A stretch of DNA of 64,000 nt from Gimesia fumaroli (GTDB lineage: Bacteria > Planctomycetota > Planctomycetia > Planctomycetales > Planctomycetaceae): positions 3,757,164-3,821,163 of the forward strand of contig NZ_CP037452.1 of the NCBI RefSeq assembly GCF_007754425.1, in the 5' to 3' direction. The translations under genes and the position numbers were made by a program. This document shows positions 1 through 64,000 of the stretch, in pieces. The notes below the pieces were generated by a model. It did no database searches, had not been told where the DNA came from, and was given only the letters and a program-made list of their open reading frames with translations. Every line of letters starts with the position of its first letter. The first letter of the stretch is position 1.

Positions 1-159
1 AGCAGCAAGTTCTTCGCGGCCGGCGGCACGTGTGCTTTGGTCGATTTGATTCAGGATTCCCTGATCAACGCGGTAGTACAAATGCAGGCAGTGCCAGCCT
101 TCGGTCATGTTGGGAGTCGGATCAGGTTGAGGCGCAGAAGTATGTGGAGGACGGTTCAC
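1..159 (-). CDS. hemQ: HemQ / chlorite dismutase-family protein, N-terminal part (runs off the window)
   Basis: Reading the minus strand from 159 gives a short Pro-rich leader and then MTEGWHCLHLYYRVDQ, followed by a helix ending TRAAGREELAA. This matches the start of the chlorite dismutase-like HemQ family, the H2O2-dependent coproheme decarboxylase that makes heme b in Gram-positives, actinobacteria and planctomycetes. The start is either GTG at 159, with AAGGTGA about 5 bases upstream and an in-frame stop just before it, or ATG at 108, where the conserved part begins. Only about 53 codons are visible, so the heme-binding region cannot be checked. The gene lies downstream of, and in the same direction as, the hydrolase at 313-2421. 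Confidence 0.8.
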   Translation of the reverse strand, partial: MNRPPHTSAPQPDPTPNMTEGWHCLHLYYRVDQGILNQIDQSTRAAGREELAA

Positions 160-312
160 GTCGGGTCACCTTGTTCAATAATAAAGGAAAGTCGTATATC
201 GCAGACGGCCCCGGTAGACTGACCGGGAACCTGCTTTGATTATAGCTGAACGACGAGAATGAGCAAACGCTGGAGCAGAAGCCGATGTCGGCTCGTTTGT
301 GGATTCGGTTGA

Positions 313-2421
313 TTACTTCCTGATCTGGAGTTGTTTTTCGTCCCAACCCATCTTCTGGCCGACTTGTGACGTATAGGCCCAGTCTTTGGGGTTCGCTTGA
401 TTCAATTTCACCCGTGACCGGCTGGCAGCCATCGCGAGTGCCTGCGGCAGATCCAGGAAACGGAGAACATTCAACAATGCGGGACCATTCTGATGAGACG
501 CCGGCATGCCGGTCAGGTCGAGTTCGCTGATGTTCTTTTCAAACAGAGAAGCATACAGACAGACTGCGGCTGCCTGGCCGGTACCCGTCAGCCTCAGATC
601 TGATTTTGAAAATTCCGGTTGGGCCTGCAGTTCCTGAATCGCCCGGCGGACGTCCCAGATTTGCATGCCTTCTAATGATTGACCAAGCAGATAAAAACGT
701 CGTCGGATTTGGGTCTGCTTGCGCTCAGCCGGGTTCCAGGCATCCAGTCCCACGCCACGGGGAGTGAAATAAGCGATGGCTGTCTGGTTTTCCAGTACGT
801 TTTTACGGAGTTCCTGAAACAGTTTCTCGCCTTGGGCAGAAAGCGGCGTTGTAGATTCCATTCCGGGAAACACAGACGCTAATTCTTTCAGCCAGGTGTC
901 CCATTCTGATTGATTCAAGACGGCTAATTCAACCTGCTGGGGCATTTTGGTGGTTTCGGGCATCACGACAAACAGTTTCAAGGGAACATGTTTCTGACTG
1001 TCAAACGAAATGGTTTGCAGCGTGAGGCCGTCTCTGGTTGCCGTTTCTATTTTTGTTTTGGTTTTCGAATCGTTTTTCTTAAGCCAGCCTCGGAACGATT
1101 TCTTCATTAGCTGATCTTTCCATTGTTCCCGCATCTGATGCCACTGGGCGGAATCTTCGGGGACTTTGGCTTTCGCCTGTTTGACGAAGGTTTCCTGGAT
1201 TTTGGCGTTTTTCTGGTCTTCCGGCAGCGTTTTGAAGACTTTGAGTTCTTCTGGCGTGTGGAACTTCGTCGCTGCCATCTCGATCAATGAATCGTCGCCT
1301 TTAAGGAAGTGGTTGAACCAGCGGAAGGCATGGATTCGCAGTTCCTGCGTATCTTTGTGCGGCCCTTCTGTGATCTGCAGGCCCAGATTTTCCGGCACGC
1401 CATACAGTTCGTATATTTTCATTGTTTTATTATACACGTCGACCACGCCATCCAGCGGAAAGATGCTGTCTTTGTCGGTATTGGAAATCAAAAGCGGCCT
1501 TGGTGCAACGAGTGCAGCGACCTGGGCGTAATCCCACTGGTAGGTGTTAACCATAAACATACAATCGCAGTGCCCTTCTACGGCTCCGTCGATCACATGA
1601 TTTTTAAGATTGGTAATGCCGGCAACCGGGACGGCGGCTTTGATACGTTCGTCGAGCGCGGCAATCCACCAGCTGTAAGCACCGCCACCCGAGCGACCGG
1701 TGACACCCAGTTTGCCTCCATCCACTTCAGGACGGGACTGCAGATAATCCAACGCTCGAATGCAGTTCCAGGCTTCCACGCCGGCCGGTGTGTAACCGCG
1801 TGAAAGCCACCACCACATTCCTTCGCGGTAGGTACCATGATGCAGGCCTTCGATTTCGCCCAGTTGCAATGTATCAATCGTGAGACAGACATAACCGTTG
1901 CGTGCGAACCATTCTCCGTGATGCTGGTAGTGCACCTTGTTGCCGTAGATGATGCCGTTTTTCTTGACCCCGCCGTGACCGCAAACATACAGAATTGCGG
2001 GGACTTTCCCTTCTTGCTTGAGCGGACGGTACAAGTTTCCGGTCACATACAGACCGGGACGTGACTGAAACGTGATGTTTTCGACAATGAAGCCGTCGCT
2101 GGTGAGGCTGTTGGTGATCTCTGGTTTTAAATCGGTTTTCGGTGGGAGTGGCGAAAGCCCCAGCATTTCGAAGAGCTGTTTGCGATATTGAACTCGTTTC
2201 TGTTCCCACGTCTTAAGATCTTTAATGTTCTTCAGACTGCGATTGGCCAGTCGCATGGTGTGGTGATGGAAATAGTCAGACAGACGCTCATCTGCTGCTG
2301 TCGTGCCAATGACCTTGCGGCGGTCCTGAACAGGATTTGCTGCTTGAGAGCCGCCTGTTTGAATCAAGAGTGCGATTAATGTTAGAGCGAGAACTAATAT
2401 TTGGTGGGGTTTCTGAGTCAT
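313..2421 (-). CDS. Secreted alpha/beta hydrolase, acetyl-xylan-esterase-like
   Basis: This 702-residue protein has a signal peptide (about 1-28, ending near SQAA). It then has an alpha/beta-hydrolase domain at about 110-380. The nucleophile elbow is GRSGG with Ser244, the oxyanion strand is LYVCGHGG (145-152), a likely acid Asp lies in SNTDKDS (about 316), and a likely His is at 355 or 364. A second alpha/beta region (about 445-690) has no clear nucleophile elbow. Such proteins in planctomycetes are annotated as acetyl-xylan esterase or dienelactone-hydrolase-like, and an ester on a polysaccharide is the likely substrate (inference). ATG at 2421 has AGGA upstream. No polysaccharide-degradation operon surrounds it. 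Confidence 0.8.
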   Translation of the reverse strand: MTQKPHQILVLALTLIALLIQTGGSQAANPVQDRRKVIGTTAADERLSDYFHHHTMRLANRSLKNIKDLKTWEQKRVQYRKQLFEMLGLSPLPPKTDLKPEITNSLTSDGFIVENITFQSRPGLYVTGNLYRPLKQEGKVPAILYVCGHGGVKKNGIIYGNKVHYQHHGEWFARNGYVCLTIDTLQLGEIEGLHHGTYREGMWWWLSRGYTPAGVEAWNCIRALDYLQSRPEVDGGKLGVTGRSGGGAYSWWIAALDERIKAAVPVAGITNLKNHVIDGAVEGHCDCMFMVNTYQWDYAQVAALVAPRPLLISNTDKDSIFPLDGVVDVYNKTMKIYELYGVPENLGLQITEGPHKDTQELRIHAFRWFNHFLKGDDSLIEMAATKFHTPEELKVFKTLPEDQKNAKIQETFVKQAKAKVPEDSAQWHQMREQWKDQLMKKSFRGWLKKNDSKTKTKIETATRDGLTLQTISFDSQKHVPLKLFVVMPETTKMPQQVELAVLNQSEWDTWLKELASVFPGMESTTPLSAQGEKLFQELRKNVLENQTAIAYFTPRGVGLDAWNPAERKQTQIRRRFYLLGQSLEGMQIWDVRRAIQELQAQPEFSKSDLRLTGTGQAAAVCLYASLFEKNISELDLTGMPASHQNGPALLNVLRFLDLPQALAMAASRSRVKLNQANPKDWAYTSQVGQKMGWDEKQLQIRK

Positions 2422-2754
2422 CGTTAATCCTGTTGTATTTGGCCCTGTTGGATTTGGTGGTGGGATACTGAGGAGAGTCGTTCATTAACAATGCTAATTA
2501 TTGTACCAGTGCCCGAGACTGTTGTCAGCAATCAGGACGGTTTTCTCTCAATTCGCAGTTCATCTGTAAGTAGTGAATCGCAGAATTCAGGCGAGAATGT
2601 TGCTATTTTTGAAGAATTCAAGGCGGCCAGGCGAACCCCGATTGTGAGAAGTTCGTCAATCAGGGAACTCGTATCTTTTTCAGCGGTCTGGTTTTCTGGG
2701 CTGAAGAAGTTTTATCAATTATTCATCAGGAGACCGGAACCGAGGAGAACTTTG

Positions 2755-4620
2755 ATGTCGAAACAGACAAAAAATCTGCAGACCGTTCTCAAGCAATGGC
2801 GGGAACGGGATCTGACCAAAGAAGCGGAGACGGGAACACTCTCTCCCGTCTTTCTGATGGACGATCTGGTCTCTGATGTGAGTGACGTGCTGAATGCAGG
2901 CCGCTTTCCCATTCTGTATGGTGGGTCGGGTGTGGGGAAATCGTCTGTGTTCCAGAAACTGGTGGCACTGTCCGTCGCCGGTGAAGGACCGGAGATTTTG
3001 AAAGAAACGCGCATTTTGAAACTTTCTTTTCGTCGGGTGTTGGCAAGCCTGAAAAAAGAAGATCAACTGCGGGGCGAATTTCAGAAGCTGCTGGAGCTGC
3101 TGCTGGAGACGGATGAAAAAATCGTTCCCTTCTTCGCTGATGCGGAAATCATGAACGATTACTATCTGCAACCATTGCTGCAAGCGTACGCCTATCAGAC
3201 AGAGCGACCGTTACTGGCCGAGGGAAATCGGAACAGTGTGGAAGCGATGTTTGAAAACTATCCGGAACTGGAGAGTCACTTTGTCGCGCTCAAGGTGGAA
3301 GAACCCGATTTAGCAACGGCGCGGACAATTGTCCGTCAATGGTCACAGTGTCAGTTACAGACTGAGCGGGTAAAGATTACTGAATCGGCTCAGGATGAAG
3401 CGCTGCTGTTGACACACCGGTTTCTTTCGCGACTGAACATGCCTCGCAAGGTCTTGGATCTGTTGAAACAGGTTCAGGTCGTGCGCAGCAAAGCGCGGAA
3501 AGTGAATAGCCAGGATGTGATCAACCGGTTTCATCAGGTTTATAAGGTGCCTCTGTCGTTAATCGATCCGAGGCAGAAACTGGATCTGGTGCAGGTGCGC
3601 GAACAGTTTGCGCGGGTTGTATTGGGCCAGGATCAGGCGGTAGATGCCGTGGTGCGGATGATTGGTACGGTCAAAGCGGGGTTGAGTGATATTCGCCGTC
3701 CTTTAGGGGCGTTCCTGTTTACCGGTCCCACCGGTGTGGGAAAAACGCACATTGCGCAGAAGCTGTCTGAGTACTTACTGGGACGGTCCGAAAGCATGGT
3801 GCGACTGAATATGGCGGATTTTCAGTCGGAACATTCGGCGGGGTTATTGTTTGGCGATCCGGATGAATACGCATTATCCAAGCGACAGGGATTGCTGACA
3901 CAGCGTCTGCAGGGCCAGTCGTTTACGGTATTGTTGCTGGATGAATTCGAAAAATGTGCCCCTTCGGTGCTGGATCGTTTCATGCAGTTGATCGATGAAG
4001 GTTGTTTCATCAATGGAACAGGAGAGTCGGTCTCCTGCCGTTCTACGGTAATCATCGCCACGACGAATGCGGGTGCGGAACTGTATCGGAAAAGCCTGAT
4101 CGGATTTTCTGAAGGTGCTGCTTCCCGTCAGGAAATGGAACTGGCGGTTCACCGTCAGCTTGTCGATCATTTTCGATTCGAGTTTTTGAATCGGTTCGAT
4201 GAGATTGTCTATTTCCATGCGTTGATTGCTAGCGATATTCGGAAAATTGCCGCCTGTGAATTGCGTCTGCTACAGGATCGGATTGGTTTGAAACGTCATA
4301 AGCTAACCATTCAACCCGACCGGGCGATTCTGGACTGGTTGGCGCGAAAAGGTTACGACCCGTATTTCGGAGCGCGGTTCTTGCGACGGACGATTGAGCG
4401 ATATGTCACGCCGGTGATTGCCGATGTGATTAACTCGCAGTCTCTGGAAAAAGGAACCACGTTAATGCTTTCTTTCGAGCAGCAACGGGTTGTTGTACGA
4501 TTTGAACAAGAACAGACTGGTGATACCACTGAGCAACAGGCGTTTGTGTTTGCGGGAACTCCTGTTGTGGAGACGAGTCTATCGAGTCGTAAAGAAGAAC
4601 GGACGGCAACCGCTGTCTGA
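2755..4620 (+). CDS. ClpA/ClpB-like AAA+ ATPase with a degenerate first ATPase module
   Basis: The 621-residue protein resembles the two-ATPase core of Clp/Hsp100 unfoldases without the N-terminal Clp_N repeats. The first module keeps Walker A (GGSGVGKS, 56-63), but its Walker B site reads VPFFADAE and the usual arginine-finger segment reads PELESHF, with no arginines. The second module looks intact: Walker A GPTGVGKT (324-331), Walker B LLLDEFEK (393-400), sensor 1 ATTNAG, arginine finger FLNRFDE (477-483), sensor 2 GARFLRR (539-545) and a C-terminal small domain. The open frame extends back to 2491, but ATG 2755 has GAGGAG upstream and starts the family-like sequence. No ClpP-type protease gene is adjacent. 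It is likely a cytoplasmic unfoldase or remodelling ATPase; the substrate is unknown. Confidence 0.85.
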   Translation: MSKQTKNLQTVLKQWRERDLTKEAETGTLSPVFLMDDLVSDVSDVLNAGRFPILYGGSGVGKSSVFQKLVALSVAGEGPEILKETRILKLSFRRVLASLKKEDQLRGEFQKLLELLLETDEKIVPFFADAEIMNDYYLQPLLQAYAYQTERPLLAEGNRNSVEAMFENYPELESHFVALKVEEPDLATARTIVRQWSQCQLQTERVKITESAQDEALLLTHRFLSRLNMPRKVLDLLKQVQVVRSKARKVNSQDVINRFHQVYKVPLSLIDPRQKLDLVQVREQFARVVLGQDQAVDAVVRMIGTVKAGLSDIRRPLGAFLFTGPTGVGKTHIAQKLSEYLLGRSESMVRLNMADFQSEHSAGLLFGDPDEYALSKRQGLLTQRLQGQSFTVLLLDEFEKCAPSVLDRFMQLIDEGCFINGTGESVSCRSTVIIATTNAGAELYRKSLIGFSEGAASRQEMELAVHRQLVDHFRFEFLNRFDEIVYFHALIASDIRKIAACELRLLQDRIGLKRHKLTIQPDRAILDWLARKGYDPYFGARFLRRTIERYVTPVIADVINSQSLEKGTTLMLSFEQQRVVVRFEQEQTGDTTEQQAFVFAGTPVVETSLSSRKEERTATAV

Positions 4621-4632
4621 AACTGCTGATCG

Positions 4633-4671
4633 CGGCAGGTTATGCTTGGGTGTAACCTGCCGTTATTTTTT
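4633..4671. terminator. Intrinsic terminator between the AAA+ gene and galE
   Basis: A 10-bp perfect stem (CGGCAGGTTA / TAACCTGCCG, 4633-4642 and 4653-4662) is followed by a T-rich run on the plus strand. It lies 13 bases after the AAA+ stop codon and before the convergent galE end. Confidence 0.8.
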
Positions 4672-4694
4672 CGGCAATATGATACAGGAACGTG

Positions 4695-5696
4695 TCAATC
4701 TGATGTCTCAGTTTGATAACCTTGCGGATGATCACGAAACCAGTTCCAGGCGGTTTGAATGATCGCTTCCAGGGATGTGTATTTCGGAGACCAGCCGAGT
4801 TCGCGAGTGATTTTTTCGTTCGAAGCCGCTAATACCGGTGGATCGCCGGGACGACGGGGTTGATACTCAATCGGAATTTCTACGCCGGTCACCTGCTCTG
4901 CTGTCTTAATTACGTCGAGCACTGAAAAACCATTGCCGAGGCCGATGTTATAAAACTTCTGTGACTCCGTGGTGAGTGCATCGAGCGCCAATAGATGCGC
5001 GGCACAGATATCGTCGACGTGAATATAATCACGAATACAGGTGCCGTCGGCAGTGGGATAATCGTTACCCAGAACGGTGACCTGCGTCTGTTTTCCAAGT
5101 GCGGTATTCAGGCAGTTGGGAATCAGATGTGTTTCGGGACGGTGATCTTCACCCAGTGAGCCATCTTCACTGCAGCCGGCGACGTTAAAGTAACGCAGGC
5201 CGATGAAACTGAAGTTGGGATAGCTGTGTGCACAGTCTTTGAGGATTTGTTCTATGAACAGCTTTGACCAGCCATAAGGATTGATGGGACGCTGTGGACT
5301 CGCTTCGGTGACCGGAATCTGTACGGGGATGCCATACGTGGCACAGGATGAACTGAAAACGATCTGACTAACCCGAGACTGCCGCATGGCGCGTAACAGT
5401 GAAATCGTGCCAGCTGTATTGTTGGTGTAGTACGGCAGCGGTTCGGCCACCGATTCCCCGACATAAGCGAGGGCCGCGAAGTGGATCACTTTTTCGATCC
5501 GCTGGGACTTCATAATGTCGGTCAACGCTTCGGTCTCAAGCAGATCGAGTTGAAAAAAGGACGCTTGCGCCGGGACGGCACAGCGATGGCCGCGGGAGAG
5601 ATTATCGATCACACAGACCTTCTGCCCGGAGTCGATCAGCTGCCGCACACAATGGGAGCCGATATAACCTGCTCCCCCCGTCACCAGAATTGTCAT
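4695..5696 (-). CDS. galE: UDP-glucose 4-epimerase
   Basis: This 333-residue short-chain dehydrogenase/epimerase interconverts UDP-glucose and UDP-galactose in the cytoplasm, supplying galactose for polysaccharides. The N-terminal NAD site is TGGAGYIGSH, the active-site Ser is in FSSSCATYG, the catalytic Tyr-x3-Lys is in YGWSK, and the GalE signature LRYFNVAG is present. ATG 5696, giving MTILVTGGAGYIG, is chosen because the family starts right before the glycine motif; the frame stays open upstream to 5873 but that extension has no family character. The promoter region is shared with the divergent acyltransferase gene at 5849. Confidence 0.93.
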   Translation of the reverse strand: MTILVTGGAGYIGSHCVRQLIDSGQKVCVIDNLSRGHRCAVPAQASFFQLDLLETEALTDIMKSQRIEKVIHFAALAYVGESVAEPLPYYTNNTAGTISLLRAMRQSRVSQIVFSSSCATYGIPVQIPVTEASPQRPINPYGWSKLFIEQILKDCAHSYPNFSFIGLRYFNVAGCSEDGSLGEDHRPETHLIPNCLNTALGKQTQVTVLGNDYPTADGTCIRDYIHVDDICAAHLLALDALTTESQKFYNIGLGNGFSVLDVIKTAEQVTGVEIPIEYQPRRPGDPPVLAASNEKITRELGWSPKYTSLEAIIQTAWNWFRDHPQGYQTETSD

Positions 5697-5848
5697 GAAC
5701 GCATTCCCGAAAAAATATAGATAAATCGACTTTGATTGGTGTTTTACTCTGAAACGCAAACAGAGTACCATAACAGCAGGCTTTTCGTGCCCACAGCAGG
5801 CATGTTTCTTTTGATACCTTAGCTTTTCTTTCATCATCGGTAAATCAG

Positions 5849-7288
5849 ATGTCGCAAAATACTCCCGATTCAAGCTCGCAAAATCCGGAAACGATCCCGT
5901 TGCAGAAGATCCCTGAAAAACCGATCACGCCTCCCCTGGAAACGGGGGAAAAACAGGAACAGAAAAAGAAGCCAAACTCGAACCAGCGGTTGGTTTCACT
6001 GGACGCCTATCGCGGATTTGTGATGCTGGCAATGGCGTCCGGCGGTCTGGCGATTGCGAGCGCGATGCGCAATTCACCGGAAATTCTCGATCAATATAAC
6101 GGGACGCAGTGGGAATCGTCGTGGAAAACCCTCTGGCAGACATTGTCCTATCAACTGAGTCATGTGGAATGGACGGGGACCGCGTTCTGGGATCTCATTC
6201 AACCGTCATTCATGTTCATGGTCGGCGTCTCGATGCCCTTCTCGGTCCGAAAACGGAAAGAAAAGGGTGACTCCACACTCCGCATCTGGGGGCATGCGAT
6301 CTTTCGGGCCGTGCTGCTGGTGGCATTGGGCGTCTTTTTGTCGTCCCAATACAGCCCACAGACCAACTTTACGTTTGCGAATGTCTTGTGCCAGATCGGC
6401 CTGGGGTATCTGGTGGTCTTCTTTTATGTGAACCGTTCGTTTGTAACGCAACTCATCGGCGTGGTCACGATTCTGGGCGGCTACTGGTTCTTTTTCTATC
6501 AGTACATGCCCGTTGAAGAGGAACTGGCGGCGGTGAAAGCCTATCTCACGGAAGTCAAACACAAAGACGCAGCCGAATGGTCACAGTTTGAAGGGATTGG
6601 CAGTGCCTGGAATAAACACACCAACGCGGCGGCCGCCGTTGATCGTCAATTACTGAATCAATTCCCCCGTTATGAAGAACCGTTCCGGGATCAGAAATTC
6701 TGGGTGAATAACGGCGGCTATCAGACGCTGAACTTCATTCCGTCGATTGCGACGATGCTGTTTGGTCTAATGGCGGGGCAACTCCTGATTTCGAATCGCA
6801 TGGAGAAGATGAAAGTCAAATGGCTGCTGCAGGCGGGACTCGTCTGCTTTGTGATATCCATGCTGCTTGATACATCGATCTGGCCAGTGAATATCGAACA
6901 GTGGGAATGGCATCTGGTGCCGATAGTCAAACGGATCTGGTCTCCCGGCTGGGCCATCTTCAGTGCGGGCTGGGCCTTCTGGTTCCTGGCGGTCTTCTAC
7001 TGGATCATTGACGTCAAAGGCTATAAGAAGTGGGCCTTTCCGTTTGTCGTGGTCGGCATGAATTCGATTGCCATGTACTGTATGGCCCAGTTGATTCGAC
7101 CCTGGGTTCAGAAATCGCTCAAGATTCATTTGACAACCTTGGATGAAGCGACGGGCTGGTCGGTGGCGGGCTCGCTGTTCAGCACGGATTGTCCTTACGC
7201 TCCGATCGCGATTTCCGCGACGGTCCTGTTTGTGCTGTGGCTGATCTGTCTGTGGATGTATCTGCAGCGAATCTTTATCAAGATTTGA
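5849..7288 (+). CDS. Membrane acyltransferase, heparan-glucosaminide N-acetyltransferase-like (DUF5009/NagX type)
   Basis: The 479-residue protein begins with a 45-residue Pro/Lys-rich cytoplasmic tail. The family motif SLDAYRGFVMLAM follows, where membrane acyltransferases of the YeiB/HGSNAT group carry (S)xDxxRG. At least ten hydrophobic segments follow, with a soluble loop at about 215-290. Family members move acyl groups across the membrane onto sugars. Many planctomycetes carry several copies. The substrate is not evident. The start has no clear ribosome binding site. Confidence 0.8.
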   Translation: MSQNTPDSSSQNPETIPLQKIPEKPITPPLETGEKQEQKKKPNSNQRLVSLDAYRGFVMLAMASGGLAIASAMRNSPEILDQYNGTQWESSWKTLWQTLSYQLSHVEWTGTAFWDLIQPSFMFMVGVSMPFSVRKRKEKGDSTLRIWGHAIFRAVLLVALGVFLSSQYSPQTNFTFANVLCQIGLGYLVVFFYVNRSFVTQLIGVVTILGGYWFFFYQYMPVEEELAAVKAYLTEVKHKDAAEWSQFEGIGSAWNKHTNAAAAVDRQLLNQFPRYEEPFRDQKFWVNNGGYQTLNFIPSIATMLFGLMAGQLLISNRMEKMKVKWLLQAGLVCFVISMLLDTSIWPVNIEQWEWHLVPIVKRIWSPGWAIFSAGWAFWFLAVFYWIIDVKGYKKWAFPFVVVGMNSIAMYCMAQLIRPWVQKSLKIHLTTLDEATGWSVAGSLFSTDCPYAPIAISATVLFVLWLICLWMYLQRIFIKI

Positions 7289-7398
7289 TCTGTTTTGAGG
7301 CAAATTGTCGTGCTGGTGCTTGAACGGGCCGCGGAATCCTTATAGAACACGGTCACAAGTTTGTCACGCACCGCTAATTGAAACAGAAACATACGACC

Positions 7399-7764
7399 AT
7401 GAGCGAAACCGAATCTCCCCGCGATCTGCTGGAAACGTTTGAGAACCCACACCCGAACCGTGATTACGTCATGGAAACGGTCTGCCCGGAGTTCACCTCT
7501 GTCTGTCCCAAGACGGGCCAGCCTGATTTCGGTACATTGATCATCACCTATATTCCGGATGCGGTCTGTTTCGAACTCAAGTCGTTGAAAATGTATCTAC
7601 AGAGCTACCGCAACGTCGGTGCGTTTTATGAAGACGTGACCAACCGCATTCTGGATGATCTGGTCGCTGTCACCGATCCCCGCTGGATCGAATTGCGAGC
7701 CGAGTTCACGCCTCGCGGTGGCATCAGCAGCACAGTTACCGTGACGCATCAGAAAGAAGAATAA
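7399..7764 (+). CDS. queF: NADPH-dependent 7-cyano-7-deazaguanine (preQ0) reductase
   Basis: The 121-residue single-domain (B. subtilis-type) QueF reduces preQ0 to preQ1 in queuosine tRNA modification. The catalytic Cys lies in [13 protein letters not shown]. The QueF motif [14 protein letters not shown] is complete, followed by F-x-E/D (FYED). ATG 7399 starts MSETESP; a longer frame from 7378 adds seven residues without support. It stands alone here: no other queuosine gene is in the window. The convergent GntR gene ends six bases downstream. Confidence 0.95.
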
Positions 7765-7770
7765 ACGACT

Positions 7771-8634
7771 TCAGCGTTTCAATTGCGAGAGCACCGGGTG
7801 ATTGCTGCGCAGATGCAGTTCGAGTTCTTTGCGGGCCAGCTTCCAGTCTTCATTCAGCAGTGCGTTCAGGATGCGCTGATGCTGCTGGATCTCCTGGATC
7901 GCGGCTTTTCGATCATTCGATTCCCAGAGAAACAGCAGATCAAAATAACGGCCATGCCGATCGAAGAAGCTGATGATGTAATAATTGTCCGATTGTTTGA
8001 TCAGATATTCGTGCAGGCTGTTATCGATCTGCAGCGGTTCCTCAACAGTTTCCGGCACCTGATTTCCGGCGAGAATCTTTTCCAGCACCTGTCTGTCTAG
8101 ACGCCCCTTTGCCAGATCAAGGGCCTTCAGTTCCAGGCCGACACGGACTTCGATAAAGGCGTCGAGATCATGCTGATTGAAGGACCGCAGCTTCCAGCCC
8201 CGCCGCGGCACATGTTCCAGCACGCCATCGCCGGCCAGCCGATTGAATATGTTCCGCAGACTGGTGCGGCTGATGCCGTATTTCTTCGCGGAAGCTGCTT
8301 CGCGCAGAAACAGCGATTCCCCGTTCAGGCTCATCGCGAGCAGGTCGTCGGTGATCCGTTTGAAATGATCTTCGGGTGGTGCGGGTTGATGAGACTGAGC
8401 CGCGGTCTGAGCGTCGCCAATCTTGTCCTGATTAACGTACAACCGCCGGTTCTTTTCGCGGTAGAGATAGCCCGCTTCGATCAGCTCATTGATGGCATGA
8501 TAAATGGGGGTGACACTTACCTGGTAATGATCCGAGAGCGCAGCCAGCGTCAACGATTCCGGCGGCAACTCGGCGCGCGACAACCGGGATATCAGATCGG
8601 CTTTGATGTAATTAGTAAGTGTCAAAATCTGCAT
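7771..8634 (-). CDS. GntR-type transcriptional regulator with two winged-helix domains
   Basis: The 287-residue protein has a GntR-like winged helix at 1-70 (DHYQVSVTPIYHAINELIEA is the recognition region). A second helix-turn-helix lies at about 90-160 (KKYGISRTSLRNIFNRLAGDG plus wing RRGWKLR). An all-helical FCD-like ligand-binding region fills 165-287, including EVRVGLELKALDLAKGRL. FCD regulators normally have a single DNA-binding domain. ATG 8634 has GAGGGA upstream. The palindrome at 8667-8678 sits where an autoregulatory operator would be expected. The ligand is unknown. Confidence 0.85.
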   Translation of the reverse strand: MQILTLTNYIKADLISRLSRAELPPESLTLAALSDHYQVSVTPIYHAINELIEAGYLYREKNRRLYVNQDKIGDAQTAAQSHQPAPPEDHFKRITDDLLAMSLNGESLFLREAASAKKYGISRTSLRNIFNRLAGDGVLEHVPRRGWKLRSFNQHDLDAFIEVRVGLELKALDLAKGRLDRQVLEKILAGNQVPETVEEPLQIDNSLHEYLIKQSDNYYIISFFDRHGRYFDLLFLWESNDRKAAIQEIQQHQRILNALLNEDWKLARKELELHLRSNHPVLSQLKR

Positions 8635-8666
8635 CGGTGTCCCTCGGTCGGATTTCAGTCTCGCCG

Positions 8667-8678
8667 ATCATATATGAT
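8667..8678. promoter_or_regulatory. Palindrome upstream of the GntR-type gene, candidate operator
   Basis: The perfect 12-bp palindrome ATCATATATGAT lies 33 bases before the GntR start at 8634. A near-copy (one mismatch) lies at 30334-30345, upstream of the other GntR-family gene. Role inferred from position and symmetry only. Confidence 0.4.
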
Positions 8679-8875
8679 ATTGGTGACAATGTAAACTAAG
8701 GGCGGTTTATAGTATTTTAAATACAGATGATGGCTTTTTATGAGGGAGAACGCGGTCTGAACCGTTTTCTTCTCTGAAAGAATCCCTTTGATCCTATGTT
8801 CAGTTTCTGATAGGATATACGCTGTTTCCGTTGGGTAGGATAAATCAAGTGAAAGTAGCACAGACGAGGTGACTT

Positions 8876-9310
8876 ATGAAACGCGTCTTTCTTGAGTGGT
8901 GCAGTCTGTTTTGTATTGTATTTTCACTGGTTTGCCTGCTTTTCTGGTCTGTTTCGTTGTTGTCAGATTCAGAGATGTTGGGGCTTTCGTTCGGTAAACA
9001 ACGTGCCATTGTTCAAACTTTTACGCGTCAGGGAGCTGTGACTTTCTGCGATCACGTGGCAAATCTGGAGATGATCGAATCTGTAAAAAATTCCACATTG
9101 TTGGAGCCGACTGCGACCAGAGTTTATGGGATGGATATACCTGGAATCGACTTCAACTTCATTCGATTTGACAACGACTCTTTCGTCTGGTCATTCCGTT
9201 GTTCCTTACTCATTCCCTTTGCGCTGCTGATGTTATTGGGGGGGTATTGTTTTCATCGATTTCGTCTTTTGAGAAGAAGTCTGAGCCCTTTCTCAGGGAT
9301 AGCTGCCTGA
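8876..9310 (+). CDS. Unknown small membrane protein (two hydrophobic segments)
   Basis: The 144-residue protein is not recognised. It has an N-terminal hydrophobic segment (about 8-32), an extracytoplasmic stretch of about 75 residues and a second hydrophobic segment (about 110-128) followed by a basic tail (HRFRLLRRS). GAGGTGA lies 5-6 bases before ATG 8876. It starts a run of small same-strand genes to 12013 and is 16 bases from the next gene. Confidence 0.6.
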   Translation: MKRVFLEWCSLFCIVFSLVCLLFWSVSLLSDSEMLGLSFGKQRAIVQTFTRQGAVTFCDHVANLEMIESVKNSTLLEPTATRVYGMDIPGIDFNFIRFDNDSFVWSFRCSLLIPFALLMLLGGYCFHRFRLLRRSLSPFSGIAA

Positions 9311-9326
9311 TCCAGGAGACGAAAGC

Positions 9327-9779
9327 ATGGGTGTTGAGAAAGATAAACCGACTCCGAAATTCAAATCAGCGGTGTTTTTTCTGCTGCGTCTGATCACTGG
9401 TTGTACTGCCGGTTATGTGATGGGCTCGTTTATCAGCGGTTTTTTTCGGCTGCAACAGTCGCATGAACTGGTCATGTGGAGCGCAGTCCTGGCAGGGATG
9501 GTTCTGGCATCACTGGGCAACGTTCGCATTCCCCTGTTCTGGTTCTGGTTCAGTCTGGTATTTGGCCTGATTTGTATGATCCCGCTCTGTTCTTTTGATA
9601 CAGACGCAATGCTTTCGAATTCCCGCTACGATTTCCCCCTCGTGATCGTGTATTTCGGGGGCCAGCCATTGATCTGGAAAGTCTTCTTTCTCTTTCTGCA
9701 TACGACGATTGCACTAACGGTCGCAGGGATCCTCAATACAGCCTGGCCTTTCTGGAAACGGCAGATATTTTCACGGTGA
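9327..9779 (+). CDS. Unknown four-helix membrane protein
   Basis: The 150-residue protein has about four hydrophobic segments (18-40, 48-66, 68-88, 120-140). A good ribosome binding site (AGGAG) lies upstream of ATG 9327. It follows the previous unknown membrane gene by 16 bases, so the two are probably co-transcribed. No family is recognised. Confidence 0.6.
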   Translation: MGVEKDKPTPKFKSAVFFLLRLITGCTAGYVMGSFISGFFRLQQSHELVMWSAVLAGMVLASLGNVRIPLFWFWFSLVFGLICMIPLCSFDTDAMLSNSRYDFPLVIVYFGGQPLIWKVFFLFLHTTIALTVAGILNTAWPFWKRQIFSR

Positions 9780-9838
9780 GCTTTTTATGTCTAAATCGGA
9801 AACATCATTCAATGTAGAACAGAAAGCTGTTTATCGTG

Positions 9839-10414
9839 ATGAAGTCAAACGGGTTCACGAAGATCGAATTTCTGGTGGTCGTGTTGATCAGTGTGATATT
9901 GATCGCAGTTCTGGTTCCTGCATTGATGCAGATACGTGATCCCAACGGACCAAATGGTAGAATGATTCCCGTGACAGCACCGCGTGAGGAAAATCGATTC
10001 ACCTATCCCGCACGGCCATCTATAATTTTACCGCCAAATTGGGAAATTAAGCATGGTAAGGAGTGGGCAAAATTCCACTCGTTGCTTATTTGGCCTCGAT
10101 GTAGACTTCGGCGACGTCCATCTTATCTTTCTATTTGGATAGACTCATCTCCACATGAAAATGAAGATCTCTCGGAATTTAAACAGGTCAATATTCAGGG
10201 ATTTCCAGCTTATGAAAGATTGATCGTCACAAGTAAAGGTTCATTCGATGATCCGGCACAATCTATCTATGATCTCTACATTGATCGGGATGGTGAATGG
10301 TGGCATGTTAGCTTTATGGTATCCGACGAAATAATTAAACTGCCACCAATCATGCGCGAGTATATCAACACGATACGTTTCCCGCCTAAAGCTAATGAGG
10401 AATCAGAATCATGA
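9839..10414 (+). CDS. Pseudopilin-like protein with a type II/IV prepilin N-terminus
   Basis: The N-terminus MKSNGFTKIEFLVVVLISV is a prepilin signal: a short basic leader, the cleavage site G-F, Glu at mature position 5, then a hydrophobic helix. The remaining ~150 residues (soluble, with WWHVSFM near the end) match no pseudopilin family I know. The start is ATG 9839 or the preceding in-frame GTG at 9836; neither has a strong ribosome binding site. It overlaps the next gene by four bases (ATGA), indicating translational coupling. DUF1559-type features (H-x9-DG tail) are absent. Confidence 0.65.
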   Translation: MKSNGFTKIEFLVVVLISVILIAVLVPALMQIRDPNGPNGRMIPVTAPREENRFTYPARPSIILPPNWEIKHGKEWAKFHSLLIWPRCRLRRRPSYLSIWIDSSPHENEDLSEFKQVNIQGFPAYERLIVTSKGSFDDPAQSIYDLYIDRDGEWWHVSFMVSDEIIKLPPIMREYINTIRFPPKANEESES

Positions 10415-10806
10415 GTCAGATTTGGACCTGGACCGATGGCTGGATCTTGATGTCAGTTTATGCAGCGAACCAAAAAACGGACGGCGCACTCAGTGACATT
10501 ATTGGCGCAGCGGATGCACTTAATCATGCCATTCCCACAGAGCAAGAACTCTCAACGGCGTTGACAAAACTGGCACAGCATGGCGTGATTACTTGTAATG
10601 AGAATCAAATCCGGCTCACTTCTGGTTTTCTCGAAAGTATTGAGCGTGCCTACCAGTCAAAAGGGGGACTATTTCAGTCTGCCGAGAAAGGGTTGGAATG
10701 GCTCAAGCGAAACGAATTAGTCAAAATCAATGAGAAACCATTCGAGGTTACATTCAACCAGGTGGCATCAGCATCTCAAGAGTACTTAGATAAGCTCGAT
10801 CACTAA
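10411..10806 (+). CDS. Unknown cytoplasmic protein, winged-helix-like
   Basis: The 131-residue protein has no signal peptide or membrane segment. Its pattern (helices, then LTKLAQHGVITCNENQIRLT) resembles a winged-helix fold used for recognising duplex DNA or proteins, but the match is only to shape. Its start codon overlaps the stop of the pseudopilin-like gene (ATGA at 10411-10414), so the two are probably made together and could work together. Confidence 0.6.
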   Translation: MSQIWTWTDGWILMSVYAANQKTDGALSDIIGAADALNHAIPTEQELSTALTKLAQHGVITCNENQIRLTSGFLESIERAYQSKGGLFQSAEKGLEWLKRNELVKINEKPFEVTFNQVASASQEYLDKLDH

Positions 10807-10862
10807 AATGTGACCTTGGATTTGTTAGCTTGAAATAAAAGTCTGAATCAGAAAGAACCCCC

Positions 10863-11195
10863 ATGAGCATGCCGGTTACGACGACGTTTACAATTGAGGG
10901 CTACCAGATCAAAGAGTACAAGGGAGTGGTCCGCGGGATCATTGTGCGGGCACCCACGATCGCACAGGGATTTATGGGTGGCTTGAAAAATATTGTGGGA
11001 GGTCGGATTGGTGCCTACACCCAGATGTGCGAGCAGGCGCGGCAGCAGGCCTATGATTTACTGTTGGAGCACGCTCGGGAACTGGGGGCGAATGCGATTG
11101 TGGGCTTGCGTTACGATGCCTCGGAAGTCGTCAGCAAAGGCTCGGCGACCGAAGTCCTATGTTATGGTACCGCGGTGGTGATTGAGCCTGAGTAA
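10863..11195 (+). CDS. YbjQ (DUF74) family protein
   Basis: The 110-residue protein matches the YbjQ/UPF0145 family. It has an early beta strand with VVRGIIVRAPT, a Gly-rich turn, the helix with CEQARQQAYDLLLEHARELGA, and NAIVGLRYDAS near the C-terminus. Members form pentamers; a heavy-metal-binding role has been proposed but not proven. Start is ATG 10863 or ATG 10869. Cytoplasmic. It follows the unknown gene at 10411-10806 with a 56-base gap. Confidence 0.85.
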   Translation: MSMPVTTTFTIEGYQIKEYKGVVRGIIVRAPTIAQGFMGGLKNIVGGRIGAYTQMCEQARQQAYDLLLEHARELGANAIVGLRYDASEVVSKGSATEVLCYGTAVVIEPE

Positions 11196-11263
11196 TTTTA
11201 TGGTTTTTTAAGCCGATTAGGTAAACCCTTCTCAACTTTTGAAAATGCTTAGTGGAGTCGTTG

Positions 11264-11686
11264 ATGCGTGAAATAATGATCGGGGGCATGTTGGCTCCCA
11301 TTGTTCTGGTGATGCCGTATCTGATTTACTTACATTCTCAATACCTCAGATTTAAAAATGAAATCCCCCGGTTTCGAAATGAGGATGATATCCAGAAGTT
11401 AAAAAACCTGGCAGCGGCACAGATGCAAGGGACTCCTACGTTATTGAAAATTGTGCATTATTTTCCAGCGCTCATCTGGATTACTGGAATGCTGATGGGG
11501 GATTTATACTGGGCGGACTTGTTTTTCTATATTGTGTTACCATATCTGGTGATGGGGGTCTTCTGTATTGTCGCAGGCAGCCCTCCTGTAAAAATTGGAC
11601 AATTTCCCGTGGAAGACCAGAATCTGGAAACGCAACGAGATCACATTGTTCACGTTTGGCTTCATGAGACGCATCCGGACTGGTAA
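11264..11686 (+). CDS. Unknown membrane protein
   Basis: The 140-residue protein has an N-terminal hydrophobic segment (about 4-24) and a hydrophobic hairpin (about 72-108). ATG 11264 is preferred over GTG 11252, because the sequence TGGAG lies 7-11 bases upstream of the ATG. Not recognised. Part of the same-strand run of small genes. Confidence 0.55.
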   Translation: MREIMIGGMLAPIVLVMPYLIYLHSQYLRFKNEIPRFRNEDDIQKLKNLAAAQMQGTPTLLKIVHYFPALIWITGMLMGDLYWADLFFYIVLPYLVMGVFCIVAGSPPVKIGQFPVEDQNLETQRDHIVHVWLHETHPDW

Positions 11687-11725
11687 TTTGACCTGAGAAA
11701 ATCAGAATTATTCCAGAGAATCTCC

Positions 11726-12013
11726 ATGCATAAACACCGGGATGCCAGCCAGCGACTGACGGTTGAATTTTTTCAGATCGAAGCCGACTCGTATCAAAAG
11801 ATTACACAAATCGTTGTGAATCAGTTTCAGCTGGAACCCGTGGGGGAACTGGTGGTTGGCCCGGATGAACTGTTTCAGGAGTTCCGGCTCCAGAGAAAAG
11901 TCATCGGCCTGGAATGGGATTTCTGGTCAGGTTACATTGTGGTCGCGAAAACGAAGTCCGCGGAGAAACTGGTGCGGAAAATCGCGACCTATATTGAATT
12001 ACATCGATTTTGA
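11726..12013 (+). CDS. Unknown small cytoplasmic protein
   Basis: The 95-residue protein has alternating beta/alpha character, no signal peptide and no Cys pairs. It is Trp/Phe-rich around GLEWDFWSGYIVVAKT. It resembles small proteins often found near SUKH or immunity-type genes, but no family is identified. Last gene of the run before the repeat-bearing gap at 12014-12280. Confidence 0.55.
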   Translation: MHKHRDASQRLTVEFFQIEADSYQKITQIVVNQFQLEPVGELVVGPDELFQEFRLQRKVIGLEWDFWSGYIVVAKTKSAEKLVRKIATYIELHRF

Positions 12014-12029
12014 GAAAGCCTTCGGGTAG

Positions 12030-12062
12030 CACCGAATGCAATTCGGTGTTGTCGTGAGACAA
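12030..12062. repeat. Double-hairpin repeat, copy 1
   Basis: An 8-bp stem (CACCGAAT / ATTCGGTG, loop GCA) at 12030-12048 is followed directly by a 5-bp stem (TTGTC / GACAA, loop GTGA) at 12049-12062. The same two-hairpin unit occurs at 17504-17535 with changed loops but unchanged stems, preceded in both places by TCGGGT(A/G)G. Conserved stems with variable loops suggest a REP-like element or a structured transcript. Confidence 0.75.
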
Positions 12063-12121
12063 CGGGAAACTGTCAGGGAATGTCCTTGATTGGTCACAAC
12101 AGAATGGTTAATGATGCGTAG

Positions 12122-12143
12122 GGGCTGACCCATGTGTCAGCCC
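12122..12143. repeat. REP-like palindrome (GGGCTGAC stem)
   Basis: Stem GGGCTGAC / GTCAGCCC with loop CCATGT, in the gene-poor stretch 12014-12280 between convergent genes. A related stem-loop with ACACATGGGG in the loop follows at 12226-12251. Confidence 0.6.
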
Positions 12144-12225
12144 GCCTGTAGGTTTTGTGAATGAATACTCGTTCGATTGGGGCAAAGCAATCATTCCACC
12201 GCTTGCAAAAAAACTCATCGACACC

Positions 12226-12251
12226 AGGGGTCGACACATGGGGCGACCCCT
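12226..12251. repeat. REP-like palindrome (AGGGGTCG stem)
   Basis: Stem AGGGGTCG / CGACCCCT with loop ACACATGGGG. It is 30 bases from the end of the DUF1501 gene on the opposite strand, and could also slow transcription coming from either side. Confidence 0.6.
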
Positions 12252-12280
12252 ACATTTGCAGATACAGATTTGCAAATCTT

Positions 12281-13741
12281 TCAGGCGAGGATTTTCTCAA
12301 TCACGGTCCCGTGCACGTCGGTCAGGCGGTAGTCGCGGCCCTGGTGTTTATAGATCAGGCGTTCGTGGTTGAGGCCCATACAATGCAGGAGTGTGGCATT
12401 CAAGTCATGGATGTGGACCGGGTTTTCGGCGATGTTGTAACAGAAATCGTCGGTCGCTCCGTAGGAAAGCCCCGGCTTAATGCCGCCGCCGGCCAGCCAC
12501 ATCGTGAAACAGCGGCCATGATGGTCGCGGCCGTAATCGGTGCTGGTGAGGGTACCCTGGCTGTAGATCGTACGACCGAATTCGCCTCCCCAGACAATCA
12601 GGGTATCGTCTAATAAGCCGCGTTGTTTGAGGTCAGTGAGTAAGCCTGCGGTGGGTTGATCGATGTCGCCGCACTGCAGGCGGAGGTCGCTGGGCAAGTT
12701 ATAATGCTGGTCCCAGCCGCGGTGGTAGAGTTGAATGAACCGCACGCCCCGCTCTGCCATTCGGCGGGCTAACAGACAATTCGCGGCGTACGTGCCCGGT
12801 TTGTGGGAGGCTTCGCCGTACAACTGAAAAGTCTGGTCGGTCTCTGCAGAGAGGTCGGTCAGATCGGGAACCGAGGTCTGCATGCGATACGCCATTTCGT
12901 ATTGCTTGATGCGGGTGCGGATTTCGGGGTCGCGGTACGTTTCGAACTGCCGCTGGTTGAGCTGGTTTAACCCATCCAGCATGCGGCGGCGACTGGCGGC
13001 GTCGATACCGGGCGGATTCGAGAGATAGAGCACGGGGTCGCCGCTCTTGCGGAAATTGACCCCCTGATGATTCGAAGGCAGAAAACCGGTGCCCCACAAG
13101 CGGGCGTATAAGGGATCGGCGGGCCGGGAGGCACTGCCGTGTGAGATGAGCACGACGAACGCAGGCAAGTTCTGGTTTTCGCTGCCTAAGCCGTAACTCG
13201 ACCAGGCGCCGAAACTGGGGCGGCCCGGTTGCTGGTGACCGGTCTGCATCAGCGTGACGGCGGGATCGTGATTAATGGCTTCGGTGTGCATCGATTTGAT
13301 CACGCAGACGTCGTCGATCACTTTAGAAAAGTGTGGCAGTGCGTCGCTGACCCAGGTGCCGCTCTCGCCATGCTGCTGGAAGCGGAATTGATTGGGGGCG
13401 GCGATGGGGAACGATTTCTGGTTCGCCGTCATGCCGGTCAGCCGCTGATCGCCGCGAACAGAATCAGGGAGTGACGTCGAATTGAGCACTTTCAGGCGGG
13501 GTTTATAGTCGAAGAGTTCCATCTGCGACGGGCCGCCGTGCATGAAGAGATAGATCACCCGCTTGGCTTTGCCCGGAAAATGTGACGGCTGTGTGGAAGC
13601 GTTGTTCGACTGGGTTTTATTGGCGAAGAGACCGGGATTCAACAGAGAGCCCAGCGCAGCAGCACCGATGCCGGTCGCGTTCTGGCGGAAGAACTGCCGG
13701 CGGGTGAATTCCTGTTGGAGTGCGGTCAGATCGAGTTGCAT
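12281..13741 (-). CDS. DUF1501 protein, Tat-exported (first pair)
   Basis: The 486-residue protein has a Tat signal ([14 protein letters not shown] at about 14-27, then a hydrophobic stretch). The sulfatase/alkaline-phosphatase-like DUF1501 core has [26 protein letters not shown] and a C-terminal [17 protein letters not shown]1501 proteins are hugely expanded in planctomycetes and are almost always paired with DUF1549/DUF1553 proteins; their substrate is unknown. ATG 13741 is chosen because the Tat motif follows at the usual distance; the frame is open to 13816 inside the upstream gene. It follows the DUF1549 gene by 25 bases, forming an operon. Confidence 0.9.
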
Positions 13742-13766
13742 GCGGATTCCTGTTGCTGGTCGTTGA

Positions 13767-16928
<3,162 letters not shown>

Positions 16929-17039
16929 GGACCCACTCTTGACGGGGAAGGAATTCGAACGAGGACGCTAATATATAAAGTAACTTAAATATTAGCAGGC
17001 GTAGCTACGGTTGTCACTGAAAGAAAAGGAGAAAACGCG

Positions 17040-17375
17040 ATGGAAGCAGAGACTGATGCTTATAAACAGGGAAAACGACAGAGTGAACTGGATGTTGCTC
17101 AGGGGTGTCCACGATTGTATTGGGGGACCCGCGGTAGCTGGGGGGAGTTGCTTACGCGCCTGATGGCAGAGCGATTCCAGGTGACCGTACAGCATGTCGG
17201 ATGTATCTCAACTGAATCGCAACGCGCCTATGAGCGAGGGTATAACAAGATCACGAGCGAGTATATCGATCGGACCTTTGGTGAGGGGGCCTTTCAAGAG
17301 GTCATGGATGAAGTGACACGATATCGGGAAGAAAGCTATCGTCAATATCTTCAGGACAGAGACAAAAACGAATAG
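17040..17375 (+). CDS. Unknown 111-residue protein, probably planctomycete-specific
   Basis: A clear ribosome binding site (AAAGGAGAAAAC) precedes ATG 17040. The protein is soluble and helical, with two Cys (CPRLYWGTRGSWGEL and VQHVGCISTESQ) and a charged C-terminus. I recall no named family; genus- or phylum-level conservation is a guess. Divergent from the DUF1549 gene, with 111 bases between starts. Confidence 0.6.
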   Translation: MEAETDAYKQGKRQSELDVAQGCPRLYWGTRGSWGELLTRLMAERFQVTVQHVGCISTESQRAYERGYNKITSEYIDRTFGEGAFQEVMDEVTRYREESYRQYLQDRDKNE

Positions 17376-17425
17376 ATGAGCGTGACGATTAGATTTTTTG
17401 CGGATTAGGAAAGCGATAGATCATT

Positions 17426-17447
17426 CACTGGTGGCAAGCCACCAGTG
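17426..17447. repeat. Palindrome with a 10-bp stem
   Basis: CACTGGTGGC / GCCACCAGTG with an AA loop, then GCCACCCCGGGC. It resembles the planctomycete repeat type with a strong, near-perfect stem. Confidence 0.65.
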
Positions 17448-17503
17448 CCACCCCGGGCGCCGAATTTTTGTTGTGATAGAATTGTAAAATAGACCTCGGG
17501 TGG

Positions 17504-17535
17504 CACCGAATGAAATTCGGTGTTGTCATAGACAA
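17504..17535. repeat. Double-hairpin repeat, copy 2
   Basis: Stem CACCGAAT / ATTCGGTG (loop GAA, 17504-17522) and stem TTGTC / GACAA (loop ATA, 17523-17535). Same unit as 12030-12062; stems identical, loops changed. Confidence 0.75.
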
Positions 17536-17667
17536 CAGGAGGTTTGGATGATGCTTGCTGGTTTGTAACAACATGCGAAACTCGATTTTTACAATGGGAG
17601 TCAATTGCTGTAAGACCGATTTTCCTGGATCGAGTCGTTATTCTGTCACCTCCTGCTCGCTGCGCTC

Positions 17668-17688
17668 GGCCCGAATTGCATTCGGGCC
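17668..17688. repeat. Palindrome with a 9-bp stem
   Basis: GGCCCGAAT / ATTCGGGCC with a TGC loop. It shares the CGAAT/ATTCG centre with the double-hairpin repeats, so it may be a degraded relative. Confidence 0.6.
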
Positions 17689-17869
17689 TACCCCTTTTGC
17701 TTATTTTCGAAGAATTTTTCCCTGCTTCAGAACCATTGAATCTGACTTGGGTCTATGAGATAGGAGTTGAGTTCGAATTTCGTAAATCTGAGCGGCATTT
17801 TTGAGTGAAATCGTGATATGATAGGCGTGGCTCAACGTGCTGCTCGAAATTGAACAGAAAGAGAATGCG

Positions 17870-18628
17870 ATGAAAGATGATTTCCTGGAATGGCCCGCGG
17901 ATTCCATTTGTCTGAATCCGGAATCTCTGGATCTTTCTGCTTTGTCGCGGGAAGTCTATCGACGGACTTGTCGGACCGATTTTCACGAGCCGGGATTTTG
18001 TCTGGTGAATCTGGGGTCGGCACTCGATTCGCATACCTTTCGACGGATCATGGTGGATCTCAAGCAGGAGATGGCGGCGATTCATGAAGCAGACGCGGGA
18101 AAGACATTCCACTATCTTTCTCTGGGACGCTTTGATCAGCAGACTTCGACGAAGCCGCACCTGGATAGTGGCCCTGAGGAATGTTTTCTGATGCTGGGTT
18201 ACGAGCCGAGCGAAGTGGCGAGTGTGTTTGAAATTTCTGACTACTCGAAATGTGCATTTGAGATGGAGCTGACGCCACAAGAATTTCTGGCGAAGCATAA
18301 CCCGATGTTTCAGTCGGGATACGAGATATTGCGCCCTTATACGACGCGGGTCCCCTGCTTTTCTGAAACCGACTATCAGATTGTCTGTATCAATAATTCT
18401 TTCGCTCCCTTTTCGATGGAAAAACCGGTCTGGCAAGGCACGTTGCATACGGCGACGGTAAGGACTCCCGATGAATCCAAACGCCGCGTGATCAATTCGA
18501 CGTTGATTGCTTCAGTGCCAATGGGAGCGGAAACAGTCGTTTCAAAATCGGATGAGCAAGAGTTCGTCGAAACGACCCTAGTACGCCGCCGAGATTATGG
18601 TACATTACAGCGAGATGATGATGTGTGA
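17870..18628 (+). CDS. Possible 2-oxoglutarate/Fe(II) oxygenase-like protein
   Basis: The 252-residue soluble protein has the spacing of a 2-oxoglutarate/Fe(II) oxygenase facial triad: HxD as KPHLD (H97, D99), a distal His in GTLHTATV (H193), and Arg in SKRRVINS (R205/R206) where 2-oxoglutarate would be bound. The fold around it (alternating strands LMLGYEP, VCINNS, STLIAS) fits. Overall similarity to a named family is not evident, so the assignment rests on motif order. ATG 17870 has AAAGAGAA upstream; an ATG-less extension to 17837 is less likely. Confidence 0.5.
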   Translation: MKDDFLEWPADSICLNPESLDLSALSREVYRRTCRTDFHEPGFCLVNLGSALDSHTFRRIMVDLKQEMAAIHEADAGKTFHYLSLGRFDQQTSTKPHLDSGPEECFLMLGYEPSEVASVFEISDYSKCAFEMELTPQEFLAKHNPMFQSGYEILRPYTTRVPCFSETDYQIVCINNSFAPFSMEKPVWQGTLHTATVRTPDESKRRVINSTLIASVPMGAETVVSKSDEQEFVETTLVRRRDYGTLQRDDDV

Positions 18629-18697
18629 CTATCAATGATAAACTTGTTAACGCTTTCTAAAGTGGCTTTATATGGTTACAAGAGTTAGGAATCGCGA

Positions 18698-19555
18698 GTG
18701 AATCCGATTGTCTATCACATTGCCTCGGGGCAGGCTTTCTTTACGGGAGTCGCGTTGATCATCCTCGCGGCCCTGTTGTCGTTGCGTGAGCATCGCCTCG
18801 CACGGCGGTTGATGGTGCTTTCGTTCCTGTTGGGAGTGATCGCAGCGGCGGTTTCTTCGACTCCCCTGCCCTGGTGGTTGTATGGGATTATGGGAGTGGT
18901 CACGCTGGTCTGGCTCTGTTCCGGTTTCGTGAAGAAATCGCGTCGTGCGGCAGCTTATGCAGTAATTGGTGTGTGGCTTGTTGGTCTGTTGCTGGAGGTG
19001 CCTTCTCATCTGACGCCGGGAGTGAAGCCGGCCGCATCGCGCAGTTTGACGGTGATTGGGGATTCGGTGACCGCCGGTCTGGGAGATGAAGCGACCGAAA
19101 CATGGCCGCGGATTCTGGAGCGGACGCACGGCATCGCGGTGCAGGACCTGTCGCATGTCGGGGACACGGTTAGCGCAGCCCGGAAGCGGGTGATGGAGAC
19201 CGAAATTGAATCGCCGCTGGTTTTGCTGGAAATTGGCGGGAATGATCTTCTGGGTTCGACGACGACGGCGCAGTTTGAAAAAAATCTGGATGCACTGTTA
19301 TCCGAACTGACATCGCCGGGCCGTCAGCTGGTAATGCTGGAACTGCCGCTGCCGCCGTTTTATCATGAGTTTGGCCGCATTCAGCGTGCGCTGGCGCGGA
19401 AACATGGTGTCAAACTGGTACCGAAGCGGGTGTTTCTGTCGATCATCGCTGGCGGAGGTGCGACGCTGGACAGTATTCATCTTTCGCAGGCAGGCCATCA
19501 GAATATGGCGGAGGTGGTGTGGCAAATTCTTGCGCCCGCGTATTCGACTGACTGA
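18698..19555 (+). CDS. Membrane-anchored SGNH/GDSL hydrolase
   Basis: The 285-residue protein has an N-terminal half with three or four hydrophobic segments (10-28, 38-54, 58-75, 85-102). An SGNH hydrolase domain from about 113 has all four blocks: IGDSVTAGL (Ser), SHVGDT (Gly), LEIGGNDLLG (Asn) and DSIHLSQAGH (Asp, His). The catalytic domain should lie outside the membrane and could act as an esterase or lysophospholipase-type enzyme. GTG start at 18698 with AGGA 7-10 bases upstream. Confidence 0.85.
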   Translation: MNPIVYHIASGQAFFTGVALIILAALLSLREHRLARRLMVLSFLLGVIAAAVSSTPLPWWLYGIMGVVTLVWLCSGFVKKSRRAAAYAVIGVWLVGLLLEVPSHLTPGVKPAASRSLTVIGDSVTAGLGDEATETWPRILERTHGIAVQDLSHVGDTVSAARKRVMETEIESPLVLLEIGGNDLLGSTTTAQFEKNLDALLSELTSPGRQLVMLELPLPPFYHEFGRIQRALARKHGVKLVPKRVFLSIIAGGGATLDSIHLSQAGHQNMAEVVWQILAPAYSTD

Positions 19556-19575
19556 TCTAGAAGGGCGTTCCCTGT

Positions 19576-20706
19576 TTATTTCTCAAACGTGACGACCTGC
19601 CGGACTGCGGCACCGGTGGCGAGGGCGTCGAAGGCGGCGTTGATTTCGTCGAGTTGGATCGTGCGTGAGAGGAGTTGATCGACGGGGAGCAGACCGGCTT
19701 CGTACATGGCGATGAATCGAGGCAGGTCCCGACGGGGAACGGCCGAACCCATGTAGGAGCCTTTGATGGTGCGTTCTTCGGCGACCAGACTGACGGCGGG
19801 GATCGAGAACATTTTGTTCGGATGCGGCAGCCCGATCGTGATGGTGGTGCCGCCCCGTTTGGTAGCAGCGTAGGCCTGTTGCAGGACCAGTTCGTTGCCC
19901 ACGCTTTCGAAGGCATAATCCACGCCGTTGGTAATGTCTTTGATCATGGTCACCGGGTCTTCTTCACCGGCGTTAATCAGGTGTGTTGCCCCTGCCTGCG
20001 CAGCGTGTTCGAGTTTTTCGGGCAGCAGATCGATGGCGAAGATCGTTTCGGCACCGGCGGCGCGGGCACCCATGATGGTACTTAAGCCGACACCACCCAG
20101 ACCGAAGACGGCGACGCTGGAGCCGGGTTCCACTTTCGCGGTATTGACGACGGCCCCGACGCCGGTCATCACGGCGCAGCCAAACAGGGCGGCGGTGCTG
20201 AGGGGGAGTTGCGAATCGATCTTGATCAGCGATTCCTGGGCAACGACCGTGTGTTCGGCAAAGGCGGCGACGCCGAGGTGGTGGTTGATTTCCTGACCGG
20301 ACAGACTGCTGAAGGGACGACGGCCGGAGAGCAAGGTGCCGGCGATGTTGGCCTGGGCGCCGGGTTCACATAACGCCGGACGACCGGTGGCGCAGGGCAG
20401 ACAATGACCACAGAGGGGAACGAACGAGAACACGACGTGGTCATCGGGTTTTAAATCATGGACCCCGGGGCCGACTTCGCGGACGATGCCGCTGGCTTCG
20501 TGTCCCATAACCATCGGCATTACGCGGGGACGCGAGCCGTCGATGGTCGAGAGATCGGAATGACACAAACCAGCGCCCGCCATTTCAACGAGGACTTCCC
20601 CCGGCCCGGGATCGGCGAGCTTGACTTCTTCGACAACCAGCGGTTTTGTCTCGGCGTAGGGAGTCGGTTTTTCCATTTCGTAGAGTACGGCGGCTCTGGT
20701 GTGCAT
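19576..20706 (-). CDS. Zinc-dependent alcohol dehydrogenase (MDR superfamily)
   Basis: The 376-residue protein has the zinc MDR architecture: catalytic zinc ligands in AGLCHSD and GHEASG, structural zinc loop CGHCLPCATGRPALC with four Cys, and NAD(P) site GLGGVGLSTIMGARAAGA. Closest in pattern to class III-like / aryl-alcohol dehydrogenases that oxidise primary alcohols. Cytoplasmic. Single gene, divergent from nothing obvious; it ends 20 bases from the convergent SGNH hydrolase. Substrate unknown. Confidence 0.88.
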   Translation of the reverse strand: MHTRAAVLYEMEKPTPYAETKPLVVEEVKLADPGPGEVLVEMAGAGLCHSDLSTIDGSRPRVMPMVMGHEASGIVREVGPGVHDLKPDDHVVFSFVPLCGHCLPCATGRPALCEPGAQANIAGTLLSGRRPFSSLSGQEINHHLGVAAFAEHTVVAQESLIKIDSQLPLSTAALFGCAVMTGVGAVVNTAKVEPGSSVAVFGLGGVGLSTIMGARAAGAETIFAIDLLPEKLEHAAQAGATHLINAGEEDPVTMIKDITNGVDYAFESVGNELVLQQAYAATKRGGTTITIGLPHPNKMFSIPAVSLVAEERTIKGSYMGSAVPRRDLPRFIAMYEAGLLPVDQLLSRTIQLDEINAAFDALATGAAVRQVVTFEK

Positions 20707-20737
20707 GGTGAGACTTTTCTCACTTTTTTAAGAAATA

Positions 20738-21700
20738 TTATTGATCAGGTTGAACGACAAAACTGAATTCTCCCCCTTTGGGATCCCGCAAACGTAAATC
20801 CGTTACACGAGCCCCCAGGGGAAGCGCAAACTCAAACTCTTCTGACGGGATGGTTGCTTTTGAGTTGAAGGAATCAACTGTGATTTTGCAGCCATACCTA
20901 AAGTGTGGGTGATTCTGATAAAAGCATTTGATGTCCCACGATTGGGGGATGCGGCCAAAGTTGGCATTGTGATCGTACTGAAACTGATAAGCCACGACTG
21001 TTTTACCAGATCTTTGTTGTACATATTTCATCACGACACACTCATGATCCCGGGGAGCCACCCACAAACGTTTGAGTCCGCGTGAGTCTGATTTCTCCAA
21101 GACCGTACAATCGATTCCCTGAATCTGTTCCGTCTGAGAACGGGGAGTGAAACTGGTGAGAGTTGTTCCAGCTATGGGATCCCCGGCCAGTAGAGACCAG
21201 CGCAAGGGGGCAAGATTCGTAATGCGGGAGATCGTCAGTGATTTCGGATCATTGAGAATGGTGATGTGGGAAGTTCCCTCAAACAAAAAAGAACTCACTG
21301 CGGTTTTGCCATCGGTTACCCTGGTGTGATCATGATTATACATCTGTTTTAACTGAGGGAGAGGACGGCGTCCCCATAACCGGCAGCGAAATCGAGGTAA
21401 ATCAAGCAGCAGTGCATATTGCATTCGGTAAGTGATTTTTTCTTTCATGTATCGAAGTGTTTCTGCTTCTGTCAACAATACATCTTCATCATCGAATGTG
21501 GATTTCATGAATGAGAGCTTATTGGAAGTGACATCGGCTGAGAGTTTCAATTCCATCGCCTGCAGCCGTTCGCGGCGCTGGTTCCAGGTCTGGTTGATTT
21601 CCTCGATCGTGAGAGGATGCGTTTCTGCTGCAGATACGAGATTGTCGGCAATAGACCATACGAGTGAGGAGAGCAGGAAATACTGACAAATACGATGCAT
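20738..21700 (-). CDS. Unknown secreted protein
   Basis: The 320-residue protein has a signal peptide (about 1-26, ending SAAE) and beta-rich sequence afterwards. The planctomycete pattern of 'I-x-x-R-E-R-L' helix then strands (LKLSADV, TITI) resembles outer-membrane lipoprotein-sorting-like folds, but no firm family is seen. ATG 21700 is chosen over 21763 because it starts directly at the signal peptide. It lies 31 bases upstream of the dehydrogenase in the same direction and may share its transcript. Confidence 0.6.
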   Translation of the reverse strand: MHRICQYFLLSSLVWSIADNLVSAAETHPLTIEEINQTWNQRRERLQAMELKLSADVTSNKLSFMKSTFDDEDVLLTEAETLRYMKEKITYRMQYALLLDLPRFRCRLWGRRPLPQLKQMYNHDHTRVTDGKTAVSSFLFEGTSHITILNDPKSLTISRITNLAPLRWSLLAGDPIAGTTLTSFTPRSQTEQIQGIDCTVLEKSDSRGLKRLWVAPRDHECVVMKYVQQRSGKTVVAYQFQYDHNANFGRIPQSWDIKCFYQNHPHFRYGCKITVDSFNSKATIPSEEFEFALPLGARVTDLRLRDPKGGEFSFVVQPDQ

Positions 21701-22290
21701 GCCGGAGCCTTTCCGTTTGGTGGGCGGACATTCTTTGATTCGAACCATCGAAATAGTAAGCAAAATTAGAATTCGAGACCAGTTCAGTTTGTACTGTTCC
21801 GAATTTACATCCCTTTGATCGCTTATGAAGCGTTCATGAAGTCCTTTAAACCATTCATGATGTCCATAGAATGTACTGCGAAGGCGTTTGATAACGAGCG
21901 AACATGCGAGGTGAATAGAGTGAACTATAGCGAGCGGCGAATTTGAGTATACTCTATCATTGTTGAGTCAAACGAATGTCGAAAACGGGTTTACCATCGA
22001 TTTCTCTGCTTGTGTAGCAATTTGAAACAATTGAGCTAACTGCTGAAAACAGAGGGCGATAAATTAAGCAAGAATGTTATGTCTCGCGCGCCCGACGTTA
22101 TCTCCGCATAGCTTATTTCGAGTCAGCATCCTGTCAAGCTGTTGATCGGGAAGTAAGTTCAGCGGCTGTGCACCGCGATTTGTTTCGTGGTTCCCGTCGG
22201 TTTGAGTTGGCGCTCGTTTTCATATCAGTATGCTGTTATACTGCTGCATCAAAATTTGCTCACCGACCCTGAAGGAAAGTTGAGAGACTT
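21701..22290. other. Gap of 590 bases between divergent genes, no gene seen
   Basis: No open frame with a plausible start was found. The stretch is the presumed promoter region for the secreted protein (minus) and the MFS transporter (plus). It contains short repeats of TTCATGA; no strong terminator or riboswitch is recognisable. Confidence 0.5.
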
Positions 22291-24006
22291 ATGGCCAGTG
22301 TGGAACCGACCAAATCGTACGTGCGTTATCGCGTGATTTTTGCCTGCATGCTGATGGCGATTCTGTTGTATCTGGATCGATTCTGTATTTCCTTCGCCGA
22401 GGTCTTTATCAAAGATGAGCTGGGTTTGACCGATCATCAAATTGGCATCCTGCTCGGTTCATTCTTTGTTTCCTATGCATTGTGTCAGGTCCCTTCCGGC
22501 TGGTTCAGCGACCGTTTTGGGGCGCGGAAAATGTTGACGCTCTATATTCTGATGTGGTCTCTGTTCACGGCTATGACAGGATTTGCGACCGGCTTCATCA
22601 TGCTGTTAATATTTCGTCTGGGGTTTGGATTGAGCCAGGCCGGCGCCTATCCCACGAGTGCCAATATCGTCAGCAAGTGGATGCCTTTAACGGAACGCGG
22701 GTTTGCCAGCAGTATGGTCACCGTCGGTGGACGGATTGGTGGCGCACTGGCGCCGGTGTTGACCGCGTTTCTGATTATCCTGTTCGTGCCGATGTCAGAA
22801 TCCTCGGATCTCAAGTCCGGGGATATTATGAATCCACACAATCTGGCAGAGACTTTCCTGGAGCGGGTAAATGAAAAACAGGAATTTGAAACGAAGATCT
22901 ACGAACAGCTGACACCGGGAGATAGAGCATATCTGAAAGTGGCAGTTGACGATCCAGACATGAAAACGGGGACCGCTGAGGAAGAGGAATTTATAGCGAA
23001 ACTGAATTCCATCTTACAGAAAGAGTCACTGTATCACCCGCAAGAGTATGCAGGATTGAAACTGAACCAGCAAGCGGAACAATTATTGAATGTGAACCCC
23101 GGGGAAATGAGTCTGGAGCAGTCCTCCCGATTGAACCGCCTGTTGTTTGAAGCCCGCTATTATTCCGATGTACGTAAAGTACAGGGAAAAGGCTGGCGGA
23201 AAATGATGATGACGTATGGCGTCGTCGGTATCCTGATCGCGGCGATGTTCTGGTGGGTGATTCGTGATTATCCCCGTGCCCATCCCTCCTGTTCCAAGCA
23301 GGAACTGGAGCTGATTGAGGATGGGCGTCTGGAAGAGGACAAAGATCATTCCAAGCAGATCGGCGGAATTCCTTTCAAGGCAATCACAGCGAATAAGAGT
23401 CTTTGGCTACTGTCTCTATCGCAATTCTGCACAAACGTGGGTTGGCTGTTTCTGGTGACCTGGTTGCCGCGCTACTTGGATGAGGCGTATCAGGTTCCTT
23501 TGGAAGAGCGCGGGAAGATGATCACGATCGCACTGGCGGTGGGCTGGTTTGGAACATTGTCTGGTGGAAAAGTGACGGACTGGTTGATGAAACGCATCAG
23601 CTTGCGTTGGAGCCGCGTTTTGCCGATTGCGATCTCCCGTTTTACGGCGATGGCCGCGTATCTGGTGTGTCTGCTGGAGATCTCTCCCTGGACCGCGGTA
23701 GTCATGTTTTCGATCGTCGCGTTTTCGACTGATTTTGGTTCGCCCGCAATGTGGGCCTTCAATCAGGACATTGCCGGCAAACATGTGGGGTCGGTTCTGG
23801 GCTGGGGAAATATGTGGGGAAATCTGGGGGCGGCGGTGGCTCCTTCCTTAATGATCGCGGTGATTGGCGAGGAACATCACTGGAACATGGCTTTTGTGAC
23901 GTGTGCGATTGCGTTCCTCATCGCGGGGGTGGCCTCTCTCTGGGTGGACCCTGCTCAGACTCTGGTTGTGGAAACGGATGAGGATGAAGAGATTAAAGAG
24001 ACTTAG
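22291..24006 (+). CDS. MFS transporter with a large extracytoplasmic insertion
   Basis: The 571-residue protein belongs to the major facilitator superfamily, near the anion:cation symporter / sugar-acid group: motif A GWFSDRFGARK (70-80), R-rich loop and 12 predicted helices. Between helix 5 (about 151-168) and helix 6 (about 303-322) is a soluble, acidic insertion (about 169-301) where relatives have only a few residues. By topology it lies outside the membrane. It overlaps the convergent sialidase by 14 bases. Sugars or sugar acids released by the neighbouring enzymes are plausible substrates (inference). Confidence 0.88.
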   Translation: MASVEPTKSYVRYRVIFACMLMAILLYLDRFCISFAEVFIKDELGLTDHQIGILLGSFFVSYALCQVPSGWFSDRFGARKMLTLYILMWSLFTAMTGFATGFIMLLIFRLGFGLSQAGAYPTSANIVSKWMPLTERGFASSMVTVGGRIGGALAPVLTAFLIILFVPMSESSDLKSGDIMNPHNLAETFLERVNEKQEFETKIYEQLTPGDRAYLKVAVDDPDMKTGTAEEEEFIAKLNSILQKESLYHPQEYAGLKLNQQAEQLLNVNPGEMSLEQSSRLNRLLFEARYYSDVRKVQGKGWRKMMMTYGVVGILIAAMFWWVIRDYPRAHPSCSKQELELIEDGRLEEDKDHSKQIGGIPFKAITANKSLWLLSLSQFCTNVGWLFLVTWLPRYLDEAYQVPLEERGKMITIALAVGWFGTLSGGKVTDWLMKRISLRWSRVLPIAISRFTAMAAYLVCLLEISPWTAVVMFSIVAFSTDFGSPAMWAFNQDIAGKHVGSVLGWGNMWGNLGAAVAPSLMIAVIGEEHHWNMAFVTCAIAFLIAGVASLWVDPAQTLVVETDEDEEIKET

Positions 24007-25177
24007 CCCAGATCGCGCCGATATCAGAAAGTTTCAAACGTACGCTGAGAATGTATGGGGCTTTGCCTTTTTCCCAATGGCCGTAGGTGGTGAGGATGAA
24101 AGTACCATCAGGGAGAACTTCAACGCCGGGGTAGGCACAGTCGGCGCCTTTGGTGTTGTCTTTTAGACGCACATGGTACTGTCCTTCTTTGCCGTTAACA
24201 AGATCGTCGTAGGTGCCGACCCAGGCAACCCAGTCTCCTTCGGTGGGAGCGGTATGACCTTTGGGAGTTTTACTGCGAAAGGAAATCAGCAGCCGACCGC
24301 TGATGGGATCGTATTTTCCGGTGTGGCGATCGCCGTTGAGAGAACCGGGAAGATCACAGGGGGCGGTCCAGGTTTTGCCTTCATCGTTGGAGAAGATGAT
24401 TTGCGAGTTGTGACGACGGCTGTTTTCGCGTAAGAGGACGGCGAGTTGTTTGCCGTCGGGAGAACGAATGATGCCGGGTTCACAGATATGGTAGTCGGAG
24501 GATTTATGGATTGCCTGGGGATCAGACCAGGTTAAGCCGCCATCTGTGGAAAGGCTTTTATAAAGTGTGAACGTTACGGGGGTCGATTTCATAGAATCTT
24601 TTGCGATAAAACGACCGTCGTCGTGAAACAGAGCCATGTAATGCCCTTTGCCGGTTTTGAGCGGTTCGACACAGCCCATGACGACGATGCCGCCCCAGTC
24701 GCCGACCTGCTTGAGTTCGCTCCAGGTCTGGCCATCATCTTCGGTGACTGCTAAACGAGTTGGATAGAGGCCGGAGAACATGATGATCCGTTTTTTACCA
24801 TTCGCATCAATGACCCGGTGCAGTGTGGGAACTTCGCGTGAGGTCGCCCAGGATGCGGGCGTCGGCAGACGATCACTCCAGGTTTTACCGGCGTCGTTGG
24901 AGCGTTTATAAACGATGCCCCCTTTTCCATGCCCTTTGGGATAAACGCAGAGCATGGTTTTATTGTCTTCCAGCAAAACGGTTGTGGGATGCCCCAGGTA
25001 TTGTCCCTCTTCGCGGTCGACGATGATTTGCCGCTCTGTTTCATCGTTGAGGTCAACGTAGGGAATGGTGAACCCAGGTGCTTGCGGTTCCGCAGTGAAC
25101 GCTGTGTTGACCGTGAAGCAGATCGTAGCGACGAGAAGCAGGAATCGTGTTGTCAGAGCAGATGCTTTCAGTAACAT
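23993..25177 (-). CDS. Secreted sialidase/BNR-repeat protein
   Basis: The 394-residue protein has a signal peptide (about 1-28) and a six-bladed beta-propeller pattern. Four Asp boxes are visible: SNDAGKTWS, TEDDGQTWS, STDGGLTWS and SNDEGKTWT. The family covers exo-alpha-sialidases (GH33) and related proteins; the catalytic arginine triad is not verified here. It acts outside the cytoplasm. Convergent overlap with the MFS gene. The partner gene at 44775-45851 is a second member. Confidence 0.82.
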   Translation of the reverse strand: MLLKASALTTRFLLLVATICFTVNTAFTAEPQAPGFTIPYVDLNDETERQIIVDREEGQYLGHPTTVLLEDNKTMLCVYPKGHGKGGIVYKRSNDAGKTWSDRLPTPASWATSREVPTLHRVIDANGKKRIIMFSGLYPTRLAVTEDDGQTWSELKQVGDWGGIVVMGCVEPLKTGKGHYMALFHDDGRFIAKDSMKSTPVTFTLYKSLSTDGGLTWSDPQAIHKSSDYHICEPGIIRSPDGKQLAVLLRENSRRHNSQIIFSNDEGKTWTAPCDLPGSLNGDRHTGKYDPISGRLLISFRSKTPKGHTAPTEGDWVAWVGTYDDLVNGKEGQYHVRLKDNTKGADCAYPGVEVLPDGTFILTTYGHWEKGKAPYILSVRLKLSDIGAIWAKSL

Positions 25178-25561
25178 GTGAGGTCTTTCTTTCTCGTGCT
25201 GGTTAACTTAAGACAATGGTGTATTCGCCGACTCTCAGCCTACCGAGGAATGAACGGCGCTGCAACTTTTTCTGAATTGTCAGTCTGGTGAAGTGGTTTG
25301 AGAAGAAGGTACCTCAGAGAGAGAGCAAAGCGTTGTGTGTTGTCGGCGGCTGGAAATCATGAAAAAACAGGCTGAAATCGGGACTGAACGGTGCAAATCG
25401 ACGGATTGGGAAGCCTTTTTTAAATATTATATTGTTATTCCCGGTTTTTCCCGATAGGATATAAGGCATACTTGATGTATCTGGTTGTGGATCAACGAGA
25501 TACAGTTGAGTGATCCTCAGCCGGCGCGGCTTTATCCCACCTGACTTTTATCATCGTAGAC
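25178..25561. other. Gap of 384 bases upstream of the second DUF1549 gene, no gene seen
   Basis: No gene with a start signal. It is the divergent promoter region for the sialidase and the DUF1549 gene. An AT-rich patch (TTTAAATATTATATTGTTATT) sits at about 25420-25440; no palindromic operator was found by eye. Confidence 0.5.
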
Positions 25562-28500
25562 ATGACTATGAAAACTTTGCAAAAAGTGACCGCTGTCATC
25601 GTAATCACAGGCCTGTTCGGTTTGTTCCTTCCGGAAGTTTCAGCGAAGGAAGCACAGCCGGATCAGGAAGGGCTCGATTTCTTTGAAAAGAAAATTCGTC
25701 CGGTTCTGATTCAGCATTGCTACGAATGTCATTCCGCCGACTCCAAAAATCTCAAAGGGAGTCTGCTGCTCGATACCAAGCAGGGAACCATTGACGGCGG
25801 AGATTCGGGAACGGCTCTCGTGCCGGGAAAACCTGCCGAAAGTCTGCTACTGGAAACAATGCGTTATGGTGAAGACAGTTATCAGATGCCTCCCAAGGGG
25901 AAGCTGCCTGATGATGTGATCGCGGATTTTGAAAAATGGATCGCGATGGGGGCCCCCGACCCGCGTAACGAAACAAAAAAGAAACAGGTCAAAGCAGAAA
26001 TTGATTTTGAGAAGGCACGAGAATTCTGGTCTTTTCAGCCGCCTAAGTCTCATCCGGCTCCCAAGGTCAAACAACAGAATTGGCCTGTGAACAAGATCGA
26101 TTCCTTCATTCTTGCGGCTCAGGAAGAGCAAGGTTTTTCTCCTGCTCCGGCTGCGAAGAAGCAAACACTCGTTCGCCGTGCCTATTTCGATTTAATCGGA
26201 CTGCCTCCGACTCCACAAGAAGTGGAACAGTTTGTCAAAGACAGTTCTCCCAATGCCTATGCCCGTCTGATTGATCGCCTGCTCAAGTCGCCGCATTATG
26301 GGGAACGCTGGGGACGGCACTGGCTGGATGTGGCACGGTATGCAGAAGACAATACGAATATGGGACCACACAATGGGCCTTATCCGCACGCGTATCGCTA
26401 TCGTGACTGGGTGATTCAGGCATTGAATGACGATATGCCTTACGATGAATTTGTTATCCGTCAGTTGGCGACCGACTTTCTGCCGGAGACGGGGCCGGAA
26501 GACTATCCTGCTCTGGGATATATGGGGCTAGGGCCTTCGTATCATAAAGAGGTCGCATTATCACAGGTCACTCTGGAAAACCGTTATGCAGATGACTGGG
26601 AAGACCGCGTGGACAGTTTGTGTCGTGGTTTACTGGGGCTGACGATGGCGTGTGCCCGTTGTCATGATCATAAGTATGATCCGCTGACAGTTGAAGATTA
26701 TTATGGCATCGCTGGTGTGTTCGCATCGGTACGTCAGACGACACGGCCGATTATCCCCGATGAAGAAGTCGCGAAAACGCAGCCTGCGCGAGACAAGGTG
26801 GAGGCGTTGACCAAAACCAATACGGATCTGACTGCAAAAATTAAAGCGTTAAATAAACGGAATGTGGTTCTGAAACAGGAAATCAAAAAAGCGGGCAAGA
26901 CGGAATTCGCGTTGATCGCACCCCGTCCCGATTTGAAGAAACAGACGACAGTCACATTTCCGATTCCGCCAGAAGAACTGAAACAGAACACAGCTTTGAT
27001 AGCCGGTTACAATAAGACAATTAAAGCGAACAAAGCAAAAGCGGCAGAAATCAAGAAGGCGACTCCGGGCTTTGATCTTCCACTGGCTGATGCGCTGACG
27101 GAAGAGCAAGTGCGAGTGGAAGAGATTACTGAAGACCGGATGAAGATTGTCTATTATCCGAACAAACCACGCGATTTGAACGTGTTTATTCGCGGGAATG
27201 CCGGAAACCTCGGAGAACTAGTGCCGCGCCGTTTTGTACGCGTGCTGTCTGATGAGAATACTGAGCCATTCAAGAACGGCAGTGGTCGTTTGGAATTAGC
27301 ACGGAGCATTGCCAGTCGGGACAATCCATTGACGGCACGCGTGATGGTGAATCGAGTCTGGCAGCATCATTTCGGCGAAGGTCTGGTCGATACGCCGAGT
27401 AATTTTGGCAAAACCGGTTCCCTGCCCAGCCATCCCGAACTGTTGGATGATCTGACAGTCTGGTTTATGAACGAAGGTTGGTCGCTGAAGAAGTTACATC
27501 GTTTAATCATGCTGTCAGCGACGTATCGTCAATCGTCAAACGTTGTGTTGACCGATGCACAGAAGAAGCAGGATCCGAATAATCGTCTGCTGTCCTACTT
27601 CAATCGCCGACGTCTGGAAGCAGAAGTTTATCGTGATGCTTTATTGGCCGCGGGAAATAATCTGGATGCCACCCAGGCGGGGCCTTCGGGGGATATTGAT
27701 GATCCGACGTTTCATCGGCGTGGAATTTATGCCAATGTTTCCCGACATAAATTGAGTACGTTTCTGCAGTCATACGATTTTCCTGATCCTGCGATTCATG
27801 CCGCCCGCCGTTCGAAGACAACGACACCGTTACAGCAGCTGTTTGTCTTAAACTCTCCGTTTGTGAGACAGCAGGCACAGCAGTTAGCAAAGCGATTTGA
27901 AGGAGAATCATCGGAACAACGAATTGACGGTGTCTATCAAGTATTATTCTCCCGGGCTCCAACACAGAAGGAAACGCAGATTGGTTTGCAGTTTATCGAA
28001 CGGGCTGGTCTGACTGATGAACCCAAGCCTGCTGTGGAGCAGATTCCTACCTTTGCCGGCAAGCGAATGAGAGCCGATGTAAAAGAACTGGGCGATTCTT
28101 ATTCAGTTGAGCTCTGGGTTAAAAATCAGATTCCCAATGACAAACGCATCATCACAGGCTATTTCTTCTCTCGCGGGAAAGACTCTGCTGCGAAGGCGGC
28201 GGGTGATCATCTGGGGATTGCCGGCAAGTATCGACCGAACAAAGCGGGCCGCCTGTTTTTCTATAATGGAGATCAACAGCGGCAGTCGTTGTTTGGTAAC
28301 ACGGTGATCAAGCCGGGTACGTGGAATCATGTGGTTTTCATTCGAGATCAGCAGAAGATTCAGGTGTATCTGAACGGGAATCCGAAACCGGAAATCAGAG
28401 GTGAAGCAAAGCCGGGATATGAATCGGGGGTTTCCGAAGTCATTATCGCCGGTCGGAACGACAATTTCTCGAATTTCCAAGGACAGCTCGGCGCGGTAGC

Positions 28501-28798
28501 GCTGTTCAACCGGGTGTTGAGCTCAAGTGAAGTTCAGAAGCATTTTCAGTCGGCGAAACTTGAGAAAGATCAGTTATCGCACGCAGAATATGTAGCTTCG
28601 ATTTTAGAGTCAGACCCTCTCTCCTGCTGGCCTTTACGGACGGACAATCCGAATCTGGCGCAAGCCGCTGATATTACAGATAATAATCATGATGGCATCT
28701 ACGAAGGCCGCCAAGTGAGCGACCCGAAGCAACTTACTCCCTGGCAGCGCTATTGTCAGGCATTGTTGTGCAGTAATGAAATGATGTTTGTTGACTGA
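25562..28798 (+). CDS. Planctomycete cytochrome c protein: PSCyt1-DUF1549-DUF1553-LamG
   Basis: The 1078-residue protein has a signal peptide (about 1-29), PSCyt1 with heme motif CYECH (53-57), and DUF1549 containing a second CxxCH (CARCH). A Lys-rich coiled-coil-like stretch then leads to DUF1553 (HPELLDDLTVWFM, RSKTTTPLQQLFVLN) and a C-terminal LamG domain (about 835-1000). In the paralog at 13767-16928 LamG lies between DUF1549 and DUF1553 instead. Extracytoplasmic; role unproven. The start is ATG 25562 or the near ATG 25568. Followed 58 bases later by DUF1501. Confidence 0.9.
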   Translation: MTMKTLQKVTAVIVITGLFGLFLPEVSAKEAQPDQEGLDFFEKKIRPVLIQHCYECHSADSKNLKGSLLLDTKQGTIDGGDSGTALVPGKPAESLLLETMRYGEDSYQMPPKGKLPDDVIADFEKWIAMGAPDPRNETKKKQVKAEIDFEKAREFWSFQPPKSHPAPKVKQQNWPVNKIDSFILAAQEEQGFSPAPAAKKQTLVRRAYFDLIGLPPTPQEVEQFVKDSSPNAYARLIDRLLKSPHYGERWGRHWLDVARYAEDNTNMGPHNGPYPHAYRYRDWVIQALNDDMPYDEFVIRQLATDFLPETGPEDYPALGYMGLGPSYHKEVALSQVTLENRYADDWEDRVDSLCRGLLGLTMACARCHDHKYDPLTVEDYYGIAGVFASVRQTTRPIIPDEEVAKTQPARDKVEALTKTNTDLTAKIKALNKRNVVLKQEIKKAGKTEFALIAPRPDLKKQTTVTFPIPPEELKQNTALIAGYNKTIKANKAKAAEIKKATPGFDLPLADALTEEQVRVEEITEDRMKIVYYPNKPRDLNVFIRGNAGNLGELVPRRFVRVLSDENTEPFKNGSGRLELARSIASRDNPLTARVMVNRVWQHHFGEGLVDTPSNFGKTGSLPSHPELLDDLTVWFMNEGWSLKKLHRLIMLSATYRQSSNVVLTDAQKKQDPNNRLLSYFNRRRLEAEVYRDALLAAGNNLDATQAGPSGDIDDPTFHRRGIYANVSRHKLSTFLQSYDFPDPAIHAARRSKTTTPLQQLFVLNSPFVRQQAQQLAKRFEGESSEQRIDGVYQVLFSRAPTQKETQIGLQFIERAGLTDEPKPAVEQIPTFAGKRMRADVKELGDSYSVELWVKNQIPNDKRIITGYFFSRGKDSAAKAAGDHLGIAGKYRPNKAGRLFFYNGDQQRQSLFGNTVIKPGTWNHVVFIRDQQKIQVYLNGNPKPEIRGEAKPGYESGVSEVIIAGRNDNFSNFQGQLGAVALFNRVLSSSEVQKHFQSAKLEKDQLSHAEYVASILESDPLSCWPLRTDNPNLAQAADITDNNHDGIYEGRQVSDPKQLTPWQRYCQALLCSNEMMFVD

Positions 28799-28856
28799 TA
28801 CTAAAATCGGTCGATGAAAGCAGTTTTCATTTTTTATTGATAAAGAGTTATCGAAT

Positions 28857-30254
28857 ATGATCAATTCCAATTCGCAGAATGTATTCAGCCGCCGAAAAAT
28901 GCTCCAGAGTGTTGGGGGCGGTTTTGGGATGATGAGTCTGGCCGGAATGCTGGCGGCTTCAGAAGCTTCTGCAGCTACGAAAAAGAATCCACGGCAAACG
29001 CCGCATTTTGCTCCCAAAGCAAAGCGTGTGATATTCCTGTTTATGAGCGGCGGTCCTTCCCAGGTGGATACGTTTGACCCGAAGCCGGCTTTGAAGAAAT
29101 ATGCGGGCCAGCGTCCGAAATCGGCTGACATTCGCACGGCTTCCAAAACGATGGGGCTGCTGCCTTCGCCGGTAAAATTCATCAATGCCGGGAAGTCAGG
29201 AATTCCCGTTTCCGAGCATTTTCAGCATCTTTCGAAACATGTCGACGATATGGCGATCATTCGTTCGATGCATACCGACTTTCCCAATCATGCCCCTGCT
29301 CTGTGTATGATGAACCTGGGAACCTTAACACCGACACGGCCCAGCCTTGGTTCCTGGCTGACATACGGGCTGGGGACCGAGAATCAGAATCTGCCCGGCT
29401 TCCTGGCGTTGTGTCCGGGGAAACCGGTGGTGGGACCAAAATTATGGGGGAGCGCATTTTTACCTGGAAAGCATCAGGCGACTCACATCAATAATAAAGA
29501 TCTATCTCCAGAGCAGATGATTCCCTACCTGAAGAATGAAGCGCTCTCTTCCAGCGAACAAAAAAAGCAGCTGGACTTGGTGCAGGCAATTAATAAGCAA
29601 CATCTTTCATCTCGCGCCGGCGATAATGAACTGGAGACGCGGATCAAGTCGATGGAGCTGGCCTATCGAATGCAGTTTGCTGCGACCGATGCGTTCGATA
29701 TTTCACTTGAGCCTGAGAAACTGCAAGAGGCATATGGTAAGAGTGAGTTCTCGAAGGCCTGTTTGTTGGCGCGCCGATTAAGTGAGCGTGGCGTACGGTT
29801 CGTGCAGGTCTATTACGGAAATCGTCAACCCTGGGATACACACAGTAATCACGATAAGAGCAACGAACGTTTGTGCAAAGATATCGATCAGCCGATTGCA
29901 CAATTGATGACAGACCTGAAGCAACGCGGATTGCTGGATGAGACGTTGATTGTCTGGGGGGGCGAATTCGGTCGAACCCCCACGGCGCAAGGTGGGATAA
30001 ATGGCCGCGATCATAATCCGTTTGGCTTCTGCATGTGGATGGCAGGAGGCGGTATCAAAGGAGGGACCATTCATGGTGCCTCGGATGAATTCGGGTTCCG
30101 GGCGATGCAGGATAAAGTTCACGTCCATGATCTGCATGCGACAATCCTGCATCTGATGGGAATCAATCATGAACGATTGACCTATCATTATTCCGGACGT
30201 GATTTCCGTCTGACAGATGTGGCGGGCGAAGTTGTTCAAAATATCATTGCCTGA
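28857..30254 (+). CDS. DUF1501 protein, Tat-exported (second pair)
   Basis: The 465-residue protein has a Tat-like signal (SRRKMLQSVGGGFGMMS) and ends its leader near ASA. The DUF1501 core includes FLFMSGGPSQVDTFDPKP and [11 protein letters not shown], with GINGRDHNPFGFCMW near the C-terminus. It is the partner of the upstream DUF1549 protein, with the same gene order as in other planctomycetes. Exported folded through Tat, so a metal or cofactor bound in the cytoplasm is likely. Substrate unknown. Confidence 0.9.
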   Translation: MINSNSQNVFSRRKMLQSVGGGFGMMSLAGMLAASEASAATKKNPRQTPHFAPKAKRVIFLFMSGGPSQVDTFDPKPALKKYAGQRPKSADIRTASKTMGLLPSPVKFINAGKSGIPVSEHFQHLSKHVDDMAIIRSMHTDFPNHAPALCMMNLGTLTPTRPSLGSWLTYGLGTENQNLPGFLALCPGKPVVGPKLWGSAFLPGKHQATHINNKDLSPEQMIPYLKNEALSSSEQKKQLDLVQAINKQHLSSRAGDNELETRIKSMELAYRMQFAATDAFDISLEPEKLQEAYGKSEFSKACLLARRLSERGVRFVQVYYGNRQPWDTHSNHDKSNERLCKDIDQPIAQLMTDLKQRGLLDETLIVWGGEFGRTPTAQGGINGRDHNPFGFCMWMAGGGIKGGTIHGASDEFGFRAMQDKVHVHDLHATILHLMGINHERLTYHYSGRDFRLTDVAGEVVQNIIA

Positions 30255-30333
30255 TGCTTCATATCAACAGGGGGCGATGCGTTAAACTCCTTTAGGGGAA
30301 GTTTTAGAACGTCCTCTTTTATCTCCCCGGTTA

Positions 30334-30345
30334 ATCATATATAAT
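30334..30345. promoter_or_regulatory. Near-palindrome upstream of the FCD regulator, candidate operator
   Basis: ATCATATATAAT differs at one base from the perfect palindrome at 8667-8678 that precedes the other GntR-type gene. It is 60 bases before the start at 30405 and may overlap the promoter. Role inferred. Confidence 0.35.
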
Positions 30346-30404
30346 ATACGTGCTCTGTTAGTCCGTTTATTATAAGCCTTTACAAGGTGGCTTGAGGAAA
30401 GATT

Positions 30405-31100
30405 ATGTCGACAACCAATCTACCCGGATCATTTTCAATGGTTCCCCGAGGAAATATCCGCGAGGTTGTTGTTCAGAGAATTCTGACGGCTGTCATTCGA
30501 GGTGAATTTCCGATTGGTCATCGGATGGTGATTCAAAATCTGGCTGAGCAATTCGGGGTGAGTGCGACTCCCGTGCGCGAAGCGCTGGTGGAACTGGCTT
30601 CGATCGGGATTGTTGAGAATCTACCAAATCGCGGGGCCGTGATGCGTGAATTTGGCGTCACACAGATCCGTGAAATTTACCAACTGCGTCGGATTCTTGA
30701 AGTGGAAGCGGTACAGACGGCGTGTGGGAAAATTGAGCCGCGATTACTGGCTGAACTGTCAGAGCAATTTACTGCCATCGCGAAAGAGCCTCGTGATGCA
30801 AGCTGGTCGCAGAAGGCAATGGCTTTGGATATCCGATTACATAGTCTGATCGCCGAGCATTGTGGGAGTGTGCGGCTGCAGGATGAACTACGTCGCTACA
30901 ACACGCTGATTCAGGCGATCCGAGAAGTCGTTGATAATGAGAGTCAGGCTCAGGAGAAAGCATTATCAGATCATGCGGCGATCATTAAAGCCTTGCAGAA
31001 AAATGATTGCGACAAAGCCGCTTCGGAAATGGAACAGCATATCCGGAATACGGCGAATCTGGTTGAGAAACTGATGCAGGACCGATTGCAGACTAAGTAA
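30405..31100 (+). CDS. GntR-family regulator, FadR/FCD subfamily
   Basis: The 231-residue protein has an N-terminal winged helix (REVVVQRILTAVIRGEFPIG; recognition helix VSATPVREALVELASIG; wing NRGAVM) and a helical FCD domain (about 90-225) with EIYQLRRILEVEAVQTAC. FCD regulators bind organic acids or sugar acids and usually repress adjacent catabolic genes. It lies downstream of the DUF1549/DUF1501 pair on the same strand, 150 bases away, and may regulate that operon (inference). Confidence 0.9.
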   Translation: MSTTNLPGSFSMVPRGNIREVVVQRILTAVIRGEFPIGHRMVIQNLAEQFGVSATPVREALVELASIGIVENLPNRGAVMREFGVTQIREIYQLRRILEVEAVQTACGKIEPRLLAELSEQFTAIAKEPRDASWSQKAMALDIRLHSLIAEHCGSVRLQDELRRYNTLIQAIREVVDNESQAQEKALSDHAAIIKALQKNDCDKAASEMEQHIRNTANLVEKLMQDRLQTK

Positions 31101-31118
31101 ACGCGAGTTTGCCGGCGA

Positions 31119-31655
31119 TTATTTCAAATCAAATTGAAACTCGTTTTCCTGATCTGCGACAACCGTTGCTTCCAGTTCTGAGACTGTCACGTCAGAGTAC
31201 TGACGCGGAATCAGTTGCTTCAATTCCGGTGGTGTTTGCGTCTGTGTGAGGACTCCACCCCCCGACACAATCCGATCTGCTTCTGTTACTTTGGCCTGGT
31301 ATTCCGCTTCCGTCATTTTCCCCGGCGGGACCATTTTCAAAACGGTGACTTTGTATGTTCCTGGAATCACTCCTTTTTTTTCCGTGCGCGCACCAAAATA
31401 GGATTTGAGCTCGAATTGCCCTTTTTCATCCGTGATCGCATTGATAGTGGCATTCATTGAGGGTTTCGTGGCAGTAGTGGAAAAAACAATCGAAGCCCGT
31501 TTGAGCGGCTCTCCCTTGTAGGTCACGGTCCCTTTGACGGAGGCGGTATCAGGAATATCAAGAGATGCAGACGAGCAACCAACTGCTAAGCCGAGGACGA
31601 GCAGGAGAAGCAGAAATTCTTGTCGGGCGAAGTACTGCGAGAAAAACATGATCAT
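31119..31655 (-). CDS. Lipoprotein with carboxypeptidase-regulatory-like fold
   Basis: The 178-residue protein has a lipoprotein signal (lipobox LAVGC, Cys at about 27). The mature part has a beta-sandwich pattern: VKGTVTYKGEPLKRASIVFS, GQFELKSYFG, IPGTYKVTVLK. This is the prealbumin/CarboxypepD_reg-like domain seen in hundreds of planctomycete proteins, usually next to DUF1559 genes. It is anchored to the membrane facing the periplasm. Start ATG 31655 or ATG 31649. Follows the DUF1559 gene by 60 bases, operon likely. Confidence 0.8.
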   Translation of the reverse strand: MIMFFSQYFARQEFLLLLLVLGLAVGCSSASLDIPDTASVKGTVTYKGEPLKRASIVFSTTATKPSMNATINAITDEKGQFELKSYFGARTEKKGVIPGTYKVTVLKMVPPGKMTEAEYQAKVTEADRIVSGGGVLTQTQTPPELKQLIPRQYSDVTVSELEATVVADQENEFQFDLK

Positions 31656-31715
31656 CTCTTACTGGAACGAATGAGGTATAAAGTTAAGATCAACGAATGG
31701 TTCAGAGTTGTAGAA

Positions 31716-32810
31716 TTAAAACTCGCCGATCGTCTCGCGCCCCTGTTTGGTACCGAGGGCGCCCCAGACGCCATAGTTGCTGGGACCTGTGGTGGCAGGA
31801 GCTGCTCCCAGGTTTCCAGTATCGATATTTTCACTGATGAAACGGACTGCACCATCTGCCATCAGGATATGGGCACCGCCTTCGTGGTAGCTGCTGGAAC
31901 TGGCGAGAGCCCAGCTGTCGCCGTGCGTGTTGGACATACAGGAAGGACTGTTCGGGGGGAGTACTGTGCAGAAACCGGCAAAATGGGGTTGTCCGTGTTG
32001 CCACATGCCACCCATGTGTCTGTCTCGCTGGACGCTTTGTCCGGCGTTGTAAAGTCCGCCACTGGCGGTGGCAAAGCAGGTGTTGGGGGCTGTCAAAACG
32101 GAACTGATCCCATTGGCGGCGAGTCCGCGAACGTCACGGTCATTTCCGGAGTAGATGCCCCGCTCTGCCAGCATAATGGTGTTGCTGCTGCCATCGATAA
32201 TATCACGCATTCGGGTGCTGGACTGAAATCCAAACATACCGCGGGTGTTTCGGACGCCCCAGTTGTTGATGGTGTCTCCCATACAGAAGACATAGCTCTG
32301 GGGAACTGTCCATCCGAAGTTGCGATACGTGGCTGGGGCAGGATTGGATGGACAAAGAATTAAAGTGAGCTTGACTTTCCAGGGGGCATAGCCACCATCG
32401 TCTCTAGATGAACCAAATGCCGGGTAACTTCCCAGAGGCGAGGAAATTTGATTGAACAATGGTGCCTGATCAATGTATGGCAATAACCCAATAAATCCGC
32501 TGACACGACTTTCGTTTCCAGTGCCAAACGAACCCGTTCCACATCCATCTGTGACAGGAGATCCACCAAAACAGCGACCATTGGCAGTCCCTCCCATCAT
32601 GTGGACAAAAACGCCAAATGTATCATGGTAGTTGTGTAACGCCAGACCTAACTGTTTCAGATTGTTTTTACAGGTCGATCGACGTGCTGCTTCGCGTGCC
32701 TGTTGAACCGCCGGGAGCAGGAGGGCAATTAAAATCGCGATAATGGCTATGACAACCAGTAATTCGATTAGTGTAAACCCGTGATGTTTTTGAGGTCTGG
32801 ATAACCACAT
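31716..32810 (-). CDS. DUF1559 pseudopilin (H-x9-DG type)
   Basis: The 364-residue protein has a prepilin N-terminus (HGFTLIELLVVIAIIAILIA with Glu at mature position 5). QQAREAARRSTCKNNLKQ and LGLALHNYHDTFG, characteristic of DUF1559, follow. Near the C-terminus His and Asp-Gly are spaced as H-x9-DG (HEGGAHILMADG). DUF1559 proteins are major secreted/surface pseudopilins in planctomycetes and are thought to interact with cell-surface glycans; direct function is unproven. First gene of a pair with the lipoprotein. Confidence 0.92.
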   Translation of the reverse strand: MWLSRPQKHHGFTLIELLVVIAIIAILIALLLPAVQQAREAARRSTCKNNLKQLGLALHNYHDTFGVFVHMMGGTANGRCFGGSPVTDGCGTGSFGTGNESRVSGFIGLLPYIDQAPLFNQISSPLGSYPAFGSSRDDGGYAPWKVKLTLILCPSNPAPATYRNFGWTVPQSYVFCMGDTINNWGVRNTRGMFGFQSSTRMRDIIDGSSNTIMLAERGIYSGNDRDVRGLAANGISSVLTAPNTCFATASGGLYNAGQSVQRDRHMGGMWQHGQPHFAGFCTVLPPNSPSCMSNTHGDSWALASSSSYHEGGAHILMADGAVRFISENIDTGNLGAAPATTGPSNYGVWGALGTKQGRETIGEF

Positions 32811-33333
32811 TTTTTAGCCCTCAATAATTAGAGTAATAGAAAACAACGATTAATTAGACATCCGTTATAATTAGATTAATTATATGATATATAATATATG
32901 ATATAAAATTCGTGTTCAGGTCAAGAGGGATTGATCAAATCGGTGAAGATTTTGTGGAATCCAATTGCGGTCGTCTTCTGAAAAGTACGGAGCTTGAGCA
33001 GGGAATGCTCTGTCTACCGGGAACTTCGAATTCTTCCTTTGTGATTCAAAAATTATGAAATCTCATGCGAACTTTTATTCGGCAGGTTCGTCTTAGTCAT
33101 TAGTGGAAGCAATGCAAGTTACTCATGGAGCATGAGTTGGTTCTTTTTTTCGAAGTACAGGCTTTACAGTGATTTTGAACGACATGGCAAGTAAATTCAG
33201 CTTGAGTAATGACGATCTTTCGTTCTCCCGAGGAACAGAGGAAAGTCATCCGCTCCGTTTATAACATCTGGTCATAAAGAATCTGATTGTTGATCTGGCC
33301 TGGTGTTTTTGGAGCATCAGGCTTTTTTATCAG
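32811..33333. other. Gap of 523 bases before the tRNA cluster; AT-rich promoter region
   Basis: No gene seen. An AT-rich block at about 32860-32912, repeating ATATGATAT and ATATAAT, lies directly upstream of the DUF1559 gene and is its likely promoter region. It loosely resembles the ATCATATATGAT palindromes. The rest is the leader of the tRNA transcript. Confidence 0.5.
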
Positions 33334-33405
33334 GGATCGGTAGCTAAGATGGTATAGCGGCGATCTGAAGAATCGCAGACGAGGATTCGAGCACCTCCCG
33401 ATCCA
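33334..33405 (+). tRNA. tRNA-Phe(GAA)
   Basis: Cloverleaf: acceptor GGATCGG / CCGATCC, D stem GCTA/TAGC, anticodon stem GCGAT/ATCGC with loop CTGAAGA (anticodon GAA), T loop TTCGAGC, discriminator A. The T stem ends in A-A where G53-C61 is nearly universal, and CCA is not encoded. Length 72. Phe is assigned by anticodon; the T-stem mismatch makes activity uncertain. Confidence 0.7.
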
Positions 33406-33426
33406 CTTACAGCTGGAGAGATTTTT

Positions 33427-33499
33427 GCCCCGTTGGTCTAATGGCAAGGATACCGGCCCCTCAAGCCGGAGACGCTGGGTTCAATTCCCGCACGGGGTA
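33427..33499 (+). tRNA. tRNA-Glu(CTC), with C at position 33
   Basis: Cloverleaf: acceptor GCCCCGT / ACGGGGT (with a G1-U72 wobble), anticodon stem CCGGC/GCCGG, loop CCCTCAA, giving anticodon CTC and C instead of the near-universal U at position 33; T stem CTGGG/CCCGC with a C-C outer mismatch; discriminator A. It resembles tRNA-Glu in D-arm sequence (GTCTAATGGC). The oddities suggest a diverged or suppressed-type tRNA. Confidence 0.65.
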
Positions 33500-33527
33500 T
33501 TTATATTGTTAAGAGTCAATCTGATAC

Positions 33528-33612
33528 GGAAGTCATCCGGCTGGATGAGGGCCCGGTCTTGAAAACCGGTGGTGCAGCATAGTACTTGTGGGTTCGAGTC
33601 CCACGGCTTCCG
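33528..33612 (+). tRNA. tRNA-Ser(TGA)
   Basis: 85-nt tRNA with a long variable arm typical of Ser. Acceptor GGAAGTC / GGCTTCC, anticodon stem CCGGT/ACCGG, loop CTTGAAA (anticodon TGA), discriminator G as in bacterial tRNA-Ser. Confidence 0.88.
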
Positions 33613-33685
33613 CTAGGAATCTGGCGATGTGAAATTTCTGGGCGTCTTGCAGAAATCAGGCCGGATTTGAGAAAAATTGTTTTGA

Positions 33686-33771
33686 GGAAGGTAGCCGGAT
33701 ATGGCTCGCCGGACCGCACTGCTAATGCGTGTGCCCGTTTGGGCATGTGGGTTCGAATCCCATGCCTTCCG
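33686..33771 (+). tRNA. tRNA-Ser(GCT)
   Basis: 86-nt tRNA with a long variable arm (GTGCCCGTTTGGGCAT). Acceptor GGAAGGT / GCCTTCC, anticodon loop CTGCTAA (anticodon GCT), discriminator G. Reads AGC/AGU Ser codons. Confidence 0.88.
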
Positions 33772-33793
33772 CTTTTGGTTAGAATTCGATATG

Positions 33794-33866
33794 GTGTTCG
33801 TAGTGTAATGGTTAGCACGTAACACTGTGACTGTTAAGGAGGCGGGTTCAATTCCCCTCGAACACC
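33794..33866 (+). tRNA. tRNA-His(GTG)
   Basis: Acceptor GTGTTCG / CGAACAC, D stem GTGT/GCAC, anticodon stem TAACA/TGTTA with loop CTGTGAC (anticodon GTG). Discriminator C73 and a G at -1 (33793) give the G-1:C73 pair specific to histidine tRNAs. Confidence 0.9.
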
Positions 33867-33898
33867 CTTGTTTATAGAATTACAGGAATGGTGAAATC

Positions 33899-34495
33899 AT
33901 GGTGGTATCAACGCTGCAGCGACCAACGCTGATACTCAATCGGAACTGGCAACCGGTTGGTGTGACAACGGTGGCACGTGCTGTGGTTAAAATCTGGAAT
34001 GAAACGGCACGCGTGGTTGACCCTGCCGACTACCAGACCTACTCCTGGTCGGATTGGGCACAGTTCCAGCCCGAAGATAATGAATTATCGATCCAGAGCA
34101 GTCATTCCCGATTTCGGGTACCTGAAGTGATCACTCTGTTGAAGTACGATCGGGTGCCTCGCAATGTAGTCACATTCAGCCGGCGTAACGTTTTTAAACG
34201 TGACCGGTTTACCTGTCAGTATTGCGGTTGCCAACCCGGTAGTGAAGAACTGACGATCGACCACGTGCTGCCACGTTCCCAAGGTGGTGAGACCTCTTGG
34301 GAAAACTGTGTGCTGGCGTGTGTTGAATGCAATTCGTGTAAGGCGGCTCATACGCCTCGTCAGGCAGGGATGAAGCTGTTGAAAGAACCAGTGCGTCCCA
34401 AGTGGAAGCCATTTTACGCGATGCAAAGCATTCGAATTGACAGCTGGTCCCGGTTCATCAGTGAAACATACTGGAATGTAGAACTGGAATCATAA
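33899..34495 (+). CDS. HNH endonuclease
   Basis: The 198-residue protein ends in an HNH nuclease domain (about 100-165) with zinc Cys pairs CQYCG and CVECN and the catalytic block IDHVLPRSQGG followed by WENCV. An N-terminal domain of about 90 residues precedes it. Such stand-alone HNH proteins with this N-terminal segment occur in bacteria and phages; role may be restriction, repair or mobile-element cleavage. It starts 33 bases after tRNA-His with AGGAATGG upstream of ATG 33899. Confidence 0.88.
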   Translation: MVVSTLQRPTLILNRNWQPVGVTTVARAVVKIWNETARVVDPADYQTYSWSDWAQFQPEDNELSIQSSHSRFRVPEVITLLKYDRVPRNVVTFSRRNVFKRDRFTCQYCGCQPGSEELTIDHVLPRSQGGETSWENCVLACVECNSCKAAHTPRQAGMKLLKEPVRPKWKPFYAMQSIRIDSWSRFISETYWNVELES

Positions 34496-34499
34496 AATG

Positions 34500-34540
34500 A
34501 ACAAGTGCTTCTGTTCTTGAAACGGGAGCACTTGTTTTTG
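34500..34540 (+). terminator. Terminator after the HNH gene
   Basis: 10-bp stem AACAAGTGCT / AGCACTTGTT (34500-34509 and 34527-34536) followed by a T run. It lies right after the HNH stop and just before the convergent 926-residue gene end. Confidence 0.75.
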
Positions 34541-34545
34541 AATTT

Positions 34546-37326
34546 CTACTGCAACTTTTCCAACACAGGAATCGCTTCTTCCTGGTTGAGTGGTTTTTGC
34601 ATCTGCTTCGACTGGACAGATACTAAAACGCGGGCATCTCCTTTGTTTTGTGCTGAGAATGAGAGCTCAAAGTTTAACGCCTGCTTCGCCGGTAATTCCT
34701 GAGCAGGTTCAAAGATGATGTAAGAGCCTGCCTGCTTGTAGCGAACTGGACCTTTGGCAGCGAGAAAGACCAGCTCATTGGGGATCTTGACGCGAAATTC
34801 CACATGGGTGGCAGAGGCGCTTCCCTGATTCACAAGCTGAATCTGCATCGCCATTTTTTCACCGACTTCAAGTGGCCCCTTTAACTCACTGGTTTCTACT
34901 TTCAGTAATGGCTGGCCAATGACTGTGACTTCTGACTGCAGGTTGGCCGAATATTTTGTGTTGTTGTCGGTGACGACCTGGACTGTGCTGATCAGTTTAC
35001 CAACTTCAATGGGTTCCAGTTCAATCGTCAGAACGCGTTGCTCACTAGCTGCTAACTCCGAGATATCCCACTGGACGACGTTCCGGACCGTATCAAACTG
35101 CCCGTTGGCTGAGGCAGTGATGAACTTCATGCCGGGAGGGACTGATTCGAAGACGGAGATATTCTGAATTGGTCTTTCTGTGTTGTTTGCGATGGTGTTT
35201 TCGTAGACACCGGAACGCCCCAGATATCGGTTCTTCGGACCTTTGCGAGTTAATAAAAATTGTTCGCCGTTTCCAATGACCTTCAGCGGAACTTCAGTTT
35301 CAGCTTTAAGATTTCCGTCTCCCATTACACTGGAGATGTTTTTGCCGGCGCCGGGCTTGATTGCTTTAAGTTTCAATTGAACCTGTTTGGATCCGCCGGC
35401 AGGAATAATTCCAACGTTATATTCCAGATCATCGCCGCCAGGGTGAGTGAATTGTGGTGGGATGATGCTACGAATGTAAACGTTATTGGCATCGCCTGTG
35501 CCTGAATTGGTAATGGTATAATTGACGACGGTAATCTCGCCCGGTTTGACGGCTCCCGGCTGGTCCGATTGAATTGCCAGTTTAGGAGAAGTGATTTTTG
35601 TTTCAGAGGCGACTTCCGTGACAAAATTCACGGTTGCCACACTGCCGATTTGTCCGGCGGTTTCAGGAATGACCCGAATGGAAATTTTCTTTTCTGTACC
35701 AGGGCTCATTTCTCCCAGTCGCCAGATTATGCGATCTTTAATCTGTTCTGCACGAGGAATCGTACCGGTTAATTTCGCCCCTTTGGGGATACGATCTTCG
35801 ACCACGACGTTCTGAGCAGATGTGGTGCCGCTGTTTTTGACGAGCACGTGATAAATAAATGGCTGTCCCAGTATAGCTTCGGGAGGAGCTACTTTCTGTA
35901 TTGTCATCTTGGGAGATTGCGTCTTTTGCTGGGCTGTCAACTTTGCCGGCTCTTGGGGAACGGGTTGATTTCCCTCGACGAGATTCAATGGTTTTGGTTC
36001 CGCTGCAGGAGAAATCTGGATCGGCTGTGGTGTGGATGTATTCTGTGCTCTTGTTTTGCCTTCAATCGGAAAAAGCGGAGGTTCCTCGGGGGCAGGCTCT
36101 TTGCGTTTCTTTATTACAACGATATCTGAGGATTCTGACGAGGATGTCTCTTCTGGCTGGAGAGTTGTTTGCAGTGGCGCCGGACTGGGGTCTTTGGCAG
36201 TTGTCTGAGGTTCCTTCGAAAAGGGATTGGTTTGCTTTTCCTCGCTTTTCGCTGAATTTGATGGAGTACTTTCAGGCAACTTCAATTCGAGTACCGGAGC
36301 CGGTTCTACTTGTTCTGCAGCAGGCTCATTACCAAACGGGTTGAATTCTGGTTCGACTTTCGGGGCTGGTAATTGAGCGGGCGAAGTCGCAAGCGGCTTC
36401 GCTTCAGGTGCTTCCTCGGACTTGGGAACTGTCATGAAGGGATTGGAGTCAACTTTGGGAGTCTCGGGGAGGCTTCCCTCTTTAATTTCAAATGGAGAGT
36501 CATCAGTCTCCAGTTTTGTGGCGGGAGACGTATTTCCCGAAAAAGGGTTCTCCTGGCTTTCCGGTTCCGTGTTACTCGTCATCGGTAATTCAGGTGTGGG
36601 AGACAAAGTTGGTTTTGCCGGTGCTGTTTCCTGCTCAAAAGGACTGGCAGGTGTGGGAGCATTTGAAATTGATTCCCGAGGTGGAATTGTTGTTTTTGTG
36701 TCGTCGGAGGCAGGTGTATTTTCGAAGTTATTATCCAGACCAAACTGTGGGCCGGCTTTGAAGTCTGATTCCAGGGGGGCTGCCATAGCCTCTTTCTGCT
36801 TTTCTGTAGCAGCTGGCTGTGCGGATTCAGCAAAGGGATTCTCATCGAAGTCTGGGGTTTTCAATGCGGGAGATTCACGAAAATCCAGACCTTTGGCAGG
36901 GGCATTGAAGGCGTTTTTATCTTCGGGTTCAAACTCATTTTTATCCAGGTGGTCGAGGGCTGACTTCTCTGTTGCTGCTGTGAGTTTGATTTTGGAAGAA
37001 GCTGAGGTTGCATTTGGGGCGAAGGGGACTTCTGATTTTGACTTTATCGGAGTGGCATTTTTTGCTGCCAGTTCAGAAAGTTCGGTTGGTACCTTATCGC
37101 GAGGTATGACGATCTCGCCGGCCTGGGGTTCTGTCTGTTCGGGCGGCATTGATGGCTCAGACTGTTCGCCTGCCGATTTCGAATCCGCTGGTTCGAGTAC
37201 ATCCAGTTGGCTCATCTGGTTTTCAATATTACCAGACTGGATCCCTTTCTGTGCCTGGAGAAACATCAAGACGCCGAGGCCTACGACACCAGTGACGGCG
37301 ATGAGTTTGATCGCTACATTCGACAT
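34546..37326 (-). CDS. Membrane-anchored DUF11-repeat protein with a long Pro/Glu-rich stalk
   Basis: The 926-residue protein has one hydrophobic segment (about 5-26) and then about 450 residues of Pro/Ser/Glu/Lys-rich low-complexity stalk. About four beta-sandwich repeats of the DUF11 type follow (about 480-900), with VENITISNTG-like strands such as GTTSAQNVVVEDRIPKGAKL. These adhesion-like repeats occur in secreted or surface proteins. The ribosome binding site GGAAGGGAG precedes ATG 37326. Large extracellular structural role is likely (inference). Confidence 0.8.
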   Translation of the reverse strand: MSNVAIKLIAVTGVVGLGVLMFLQAQKGIQSGNIENQMSQLDVLEPADSKSAGEQSEPSMPPEQTEPQAGEIVIPRDKVPTELSELAAKNATPIKSKSEVPFAPNATSASSKIKLTAATEKSALDHLDKNEFEPEDKNAFNAPAKGLDFRESPALKTPDFDENPFAESAQPAATEKQKEAMAAPLESDFKAGPQFGLDNNFENTPASDDTKTTIPPRESISNAPTPASPFEQETAPAKPTLSPTPELPMTSNTEPESQENPFSGNTSPATKLETDDSPFEIKEGSLPETPKVDSNPFMTVPKSEEAPEAKPLATSPAQLPAPKVEPEFNPFGNEPAAEQVEPAPVLELKLPESTPSNSAKSEEKQTNPFSKEPQTTAKDPSPAPLQTTLQPEETSSSESSDIVVIKKRKEPAPEEPPLFPIEGKTRAQNTSTPQPIQISPAAEPKPLNLVEGNQPVPQEPAKLTAQQKTQSPKMTIQKVAPPEAILGQPFIYHVLVKNSGTTSAQNVVVEDRIPKGAKLTGTIPRAEQIKDRIIWRLGEMSPGTEKKISIRVIPETAGQIGSVATVNFVTEVASETKITSPKLAIQSDQPGAVKPGEITVVNYTITNSGTGDANNVYIRSIIPPQFTHPGGDDLEYNVGIIPAGGSKQVQLKLKAIKPGAGKNISSVMGDGNLKAETEVPLKVIGNGEQFLLTRKGPKNRYLGRSGVYENTIANNTERPIQNISVFESVPPGMKFITASANGQFDTVRNVVQWDISELAASEQRVLTIELEPIEVGKLISTVQVVTDNNTKYSANLQSEVTVIGQPLLKVETSELKGPLEVGEKMAMQIQLVNQGSASATHVEFRVKIPNELVFLAAKGPVRYKQAGSYIIFEPAQELPAKQALNFELSFSAQNKGDARVLVSVQSKQMQKPLNQEEAIPVLEKLQ

Positions 37327-37596
37327 GGGACTCCCTTCCCGCTGAACAAGCTCTTAAAAAACACAGAATTACCAGACGGGCCACTCACTTTATGTTTATT
37401 AAAGTCAGATATATGGAATGGCCCTGCCATCGCTCAGAGTCGTCATCAAAACGGAAACCGAACGATGTTCGCATTGTGCGAGGGTTTCATAGCAAATATT
37501 ACAATTTAAGGGAAGAGAATATTTGGGAAAATCTGCGTATCTGCTTATAAAAGACGATGATAGGTTCAGGGGTAATCCTGATGGGGCCATCGTATT

Positions 37597-38526
37597 TTAC
37601 TCAGACTGAGGGGGTTCGGTATCAAAATCGAACCATTTCATCGCACTGCTCATTGGCTCAATTCGCAGGACGACATAACCATCCTGAAAGATCCGGACGG
37701 TCCCCGTTGATTCAGAGACCGCAATGGCGATGGCACCGGTTTCTTTGGAGATCGCAGCGGCAGCCCAGTGGCGGGCGCCAAGTCCTTTTGAGAGGGTTAA
37801 TCCCTCAGCAGAAGCATTTAAAATCCGACCGGCAGACTGGACGATCCCATCTGAACTGATGATGAAGGCACCATCGATTTGTGCCAGTTCTTTCATGCTC
37901 TCTTTGACACGGGGGTTGCTCACCAGACGCTCTTTTTGCGAGTAGCCTTTGAAGGGGTCGTGAACCTGCTCGTGCGACAGAGATAAGACTTTACGATGGT
38001 TTCCGACGACAAATAAAGCACCAACTGGCTTTCCTTCGCGCCCTTCCCGTCCAATTTCGACTGCCAGGTCTACGACGGTTCTTAATGTCTGGAGTGGAAC
38101 TTTGGTTTCGAGACGCTGTAAATCGCGAGAGGTCAATTTAGCCAGATGATCAGCAAGACTTACGATACTCAAGGAGTCTGCGTGTTCTCTTTCAAAGCCA
38201 GCATAGAGGGCAATAATGCGATCGCCGGATGCCAGGATTTCATCAGCAATCGCCTCCAGAATAGCCTGACTGATCTGAACCTGCCTGGTTTGCGGCTCGT
38301 GAATGAGAGGAACCAGTGCGATGCCATCTTCTTGTGCGGCGCGCTGGACATCGGGCTTATCGGAGGAAACTACGAGTCGTAGTTTGCCGAGTGATTTACT
38401 GATTTCCAGAAAATCATACGGGATATCAGCCAACAGGAAGACGACTTCAATCTCACAATCACTGGCCAAGCGCTTGGCTACTTTCAGCAAGCTTATTAAT
38501 TGTGGAGAAAGCTCAACCCGTTTCAT
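37597..38526 (-). CDS. DacZ-like diadenylate cyclase (c-di-AMP synthase)
   Basis: The 309-residue protein has a C-terminal DAC (DisA_N) domain (about 145-290) with the motif QIDGAFII (DGA 218-220) and GLGARHWAAAA (251-254 in place of the usual RHR block). Its N-terminal half (EIEVVFLLADIP ... ALYAGFEREHADSLS) resembles the pyruvate-kinase C-terminal-like fold that precedes DAC in archaeal DacZ; this is from memory. No membrane segments. It would make cyclic di-AMP from 2 ATP in the cytoplasm. ATG 38526 is preferred over a TTG at 38538. Single gene. Confidence 0.75.
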   Translation of the reverse strand: MKRVELSPQLISLLKVAKRLASDCEIEVVFLLADIPYDFLEISKSLGKLRLVVSSDKPDVQRAAQEDGIALVPLIHEPQTRQVQISQAILEAIADEILASGDRIIALYAGFEREHADSLSIVSLADHLAKLTSRDLQRLETKVPLQTLRTVVDLAVEIGREGREGKPVGALFVVGNHRKVLSLSHEQVHDPFKGYSQKERLVSNPRVKESMKELAQIDGAFIISSDGIVQSAGRILNASAEGLTLSKGLGARHWAAAAISKETGAIAIAVSESTGTVRIFQDGYVVLRIEPMSSAMKWFDFDTEPPQSE

Positions 38527-38884
38527 GTCCGTTCTCAATAGAAGCTGTGATTATTATATCGCGTCTTTTCGATTTCGTCGAAGTCCTGCCTTTCTTTAGC
38601 GGCATCCACAACATTTTCCACGTCAAAATACATGAATTACGGTGGTTGTTCAGGATGTGTTCACATTTTGATGAACAAGGCCTGAGGGCTAAGAGAAGTG
38701 GTAGTCTGCAAGGGCTTACATACCTTCATGGCGATCTCTAAGTGTAAAATAATTGTTGTCAGCGTCAACACATAAGTACTTGTCAGAATTCAAAAAAAGC
38801 AATACCGGGGCAAGAAAGTACCTGAAAGGTTGCGAGATCACCAATCCTTGATCTTCTGGTATGCTTTTCCGTGAGGGAAGTTCG
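38527..38884. other. Gap of 358 bases, no gene seen
   Basis: No open frame with a start signal and no recognisable RNA motif. Separates the cyclase from the secreted protein gene at 38885-39763, both on the minus strand. Confidence 0.5.
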
Positions 38885-39763
38885 TTATTTTGTATCAGAA
38901 TCAGTGTCTTTCTGAGCCAGGCTTGTTGGGTCGACCAGAGTTTCGATACGGGTCGAAACAGCTCGCATTGCGCCCTTACCGTCGAAGACTCCCACTTGTG
39001 CTTTATCGAGTGAAACGTCCTGTGAAAGGATAATTCCACGGTCGAGGTCCAGTTTAATCGTTCCGGAGGGGGTCTTCTGAATGAGTTGGAGCCCCAGCTT
39101 AGGATCATTCAGGCGTAACAGAATTTTAGTTTTAAAGGTGATGACCGCGATCTGGTTTTCAACGGAATCCAGCGTAAAGGTTCGGCGGATCGGGACTTTT
39201 TTCCTCAGTTTTTTACCAACCGAGACTTCCACGTCATATTCTTCCTTCCAGGAATCACCAATTTTCACCTTGTTTTCAGGAAGCGGAATCAGAAATCCCT
39301 GGTTTTGCACTTCAGGCTTGTCATCTTTAGTAACGACTTGTCCCAAGGGGCTGTAGACGATTCGCGTTGGCTTGCCGATGGTGGCCCGAATCTTCTCGTA
39401 TTGTTTCAGGTCTTTTTGTGAGGGATCTTTCGAGTCGAAGGTCGCAGGCACTTCATCATCAAACTTGGCACTCATTTTGACACGATCAATCATGGTTTCC
39501 AGTGTGCCATTTCCCTCATCGTCGACCCAGATCACCCGATAATGCTTCAGGGTGTTTGCAGTATTAATTGTCGTCTGTTTGTCTTGGTTAAGTTGAACGA
39601 CGATAGTGTTCTGTGAATCCACATTGTAATGGACAAATTCGTTGGGAGTGAATTTATAGCGGAGCGAATATTGAGTGGCGTCCTCTTCTGCAAACGTAAC
39701 CGGTAATGCTACCGTTGACAGGCTCAGCACAAATGAAAGTACACAGAACACAAAAGACCGCAT
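38885..39763 (-). CDS. Unknown secreted protein, DUF6263-like
   Basis: The 292-residue protein has a signal peptide (about 1-25, ending TFAEE) and beta-rich sequence with YKFTPNEFVHYNV, consistent with lipid-/ligand-binding beta folds (DUF6263 is a possible family). ATG 39763 has GGAAGGAG upstream; the open frame continues upstream to 39901 but lacks signal-peptide character there. Exported; substrate unknown. Confidence 0.6.
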   Translation of the reverse strand: MRSFVFCVLSFVLSLSTVALPVTFAEEDATQYSLRYKFTPNEFVHYNVDSQNTIVVQLNQDKQTTINTANTLKHYRVIWVDDEGNGTLETMIDRVKMSAKFDDEVPATFDSKDPSQKDLKQYEKIRATIGKPTRIVYSPLGQVVTKDDKPEVQNQGFLIPLPENKVKIGDSWKEEYDVEVSVGKKLRKKVPIRRTFTLDSVENQIAVITFKTKILLRLNDPKLGLQLIQKTPSGTIKLDLDRGIILSQDVSLDKAQVGVFDGKGAMRAVSTRIETLVDPTSLAQKDTDSDTK

Positions 39764-39887
39764 CAGGGACTCCTTCCCTCTAAAAATGATTACCAACTTC
39801 TCCATAACCTGTGGTGAGATTATCAGATCGGAGATTTTATGGGGAGGCCATTTTTGCCGCAGAGAGGAGAAATTTTGAGTAATCAGG

Positions 39888-40748
39888 CTACTCTGCCCCA
39901 TATTTAGGCTGCCCGCCCCAGCCTAATTTACGATTGAGTCGGGAATAGTAGTTGAATCCCGGAATTCGCGCGAGCTTAAACGTGACCGATGCTTTGGTAA
40001 TTTCCAAGCGATCACCCGCTGAATAAGGAACCTTGATTTGCCCGTCAATGACCAGCATCGCCCCCTCGGGGACATTTGCAGCGGTCAAAGAGTAAAGGCA
40101 ATTCGCATTATCAACCAAAGGTCGATTCGATGGCGTATGCGGGCAAATCGGAGTGATCACAAATGCCTGCAGGTCCTGTTTCAGAATCGGGCCTCCTGCG
40201 GACAAACTGTGGGCAGTCGATCCAACGGGAGTGCTGATGATCAGCCCGTCTCCGCTGTAGGTAGTGACCAGTTCGTTATCCACAGCCAATTCGACATCAA
40301 TCATCGACAACGCCCCCGCCGAACTGATGACGACCTCATTCAGCCCGAGATAGGAATCGACGGTTCCATCTGCCTTAAAATGCTTACATTCAAACATTAG
40401 GTGTTCGACGATTTTGTATTTTCGCTCTAAAATCAAGGCGAAATTCTTACAGAATCCCTCCGGTGTCAGGTCTGCCAGAAAACCCAGCCGCCCAAGGTTG
40501 ACGCCGATCATCGGCAGTTGTTTGAGCCGCATCTGACGGCACGCTCTGAGAATGGCACCATCGCCCCCTAGGACAACGACCAGATCGACGTTCGAATCAT
40601 CGGGATAAAAATCTTCGATGATCGAAACCGCAGAGACGTAAACCGAGGATTGTGCTTGAAGGTGATTATGAATCTGTTCCCACGCCGATTGAATATGCGC
40701 GCTTTGGTCCCGTAACAGGAACATTAAATTAAGAGGCGAATCAGGCAT
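39888..40748 (-). CDS. nadK: NAD kinase
   Basis: The 286-residue enzyme phosphorylates NAD to NADP with ATP or polyphosphate. Signature blocks: VVLGGDGAILRA (catalytic GGDG with Asp), INVNLGRLGFL-like GVNLGRLGFLADLTP, and the STPVGSTAHSLSAGGPI substrate loop. Length is normal for the family. ATG 40748 starts MPDSPLNLMFLLRD. Cytoplasmic, core gene. Confidence 0.95.
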   Translation of the reverse strand: MPDSPLNLMFLLRDQSAHIQSAWEQIHNHLQAQSSVYVSAVSIIEDFYPDDSNVDLVVVLGGDGAILRACRQMRLKQLPMIGVNLGRLGFLADLTPEGFCKNFALILERKYKIVEHLMFECKHFKADGTVDSYLGLNEVVISSAGALSMIDVELAVDNELVTTYSGDGLIISTPVGSTAHSLSAGGPILKQDLQAFVITPICPHTPSNRPLVDNANCLYSLTAANVPEGAMLVIDGQIKVPYSAGDRLEITKASVTFKLARIPGFNYYSRLNRKLGWGGQPKYGAE

Positions 40749-41030
40749 GTTTTACTTTCAGCACAGAATCAAAGGGAGATGGACCCGGTCGTGTGTCAAG
40801 CATTATACGCGCCGATCCTGTGGTATCCAATGTCCCGAGTCCCGTTCTCGTGCAAGGCAGATCAGATTTGTAAGTAAAAATGAGTAGGATTTACCGCTTT
40901 CCGAGACTGTTCTCTTTAACAGCGAAACAAATCAGGAGATAGTTCGCGGAAACTGTGATTTTCTCGCAGGATCAGCTACGATAGTATTTTCAAGCAGAAT
41001 TTTCCTGACTTTCATCAATAAAGCGTTTTC

Positions 41031-41714
41031 ATGAATTATTTTGCGCACGGGATGAGGTTCGTCGATCGTCCCTATTATCTAGTGGGAACTGCCCTGCCCG
41101 ACCTGTTGGCGGTGGTTGATCGTCGCGTCCGTCTACGGATGAAAAATGTGATTCCATTTACCGGCGATGATTCAACCATTCAGGCCGAAGTAGCATCCGG
41201 AATCCAGCAACATCTGGAAGATGATCATTGGTTTCATTCCACGCAAGGCTTTCTGGAAACCAGCACCGATTTATCGCTCCTGTTCCGTAAACTCTTTGCC
41301 GACGATGAGTACGCACGGGTTGGATTTCTGGGGCATATTGTTACCGAGGTCCTGCTGGACGGCGTGTTAATGGATCAGAACCCCGGATTGATCGACCAGT
41401 ATTACGCAGCCTTCGAGCAGATTGATCCGGTGGAAATCGAACAGGCAACCAATAAAATGGCCACGAAAAATACGGATCAGTTAAAGCTTTGGCTGGTGCA
41501 TTTTTCTAAAGAAGGTTTTTTAAGAGATTACCTGGATTCACAAAGACTGTTGGTACGCTTGAATCAAGTGATGAAACGGGTCAAACTACAAGCATTACCT
41601 GCGGAAACTATTTCCATACTGAAGACAGGCCGAAGAATCGTAGAAAAGCGTCTCGACGATTTATTGCCGCCTGAGCATTTTGAATCTCAATTGATTGAAA
41701 GAAAACAACTATGA
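41031..41714 (+). CDS. Unknown protein, distantly ACP-phosphodiesterase-like
   Basis: The 227-residue helical protein has the early MNYFAHG, then HLEDDHWFH and FLGHIVTEVLLDGVLMD. This order of His/Asp-rich helices recalls AcpH (acyl carrier protein phosphodiesterase), but identity is low. Cytoplasmic. Coupled to the next gene (stop TGA and start ATG overlap as ATGA, 41711-41714), so the two may act in one pathway. Confidence 0.5.
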   Translation: MNYFAHGMRFVDRPYYLVGTALPDLLAVVDRRVRLRMKNVIPFTGDDSTIQAEVASGIQQHLEDDHWFHSTQGFLETSTDLSLLFRKLFADDEYARVGFLGHIVTEVLLDGVLMDQNPGLIDQYYAAFEQIDPVEIEQATNKMATKNTDQLKLWLVHFSKEGFLRDYLDSQRLLVRLNQVMKRVKLQALPAETISILKTGRRIVEKRLDDLLPPEHFESQLIERKQL

Positions 41715-42553
41715 AGTACGGCTTGAATATGCTGCTTTGGACATCCGATGTGAATGAATCGCATTTTGGACTGCTGGAACAGATTAAAGGCTGGGGCTAC
41801 GACGGCGTCGAGCTGCCGATTTTCGAAGCCGATGAAAAGAAGTTTTCGCAGGTTGGCAAAAAACTGTCTGAATTAGGTTTAGAGTGTACTGCCGTCACAG
41901 TCTGCACGCCTGATGAAAATCCCATTTCCCCCGATGCGAAAATCCGTGAAGCCGGCCTGGAACGACTGAAACGCATGCTCGATATGTGTGCCGCTTCAGG
42001 AGCCACTCATATCTGTGGGCCGATTCACTCTGCTTTGGGTGAATTCACCGGCGCCGGACGGACTGCCGACGAATGGAACTACGGCAAAGAGACCTTGGCG
42101 AAAGCAGCCGACTATGCACAAACTCTTAACGTGACTCTCGTCTGCGAATATTTAAATCGCTTCGAATGTTATTTCCTGAACTGTGCAGAAGACTGTGCTC
42201 AGTTCACACGCGAAGTGAATCATCCGAACCTGAAGATGATGTACGATTCGTTCCACGCGAACATTGAAGAGAAATCAATCACTGGGGCCGTCAAAGCCTG
42301 TGCTGATCAGATGGTACATGTCCACATTTCTGAAAACGATCGCTCCACTCCGGGTGAAGGCGGCGTGAACTGGGACGAAACGTTTTCTGCTCTGAAAGAA
42401 GTCAACTACGATGGCTGGTTGATGATTGAAGCCTTCGGACTGGCATTGCCCGACCTGGCAGCCGCCACTCGCATCTGGCGGAAGATGTTCCCGTCAGAAG
42501 AGCATTTAGCAACCAAAGGTCTGGAATTTATGAAAACCCGCTGGGAAGGATAA
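41711..42553 (+). CDS. Sugar phosphate isomerase/epimerase (TIM barrel)
   Basis: The 280-residue protein fits the AP-endonuclease-2-like TIM barrel (D-psicose/tagatose 3-epimerase group). Metal ligands are in LVCEYLNRFE (Glu), MMYDSFHANI (Asp), HVHISENDR (His) and WLMIEAFG (Glu). Such enzymes isomerise free or phosphorylated sugars in the cytoplasm. Substrate is unknown; the adjoining gene does not identify it. It ends before the bidirectional terminator at 42577-42614. Confidence 0.85.
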   Translation: MKYGLNMLLWTSDVNESHFGLLEQIKGWGYDGVELPIFEADEKKFSQVGKKLSELGLECTAVTVCTPDENPISPDAKIREAGLERLKRMLDMCAASGATHICGPIHSALGEFTGAGRTADEWNYGKETLAKAADYAQTLNVTLVCEYLNRFECYFLNCAEDCAQFTREVNHPNLKMMYDSFHANIEEKSITGAVKACADQMVHVHISENDRSTPGEGGVNWDETFSALKEVNYDGWLMIEAFGLALPDLAAATRIWRKMFPSEEHLATKGLEFMKTRWEG

Positions 42554-42576
42554 CGTTCCCGAGCTTTGAATCAAAA

Positions 42577-42614
42577 TGGAGTAAACATTGTGCTGAATGT
42601 TTACTCCATTTTTT
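42577..42614. terminator. Terminator between the epimerase and glmM
   Basis: 13-bp perfect stem (TGGAGTAAACATT / AATGTTTACTCCA, 42577-42589 and 42596-42608) with loop GTGCTG, then six T (plus strand). The minus strand also reads an A-rich/T-run, so it can stop both convergent genes. Confidence 0.85.
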
Positions 42615-42619
42615 ATATC

Positions 42620-43969
42620 TCAACCAACCGCTTTTTCGACAATTTCCATCGCCGTGTTACAGAGCGTTTCCGCTGCTGCCTGCTGTGGTGCTTCTGCAAT
42701 CACACGAATGATCGGCTCCGTATTACTGGCTCTGACTTGAACCCAGCGGTCATCCCAGTCCAGTCGCAGGCCGTCACCCGAAGAAGCAGTCGCGTCATTG
42801 AAATGGCTTTCGAGTGCTTTGCAGGCATTGTCAACCTGCTCGCGCGGGCAGGTGATTTTGTTTTTGACAATGCTGTATTGAGGCAGCGAATCGGCCCAGG
42901 CACTCAATGTTTGACCAGATGCGGCTAGGCCCGCCAGCACATATGCCATGCTGACATAACTGTCGCGGACGTATCCCACCTTCGGGTCGATTACGCCCCC
43001 GTTTCCTTCTCCGCCGATGATCGCGGTTTCCTGTTTCATTTTGGCACAGACGTGTGCTTCTCCCACATACGAGCGGAAAAAAGGAGAGTTGTATTTCGTA
43101 GCAATATCCGCTGTCACGCGGCTGGTCGAACCGTTCACGACGATCGGGCCGGGAGTTCGCGCCAGAACATAGTCAGCTCCCAACGCCAGCGTCAGTTCCT
43201 CACCGATATAGCGACCGGTTTCATCCACAATCGCCAGTCGGTCGGCGTCTGGATCTTGGGCAAAACCAGCGTCTGCTTTGTGCTTGACGACTGCTTCAGA
43301 GAGCCCCGTCAGATTCTCTTTGAGCGGTTCCGGGGTATGATCGAACTGACCGTCTGGTGTACCGCCCAGAACGATGACTTCGCAACCGAGGGCTTCCAGT
43401 AATTGAGGCGTCGCCACTCCGCCTGAACCATGATTGCAGTCCAGAACCACTTTGAACTTCCGTTGCTGGATCTGCTCGACATCCACCAGTTCCAGCACAC
43501 GGACAATATGTGGGCCGGCAGCATTTTCATAAACTTCCAGAGTCCCGAGTTCATCCCACGAAACATAGTTGAATTTTTCGTTGTTGAGCACATCCAGCAG
43601 TTGCTCGCCCTGCTCCCGGTTATAGACGGAACCTTCCGCCGAAAAGGGTTTCAATCCGTTCCAGGGAATCGGATTGTGACTGGCCGTGATTTGAATCCCC
43701 CCCGCTGCTTTGAGATGTGTCACGAGCACGCCGCATGTGGGAGTCGTCGCGATGCCCGCATCAACGACCCGGCAGCCTGTCGAAATCAGGCCGGCGATGA
43801 CCGCGTGTCGTACCATTTCTCCGCTGGCTCTGCCGTCACGGGATAAAACGACTGTCCCTTTGTTGGCGATCGTGCCCACTGCTGCGGCGAAACGCGTTAA
43901 ATAGTCGGGCGTCAATCCATTCCCCACAACGCCTCGCAAACCGGAAATACTGAGAATCCGTTCCGACAT
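42620..43969 (-). CDS. glmM: Phosphoglucosamine mutase
   Basis: The 449-residue phosphohexomutase converts glucosamine-6-P to glucosamine-1-P for peptidoglycan or lipid A-type UDP-GlcNAc. N-terminus MSERILSISGLRGVVG, active-site phosphoserine loop TASHNPIPWNGLK, metal-binding loop DPDADRLAIV, and sugar-binding GEGNGGVID are present. ATG 43969 is chosen because the family starts there; the frame is open to 44056. A phosphoglucomutase/phosphomannomutase role cannot be excluded from sequence alone. Confidence 0.88.
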   Translation of the reverse strand: MSERILSISGLRGVVGNGLTPDYLTRFAAAVGTIANKGTVVLSRDGRASGEMVRHAVIAGLISTGCRVVDAGIATTPTCGVLVTHLKAAGGIQITASHNPIPWNGLKPFSAEGSVYNREQGEQLLDVLNNEKFNYVSWDELGTLEVYENAAGPHIVRVLELVDVEQIQQRKFKVVLDCNHGSGGVATPQLLEALGCEVIVLGGTPDGQFDHTPEPLKENLTGLSEAVVKHKADAGFAQDPDADRLAIVDETGRYIGEELTLALGADYVLARTPGPIVVNGSTSRVTADIATKYNSPFFRSYVGEAHVCAKMKQETAIIGGEGNGGVIDPKVGYVRDSYVSMAYVLAGLAASGQTLSAWADSLPQYSIVKNKITCPREQVDNACKALESHFNDATASSGDGLRLDWDDRWVQVRASNTEPIIRVIAEAPQQAAAETLCNTAMEIVEKAVG

Positions 43970-44074
43970 GGTATGTACCTGCTCAAGAAAAAAGAGTTGT
44001 CCTGTCACTTTGAGATGATTTGGGAAAACCATAATGCAGACGACTTGAAATGACAATCCCGACTCTCAAAGAAA

Positions 44075-44782
44075 TCAGCGGATGTGTTCAGGTAACACCC
44101 ATTCTTCGGCCTGCTGCTGGCATTCAGAAACCCGTTGTCTGGTGAGCTCCAGTAATTCTTTTTCCGCCCCCCGCTCACAATAGTCCCTGACCAGAGTCGA
44201 GGGAATTGGTTCGCCGAATATCACTCGCACCGGGCGCGGACGCAGAAAGTAAGCCCCGCGGGGCAATGCATGAAACGCGCCCGCGATCCCAATCGGATAG
44301 ATGGCGCAATCGGTTCGCTTCAATAAGGCTAAAAATCCTGGCTTGAAACGCTGGACTTCGCCATCTTCAGTTCGTGTTCCTTCTGGAAAGATACCAACAA
44401 AGTTTCCGTTTTCAATATTCTGAATGGCAGCACGAAAGCTGGTAGAACTGGCTGCGCGACGGCTGATCGGAATCACAAATTCATATCGCAGAAACGGTCC
44501 CAGGATCGGAATTCGAAATAGCGAGTCGCGGGCCATAAAGCTGACCGGGCGGTTGAGTGGGAGGCCAATCAGCAACGGGTCCAGAAAACTCTGGTGATTG
44601 CTGACCATTAAGCCTCCCACCTCTGCCGGCAAATGCTCTTTTCCGCGCGATTGATAGCGCAACCAGAACGCAAAGATCACCTGCAGGATCCATTGAAACA
44701 GGATCCAGGGAAGGTTTCTACGATTACGTTTCCGTGGAGAAACGGGATTCAATTCAGCCAATTGACTCTGCCTCTCAATCAA
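44075..44782 (-). CDS. PlsC-like 1-acyl-sn-glycerol-3-phosphate acyltransferase
   Basis: The 235-residue protein has an N-terminal hydrophobic segment (about 25-45), then the acyltransferase motifs NHQSFLD (H-x4-D), FPEGTR and VGIFPEGTRTEDG context. It would acylate lysophosphatidate in the inner membrane. The open frame starts with TTG 44782; a second TTG at 44761, preceded by GAGAGG, is as good. It overlaps the sialidase gene end by 8 bases if the longer start is used. Confidence 0.85.
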   Translation of the reverse strand: MIERQSQLAELNPVSPRKRNRRNLPWILFQWILQVIFAFWLRYQSRGKEHLPAEVGGLMVSNHQSFLDPLLIGLPLNRPVSFMARDSLFRIPILGPFLRYEFVIPISRRAASSTSFRAAIQNIENGNFVGIFPEGTRTEDGEVQRFKPGFLALLKRTDCAIYPIGIAGAFHALPRGAYFLRPRPVRVIFGEPIPSTLVRDYCERGAEKELLELTRQRVSECQQQAEEWVLPEHIR

Positions 44783-45851
44783 TCTCTTTGAGTTGCAGCT
44801 TCGCAGGATCGAGGACCACGTGTTTGACCAATTCCCGTTTCCAGGTGTAAGTGATATGCACTTTGCCGTCGTCTGTTTGAATTACAGCCGGATAAGAATA
44901 CTCCCCTTTCTGGTTTTCCAGAACCAGACCGGTTTTCCAGTGTTTCCCATCAGAAGAAATCGCAACATGCAACGGGCTTCTGCCTCGGGTGGTCGGGTTA
45001 TAAACTAAGAGAGCACGGCCATCTTTGAGAGTCACCGCATCGGTTCCACTGTTGGGGTTGGGGAGTGTCGTCTCTGTGACTTCGCTCCAGGAGCGTCCTT
45101 CATCATCCGACCAGGCTTCGACGATCTTTCCCCCTTTACTTCGGCAGAGAATCTGCAAGCGATCTCCATAACGGAGCACCGAAGGCTGGATTGCCGCCAT
45201 TTTCTTGCCATCGTTGAGGGGACCGGTGCGATGCCAGGTTTTGCCCAGGTCAGGAGTCCATTCCATCTGCAACTGCCAACCATCATGTTCGGTACTGGCC
45301 GGGCAGAGCAGTGTTCCGTCTGCCAGCAGAAACGGCTTATTCTTGACAGGGCCGACAAAGCCGTCCGGCAGGCGTTTGGCGGGGCCCCAGGTCTTGCCGT
45401 TATCATGAGAAACTTTGAGCATTCCCCACCATTCGCTGGGATTCGGACCGACTTTGTAAAACAATAACAACGTTCCCGGTTTCGTCTGAAACAGCACCGG
45501 ATTCCAGCAAGGCCAGCGTTTCGAAGCATTTTTTACGCCGTTGGCAACACTGACGGGAGCAGCCCAGCCATTTCCCTCGTTCCGAGACAACCAGATTTCT
45601 ACATCCGGGTTCTTTTCCGCGGTCCCACCAAAAAAGGCACAGACCAGACCTTCTGGAGTTTCTGCGATTGTTGAGGCATGGCACGAAGGAAATGAAGCGT
45701 CGTCATAAACGAATTCCTGCATTACCAGTCCGGGCTGGTCAGGTGTCGTGGCTTTAGGATCTTTTCCCATAGAAACGGCTGTCGCACTAAATCCAAGATA
45801 CCCAGACAATAATAGCAGGGAGAGCGTTTTGACGGTCAGCAGGCGTGGCAT
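44775..45851 (-). CDS. Secreted sialidase/BNR-repeat protein (second)
   Basis: The 358-residue protein has a signal peptide (about 1-29) and BNR-like repeats with Asp boxes SHDNGKTWG, TPDLGKTWH and SDDEGRSWS. The overall layout resembles GH33-like propeller proteins such as those at 23993-25177. ATG 45851 starts at the signal peptide; the frame is open to 45893 from a TTG. Extracytoplasmic. Overlap with the acyltransferase gene suggests they share a transcript. Confidence 0.78.
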   Translation of the reverse strand: MPRLLTVKTLSLLLLSGYLGFSATAVSMGKDPKATTPDQPGLVMQEFVYDDASFPSCHASTIAETPEGLVCAFFGGTAEKNPDVEIWLSRNEGNGWAAPVSVANGVKNASKRWPCWNPVLFQTKPGTLLLFYKVGPNPSEWWGMLKVSHDNGKTWGPAKRLPDGFVGPVKNKPFLLADGTLLCPASTEHDGWQLQMEWTPDLGKTWHRTGPLNDGKKMAAIQPSVLRYGDRLQILCRSKGGKIVEAWSDDEGRSWSEVTETTLPNPNSGTDAVTLKDGRALLVYNPTTRGRSPLHVAISSDGKHWKTGLVLENQKGEYSYPAVIQTDDGKVHITYTWKRELVKHVVLDPAKLQLKEID

Positions 45852-47562
<1,711 letters not shown>

Positions 47563-47599
47563 TTCCAGAGTTCTGAGTACGAGTTTTGATTTTGAAACC

Positions 47600-47632
47600 A
47601 GGAGCCGGCTGCGAAAAAAACGGCCGGTTCCT
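47600..47632 (+). terminator. Possible terminator after metY
   Basis: 10-bp stem AGGAGCCGGC / GCCGGTTCCT with one G-T pair (47600-47609 and 47623-47632), followed by GATTTTC. The T run is short. Confidence 0.45.
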
Positions 47633-47761
47633 GATTTTCAAACAAGTTTACCGATGTTTTGCGACTTACCTGACGATAAATCTTTAAACCAACACAGAGA
47701 AGGTCCATCGATTCGCTTGTCGGATGATTTTCAGCGAACTAAAATACGAAAAATAATAAAC

Positions 47762-47838
<77 letters not shown>

Positions 47839-47839
47839 T

Positions 47840-47874
47840 AAAGCCATGACTCACAACGAGTTATGGCTTTTTTT
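47840..47874 (+). terminator. tRNA-Lys terminator on the left (island-supplied) side
   Basis: 8-bp stem AAAGCCAT / ATGGCTTT extended by ACTC / GAGT, then a T run. Matches the terminator after the displaced tRNA end at 49648-49685, with changes in the loop and inner stem. Confidence 0.7.
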
Positions 47875-47929
47875 GTTTGGCTGTTTTGTATCTAATTTAT
47901 GCGATTTTGATTGTGTATCTACTGCGTGC

Positions 47930-47943
47930 TAATCAGTAGGTTC
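47930..47943. repeat. Third partial copy of the att core
   Basis: TAATCAGTAGGTTC repeats 14 bases of the anticodon-arm part of the core, 92 bases inside the left end. It could be a remnant of an earlier integration or excision. Confidence 0.5.
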
Positions 47944-48108
47944 AATCTCTTTTCAGATGCTCTTAATTACTGCGATGGACTTCATCTTTCTATCTGCCAA
48001 ATGCAAAACTCAAACAACAACTATCTGCTCATTCATATATTTTATTCTGGTTTTGAATTCATATAATTTGAAAGACTTATTGCGGACATAATCAGAAAGA
48101 GAACATCA

Positions 48109-49026
48109 ATGCTGAAATACAAAACTTGTTTGTTGTTGGGGGCAGGTGCTAGCCAACATCTTGACTTTCCTCTAGGTTTTAAATTAAAGCAGGATATGCT
48201 TGCTGAGCTTGCAAGATTGAGAAAGCTTTCATCTGAAGATCTGCCAGATGTTTATAAAACAAATGATTTTGATAAAAACAAAATCAATAAGCTATATAAA
48301 GGTTTGCTCTACTCTGACTGTCCTTCTCCTGATGTTTTTTTAGAGAAGAATCCTGAGTACATGAAAATCGGGAAATACTTGATTTGTCTGAAATTAGTCG
48401 AATATGAAATAGAAGATAAATTTATTACACATGCTGGCTGGTATGAACAACTAAGATCAGCACTTAAGGTAGACTCACCTGAAAAACTAAAAGACAACAG
48501 ACTGTCAATAGTTACTTTCAACTATGATAGGTCTCTGGATGCATGGCTTCACCAATATATAGAAAATGAATTCAGACTAAGTTCTGATGAAGCATGGAAG
48601 ATCTTTAATGAATCAATAGAAATTGTTCACGTTCATGGAGTTCTAGGCAAATATCCTGACTTCACATACGGAGATAAAAACAAAATATTCAAACGATCTC
48701 AATCAATCAAAATTGTTTCTGAAGCAGATTCACAACAAGAAGAATTTGAAAAGGCATCTCGCCTTTTGAAAAATTCTGAAAGAGTAATTGTTTTTGGTTT
48801 TGGGTTTGCCACAGAAAACGTTGAGAGACTTGATTATTTTGAAAAGAAAGAGCTTGAAGAAAGAAAGGTTCTTATTGCTGCAGGACCGTTTACAGGAGGA
48901 GCAGCGAGAGATGCTTTAGATGAATGGCTCGGTCAATGGGGACTAATACGAGGAAGACATTTTTATCAAGTAACGGCAAATGAGATATTTAGTTCACATA
49001 GGAATCCTTTTTCCAACACGAACTAA
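48109..49026 (+). CDS. SIR2-like NAD-binding protein, probable defence effector
   Basis: The 305-residue protein has the SIR2 Rossmann features: LLLGAGASQHLDFPLG (GAGAS 11-15), VTFNYDRSLDAWL (137-146), the catalytic-type His in VHVHG (174-176), and VIVFGFGFATENV (226-238). Bacterial stand-alone SIR2-like proteins of this kind are phage-triggered NADases in known defence systems (for example DSR, ThsA and SIR2-HerA); homology to a specific one is not shown here. No membrane segment or extra domain. ATG 48109 with AAAGAGA upstream. The AT-rich codon use suggests recent acquisition. Confidence 0.78.
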   Translation: MLKYKTCLLLGAGASQHLDFPLGFKLKQDMLAELARLRKLSSEDLPDVYKTNDFDKNKINKLYKGLLYSDCPSPDVFLEKNPEYMKIGKYLICLKLVEYEIEDKFITHAGWYEQLRSALKVDSPEKLKDNRLSIVTFNYDRSLDAWLHQYIENEFRLSSDEAWKIFNESIEIVHVHGVLGKYPDFTYGDKNKIFKRSQSIKIVSEADSQQEEFEKASRLLKNSERVIVFGFGFATENVERLDYFEKKELEERKVLIAAGPFTGGAARDALDEWLGQWGLIRGRHFYQVTANEIFSSHRNPFSNTN

Positions 49027-49287
49027 TTTTTAATGAAGAATCACATTAGCATGCGAAAGTAACTCAAATCTGAAGGGCTTAATTTCTTTGACGGATAAAA
49101 TTGTATTCAGTACTTCACAATTCAACATGGGGGCAAAAAGCTCTGGATATGATTGACCTGATAACATTCAACTTCTAACGAATTTGCTATAAATGCTTTA
49201 TATTTATGGTTGATAAATATTCACTAAGTGTTGAGAATGTTTCCATCGTGTTTAGTTCAATAAAAATACATGAATGGAGTAAACAAA

Positions 49288-49497
49288 ATGGAAGTTAGAA
49301 ATGGCGAAATAATTCTTATTGATCCATCTGAAGGTACAGGCGGACAATATCCTATTGGTTTAGATCAATGTGAAACACCAGAAGCGATATTAAGTTTCGT
49401 TCGGCACTTATGTGATAAGCAATGGGTAACCCGAAAACAGATACAATTTTTCGTTAATGCAGCAACCGAACAGCATGGTATAAACATAGATGTATAA
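49288..49497 (+). CDS. Unknown small protein, island cargo
   Basis: The 69-residue soluble protein has beta then helical sequence, with no known family and no Cys. ATG 49288 is preferred over 49270 because GGAG lies 8 bases upstream of 49288. It starts 261 bases after the SIR2-like stop on the same strand. It could be a regulator, antitoxin-like partner or sensor of the SIR2-like effector, but nothing in its sequence proves it. Confidence 0.5.
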   Translation: MEVRNGEIILIDPSEGTGGQYPIGLDQCETPEAILSFVRHLCDKQWVTRKQIQFFVNAATEQHGINIDV

Positions 49498-49519
49498 TGC
49501 TTGTTTTTATCAGTTAAGC

Positions 49520-49557
49520 GTATCTAATTCGTGCCATTTTTTAGAAAAATTAGATAC
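49520..49557. repeat. Inverted repeat GTATCTAATT, candidate arm-type site
   Basis: GTATCTAATT (49520-49529) and AATTAGATAC (49548-49557) form a 10-bp inverted repeat 40-77 bases inside the right att core. The same decamer lies at 47888-47897, 50 bases inside the left end, with a related GTATCTAC at 47915-47922. Repeated short sites near both ends suggest integrase or excisionase arm sites; the inverted pair could alternatively be a terminator after the small gene. Confidence 0.5.
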
Positions 49558-49596
49558 AAGAAGTGCTGTTTTCCAGTTAGAAAACGAATATGTTCG

Positions 49597-49646
49597 CTGA
49601 CTCTTAATCAGTAGGTTCTAGGTTCGATTCCTAGCGGGGGCACTTT
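49597..49646 (+). repeat. attR: displaced 3-prime part of tRNA-Lys
   Basis: Identical 50 bases to 47789-47838 but without a 5-prime half, so not a working tRNA. This is the original chromosomal tRNA end, pushed to the right by integration. The following CAAAGCCATAACTC reads like the tRNA terminator of the ancestral site. Confidence 0.88.
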
Positions 49647-49647
49647 C

Positions 49648-49685
49648 AAAGCCATAACTCAAACCGGGTTATGGCTTTTGTTTTT
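49648..49685 (+). terminator. Ancestral tRNA-Lys terminator, now outside the island
   Basis: 11-bp stem AAAGCCATAAC / GTTATGGCTTT followed by a T-rich run. Shares the stem with 47840-47874. Confidence 0.7.
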
Positions 49686-49758
49686 GGATCAAGGCCGGGA
49701 TCAGCCTGATGTCTGACTCTCGCGCGATCCTGTGGATTTCTGAACGCCCGCATTATTT

Positions 49759-50109
49759 TCATCTCTGAACTTCGGTAACATCCTGCTGAAGAAATTGGTC
49801 TTGATTGCATCGCGTCCTTCGGCATGATGATGCGGAGATAAAGTCGGGCGCGCGAGTGAGCACCTTAGATTCAGTTATCATTTTCAAACCACTGAGAAAA
49901 TCAGCACTATGAAACCCGCTTGTTTCAGCAAGATTTGTCAAACCACTGCTCCCATGCACCTCATTTATCAAACGATATCGCAACGCTTCATTCCGCATTC
50001 CTGGTGCTTCATAAAGACTTCCCAGACGATCACATGTCGTTTGCAAACGAAATATGCGGTTCCACATTGACTCCCCTACGCCATTCACGATGATCTTACT
50101 CACAAACAT
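49759..50109 (-). CDS. Doubtful small gene of 116 residues
   Basis: An open frame starting at ATG 50109 with AAAGAGAT just upstream could give a 116-residue protein (SKIIVNGVGE ... NRIFRLQTTCD). The upstream extension to 50340 has no coding character. No family; low certainty. The remaining stretch to 50544 holds no gene I can support. Confidence 0.25.
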   Translation of the reverse strand: MFVSKIIVNGVGESMWNRIFRLQTTCDRLGSLYEAPGMRNEALRYRLINEVHGSSGLTNLAETSGFHSADFLSGLKMITESKVLTRAPDFISASSCRRTRCNQDQFLQQDVTEVQR

Positions 50110-50544
50110 GATTATCTCTTTCACACATCCAGGCCGAGACCAGCGAGCGGGAACATGACAAATCAACAAACAATACCAGCCCATGATTTCAAACAAAAAA
50201 AGTAGATCGCGGCCCTGGGTGGCCCCTGCCTGGCGATATTCCAATTTACTGATGGATTGGAACCAGCTTACACCAACAATCATGCGCGACGTCCGCCGTC
50301 GTCTGAACGTTTGGCAACAAGCCAAGCTACCGGCAAACAAATCCTATCAGATCTCACCAGCAGCATCAGAGATGAACACGCCTCACCAGACGTGAATAAA
50401 CCGCCCCCGGTAAACATGACCGGCACTGGTGCTTTTGCAATGAACGTGTCAGTGCTGATCGTCGATCACACCGGACCGCGGGAGCAAACTGGCAAAAAAC
50501 ACGGTAGTACCATTCGTCGCTGACACATCCAAACTATTGAGCTT
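50110..50544. other. Gap of 435 bases, no supported gene
   Basis: Overlapping short open frames on both strands (for example 50257-50523, plus) have no start signal or family resemblance. It separates the right end of the island from the operon at 50545-52655. Confidence 0.5.
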
Positions 50545-51117
50545 CTACCCTCGCCATTCGAAAATAGCATCTTCTCTTTTCATTGGTGCGAGTCTTTCAA
50601 TTATTTCCTTTGCTTTGCTCTCGGAAATTAGCGTAGTCCACCCGTTTATGGAGTGGGCAGAAACAGTGTTAGCAATTGAACGTAGCTCCACGAGCATTTC
50701 TCTGGATAGAATGTCAGCAAAACCTGAACAAACAAGGGACACCGCTTCCTTAGCTGTGTCTTGTGTCCACCCCGAACTATCTCCTAGTTCTTCATTTCCT
50801 GCAAATTCGACCGTGCGTTTGAAGATGAAGTCCTGGATGCTTCTGGAATAGTATTCGGCTTCATATGAATCTCGGTAGCACAATACAATATCTGATTCAG
50901 GAAGTGAGTCAGCAAGATAGGCCCAGTAGTGGCCACCTCCTGTGATCGCAAAGGGGGATATTTCAACCTTCTGATCGCCAAGACGTTCGAACGAATCGAT
51001 CTTACCCTCTGGAAGAAATTCTGCATCCCAAATGTCTATGGGATCATCCGAATTCGTTAGTCGATGTAGTAATCCAGTCACCTGAAGCCTGCGATAGTCA
51101 TTAGGCCACTCGATCAT
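50545..51117 (-). CDS. Unknown protein, possibly SUKH-like
   Basis: The 190-residue protein contains PFAITGGGHYWAYL, followed by strands and SIQDFIFKRTVEF, an order that resembles SMI1/KNR4 (SUKH) proteins, where a GxGxxW-type strand precedes a helix F-x-x-F. Identity is weak. No signal peptide. Last gene of a same-strand run of four (50545-52655), beside the SMI1/KNR4 gene. Such proteins are commonly immunity proteins against nuclease toxins (known for SUKH). Confidence 0.5.
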   Translation of the reverse strand: MIEWPNDYRRLQVTGLLHRLTNSDDPIDIWDAEFLPEGKIDSFERLGDQKVEISPFAITGGGHYWAYLADSLPESDIVLCYRDSYEAEYYSRSIQDFIFKRTVEFAGNEELGDSSGWTQDTAKEAVSLVCSGFADILSREMLVELRSIANTVSAHSINGWTTLISESKAKEIIERLAPMKREDAIFEWRG

Positions 51118-51214
51118 AATTCTGCTTTCTGTATGAACTTTCTCGTTTTGCGTAAAAAGGCTTATAAAGGCGGCAGGACACTAGGTTGTAAAATGCTGTC
51201 CCTGTTAAACCATT

Positions 51215-51805
51215 TTAAGAAAAATAAACAGCCCATACGATGGTTGTGCCGATATATGAAGTAACGCAGACGAGTACTGCCAGTGAATATTTTTCGTCTG
51301 CTTTTCCACCTGCAATTCCGACGATCGCTCCCAGTGCTGCTCCGAGTACGAGATACATTGCATAGTTCAATGAAAGATTGCCTGCTACGATTGCTTTGAT
51401 CACATATAGCCCCCAGGCAAGTAGTGGTGGGCCCATCCACAAAAAAATGATCTTCTTCCAAACGGCACTTTCTGTCGTTACTTCTTCAATGTCGACAGGT
51501 TTGTCAGAAATATCCCCTACAAAGAGACAGTAGATCGCAACTCCCCAAAGAAATAAAGCGGTCAAGCCGGTGATAGAAACAACGCCCCACTTACCGAAAA
51601 TGTGATAAAAAAACTGCAGATGCTTATGTAATTTGACTTCGTGATTCAAAGCTTCTTTTGCTGTGATTTCCTCGTATAAGTCCCAGCTTAAATAAGCCAT
51701 TACTCCCCCGACGAGCAGACAAGCTAACGACAGTACAATTCGATTGTCCATGAGCTTAGCCAGCGTGTTTTTTAATTGGGTCGGCCTTTTATCTGTGTTG
51801 GTCAT
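51215..51805 (-). CDS. Unknown membrane protein, about four helices
   Basis: The 196-residue protein has a short basic N-terminus and hydrophobic segments at about 24-44, 74-94, 125-145 and 150-190. No family. AGGTTGAG precedes ATG 51805. Same-strand run with the genes at 50545, 51888 and 52515. Confidence 0.6.
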   Translation of the reverse strand: MTNTDKRPTQLKNTLAKLMDNRIVLSLACLLVGGVMAYLSWDLYEEITAKEALNHEVKLHKHLQFFYHIFGKWGVVSITGLTALFLWGVAIYCLFVGDISDKPVDIEEVTTESAVWKKIIFLWMGPPLLAWGLYVIKAIVAGNLSLNYAMYLVLGAALGAIVGIAGGKADEKYSLAVLVCVTSYIGTTIVWAVYFS

Positions 51806-51887
51806 TACTCAACCTGCGGGAACTTAATGGCTCAGTATTCCTGAAAAGAACGCCCTGCTCCCGATTCCCTGTTACTACCCGGGGCTC

Positions 51888-52502
51888 TTAGTCGGACACT
51901 GTTTTTAAGGGGATGTTTGAAACCGTCATATTCGTAGCCCAGATGTCTTTGCTTTCGGCTCTAATTGAAGTGGAATAGGTGACGGCCCATGCTTCCTTGG
52001 GGATTTTTTGATGTGCAAAGAATGAAATCGTTTCGCCAGTTTCAATAATCACATAATTGGTTGCTCTGTCAGAGCTGAAAGGAGGTCTGCTCCATTGGTC
52101 AATGACTTTTTCTCTTTCAATCTCATTGGGGCCATGGATCTTGGCGACAGTGACAGGAGATGGATTCCAGATGGGAAGCGGGCCTACATTCTCAATCTCA
52201 ACTGTAATCGCATGAATATAATAATTGTCTGACGTATCGTGCACCGTAGCAGTAATCTTTGGTTGTGCGCGCATCGCAAAGGTCCGGCCACGGAAAAAAC
52301 GATAGTAGGAAAAAATGGAGACAATCAACAGAACAACGATGCTGAATATATCGTAAGCTGCACTGATCGAGTCCTTATTTACTGCGAGCCAGTCAGGCCT
52401 GATTAGCTCGTGTTTAATGAGGTTAAAGAATAAGAGAATCAGGATGATCAGAATGAGAACAGCAATGATTTGCGCATGATGCTGACGGGAGAATTTCTTC
52501 AT
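51888..52502 (-). CDS. Unknown membrane-anchored protein with beta-sandwich-like outer part
   Basis: The 204-residue protein has two hydrophobic segments (about 10-29 and 48-66) and then about 135 residues of beta-rich extracytoplasmic or cytoplasmic sequence (TVEIENVGPLPIWNP, NYVIIETGETISFF). This resembles proteins of unknown function with an immunoglobulin-like fold. Starts 12 bases after the stop of the Gly-rich peptide gene. Confidence 0.6.
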   Translation of the reverse strand: MKKFSRQHHAQIIAVLILIILILLFFNLIKHELIRPDWLAVNKDSISAAYDIFSIVVLLIVSIFSYYRFFRGRTFAMRAQPKITATVHDTSDNYYIHAITVEIENVGPLPIWNPSPVTVAKIHGPNEIEREKVIDQWSRPPFSSDRATNYVIIETGETISFFAHQKIPKEAWAVTYSTSIRAESKDIWATNMTVSNIPLKTVSD

Positions 52503-52514
52503 TGAAACGTTCTA

Positions 52515-52655
52515 TTAAAAAAAGAGCCAACCCAATAAAGCGAGAGCAATCACGATGAGCACAATGATCAGATACCCTGATTTTCCTCCAGGCCCCTGTC
52601 CAGAATCTCCGCCAGAGCCGCCTCCTGATCCATAATGGGTTTCGACCATGTGCAT
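52515..52655 (-). CDS. Gly-rich 46-residue peptide with a C-terminal membrane anchor
   Basis: Read directly from the minus strand: MHMVETHYGS, a Gly/Ser-rich stretch with GPGGKSG, and a hydrophobic C-terminal helix YLIIVLIVIALALLGWLFF before TAA. Too short to be found by usual gene finders. A weak site (CTGGAC) lies upstream; a second in-frame ATG is at 52649. Its stop is 12 bases before the next gene start, so it is plausibly the first gene of the four-gene run. Possible tail-anchored peptide; function unknown. Confidence 0.55.
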   Translation of the reverse strand: MHMVETHYGSGGGSGGDSGQGPGGKSGYLIIVLIVIALALLGWLFF

Positions 52656-52871
52656 GTCCAGAAGAAATAAAATTATCACGTCTCTGATTCCTTTCTCTTG
52701 CCTCGGATAAGTAGGAGGATTTTTCCCAGTCTACACTCTGTGACAGCGTTATCAATGTCCGTTCGCTGAAATAAATTGCACTTTCAAATTAGTGAAGTAG
52801 TAACTAAGTGGCAGGAAAATATTATTAGAAACCTGCGCAATCCTATTTGTCACGGTGATGCAATCATCTCC

Positions 52872-53333
52872 TTACGAGATGATCTTCTGCAGAAATTCGA
52901 CAAAGTTTGCGGCGAAGTCAGACCAGACCAGGGGCAGGTCTTCCGGCTCCTCGGAATATTCGTGATTCCAGAATAAGACCGGGTACTCTCCGTTAGAGTC
53001 TGCTTTCTGTAAATCGTAACAGAAATAACTTCCGCCCCAGTCGTTGGCGAATGGCATTACCGGGCCTTGCGCCATGCTTTCCAGTTCGGGGCGCATCTCG
53101 GTGACGTGCCATTCCAGACTCATATGATCTGATTCGCCTACACCAAACAGCCGGGCATAGCCAACTTCGCCCCCATTGCCCTGCAGCAGAAATTCGCGAT
53201 GGCTTAAGGGAAACCGAAAGTTGTGTTTTTTCTCAAACGCATCGATGGCTTTTACGGTGGCCGGTGGAGACAAGTTCGTGTCTTCATGTGCCAGTACCGC
53301 AGCTAGAATCTTCTCGTTTAATGCGCCCATCAT
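52872..53333 (-). CDS. SMI1/KNR4 (SUKH) family protein
   Basis: The 153-residue protein shows the SUKH pattern: ATVKAIDAFEKKHNFRFPLS, HREFLLQGNGGEVGYARLFG, PFANDWGGSYFCYDL and VWSDFAANFVEFLQK. SUKH proteins are commonly immunity proteins to polymorphic toxins or parts of conflict systems. Start is ATG 53333 or 53330; AAGGGGACC precedes it. It lies beside the trypsin/glycosyltransferase gene; functional link is possible but unproven. Confidence 0.82.
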   Translation of the reverse strand: MMGALNEKILAAVLAHEDTNLSPPATVKAIDAFEKKHNFRFPLSHREFLLQGNGGEVGYARLFGVGESDHMSLEWHVTEMRPELESMAQGPVMPFANDWGGSYFCYDLQKADSNGEYPVLFWNHEYSEEPEDLPLVWSDFAANFVEFLQKIIS

Positions 53334-53474
53334 TGGTCCCCTTACCTGAATTTAAAAGTGTGCATGGAGATCGTGGAATAATCTCATATTATAATCCTGC
53401 CCAGCTTGGTGTAAAAAGAATTGTATTTTATGCCAACGATAAATGTGTCAGCATGAAGGGGTAGCGACGTTTCA

Positions 53475-55139
53475 TTATTGATTCTTATCTTCCCCAGGCT
53501 TTGAATAACTGGGGAGAATTGGTTTCACATAGTGTGTTGTCAGTCTGATTGGGATGAAGAAGATTCGGGCAAGGTTTTCCAGGCAGATCAGCACGTCCAT
53601 CCAAAGGGTGGCATGTTCTATGTAGAACCGGTCGATCAAAAACTTGTTTCTGATCTCTTCAAGTCCCATGACCCAGGGGAGATAAGACGAGGCTAATCCC
53701 ACAATCCCCGGCTTGATTCGGGTCCGGGTTTCGTAGTCCGGAATACTTTTACAAAAGACATCAATAAATTCAGGACGCTCCGGGCTCGGACCGACGAGCG
53801 ACATTTCACCGCGGAGGACGTTAAACAGTTGGGGAAGTTCATCGAGAGACGTTCTGCGCAGGAAATATCCTACGGATGTCACTCGGGGGTCCCTTTGAAT
53901 CGCCCAGACTGGCCCCGTTGCAGCTTCTGCATCAGCGTGCATCGTTCTTAGTTTATACATCGTGAAATTGCGACCGTCTTTTCCGACTCTGGTTTGACGG
54001 AACAACGCCGGACCGGGGGAAGTTAGCCGAACCGCCAAGATCCCGATTATGATAAGCGGTGCCAGCAGAACCAGGAGTATTGCGGCCAGAATCTGATCGA
54101 AGGGACCCTTCCAGCGCAAGTAACGAGAGACTTGAACTCCGGTTGTGAAGTTCTGTTGTGTTTCCGGTGAGGGAATGCTGGCACGCACGACACCATGTTC
54201 TGCCAGCGTGCCTTCATTGATTACCGATACGATGGTTGATGCTGCATCATCGGCCTTTTCAGAGATTACACGGAAGCCGATAATGGTACTCCCTTTGCGG
54301 ATATAGCTGACTTTTAAGATGACTCCCGGGAACCCCTGCATGAATTCAATCAGTTGTTGATAATAGAATGTGTCTTCATCTGAGAAATCGCCATAGTCTG
54401 CATTGACTTCGACTTCAATCAAAGCGCCTTGTTGTTCCGTGTCTGTCGCAACCATGGTCAGAGTCGTTCTGTTGTCCTGTGGCTGTGACACGAGAGGCTC
54501 CTCCATCTCGGACTCCGCTTCCCCATCGCTCTGGGCAGAAGGCATTACCTTAAATATCCGATTCAGTTCCTGGCTGGGAATCATATAGCCGACTTTTCCG
54601 CGCACACGCGCGACGATCCCATACATCTTTTGTCCGTTAATGGAAAGGAGCGGTGTCCCGCTGAAGCCTGGTTCCAGAATTGTGGAGGCGTTTTCGTTCT
54701 GTTCCAGTTGAAAGCGATTACTCCGCACGGGCAAGGAGACGAGACCACTCCACCAGATTCCCAGTGTTGAGCCTTGCGGAAGTCCATAAGCGCGAATCGG
54801 TTCATTAATCCGCGGAATAGAAAATTGCGAGTGGTCAATGTCGACGCTGGTTGGGGCATCCAGTCCCAGTAAGACCACATCTTCATTGTCACCCGAGTCT
54901 AGTGGGGGAAGCCATTTCAAAATCGTAGCCCAGGCAACCGGTTCTTGAGCATCAAGGATAAACCGGACGCAGATTTTGGCGTTCGGCCGGGACTGATCGT
55001 CGGCATCGCGGTCCAGCGCGTAGTTGATAATATGAGCGCAGGTGATAACGTGGCTTGCATCAACAACAACCCCCATACCAACGAGGGGGGCTGCCTTGCT
55101 ACTGGAAATACTGACAACAGGGGGAACCTTATTTCTCAT
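53475..55139 (-). CDS. Trypsin-like protease fused to a PglC/WcaJ-type phosphoglycosyl transferase
   Basis: A single 554-residue frame. Residues 1-195 are a trypsin-like protease with complete triad: TCAHI (His36), EDVVLL (Asp87) and GFSGTPL (Ser160). Residues 225-325 are a beta-alpha-beta-like unit ([34 protein letters not shown]) of unknown type. From 345 comes the bacterial sugar transferase core: one membrane segment (351-371), [22 protein letters not shown] and [12 protein letters not shown] (Asp433-Glu434 dyad). The usual VGPRPE reads VGPSPE (449-454). ATG 55139 lies inside the Trypco1-like stop region (11-base overlap), so the pair is coupled. There is no signal peptide, so the protease faces the cytoplasm. 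Confidence 0.85.
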
Positions 55140-55458
55140 TGCTTGCTTTTGTCTGTCCCTTCCAGGTGAGGGAGACCTTAAAATTTGCTTCTGTGGAGAC
55201 GCTGGCAAACACAACATTTCCGTCTAGCGATAGATTGACACCGACTTCCAGGGTCATTTCATCTGTTCCTGTCCCCTGCATTGCGGAGACCGCTGCATCG
55301 GCCAGGGGGCGAATTTTTGTGAGCATCGTTTCCAGAGTTGTTGTCGATTTTTCAATCAGCGTTTTGGTTCCGGCACGATGCTCTCGAGACTCTGGTTGAC
55401 GCACTTCAACCAGAATAGAATCCCCTGCTGCTGTCGGAATCTCAAGAATTTGCGTCAT
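55129..55458 (-). CDS. Trypco1-like (CU044_2847 family) protein
   Basis: The 109-residue protein, ILEIPTAAGDSILVEVRQP then VGVNLSLDGNVVFAS near the C-terminus, fits the small trypsin-co-occurring domain 1 (Trypco1), in which a beta-sheet of this type accompanies trypsin-like proteins in predicted conflict systems (from memory). ATG 55458 is chosen over the longer frame to 55539. It overlaps the protease-transferase gene by 11 bases, so the proteins are probably made together. Confidence 0.75.
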   Translation of the reverse strand: MTQILEIPTAAGDSILVEVRQPESREHRAGTKTLIEKSTTTLETMLTKIRPLADAAVSAMQGTGTDEMTLEVGVNLSLDGNVVFASVSTEANFKVSLTWKGQTKASNEK

Positions 55459-55917
55459 AGTTGTTTTCTCGCAGTTGATTAGGACGACGATTGAATCTGA
55501 ATCCCGACGCACTTGTGAATCTGCCTCAGGCCCCTGCAACAGTCACGGTCACTTAACTGCTTTCATGGGACACGATGAAAGCACTAAAATGATATGTGAT
55601 GAACAGTATGCCAGTTAGTTATGCTTGTGTCAAACAAACGCCTTTTTTCTGACAGCTTCGAGAGTGGATGCAGATTGCGAATTTCCGAAATCTCACATTT
55701 TCCTCCTGATTCAGAATTGCCAGCATCAATAAAATAATGTTGGAATGCGGTAATGTCTTTTCTGAAGCCGGTTCGGTGCGCAGGAAGAATCCCGTGCTGT
55801 CAAAACTAGTCAGGCGTGCCTCTTATTTCCTGATCAACTCGGGTCTGCTCTCGCTGTTGAGCGTCGAGCTTCTAATTGCGTTTGAACGTTGTTGCGAGGT
55901 AGGCGAGAAAAAGAGAG
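55459..55917. other. Gap of 459 bases, no gene seen
   Basis: No coding frame with start signals on either strand. Divergent promoter region for the Trypco1-like gene (minus) and the DUF2905 gene (plus). Confidence 0.5.
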
Positions 55918-56142
55918 ATGACAAACCAGCCGGTGTGGATTTTGATTTCTGTAGGATTCTTGATCGTGGGGGTGGGAATCATATGGTTACTGGCACCATC
56001 GATTCCCTGGCTGGGAAAGTTGCCGGGCGATATTTTGATTGAACGGGAGAATTTCCGGTTCTATTTCCCACTCACGACCTGCATCCTGCTAAGCCTGCTG
56101 TTCTCGGGAATCGTCTGGCTTATCCGCTTTCTCTCCCGGTAA
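55918..56142 (+). CDS. DUF2905 family small membrane protein
   Basis: The 74-residue protein has two hydrophobic helices (about 7-27 and 51-70) linked by PWLGKLPGDILIERENFRFYFP, the DUF2905 signature. Function unknown. ATG 55918 follows AAGAGAG. Confidence 0.85.
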   Translation: MTNQPVWILISVGFLIVGVGIIWLLAPSIPWLGKLPGDILIERENFRFYFPLTTCILLSLLFSGIVWLIRFLSR

Positions 56143-56464
56143 AGCTTCCCTAACCGCTGTTTTCCTCTGTCTGAAAAGGCTTTGGGGATGTCAGGATTTG
56201 AATGAAAGCGGACGGGGCAAGCTTTACAGATACACAGTACCGGGTATAATACAGGTGTCACGCCAGTTGTGACGAGCAGAGACAAGGTGTAGTTTAACCG
56301 CCTTCGGGTCGTTCATCTCTTCCCGCTTCATTTTACTAGCAGGGCTTCTAAGTAAGTTTCAGCTTCTGTTTTTTGTGGCTCTATCTGCTTTCATTTTTTG
56401 GGCTTCGGCAGCCTCTTTTATCAAAGCTGCCGAGTGTCGTAGGTTATCATGTTGGAGAGCAGAA
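56143..56464. other. Leader region of the cold-shock gene, with a hairpin
   Basis: No coding frame. A stem (TCGGCAGC / GCTGCCGA, 56405-56412 and 56426-56433) lies about 32-60 bases before the start of the Csp gene. Long structured leaders are typical of cold-shock mRNAs; whether this one responds to temperature is not shown. Confidence 0.5.
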
Positions 56465-56665
56465 ATGCCACAGGGTAAAATTAAAAGGTTGGTTTCAGAT
56501 CGCGGTTTTGGGTTCATCGAGGGAGAACGGGGCGACTTGTTTTTTCATCATTCTGAAGTTCAGGGTGTGACTCTCGAAGAATTACAGGAAGGACAGACGG
56601 TCGAGTATGAAGTAGGTGAAGGTCGTAAAGGGCCTTGTGCAACTTCAGTTCGCGTTGTTGAGTAA
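56465..56665 (+). CDS. Cold-shock-domain protein (Csp)
   Basis: The 66-residue protein binds single-stranded RNA/DNA through RNP1 (RGFGFIEG, 14-21) and RNP2 (DLFFHH, 25-30) motifs. Starts MPQGKIKRLVSDRGF; GGAGAG precedes ATG 56465. A longer open frame to 56375 exists, but lacks the fold. A strong terminator follows. Confidence 0.93.
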   Translation: MPQGKIKRLVSDRGFGFIEGERGDLFFHHSEVQGVTLEELQEGQTVEYEVGEGRKGPCATSVRVVE

Positions 56666-56710
56666 GTTCTGCCTGGCAGAGACCTGATCGATTTTATAAA
56701 AATCAGTCAA

Positions 56711-56745
56711 AAAACGCCCGGAACAGATCCGGGCGTTTTTGTTTT
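56711..56745 (+). terminator. Terminator after the cold-shock gene
   Basis: 12-bp stem AAAACGCCCGGA / TCCGGGCGTTTT (loop ACAGA), followed by TGTTTT. It is 46 bases after the stop codon and before the convergent ccoS end. Confidence 0.85.
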
Positions 56746-56775
56746 CCGCTCGCGCAAAATTGCAGGCAAGCAGGC

Positions 56776-56943
56776 TTAACGCTTTTCTTCTTTTGGTTTC
56801 TGTTTCTGATCGTCTTCGAGAATACGATAGGCGGGAGTTTCAAGATCATCGTACTGGCCGCGCGAAACGGTCCACACAAAAGCGATGACCGCAGCTAACG
56901 CTAACAGGATTGCGACCGGTAATGCAATATACAGAACACTCAA
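56776..56943 (-). CDS. ccoS: cbb3 oxidase maturation protein CcoS
   Basis: Read directly: TTG start at 56943 within the TTGA overlap of the ccoI stop, giving [20 protein letters not shown], one membrane helix, then [20 protein letters not shown], the conserved CcoS block where Gly-Gln-(Phe/Tyr)-Asp-Asp precedes the (Pro)-Ala-x-Arg-Ile-Leu. Needed to insert metal cofactors into CcoN. 55 residues. It ends the operon. Confidence 0.9.
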
Positions 56944-59399
56944 GAATGGGGCTCCTGAAAAGCGCGGTTCATAAAGGATAAGATCAGGACAGTCAGGGAA
57001 CTGATCGGCATCAGCACAGCCGCGATGAGCGGGTTAATAAATCCTCCGATCGCCAGTCCTGCTGCAATCACATTATATACCAGAGACATCAGCAAGTTGC
57101 GATTAATTACGTGATTCGTCATACGCGCGCCATCTATCAGTTCTTTCAGTGGTGCCAGCCCCGGTTGATTCAGATAAACGGCGGCCGCCTGCAGGCTGGC
57201 TTCCGCCCCGCCATGCACGGCAATGCCGACCGAAGCCGCCGCTAACGCCGCGCTGTCATTCACCCCATCACCGACCATCACAGTGATTCCACGGCTGGTA
57301 GAATCCTGAATGATTTTCAGTTTTTCTTCCGGACGTACTGCGGCATGAACCAGCTTGGGATCAATATTCAGGCGGCTGGCGATGGGGGTGACAATTTCAG
57401 GGTGATCGCCAGAGAGGATGCCGACAGACCATCCCGCTGTTTTCAGTTCTTCAATCGTGACGGCTGCATCGGGCCGTAAATCATCGCCGATCCCCAATAC
57501 AAGCTGGGTTTCTCCCTCTGCGATAACGAGCACAGCTGTTAATCCCCGCTGCCGATACTCGGTGATCTTCTGCTGAAATTCAAGCGGGACGTGTCCGCCC
57601 TCTTCTGTGATATAGGTTTCACTACCGATTGCGAGCTGAGTACCATCGACGGCTCCTCGAATTCCCAGGCCGGGTGAATAGTCAATGTCCTGAAGCGTGT
57701 GGCTGTCCTGTTCCTCTATGCCGATTTGCTCGTCGATCCAGGTCGTCAGCGCACAGGCGATGGGATGAACGACTTGTTGTTCCAAAGCACGAATCTGTGG
57801 AAAGAGACTACGATCGCCGTGCCATTTATGGACTTGCATTTTTCCGTAGGTTAACGTTCCCGTTTTATCGAGCCAGAGAATCCCTGGTTGAGAAAGACGC
57901 TCGATCACATCGCCCGAATTAATTAAAATCGCCCGTTTGGCGGCTTTTCCTTGAGCGACGGCGAGCGCCAATGGAGTGGCTAAGCCGAGGGCACAAGGGC
58001 AAGTGACGATAAGTAGGGATATCGAATTCGAAACGGCGATCTTGATGCCGCTCGACCACCAGATTCCCAAACAGACGATCGCCAGAATAATCACGGTAAC
58101 TACAAAAATGCCAGCGATGCGATTCGCCAGTTCCAGTAAAGGAAGCTTGGAGCTGACTCCCAGTTCCACCAGGTTCATCAAACGGCCAATGCGTGTGTTT
58201 TCGCCGACGCTTTCGATATCCATTCTGAGTGGGGAAGTCAGATTGATGGTCCCGGCAGTCACCCTCGCGCCAGATTGAATGATGCGCGGCCGTGCTTCTC
58301 CCGTAAGGATCGATTCATCAACGGTGGAATCCCCGGAATACACAATGCCGTCCGCGGGTATGACATCCCCTGCTCTGACTTCAACCTGGTCGCCTGCTTT
58401 TAGTACTTCAATCGGAACTGTGATCACTTCGTCATTTGAAATGAGTCGTGCACTGCGCGGCGTAATGCTTTTGAGCAGTGAAAGATGGCTGAGGGCTCGA
58501 TGTTGTTGTCGGAATTGAATGTATCGACCGACCAGCAGTAAAAAAATTAGAACCGTTAACGAATCAAAATAGATTTCCCCTGTGCCACGAATGGAATTGA
58601 CCAGCCCGGCAACGCCGCCGATGGTGATGCCCAGCGCTACGGGAAGGTCGATATGCGGACTGCGTGTTTTGATCGCAGAGAAAGCGCCTTTGAAAAAGAC
58701 ATGCCCGGGCCAGACAATGGAGACCAGCGCCAGTGCCGCACTGGTCCAGCGAAACAGGTTCAAGTGTTCTGCCGCCATTCCGGTAAACATACCCGCGTAC
58801 AAGGCAAACGCGATCAACATCACATTGCCGGCACAGGCGCCCGCAATGCCCAGACGAATCAGATACGTTCGGTTTTCCCGCTGATAAATCCGTTCCGCAT
58901 CATTGTGTTGCGGCGGATGTGGACGATAACCGAGCCGATCCAGGGTTCTGGCGATCTCGGACAAAGAGACGCTGTTAGAATCCCAGATTAAATCGACGCT
59001 GGTGTTCGTTAAATTTACTCGCGCACTGATGACGCCTGGCAGGAAGTCGGGAAGCTTCTCAATCACAAACACGCACGATGCACAATGCATGCCTTCCAGA
59101 TGAAAGCGGATTCGGAACAGCCCTGGTTCGATCTCACGGGCATAGAGCTCTCGAAAACGGGGATGATCCATTTCCTCATAGGAGAGGTCCGAAGAGGGGG
59201 CTGTTTCTGTTTTATTGAGCTCTTCCAGCAGGCAGGCATCCATGTCTTGCAGGATCGCGTAGGCGACTTCACACCCGGCGCAGCAAAACCAGGGTTGTTC
59301 GTCTGTTTGTCGACTGGCGGGGACCGGGAGATTGCAGTGGATGCAAGTGCCCTGCTGCTGTTGGGGGATCGTTTCACTTTCGTGCGTTTGCTCAATCAA
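56940..59399 (-). CDS. ccoI: Copper-translocating P-type ATPase for cbb3 assembly (CcoI)
   Basis: The 819-residue protein has an N-terminal Cys-rich metal-binding domain ([10 protein letters not shown] ... [10 protein letters not shown], about 19-50) and an HMA domain with GMHCASC (103-109). Copper-ATPase motifs follow: [11 protein letters not shown], phosphorylation site DKTGTLTYG, and [11 protein letters not shown]. It pumps copper into the periplasm for the CcoN CuB centre. The start is TTG 59399, because a stop lies just upstream in frame. It overlaps ccoS by four bases. Confidence 0.93.
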
Positions 59400-59431
59400 C
59401 GGAATGAAGCCTTATCGCATACGGGAACGGA

Positions 59432-60223
59432 TTAATCGGTCTGTTTTGGCTGGCAACAGGGAAGCGGCTGGTCATTAATGGTTTTCAGAATTTCCGACTT
59501 CGATGCCCCGGCGGCTTTTTGTTGCAGTTCTCCCATATCCGCGTGAGCACGAACACTCATGGTAAAGATGCCGCTGACGATGAGCAGACCTGCAATCAAG
59601 GTGTTGCCCAGCAGGTTCCACTTTTGAGGGAACAGGCGGCTGGCCAGTCCGGTCAATGATAACGCCGGAATCGTTCCCAGCCAGAAGGCAATCATCACCA
59701 GGCTTCCCGTAAGCGGAGTCCGGGCGGCGACGGCCAACAGTAAAAATGCATAAAGCCAGCCACAGGGGAGACAGGCGGTAATCAAGCCGATTCCCAAAGG
59801 TCTGATCCCTTGCGGGAGCCGTTGGTTCTTTTTGATGAACTTTGTCAGATATTTACCGACCGCAGCGGTACCGAAATGAGGAATACTTCCTTTGCGATAA
59901 ATGGTCCACAAGGAAAAACTGCCGAACAGAATCATGCCGACTCCTGAGACATAGGCGGCAATTTTCTGCAGACCCGCCAGTTCGCCGCCCGATTCCAGCA
60001 TCCAGCCCAGGCTGCCGGCGACAAGCCCTAATATGGCATAGCCCAGTAATCGTCCCCCGTGGTAGAGGGCCTCTAACCCGAAGGACTTTTTGTTTGTTGC
60101 AGAATTGCGATTCACCGCCAGCAGCATCAAAGGTCCGCACATTCCAACACAGTGACCGCTTCCGGCAATGCTGGCGACGAAGATCGTGGCCAGTAAGGGA
60201 ATTGTCGATTGGAAGTCCGTCAT
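59432..60223 (-). CDS. SafE/TauE-type membrane protein of the cbb3 assembly group
   Basis: The 263-residue protein has six hydrophobic segments and the motif GSGHCVGMCGPLMLL near the N-terminus, which marks the sulfite-exporter-like (SafE/UreH-like, COG2836) family. In many bacteria this gene sits between ccoH and ccoI, as here. It is likely a copper or maturation factor for cbb3 oxidase. A soluble C-terminal tail ends in CCQPKQTD, with two Cys that could bind metal. It ends 32 bases before ccoI. Confidence 0.85.
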   Translation of the reverse strand: MTDFQSTIPLLATIFVASIAGSGHCVGMCGPLMLLAVNRNSATNKKSFGLEALYHGGRLLGYAILGLVAGSLGWMLESGGELAGLQKIAAYVSGVGMILFGSFSLWTIYRKGSIPHFGTAAVGKYLTKFIKKNQRLPQGIRPLGIGLITACLPCGWLYAFLLLAVAARTPLTGSLVMIAFWLGTIPALSLTGLASRLFPQKWNLLGNTLIAGLLIVSGIFTMSVRAHADMGELQQKAAGASKSEILKTINDQPLPCCQPKQTD

Positions 60224-60263
60224 GCTATGCCTTATTTCGCGGTCAATGTCTCGCGAATGTTAA

Positions 60264-60824
60264 TCAGTGTTGTGCCTGGAGGTTTTTTAATTCTCCCGAC
60301 GGTTTGAGCAGAAATTGTTTCTTTTCCTGGAAGGTGCCTTCATTGCCGGACGCAGCGATCAAAAGTTCCCAGAGGCCTGGCTTGTTTATCGGAACCAGTG
60401 CTGCGTAATGTCCGGGTCTGGTTTCGGTAAAATGAATTTTAAAGACGTCCCCTGCCCTGGCATGATGGAATAACAGGCCTTCCACCTGACTGTTTCCTAC
60501 GGGCGTGCCGGCCTGATTCAGCAGAGAGAGTTCCAGTTTGGGTTTCTGGAGTATGTCGGGAGCCGCTTCGAGAGAGACAACAGATTTCCACCCCAGTGCA
60601 TCACTTTCGGCCTGAGTTTGCCGTTGCTGGTCCCAGGAGATCGCCTGCTCGTAATAGCCTTCGACAATGACGTTTGAAGGATCGCTGGTCGCCAGAAATA
60701 CGGCGACTGACGAAAGCAGAATTTGCAATCCGAGAAATGAGAAGATTACGCCGCACCAGGTCCAGCGGGCCAGTGTTTCGGCAGATTGCTCTGCGTCGGT
60801 TGTTATGGTCCCAGCAACTGACAT
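60264..60824 (-). CDS. ccoH: FixH/CcoH family protein
   Basis: The 186-residue protein has one N-terminal membrane helix (about 24-45) and a beta-sandwich with EGYYEQAISWDQQRQTQ near it, the FixH signature. It works in cbb3 oxidase assembly in the inner membrane. Its start at 60824 overlaps the ccoG stop by 22 bases. Confidence 0.88.
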   Translation of the reverse strand: MSVAGTITTDAEQSAETLARWTWCGVIFSFLGLQILLSSVAVFLATSDPSNVIVEGYYEQAISWDQQRQTQAESDALGWKSVVSLEAAPDILQKPKLELSLLNQAGTPVGNSQVEGLLFHHARAGDVFKIHFTETRPGHYAALVPINKPGLWELLIAASGNEGTFQEKKQFLLKPSGELKNLQAQH

Positions 60825-62182
60825 GTGACTGTCCTCTCTTCGGAATCTTTCTGGGAACGGATGGTGAGTTCCACTTCACGTAAACCTGTGACAAACGAAC
60901 TGCGGGGGGCGGAAACCAGTAGTGGAATCGTTTTTGTCTCGCGTGCCTTCAGGCTGGTGTTTCCCATGATCTCCATTTTGACGTCGGTTTTTTCGGGTAG
61001 CTCGAATTGATATTCTTCGGGAAGATCCGTTCTGTTAACCAGCTTGATCTGGAGATTATTTTCGACGAAATCATCGTCCGTTACAATAAACGGGTTTCCA
61101 TAATTTCGCATGACGGTCACATCAAAAGATTTTTTATTCATCAGAGTGACGGTAAATGCAGAAACGGATAAGAGCAGCAGCAACGGGTAGATGACGACGC
61201 GCGGCCGCAGTTTTTTGGTTGGTTTACCTTCAATTTCATCCTGGCAGGAGTAACGCACCAGTCCGGTGGGACGTTCCACTTTCACCATGATTTCATCGCA
61301 GGCGTCCATGCACTGAGTGCAGTGAAGGCACTCCATCTGTAAGCCATCGCGAATATCAATGCCGGTCGGACAGGCACGCACACATTGCCCACAGTCGATG
61401 CAGTCGCCGTGGGTTTCTTCTGTCTTTTGTTTGCTGATTTTGCCTCGTGGTTCTCCGCGTTGTTTATCGTAGCTGACAATTAAGGATCGCCGATCGAGCA
61501 GCACAGATTGAAAACGGCCGTACGGGCAGGCAATCGTGCAGAGTTGTTCTCGGAAAAATGAGAAATTAAACATCATCAGAACCACAGTGGCTGTCATCAC
61601 CAGGAAGCCGGTTGGATGAGTGAACGGCGATTGCTGAACCCAGCGCTGGAGTTCGCTCACACTCACGAAGTAGGCCAGGAAGGTATGTGCCAGCACCATC
61701 GAAATGATCAGATAGGCGCCGTACATCATCAGCCGGCGGATCACGGGAACGGACTTATGCGGTTTGCCACCATGGCCGGCAGTTCCGCAGAATAATCGTT
61801 CAATTGGGCGGTACACAAATTCCAGGTAAATCGTCTGCGGGCATGCCCAGCCACACCAGACGCGACCGAATAGTGCCGTTAACAGGAAGATCGACAGAAA
61901 CAGCGAGATCATAAAGAACGCCAGCAGGAGCGTATCGGTCGGCAGGAATTTGAAACCGAAGATGGTAAATTCCCGTTTCGCGATATTCAAAAAGAAGGCA
62001 GGACTGGAATTGATTTTTATATGAGGTAACGCAATAAAAACAATGATCAGCAGGTAACCCACAGCGCGGCGTCTGGTCCAGTATTTACCCTGGAAGAGAC
62101 GGGGGTAGATCCAGCGACGGGAGCCATCTTTCTCCAGTGTTGATAAAACATGTTCCTCGGGTTCGAGAAGTTGGTCGTTCAT
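60803..62182 (-). CDS. ccoG: cbb3 oxidase accessory ferredoxin-like protein CcoG
   Basis: The 459-residue membrane protein has about four or five helices and two 4Fe-4S sites: CIDCGQCVRACPTGID and CLHCTQCMDAC. A motif GRVWCGWACPQTIYLE follows helix 2, and a C-terminal Ig-like beta domain ends the protein (about 350-459). CcoG reduces copper or takes part in CuB maturation. ATG 62182 is preferred to the TTG codon before it. Overlaps ccoH by 22 bases. Confidence 0.92.
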   Translation of the reverse strand: MNDQLLEPEEHVLSTLEKDGSRRWIYPRLFQGKYWTRRRAVGYLLIIVFIALPHIKINSSPAFFLNIAKREFTIFGFKFLPTDTLLLAFFMISLFLSIFLLTALFGRVWCGWACPQTIYLEFVYRPIERLFCGTAGHGGKPHKSVPVIRRLMMYGAYLIISMVLAHTFLAYFVSVSELQRWVQQSPFTHPTGFLVMTATVVLMMFNFSFFREQLCTIACPYGRFQSVLLDRRSLIVSYDKQRGEPRGKISKQKTEETHGDCIDCGQCVRACPTGIDIRDGLQMECLHCTQCMDACDEIMVKVERPTGLVRYSCQDEIEGKPTKKLRPRVVIYPLLLLLSVSAFTVTLMNKKSFDVTVMRNYGNPFIVTDDDFVENNLQIKLVNRTDLPEEYQFELPEKTDVKMEIMGNTSLKARETKTIPLLVSAPRSSFVTGLREVELTIRSQKDSEERTVTCQLLGP

Positions 62183-62217
62183 CAAAGTTTACCGTTCATC
62201 GAAAAGAAAGTTCTTGT

Positions 62218-62922
62218 TCATGAGGCGGGTTTCGTTTCTGGCGGTTTCTCTTTTTTGTTATCTTCTGACTTCGTGTCGTCTGGCTTGGCTTCATCTGCTT
62301 TGGAAGACTCTGATTCGGGTTTTTCGCTTGCTTCCGCTGGTGCTTTCCAGTCGGGGATTTTTTTTGCTTTCGGTTCTGGTGGTTTTCCCGTGCCCGGCGG
62401 CAATGATCCGCGGAGTCCTGCGACATAGGACGCAACCAGAACAATTTCATTGGGGTGCAAACGATTTCCCCAGGCAGGCATCGCCTGGCCGTTGGCTCCT
62501 TTTTCGACGACTTTGGCGATGTCGCCGATCTCTTTCACATGAATCCAGTAGTCGTCCGTCAAATTCGGGCCAACTTTTCCTTCCCCTTTGGAAGCATGGC
62601 AGGCGACACAGTGCATTTCATAAACACTGGCGCCGACCTTAAGCCATTTTGGGTCATCCTTATATTTATAGACGGTGGCAGAGTCCAGTTTGAGTTCACC
62701 GATCTCCTCAAACTGCAGTCGCAAGTTGTCGGCGACTGCTTCATTATAATTATCATAGATCGAACGCCCGGGAACACCCGACTCATAATACATCCAATAG
62801 GGAATCGCAAAAAAGATGCATCCCCAGAAAAGCATCACCCACCAGCCCGGCATCGGATTGTCGTATTCCTGAATCCCGTCATAAACGTGGGTTCTTAACT
62901 GATCTTTCTCTAACTCTGACAT
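62218..62922 (-). CDS. ccoP: cbb3 oxidase subunit III (CcoP), monoheme
   Basis: The 234-residue protein has the CcoP N-terminal piece (YDGIQEYDNPMPGWW, helix about 25-45) and a single cytochrome c domain with CVACH (heme c). The C-terminal 50 residues are a Lys/Glu/Pro-rich tail with no second CxxCH. Typical proteobacterial CcoP has two hemes. ATG 62922 has CGGAGAAA upstream; the longer frame to 63030 is not used. Confidence 0.9.
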   Translation of the reverse strand: MSELEKDQLRTHVYDGIQEYDNPMPGWWVMLFWGCIFFAIPYWMYYESGVPGRSIYDNYNEAVADNLRLQFEEIGELKLDSATVYKYKDDPKWLKVGASVYEMHCVACHASKGEGKVGPNLTDDYWIHVKEIGDIAKVVEKGANGQAMPAWGNRLHPNEIVLVASYVAGLRGSLPPGTGKPPEPKAKKIPDWKAPAEASEKPESESSKADEAKPDDTKSEDNKKEKPPETKPAS

Positions 62923-62941
62923 GTTTTTCTCCGAATCAGTA

Positions 62942-63100
62942 TTAGTCGTCAGAAAGCGGAATTTCTGATTGGTGTTTGATTTCTTTTTTACTTGTGAATG
63001 CGGTTTTGATAATGACCAGCGTGAATGCAATCAAAAACAGGACGAGTGCAATCTCAGCACAGTAATCATAATTCAAGAGTTCCATTACTTGTTTAATCAT
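62942..63100 (-). CDS. ccoQ: cbb3 oxidase small subunit CcoQ-like
   Basis: Read directly: 52 residues, MIKQVMELLNYDYCAEIALV, one hydrophobic helix, then KTAFTSKKEIKH. It is placed between ccoO and ccoP as CcoQ/FixQ is in other bacteria. ATG 63100 follows AGG-like GACCA. Membrane-bound; helps stabilise the complex. Confidence 0.75.
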   Translation of the reverse strand: MIKQVMELLNYDYCAEIALVLFLIAFTLVIIKTAFTSKKEIKHQSEIPLSDD

Positions 63101-63122
63101 GGTCTTGGTCCTCGTTCACAAA

Positions 63123-64000
63123 TTATTTTTGTGCCGTTTTATTCGCGGCCGGCGGCGGTTCTGTAGACTCTGATTTCTTCGGTGCAGCCGGTGTTTTATA
63201 AATATCGGTTCCCAGGCGTTGCATATACGCGATCAGAGCAATCACCTGCTTGTCTTCCAGGCCTGTGGGACCTTTCTGTTTTTCGATGTCATCCGCGATG
63301 GCTTTCGCCTGCTCTTTCGCCATGGCAATCGAATCATCCAGGGCACGCGTGTAGGGCGCCCCCAGATAAGAGGCAGCCCAGACACGGTCGGGAATCGTTT
63401 TGAAATTCAATTTCCGCGTTTCCAGCCAGGGGTAAGGCGGCATGATAGACCCATCGGTCATCTTTGCCGGGTCCCGGAAGTGGACGAGGTGCCAGAGATT
63501 GGAACGTTGTCCCCCTTCGCGAGCCAGGTCAGGACCAATGCGGCGTGATCCCCACTGGAACGGATGGTCATAAATAAATTCACCCGGTTTGGAGTATTCC
63601 CCATACCGTTTTGTTTCGGAAAGAATAGGCCGAATCATTTGTGAGTGACAGTTATAACAGCCTTCCGCCACATAGATATCCCGGCCCGCCAGTTCCAGCG
63701 GTGTATAAGGAGTCACCGTCGCGATCGTAGGCACGTTCGATCTGATCAGGAAAGTAGGAATGATTTCAAAGAGCGAGGCGACGACGACAGAGATGATCAC
63801 CCAGATCGTCATCAGCCGCGGTAAGCGTTCCCATCTTCGGTGCCAGTTCAGCTTTTCAAAGACATCGATTGATTTGGCAATTTCCAGTACGCCGGTCAAA
63901 TCAGACTTGGTAGCCGGTTCATCCTCATAATGACGTTCCAATGGGGGCGCAGTATGAACTTCTTCCTCGTAAACAGCGGGACGTGTTTTCCAGGTTTGGA
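63123..64000 (-). CDS. ccoO: CcoO (cbb3 oxidase subunit II), probably the C-terminal half of a CcoN-CcoO fusion (runs off the window)
   Basis: From about 63941 the protein has one helix (about 45-65 of that part) and cytochrome c site CYNCHSQ, then FQWGSRRIGPDLAREGG and PPYPWLETRKLN, all CcoO hallmarks. Upstream of the first TTG (63941) the frame has no stop to the window edge and reads WKTRPAVYEEEVHTAPP, which looks like the C-terminal tail of CcoN. CcoN-CcoO fusions are known in some bacteria (from memory). Heme c CcoO transfers electrons to CcoN. Confidence 0.85.
   Translation of the reverse strand, partial: QTWKTRPAVYEEEVHTAPPLERHYEDEPATKSDLTGVLEIAKSIDVFEKLNWHRRWERLPRLMTIWVIISVVVASLFEIIPTFLIRSNVPTIATVTPYTPLELAGRDIYVAEGCYNCHSQMIRPILSETKRYGEYSKPGEFIYDHPFQWGSRRIGPDLAREGGQRSNLWHLVHFRDPAKMTDGSIMPPYPWLETRKLNFKTIPDRVWAASYLGAPYTRALDDSIAMAKEQAKAIADDIEKQKGPTGLEDKQVIALIAYMQRLGTDIYKTPAAPKKSESTEPPPAANKTAQK

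Follow-up and report, generated by a model that had tools for sequence, protein, structure and literature searches.

The window, by which we mean the whole stretch of 64,000 nucleotides of Gimesia fumaroli DNA that was analysed, carries on its minus strand two genes of which the second starts 11 bases before the stop of the first. The first gene (55129-55458) codes for a protein of 109 aa, and the second (53475-55139, below called P0001) for one of 554 aa, in which a trypsin-like protease, an orphan unit and a degenerate monotopic phosphoglycosyl transferase (PGT) are fused. The original prediction had seen the overlap, which the coordinates confirm, and had called the first gene Trypco1-like. 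With a match to Pfam PF19493 at E 4e-20 (72.6 bits, where 24.6 is the cut-off), and to the NCBIfam CU044_2847 family (NF041216) at E 4.6e-16, it is as far as its sequence tells a true Trypco1, and a Trypco1 gene thus stands directly beside a gene with a trypsin domain. Ahead of it on the same strand lies a promoter-like site (55605-55633), with TTGACA and, 17 bases on, CATACT, and a TG before the second hexamer; it comes from a consensus scan only, and the scan gave 12 sites in the region against a mean of 3.3 in shuffled sequences.

Protease, middle unit and transferase had also been predicted to make up one frame of 554 residues, and this holds good, since the frame is uninterrupted and Pfam matches are found in it. 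A frame check of 53475-55139 on the minus strand gives 554 codons and zero interruptions, with 23 and 28 stops in the other frames of that strand and 12, 23 and 29 in those of the opposite one, and the residues that had been named (H36, D87, S160 and D433-E434) are correct on inspection of the protein. The GC content at the third codon position is similar throughout (0.55 in the trypsin part, 0.52 in the middle and 0.58 in the PGT part), and all three parts show the codon-position GC of coding sequence, which makes it unlikely that two genes have been joined by a frame error, the outcome that the prediction had named as its refutation. Against the PADLOC models the fusion gave weak matches only, the best to Avs2 at E 0.013, and the Trypco1 product gave none.

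The variable island

The pair lies in a variable island of about 8 kb (47881-55914), with a tRNA-Lys(CTT) gene identified by ARAGORN at its left edge (47762-47835, plus strand). Neither the island nor the tRNA-Lys site had been noticed in the original prediction, and nor had the altered PGT motifs described below. In genome G016 the island is absent and about 217 bases are found in its place, and in the sister genome G001, where a neighbouring gene is 99% identical, the corresponding tRNA-Lys site is taken up by other genes, about 3.9 kb in all. Nothing in this cargo was recognised as defence, and the tRNA-Lys site alone is therefore no proof of a defence island. The cargo (L094 1656-5582) includes a gene whose start reads prepilin-like, GFTLIELLV.

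Several other genes share the island. A second tRNA-Lys(CTT) copy is found at 49571-49641, along with a 91-base direct repeat (window 47762-49687), and the SIR2-like gene between the two copies (48109-49026; PF13289 at E 6e-5, just under the cut-off) has a GC content of 35%, against 50% for the window, and is probably a small separate insertion. Downstream of the fusion there is a SUKH-1 (SMI1/KNR4) gene (52872-53333, E 1.2e-18), which has its own promoter-like site (53415-53388). Further downstream come two membrane-like proteins with no family over the cut-off (51888-52502 and 51215-51805) and a protein of 190 aa whose SUKH match stays below the threshold (50545-51117).

The three parts of the fusion

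The trypsin-like domain spans aa 1-205 (54525-55139, minus strand, as for all parts below), with Pfam Trypsin_2 (PF13365) matching at aa 21-174 (E 5.7e-8, 34.1 bits over a cut-off of 27.6). The serine protease triad had been read as intact and it is: H36, D87 and S160 are all present, and the same residues stand in each of 35 trypsin domains that were aligned, out of 49 found in proteins linked to Trypco1. An HMM built on six such trypsins, with P0001 left out, matches the domain at E 2.9e-28, and judged by these comparisons it is a member of the family that accompanies Trypco1. In the AlphaFold2 model, 10-residue blocks have a mean pLDDT of 72-96 over aa 1-200, and the fold resembles that of the HtrA-type proteases (AlgW, 7co5_B; VIA Z 18.8, rmsd 2.5, 167 residues).

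Next comes an alpha+beta unit of about 110 residues (aa 226-335; 54135-54464), which had been described as unknown and remains an orphan in our searches. Pfam gave no match at a limit of E 10 (filters drop most matches above about 0.1), NCBIfam none at a limit of E 1, and the PDB sequences a single one at chance level (E 0.78). No match was accepted in plasmids, in 392 planctomycete genomes or in 297 genomes from the phylum to which a Desulfobacterales genome belongs, and a search of 25 of the 54 Trypco1 genomes was empty, which by itself shows little. Two candidate homologues were rejected, namely L037 (E 0.003), which falls in a frame reading as an aminoacyl-tRNA synthetase gene, and L152 (E 0.006), which is on the opposite strand to genes that read as respiratory-complex genes. 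The model, of low confidence, has a helix-strand-strand-helix at 254-309 (AlphaFold2, pLDDT about 57-67), preceded by two doubtful strands (aa 226-244, with a pLDDT below 50). At the edges of the unit, residues 205-251 and 325-339 are modelled with low confidence and may be flexible. A likeness between its GS-hairpin and the adaptor units of STAND/CHAT proteins found no support and was not used.

The C-terminal part had been named a PglC/WcaJ-type transferase with a DE dyad at 433-434, a description that stands. A monotopic PGT (Bac_transf) domain covers aa 346-526 (53562-54104; PF02397 at E 3e-55) and has PDB matches to WbaP and PglC-type chains, and the catalytic Asp433-Glu434 dyad (53838-53843) is retained, being DE in 71 of 71 relatives. 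These 71 distinct relatives, two from the own genome and 69 from the phylum, were taken from the best matches to P0001; being the closest hits within a single phylum, they do not stand for enzymes that have been characterised. EPS_sugtrans, WcaJ and EpsB_2 are the nearest NCBIfam models, all matched under the whole-protein cut-offs and with the C-terminal part of the models only. A re-entrant membrane helix is predicted from hydropathy at aa 345-373 (54021-54107), where the model has a helix at 335-373, and D348 and P361 form the D-x12-P motif described in passages of PMC12802240.

Several residues of the active site are kept and others are lost. K396, R398, R428, D433 and E434 are present in columns that are invariant in all 71 relatives, and the stabilising Asp is present as D515. 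K396 and R428 are paired with K59 and R88 of PglC by motif position, and together with D93-E94 the equivalents of these residues are retained. In place of GPRP there is GPSP (aa 450-453; 53781-53792), with Ser at R452, which is Arg in 71/71 relatives, and in place of TGxAQ there is VGLAS (aa 480-484; 53688-53702), with Val at T480, which is Thr in 70 relatives and Ser in the remaining one, and Ser at Q484, which is Gln in all 71. The PRP arginine is found also in five WbaP chains among the aligned matches listed, and both it and the Gln are present in the two other PGT genes of the own genome. Passages of PMC6441080 describe the PRP motif as strictly conserved and involved in substrate binding, and those of PMC12802240 name K59, R88 and R111 of PglC as substrate-orienting; Arg112, once proposed to contact uracil according to a passage of PMC12550135, is taken to be the same PRP arginine as R111. 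Like the monotopic PGTs PglC, WbaP, WcaJ and EpsZ, P0001 thus has the Bac_transf fold, the D-x12-P helix, the Asp-Glu dyad and the K59/R88 equivalents, and unlike them it is without the PRP Arg (Ser452) and the Thr and Gln of TGxxQ (Val480 and Ser484).

When each row was left out in turn and compared at the columns invariant in all other rows, P0001 deviated at 3 out of 29 (452, 484 and 522), L001 at 2 out of 28, L035 at 1 out of 27, and the remaining 69 relatives at none. With a looser threshold of 97% P0001 and L001 tie at 4 deviations, and with 90% L001 has 8 and P0001 has 4, the same as four other rows. The contrast fades as the threshold is loosened, and what sets P0001 apart is therefore loss at the strictest sites and not a general divergence. 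Sequencing error was rejected as the source of the altered residues, because at least one, two and two base changes would be needed; the AlphaFold2 confidence around them is low (pLDDT blocks of 48-62 over aa 451-510). Since the dyad and two of the three substrate-orienting residues remain and one is lost, a pseudo-enzyme and a changed ligand are both possible, and PGT catalysis in P0001 is doubtful.

A maximum-likelihood tree groups the PGT with six planctomycete PGTs of the same class, with a support of 98/79 that narrowly misses what the tool counts as good, and gives it a branch length of 1.99 against a median of 0.45; the tool warns that the placement of long branches is unsure. Three of these six were inspected, and each sits in a cluster of exopolysaccharide type, where the neighbours read as genes for chain length, ABC export or glycosyltransferase-like proteins. 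Unlike the case of monotopic PGTs, no polysaccharide-type genes were recognised beside P0001, and unlike in the large PGTs an N-terminal trypsin replaces the TM bundle and the PF13727 domain. From the tree and from its rarity, the fusion looks to have been made within Planctomycetia, where a conflict-type protease would have been joined to a local PGT.

Trypco1 loci and the search for a second fusion

With patterns from an alignment of our own, a scan of the genome collection gave 54 Trypco1 loci, mostly from Streptomyces. A trypsin-nSTAND1 fusion, recognised by HMMs built in this analysis, comes after the Trypco1 gene in 48 of the 54, adjoining it except in L147, where it lies about 0.9 kb beyond it. 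For most of the Streptomyces loci the STAND protein is some 1,450 residues long. In L126 a trypsin frame without an nSTAND1 match stands beside Trypco1. The HMM search found no trypsin in five of the 54 loci (L101, L102, L143, L146 and L149); three of them (L143, L146 and L149) lie on short contigs, and L101 and L149 yet have an nSTAND1 frame. Streptomyces plasmids too have trypsin-nSTAND1, and in two cases propeller-type matches (Pfam) fall in that protein or in the one after it; the partner in Nostoc is a trypsin-TIR-AAA_35 protein (Pfam). Trypco1 is rare in the phylum, being found in 4 of 392 Planctomycetota genomes and in 1 of 17 in the genus; in the planctomycete G259 the trypsin is joined by an NPHP3_N-like NTPase region that scores just below the Pfam cut-off, and in G056 an AAA_5 (MoxR-like) gene comes after that of the trypsin protein (Pfam). 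The search of the own genome for nSTAND1 gave five weak matches, one of them just at the cut-off. A PGT profile, validated by its matches to the PGTs in control loci, matched none of 63 Trypco1 loci (54 from the scan, 6 from plasmids and 3 from planctomycetes), and that of P0001 is the sole Trypco1 locus with a PGT in this survey.

The prediction was to be checked by a search for the same architecture. The pair of Trypco1 and trypsin recurs, and no second trypsin-PGT fusion came up in the searches made. Among the matches listed from the 392 Planctomycetota genomes, a sample of the phylum, all those outside the own genome are to the PGT region and none starts before residue 307. The frames surrounding 31 PGT relatives were scanned with the trypsin HMM, for which P0001 was the positive control, and gave no such domain. 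In plasmids, the search with aa 1-329 gave trypsin-region matches only (best 20 of 27 records), phages gave PGT-region matches only (best 20 of 41 records), and an insensitive scan of the genome collection with six exact 8-residue patterns from aa 1-329 gave nothing. Viral contigs gave no match by protein search or with the Ser-variant pattern, and two ordinary PGT loci with the Arg pattern. Titles, abstract openings and passages of the open-access literature, to which the search was confined, contained no description of a trypsin-PGT fusion. The fusion is seen in a single genome among those searched, so there is no conservation to support it.

What the fused transferase may do

That trypsin together with Trypco1 marks predicted conflict systems had been part of the original prediction, and passages of PMC7159879 and PMC10907252 agree; our pair fits the family. 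By the matches given above, Trypco1 and trypsin are true family members. As in the Trypco1-trypsin conflict proteins of Kaur et al. 2020 (PMC7159879), with which we compared also the NCBIfam CU044_2847 proteins beside trypsin-nSTAND1-WD40-like ones, the small Trypco1 gene comes first and the trypsin second, which is the order in most relatives, the triad is kept, and the plasmid or variable-region location of the relatives has its counterpart in the variable island. The slot behind the trypsin is different. It usually holds nSTAND1 or another NTPase, and instead of nSTAND1/WD40-like, NACHT-like, TIR-AAA_35 or other partners, P0001 has the orphan alpha+beta unit and the degenerate monotopic PGT. 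The C-terminal domain is Bac_transf and not one of the sensor or switch partners (VMAP with MoxR-vWA, iSTAND or nSTAND1), and unlike in the known systems no MoxR/vWA was identified beside the pair, as the six neighbours that were scanned with Pfam gave no AAA, MoxR, vWA or STAND match. P0001 is a PGT by fold and a Trypco1-trypsin module by gene pair, and lacks a tested feature of each, the PRP Arg (and TGxxQ) of the former and the STAND or MoxR partner of the latter.

Because trypsin-nSTAND1 is found in 48 of the 54 Trypco1 loci, the PGT occupies what is a slot for sensing or oligomerisation, and by position it looks like an input rather than an output. The explanation that we prefer, tentatively and with slightly less than even confidence, is that the pair is a two-gene Trypco1-trypsin conflict module, in which the degenerate PGT would be a membrane-anchored platform for sensing or clustering that activates the protease; the module is probably anti-phage. 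The re-entrant helix would pin the fusion to the cytoplasmic face of the inner membrane, and the PGT fold would no longer initiate polysaccharides and may still bind ligands of the polyprenol phosphate/UDP-sugar type, or partner proteins. If an infection altered these ligands or partners the fusion could cluster or be reshaped, which would switch on the trypsin, and the active protease might then cut itself in the flexible linkers and/or cut Trypco1 or other proteins of the cell, with arrest or death of the infected cell as the result. The loss of conserved PGT residues suggests the conversion of an old enzyme of the cell surface into a trigger. Everything beyond the anatomy, including sensing, clustering and cleavage, is what we infer.

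Comparable designs have been described. The nearest one that has been tested is HamMAB, in which a trypsin is fused to 'dHamA', and according to passages of PMC12799240 there is no toxicity without dHamA and potent toxicity with a dimeriser instead, and dHamA is proposed to oligomerise its protease. Passages of PMC7159879 mention conflict systems that include kinase domains with disrupted catalytic residues as well as glycosyltransferase domains, and also the EACC1 system, which has a similar layout of two genes and for its C-terminus a choice of up to 50 domains; WbaP is active as a homodimer (passages of PMC10942596 and PMC12802240). These cases, together with a PGT in the position of sensor-type NTPases, are why we favour a trypsin switched by a clustering pseudo-PGT. 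The likeness is in each case partial. The nuclease-protease pairs of Hachiman, AVAST and Lamassu share with P0001 an upstream partner gene and a trypsin fused N-terminally to a module (passages of PMC12799240), but unlike in the HamM/Avs1a type the upstream gene is by Pfam a Trypco1 and not an MBL-fold nuclease, and the module is a membrane PGT and not HamA, Avs1 or LmuA. With EACC1 it shares a small constant 5' gene, a 3' gene with an N-terminal peptidase and a variable C-terminal domain, and a link to the membrane (as passages of PMC7159879 have it), but the peptidase is a trypsin and not a caspase, Pfam naming Trypco1 and Trypsin_2, and the membrane link is through the PGT and not through a TM domain EACC1.

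It is possible, although to us doubtful, that the pseudo-PGT reads the pool of undecaprenyl phosphate and UDP-sugar, or a phage attack on it, and activates the protease from there, so that a membrane enzyme that initiates polysaccharides would have become an immune sensor, of a class that in bacteria does without a STAND NTPase.

The original prediction had proposed that activation of the protease could release or switch a lipid-carrier glycosyl transferase, which would then have to be active. A working PGT, maybe with another donor, could when freed or switched by the trypsin drain or mislabel the lipid carrier, so that envelope synthesis would be stopped or the phage blocked. Asp433-Glu434, K396, R398 and R428 are kept as in 71 of 71 relatives, and with the dyad and the K59/R88 equivalents in place the domain may have some catalysis left or a new substrate. 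The low-confidence regions on either side of the middle unit (205-251 and 325-339), which may be flexible, also speak for this reading, and glycosyltransferase families, at least three of them, are proposed as modifying effectors in conflict systems (passages of PMC7159879). The idea is nevertheless weakened, and we hold it to be unlikely, as the PRP Arg, strictly conserved and engaged in substrate binding (passages of PMC6441080), is lost along with the Gln and the Thr, which are invariant or nearly so in the 71 relatives. PGT catalysis being doubtful makes an effector role less likely, and in the relatives the slot of the trypsin partner holds mostly sensor-type NTPases, nSTAND1 in 48 of 54.

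The PGT domain could also be an integrated decoy, mimicking an initiating PGT of the host that a phage would bind or modify so as to alter the cell surface, with the captured phage factor as the trigger of the trypsin, but we know of no phage factor that targets a PGT. Its grouping with planctomycete PGTs (98/79), its place in the sensor slot, the matches to the fusion in 41 phage records, of which the best 20 are all in the PGT part, and the decoy interactions proposed for these systems in passages of PMC7159879 would all agree with this; a decoy has no need to lose active-site residues, and we regard it as quite improbable. Equally improbable is that the fusion is an evolutionary accident, in which a PGT gene came by chance to lie behind a mobile trypsin gene and is drifting or serves as a mere membrane anchor, since the single genome, the long PGT branch, the losses at invariant sites and the variable island, which speak for it, are met by 554 codons without stop or frameshift, coding-like codon-position GC throughout, and membrane and dyad motifs left intact, a pattern more selective than free decay.

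Should the reading of the PGT as a clustering trigger be true, the sensor slot of Trypco1-trypsin modules can hold a degenerate enzyme of envelope biosynthesis, and such modules could monitor the lipid carrier, or a PGT of the host, instead of detecting the phage by way of an NTPase. The role of Trypco1 would also be easier to test, because the large STAND protein is here reduced to a fusion of 554 residues; in the open-access literature, where two papers use the word Trypco1, we found no published test of any such system. An idea that Trypco1 is a cystatin-like inhibitor of the trypsin, from a strand-strand-helix-strand-strand pattern, was dropped because the model of Trypco1 is of low confidence (mean pLDDT 57.6).

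Some minor observations concern Trypco1 at other loci. Trypco1 with trypsin-nSTAND1 behind it recurs with striking constancy (L096-L149, mostly Streptomyces), plasmids included. Three Trypco1 genes had no trypsin beside them in our searches: those of the Desulfobacterales bacterium HSG16 (L143 516-965) and of Candidatus Electrothrix marina (L146 2662-2991), both on short contigs, and that of the planctomycete G079 (L043 6939-7737). In the last of these the Trypco1 gene overlaps a 152-aa gene, with no Pfam match, that reads IDTGADISLVTP. We take this stretch to resemble the active-site motif of retropepsin-type aspartic proteases, and at this locus Trypco1 may be paired with another class of protease.
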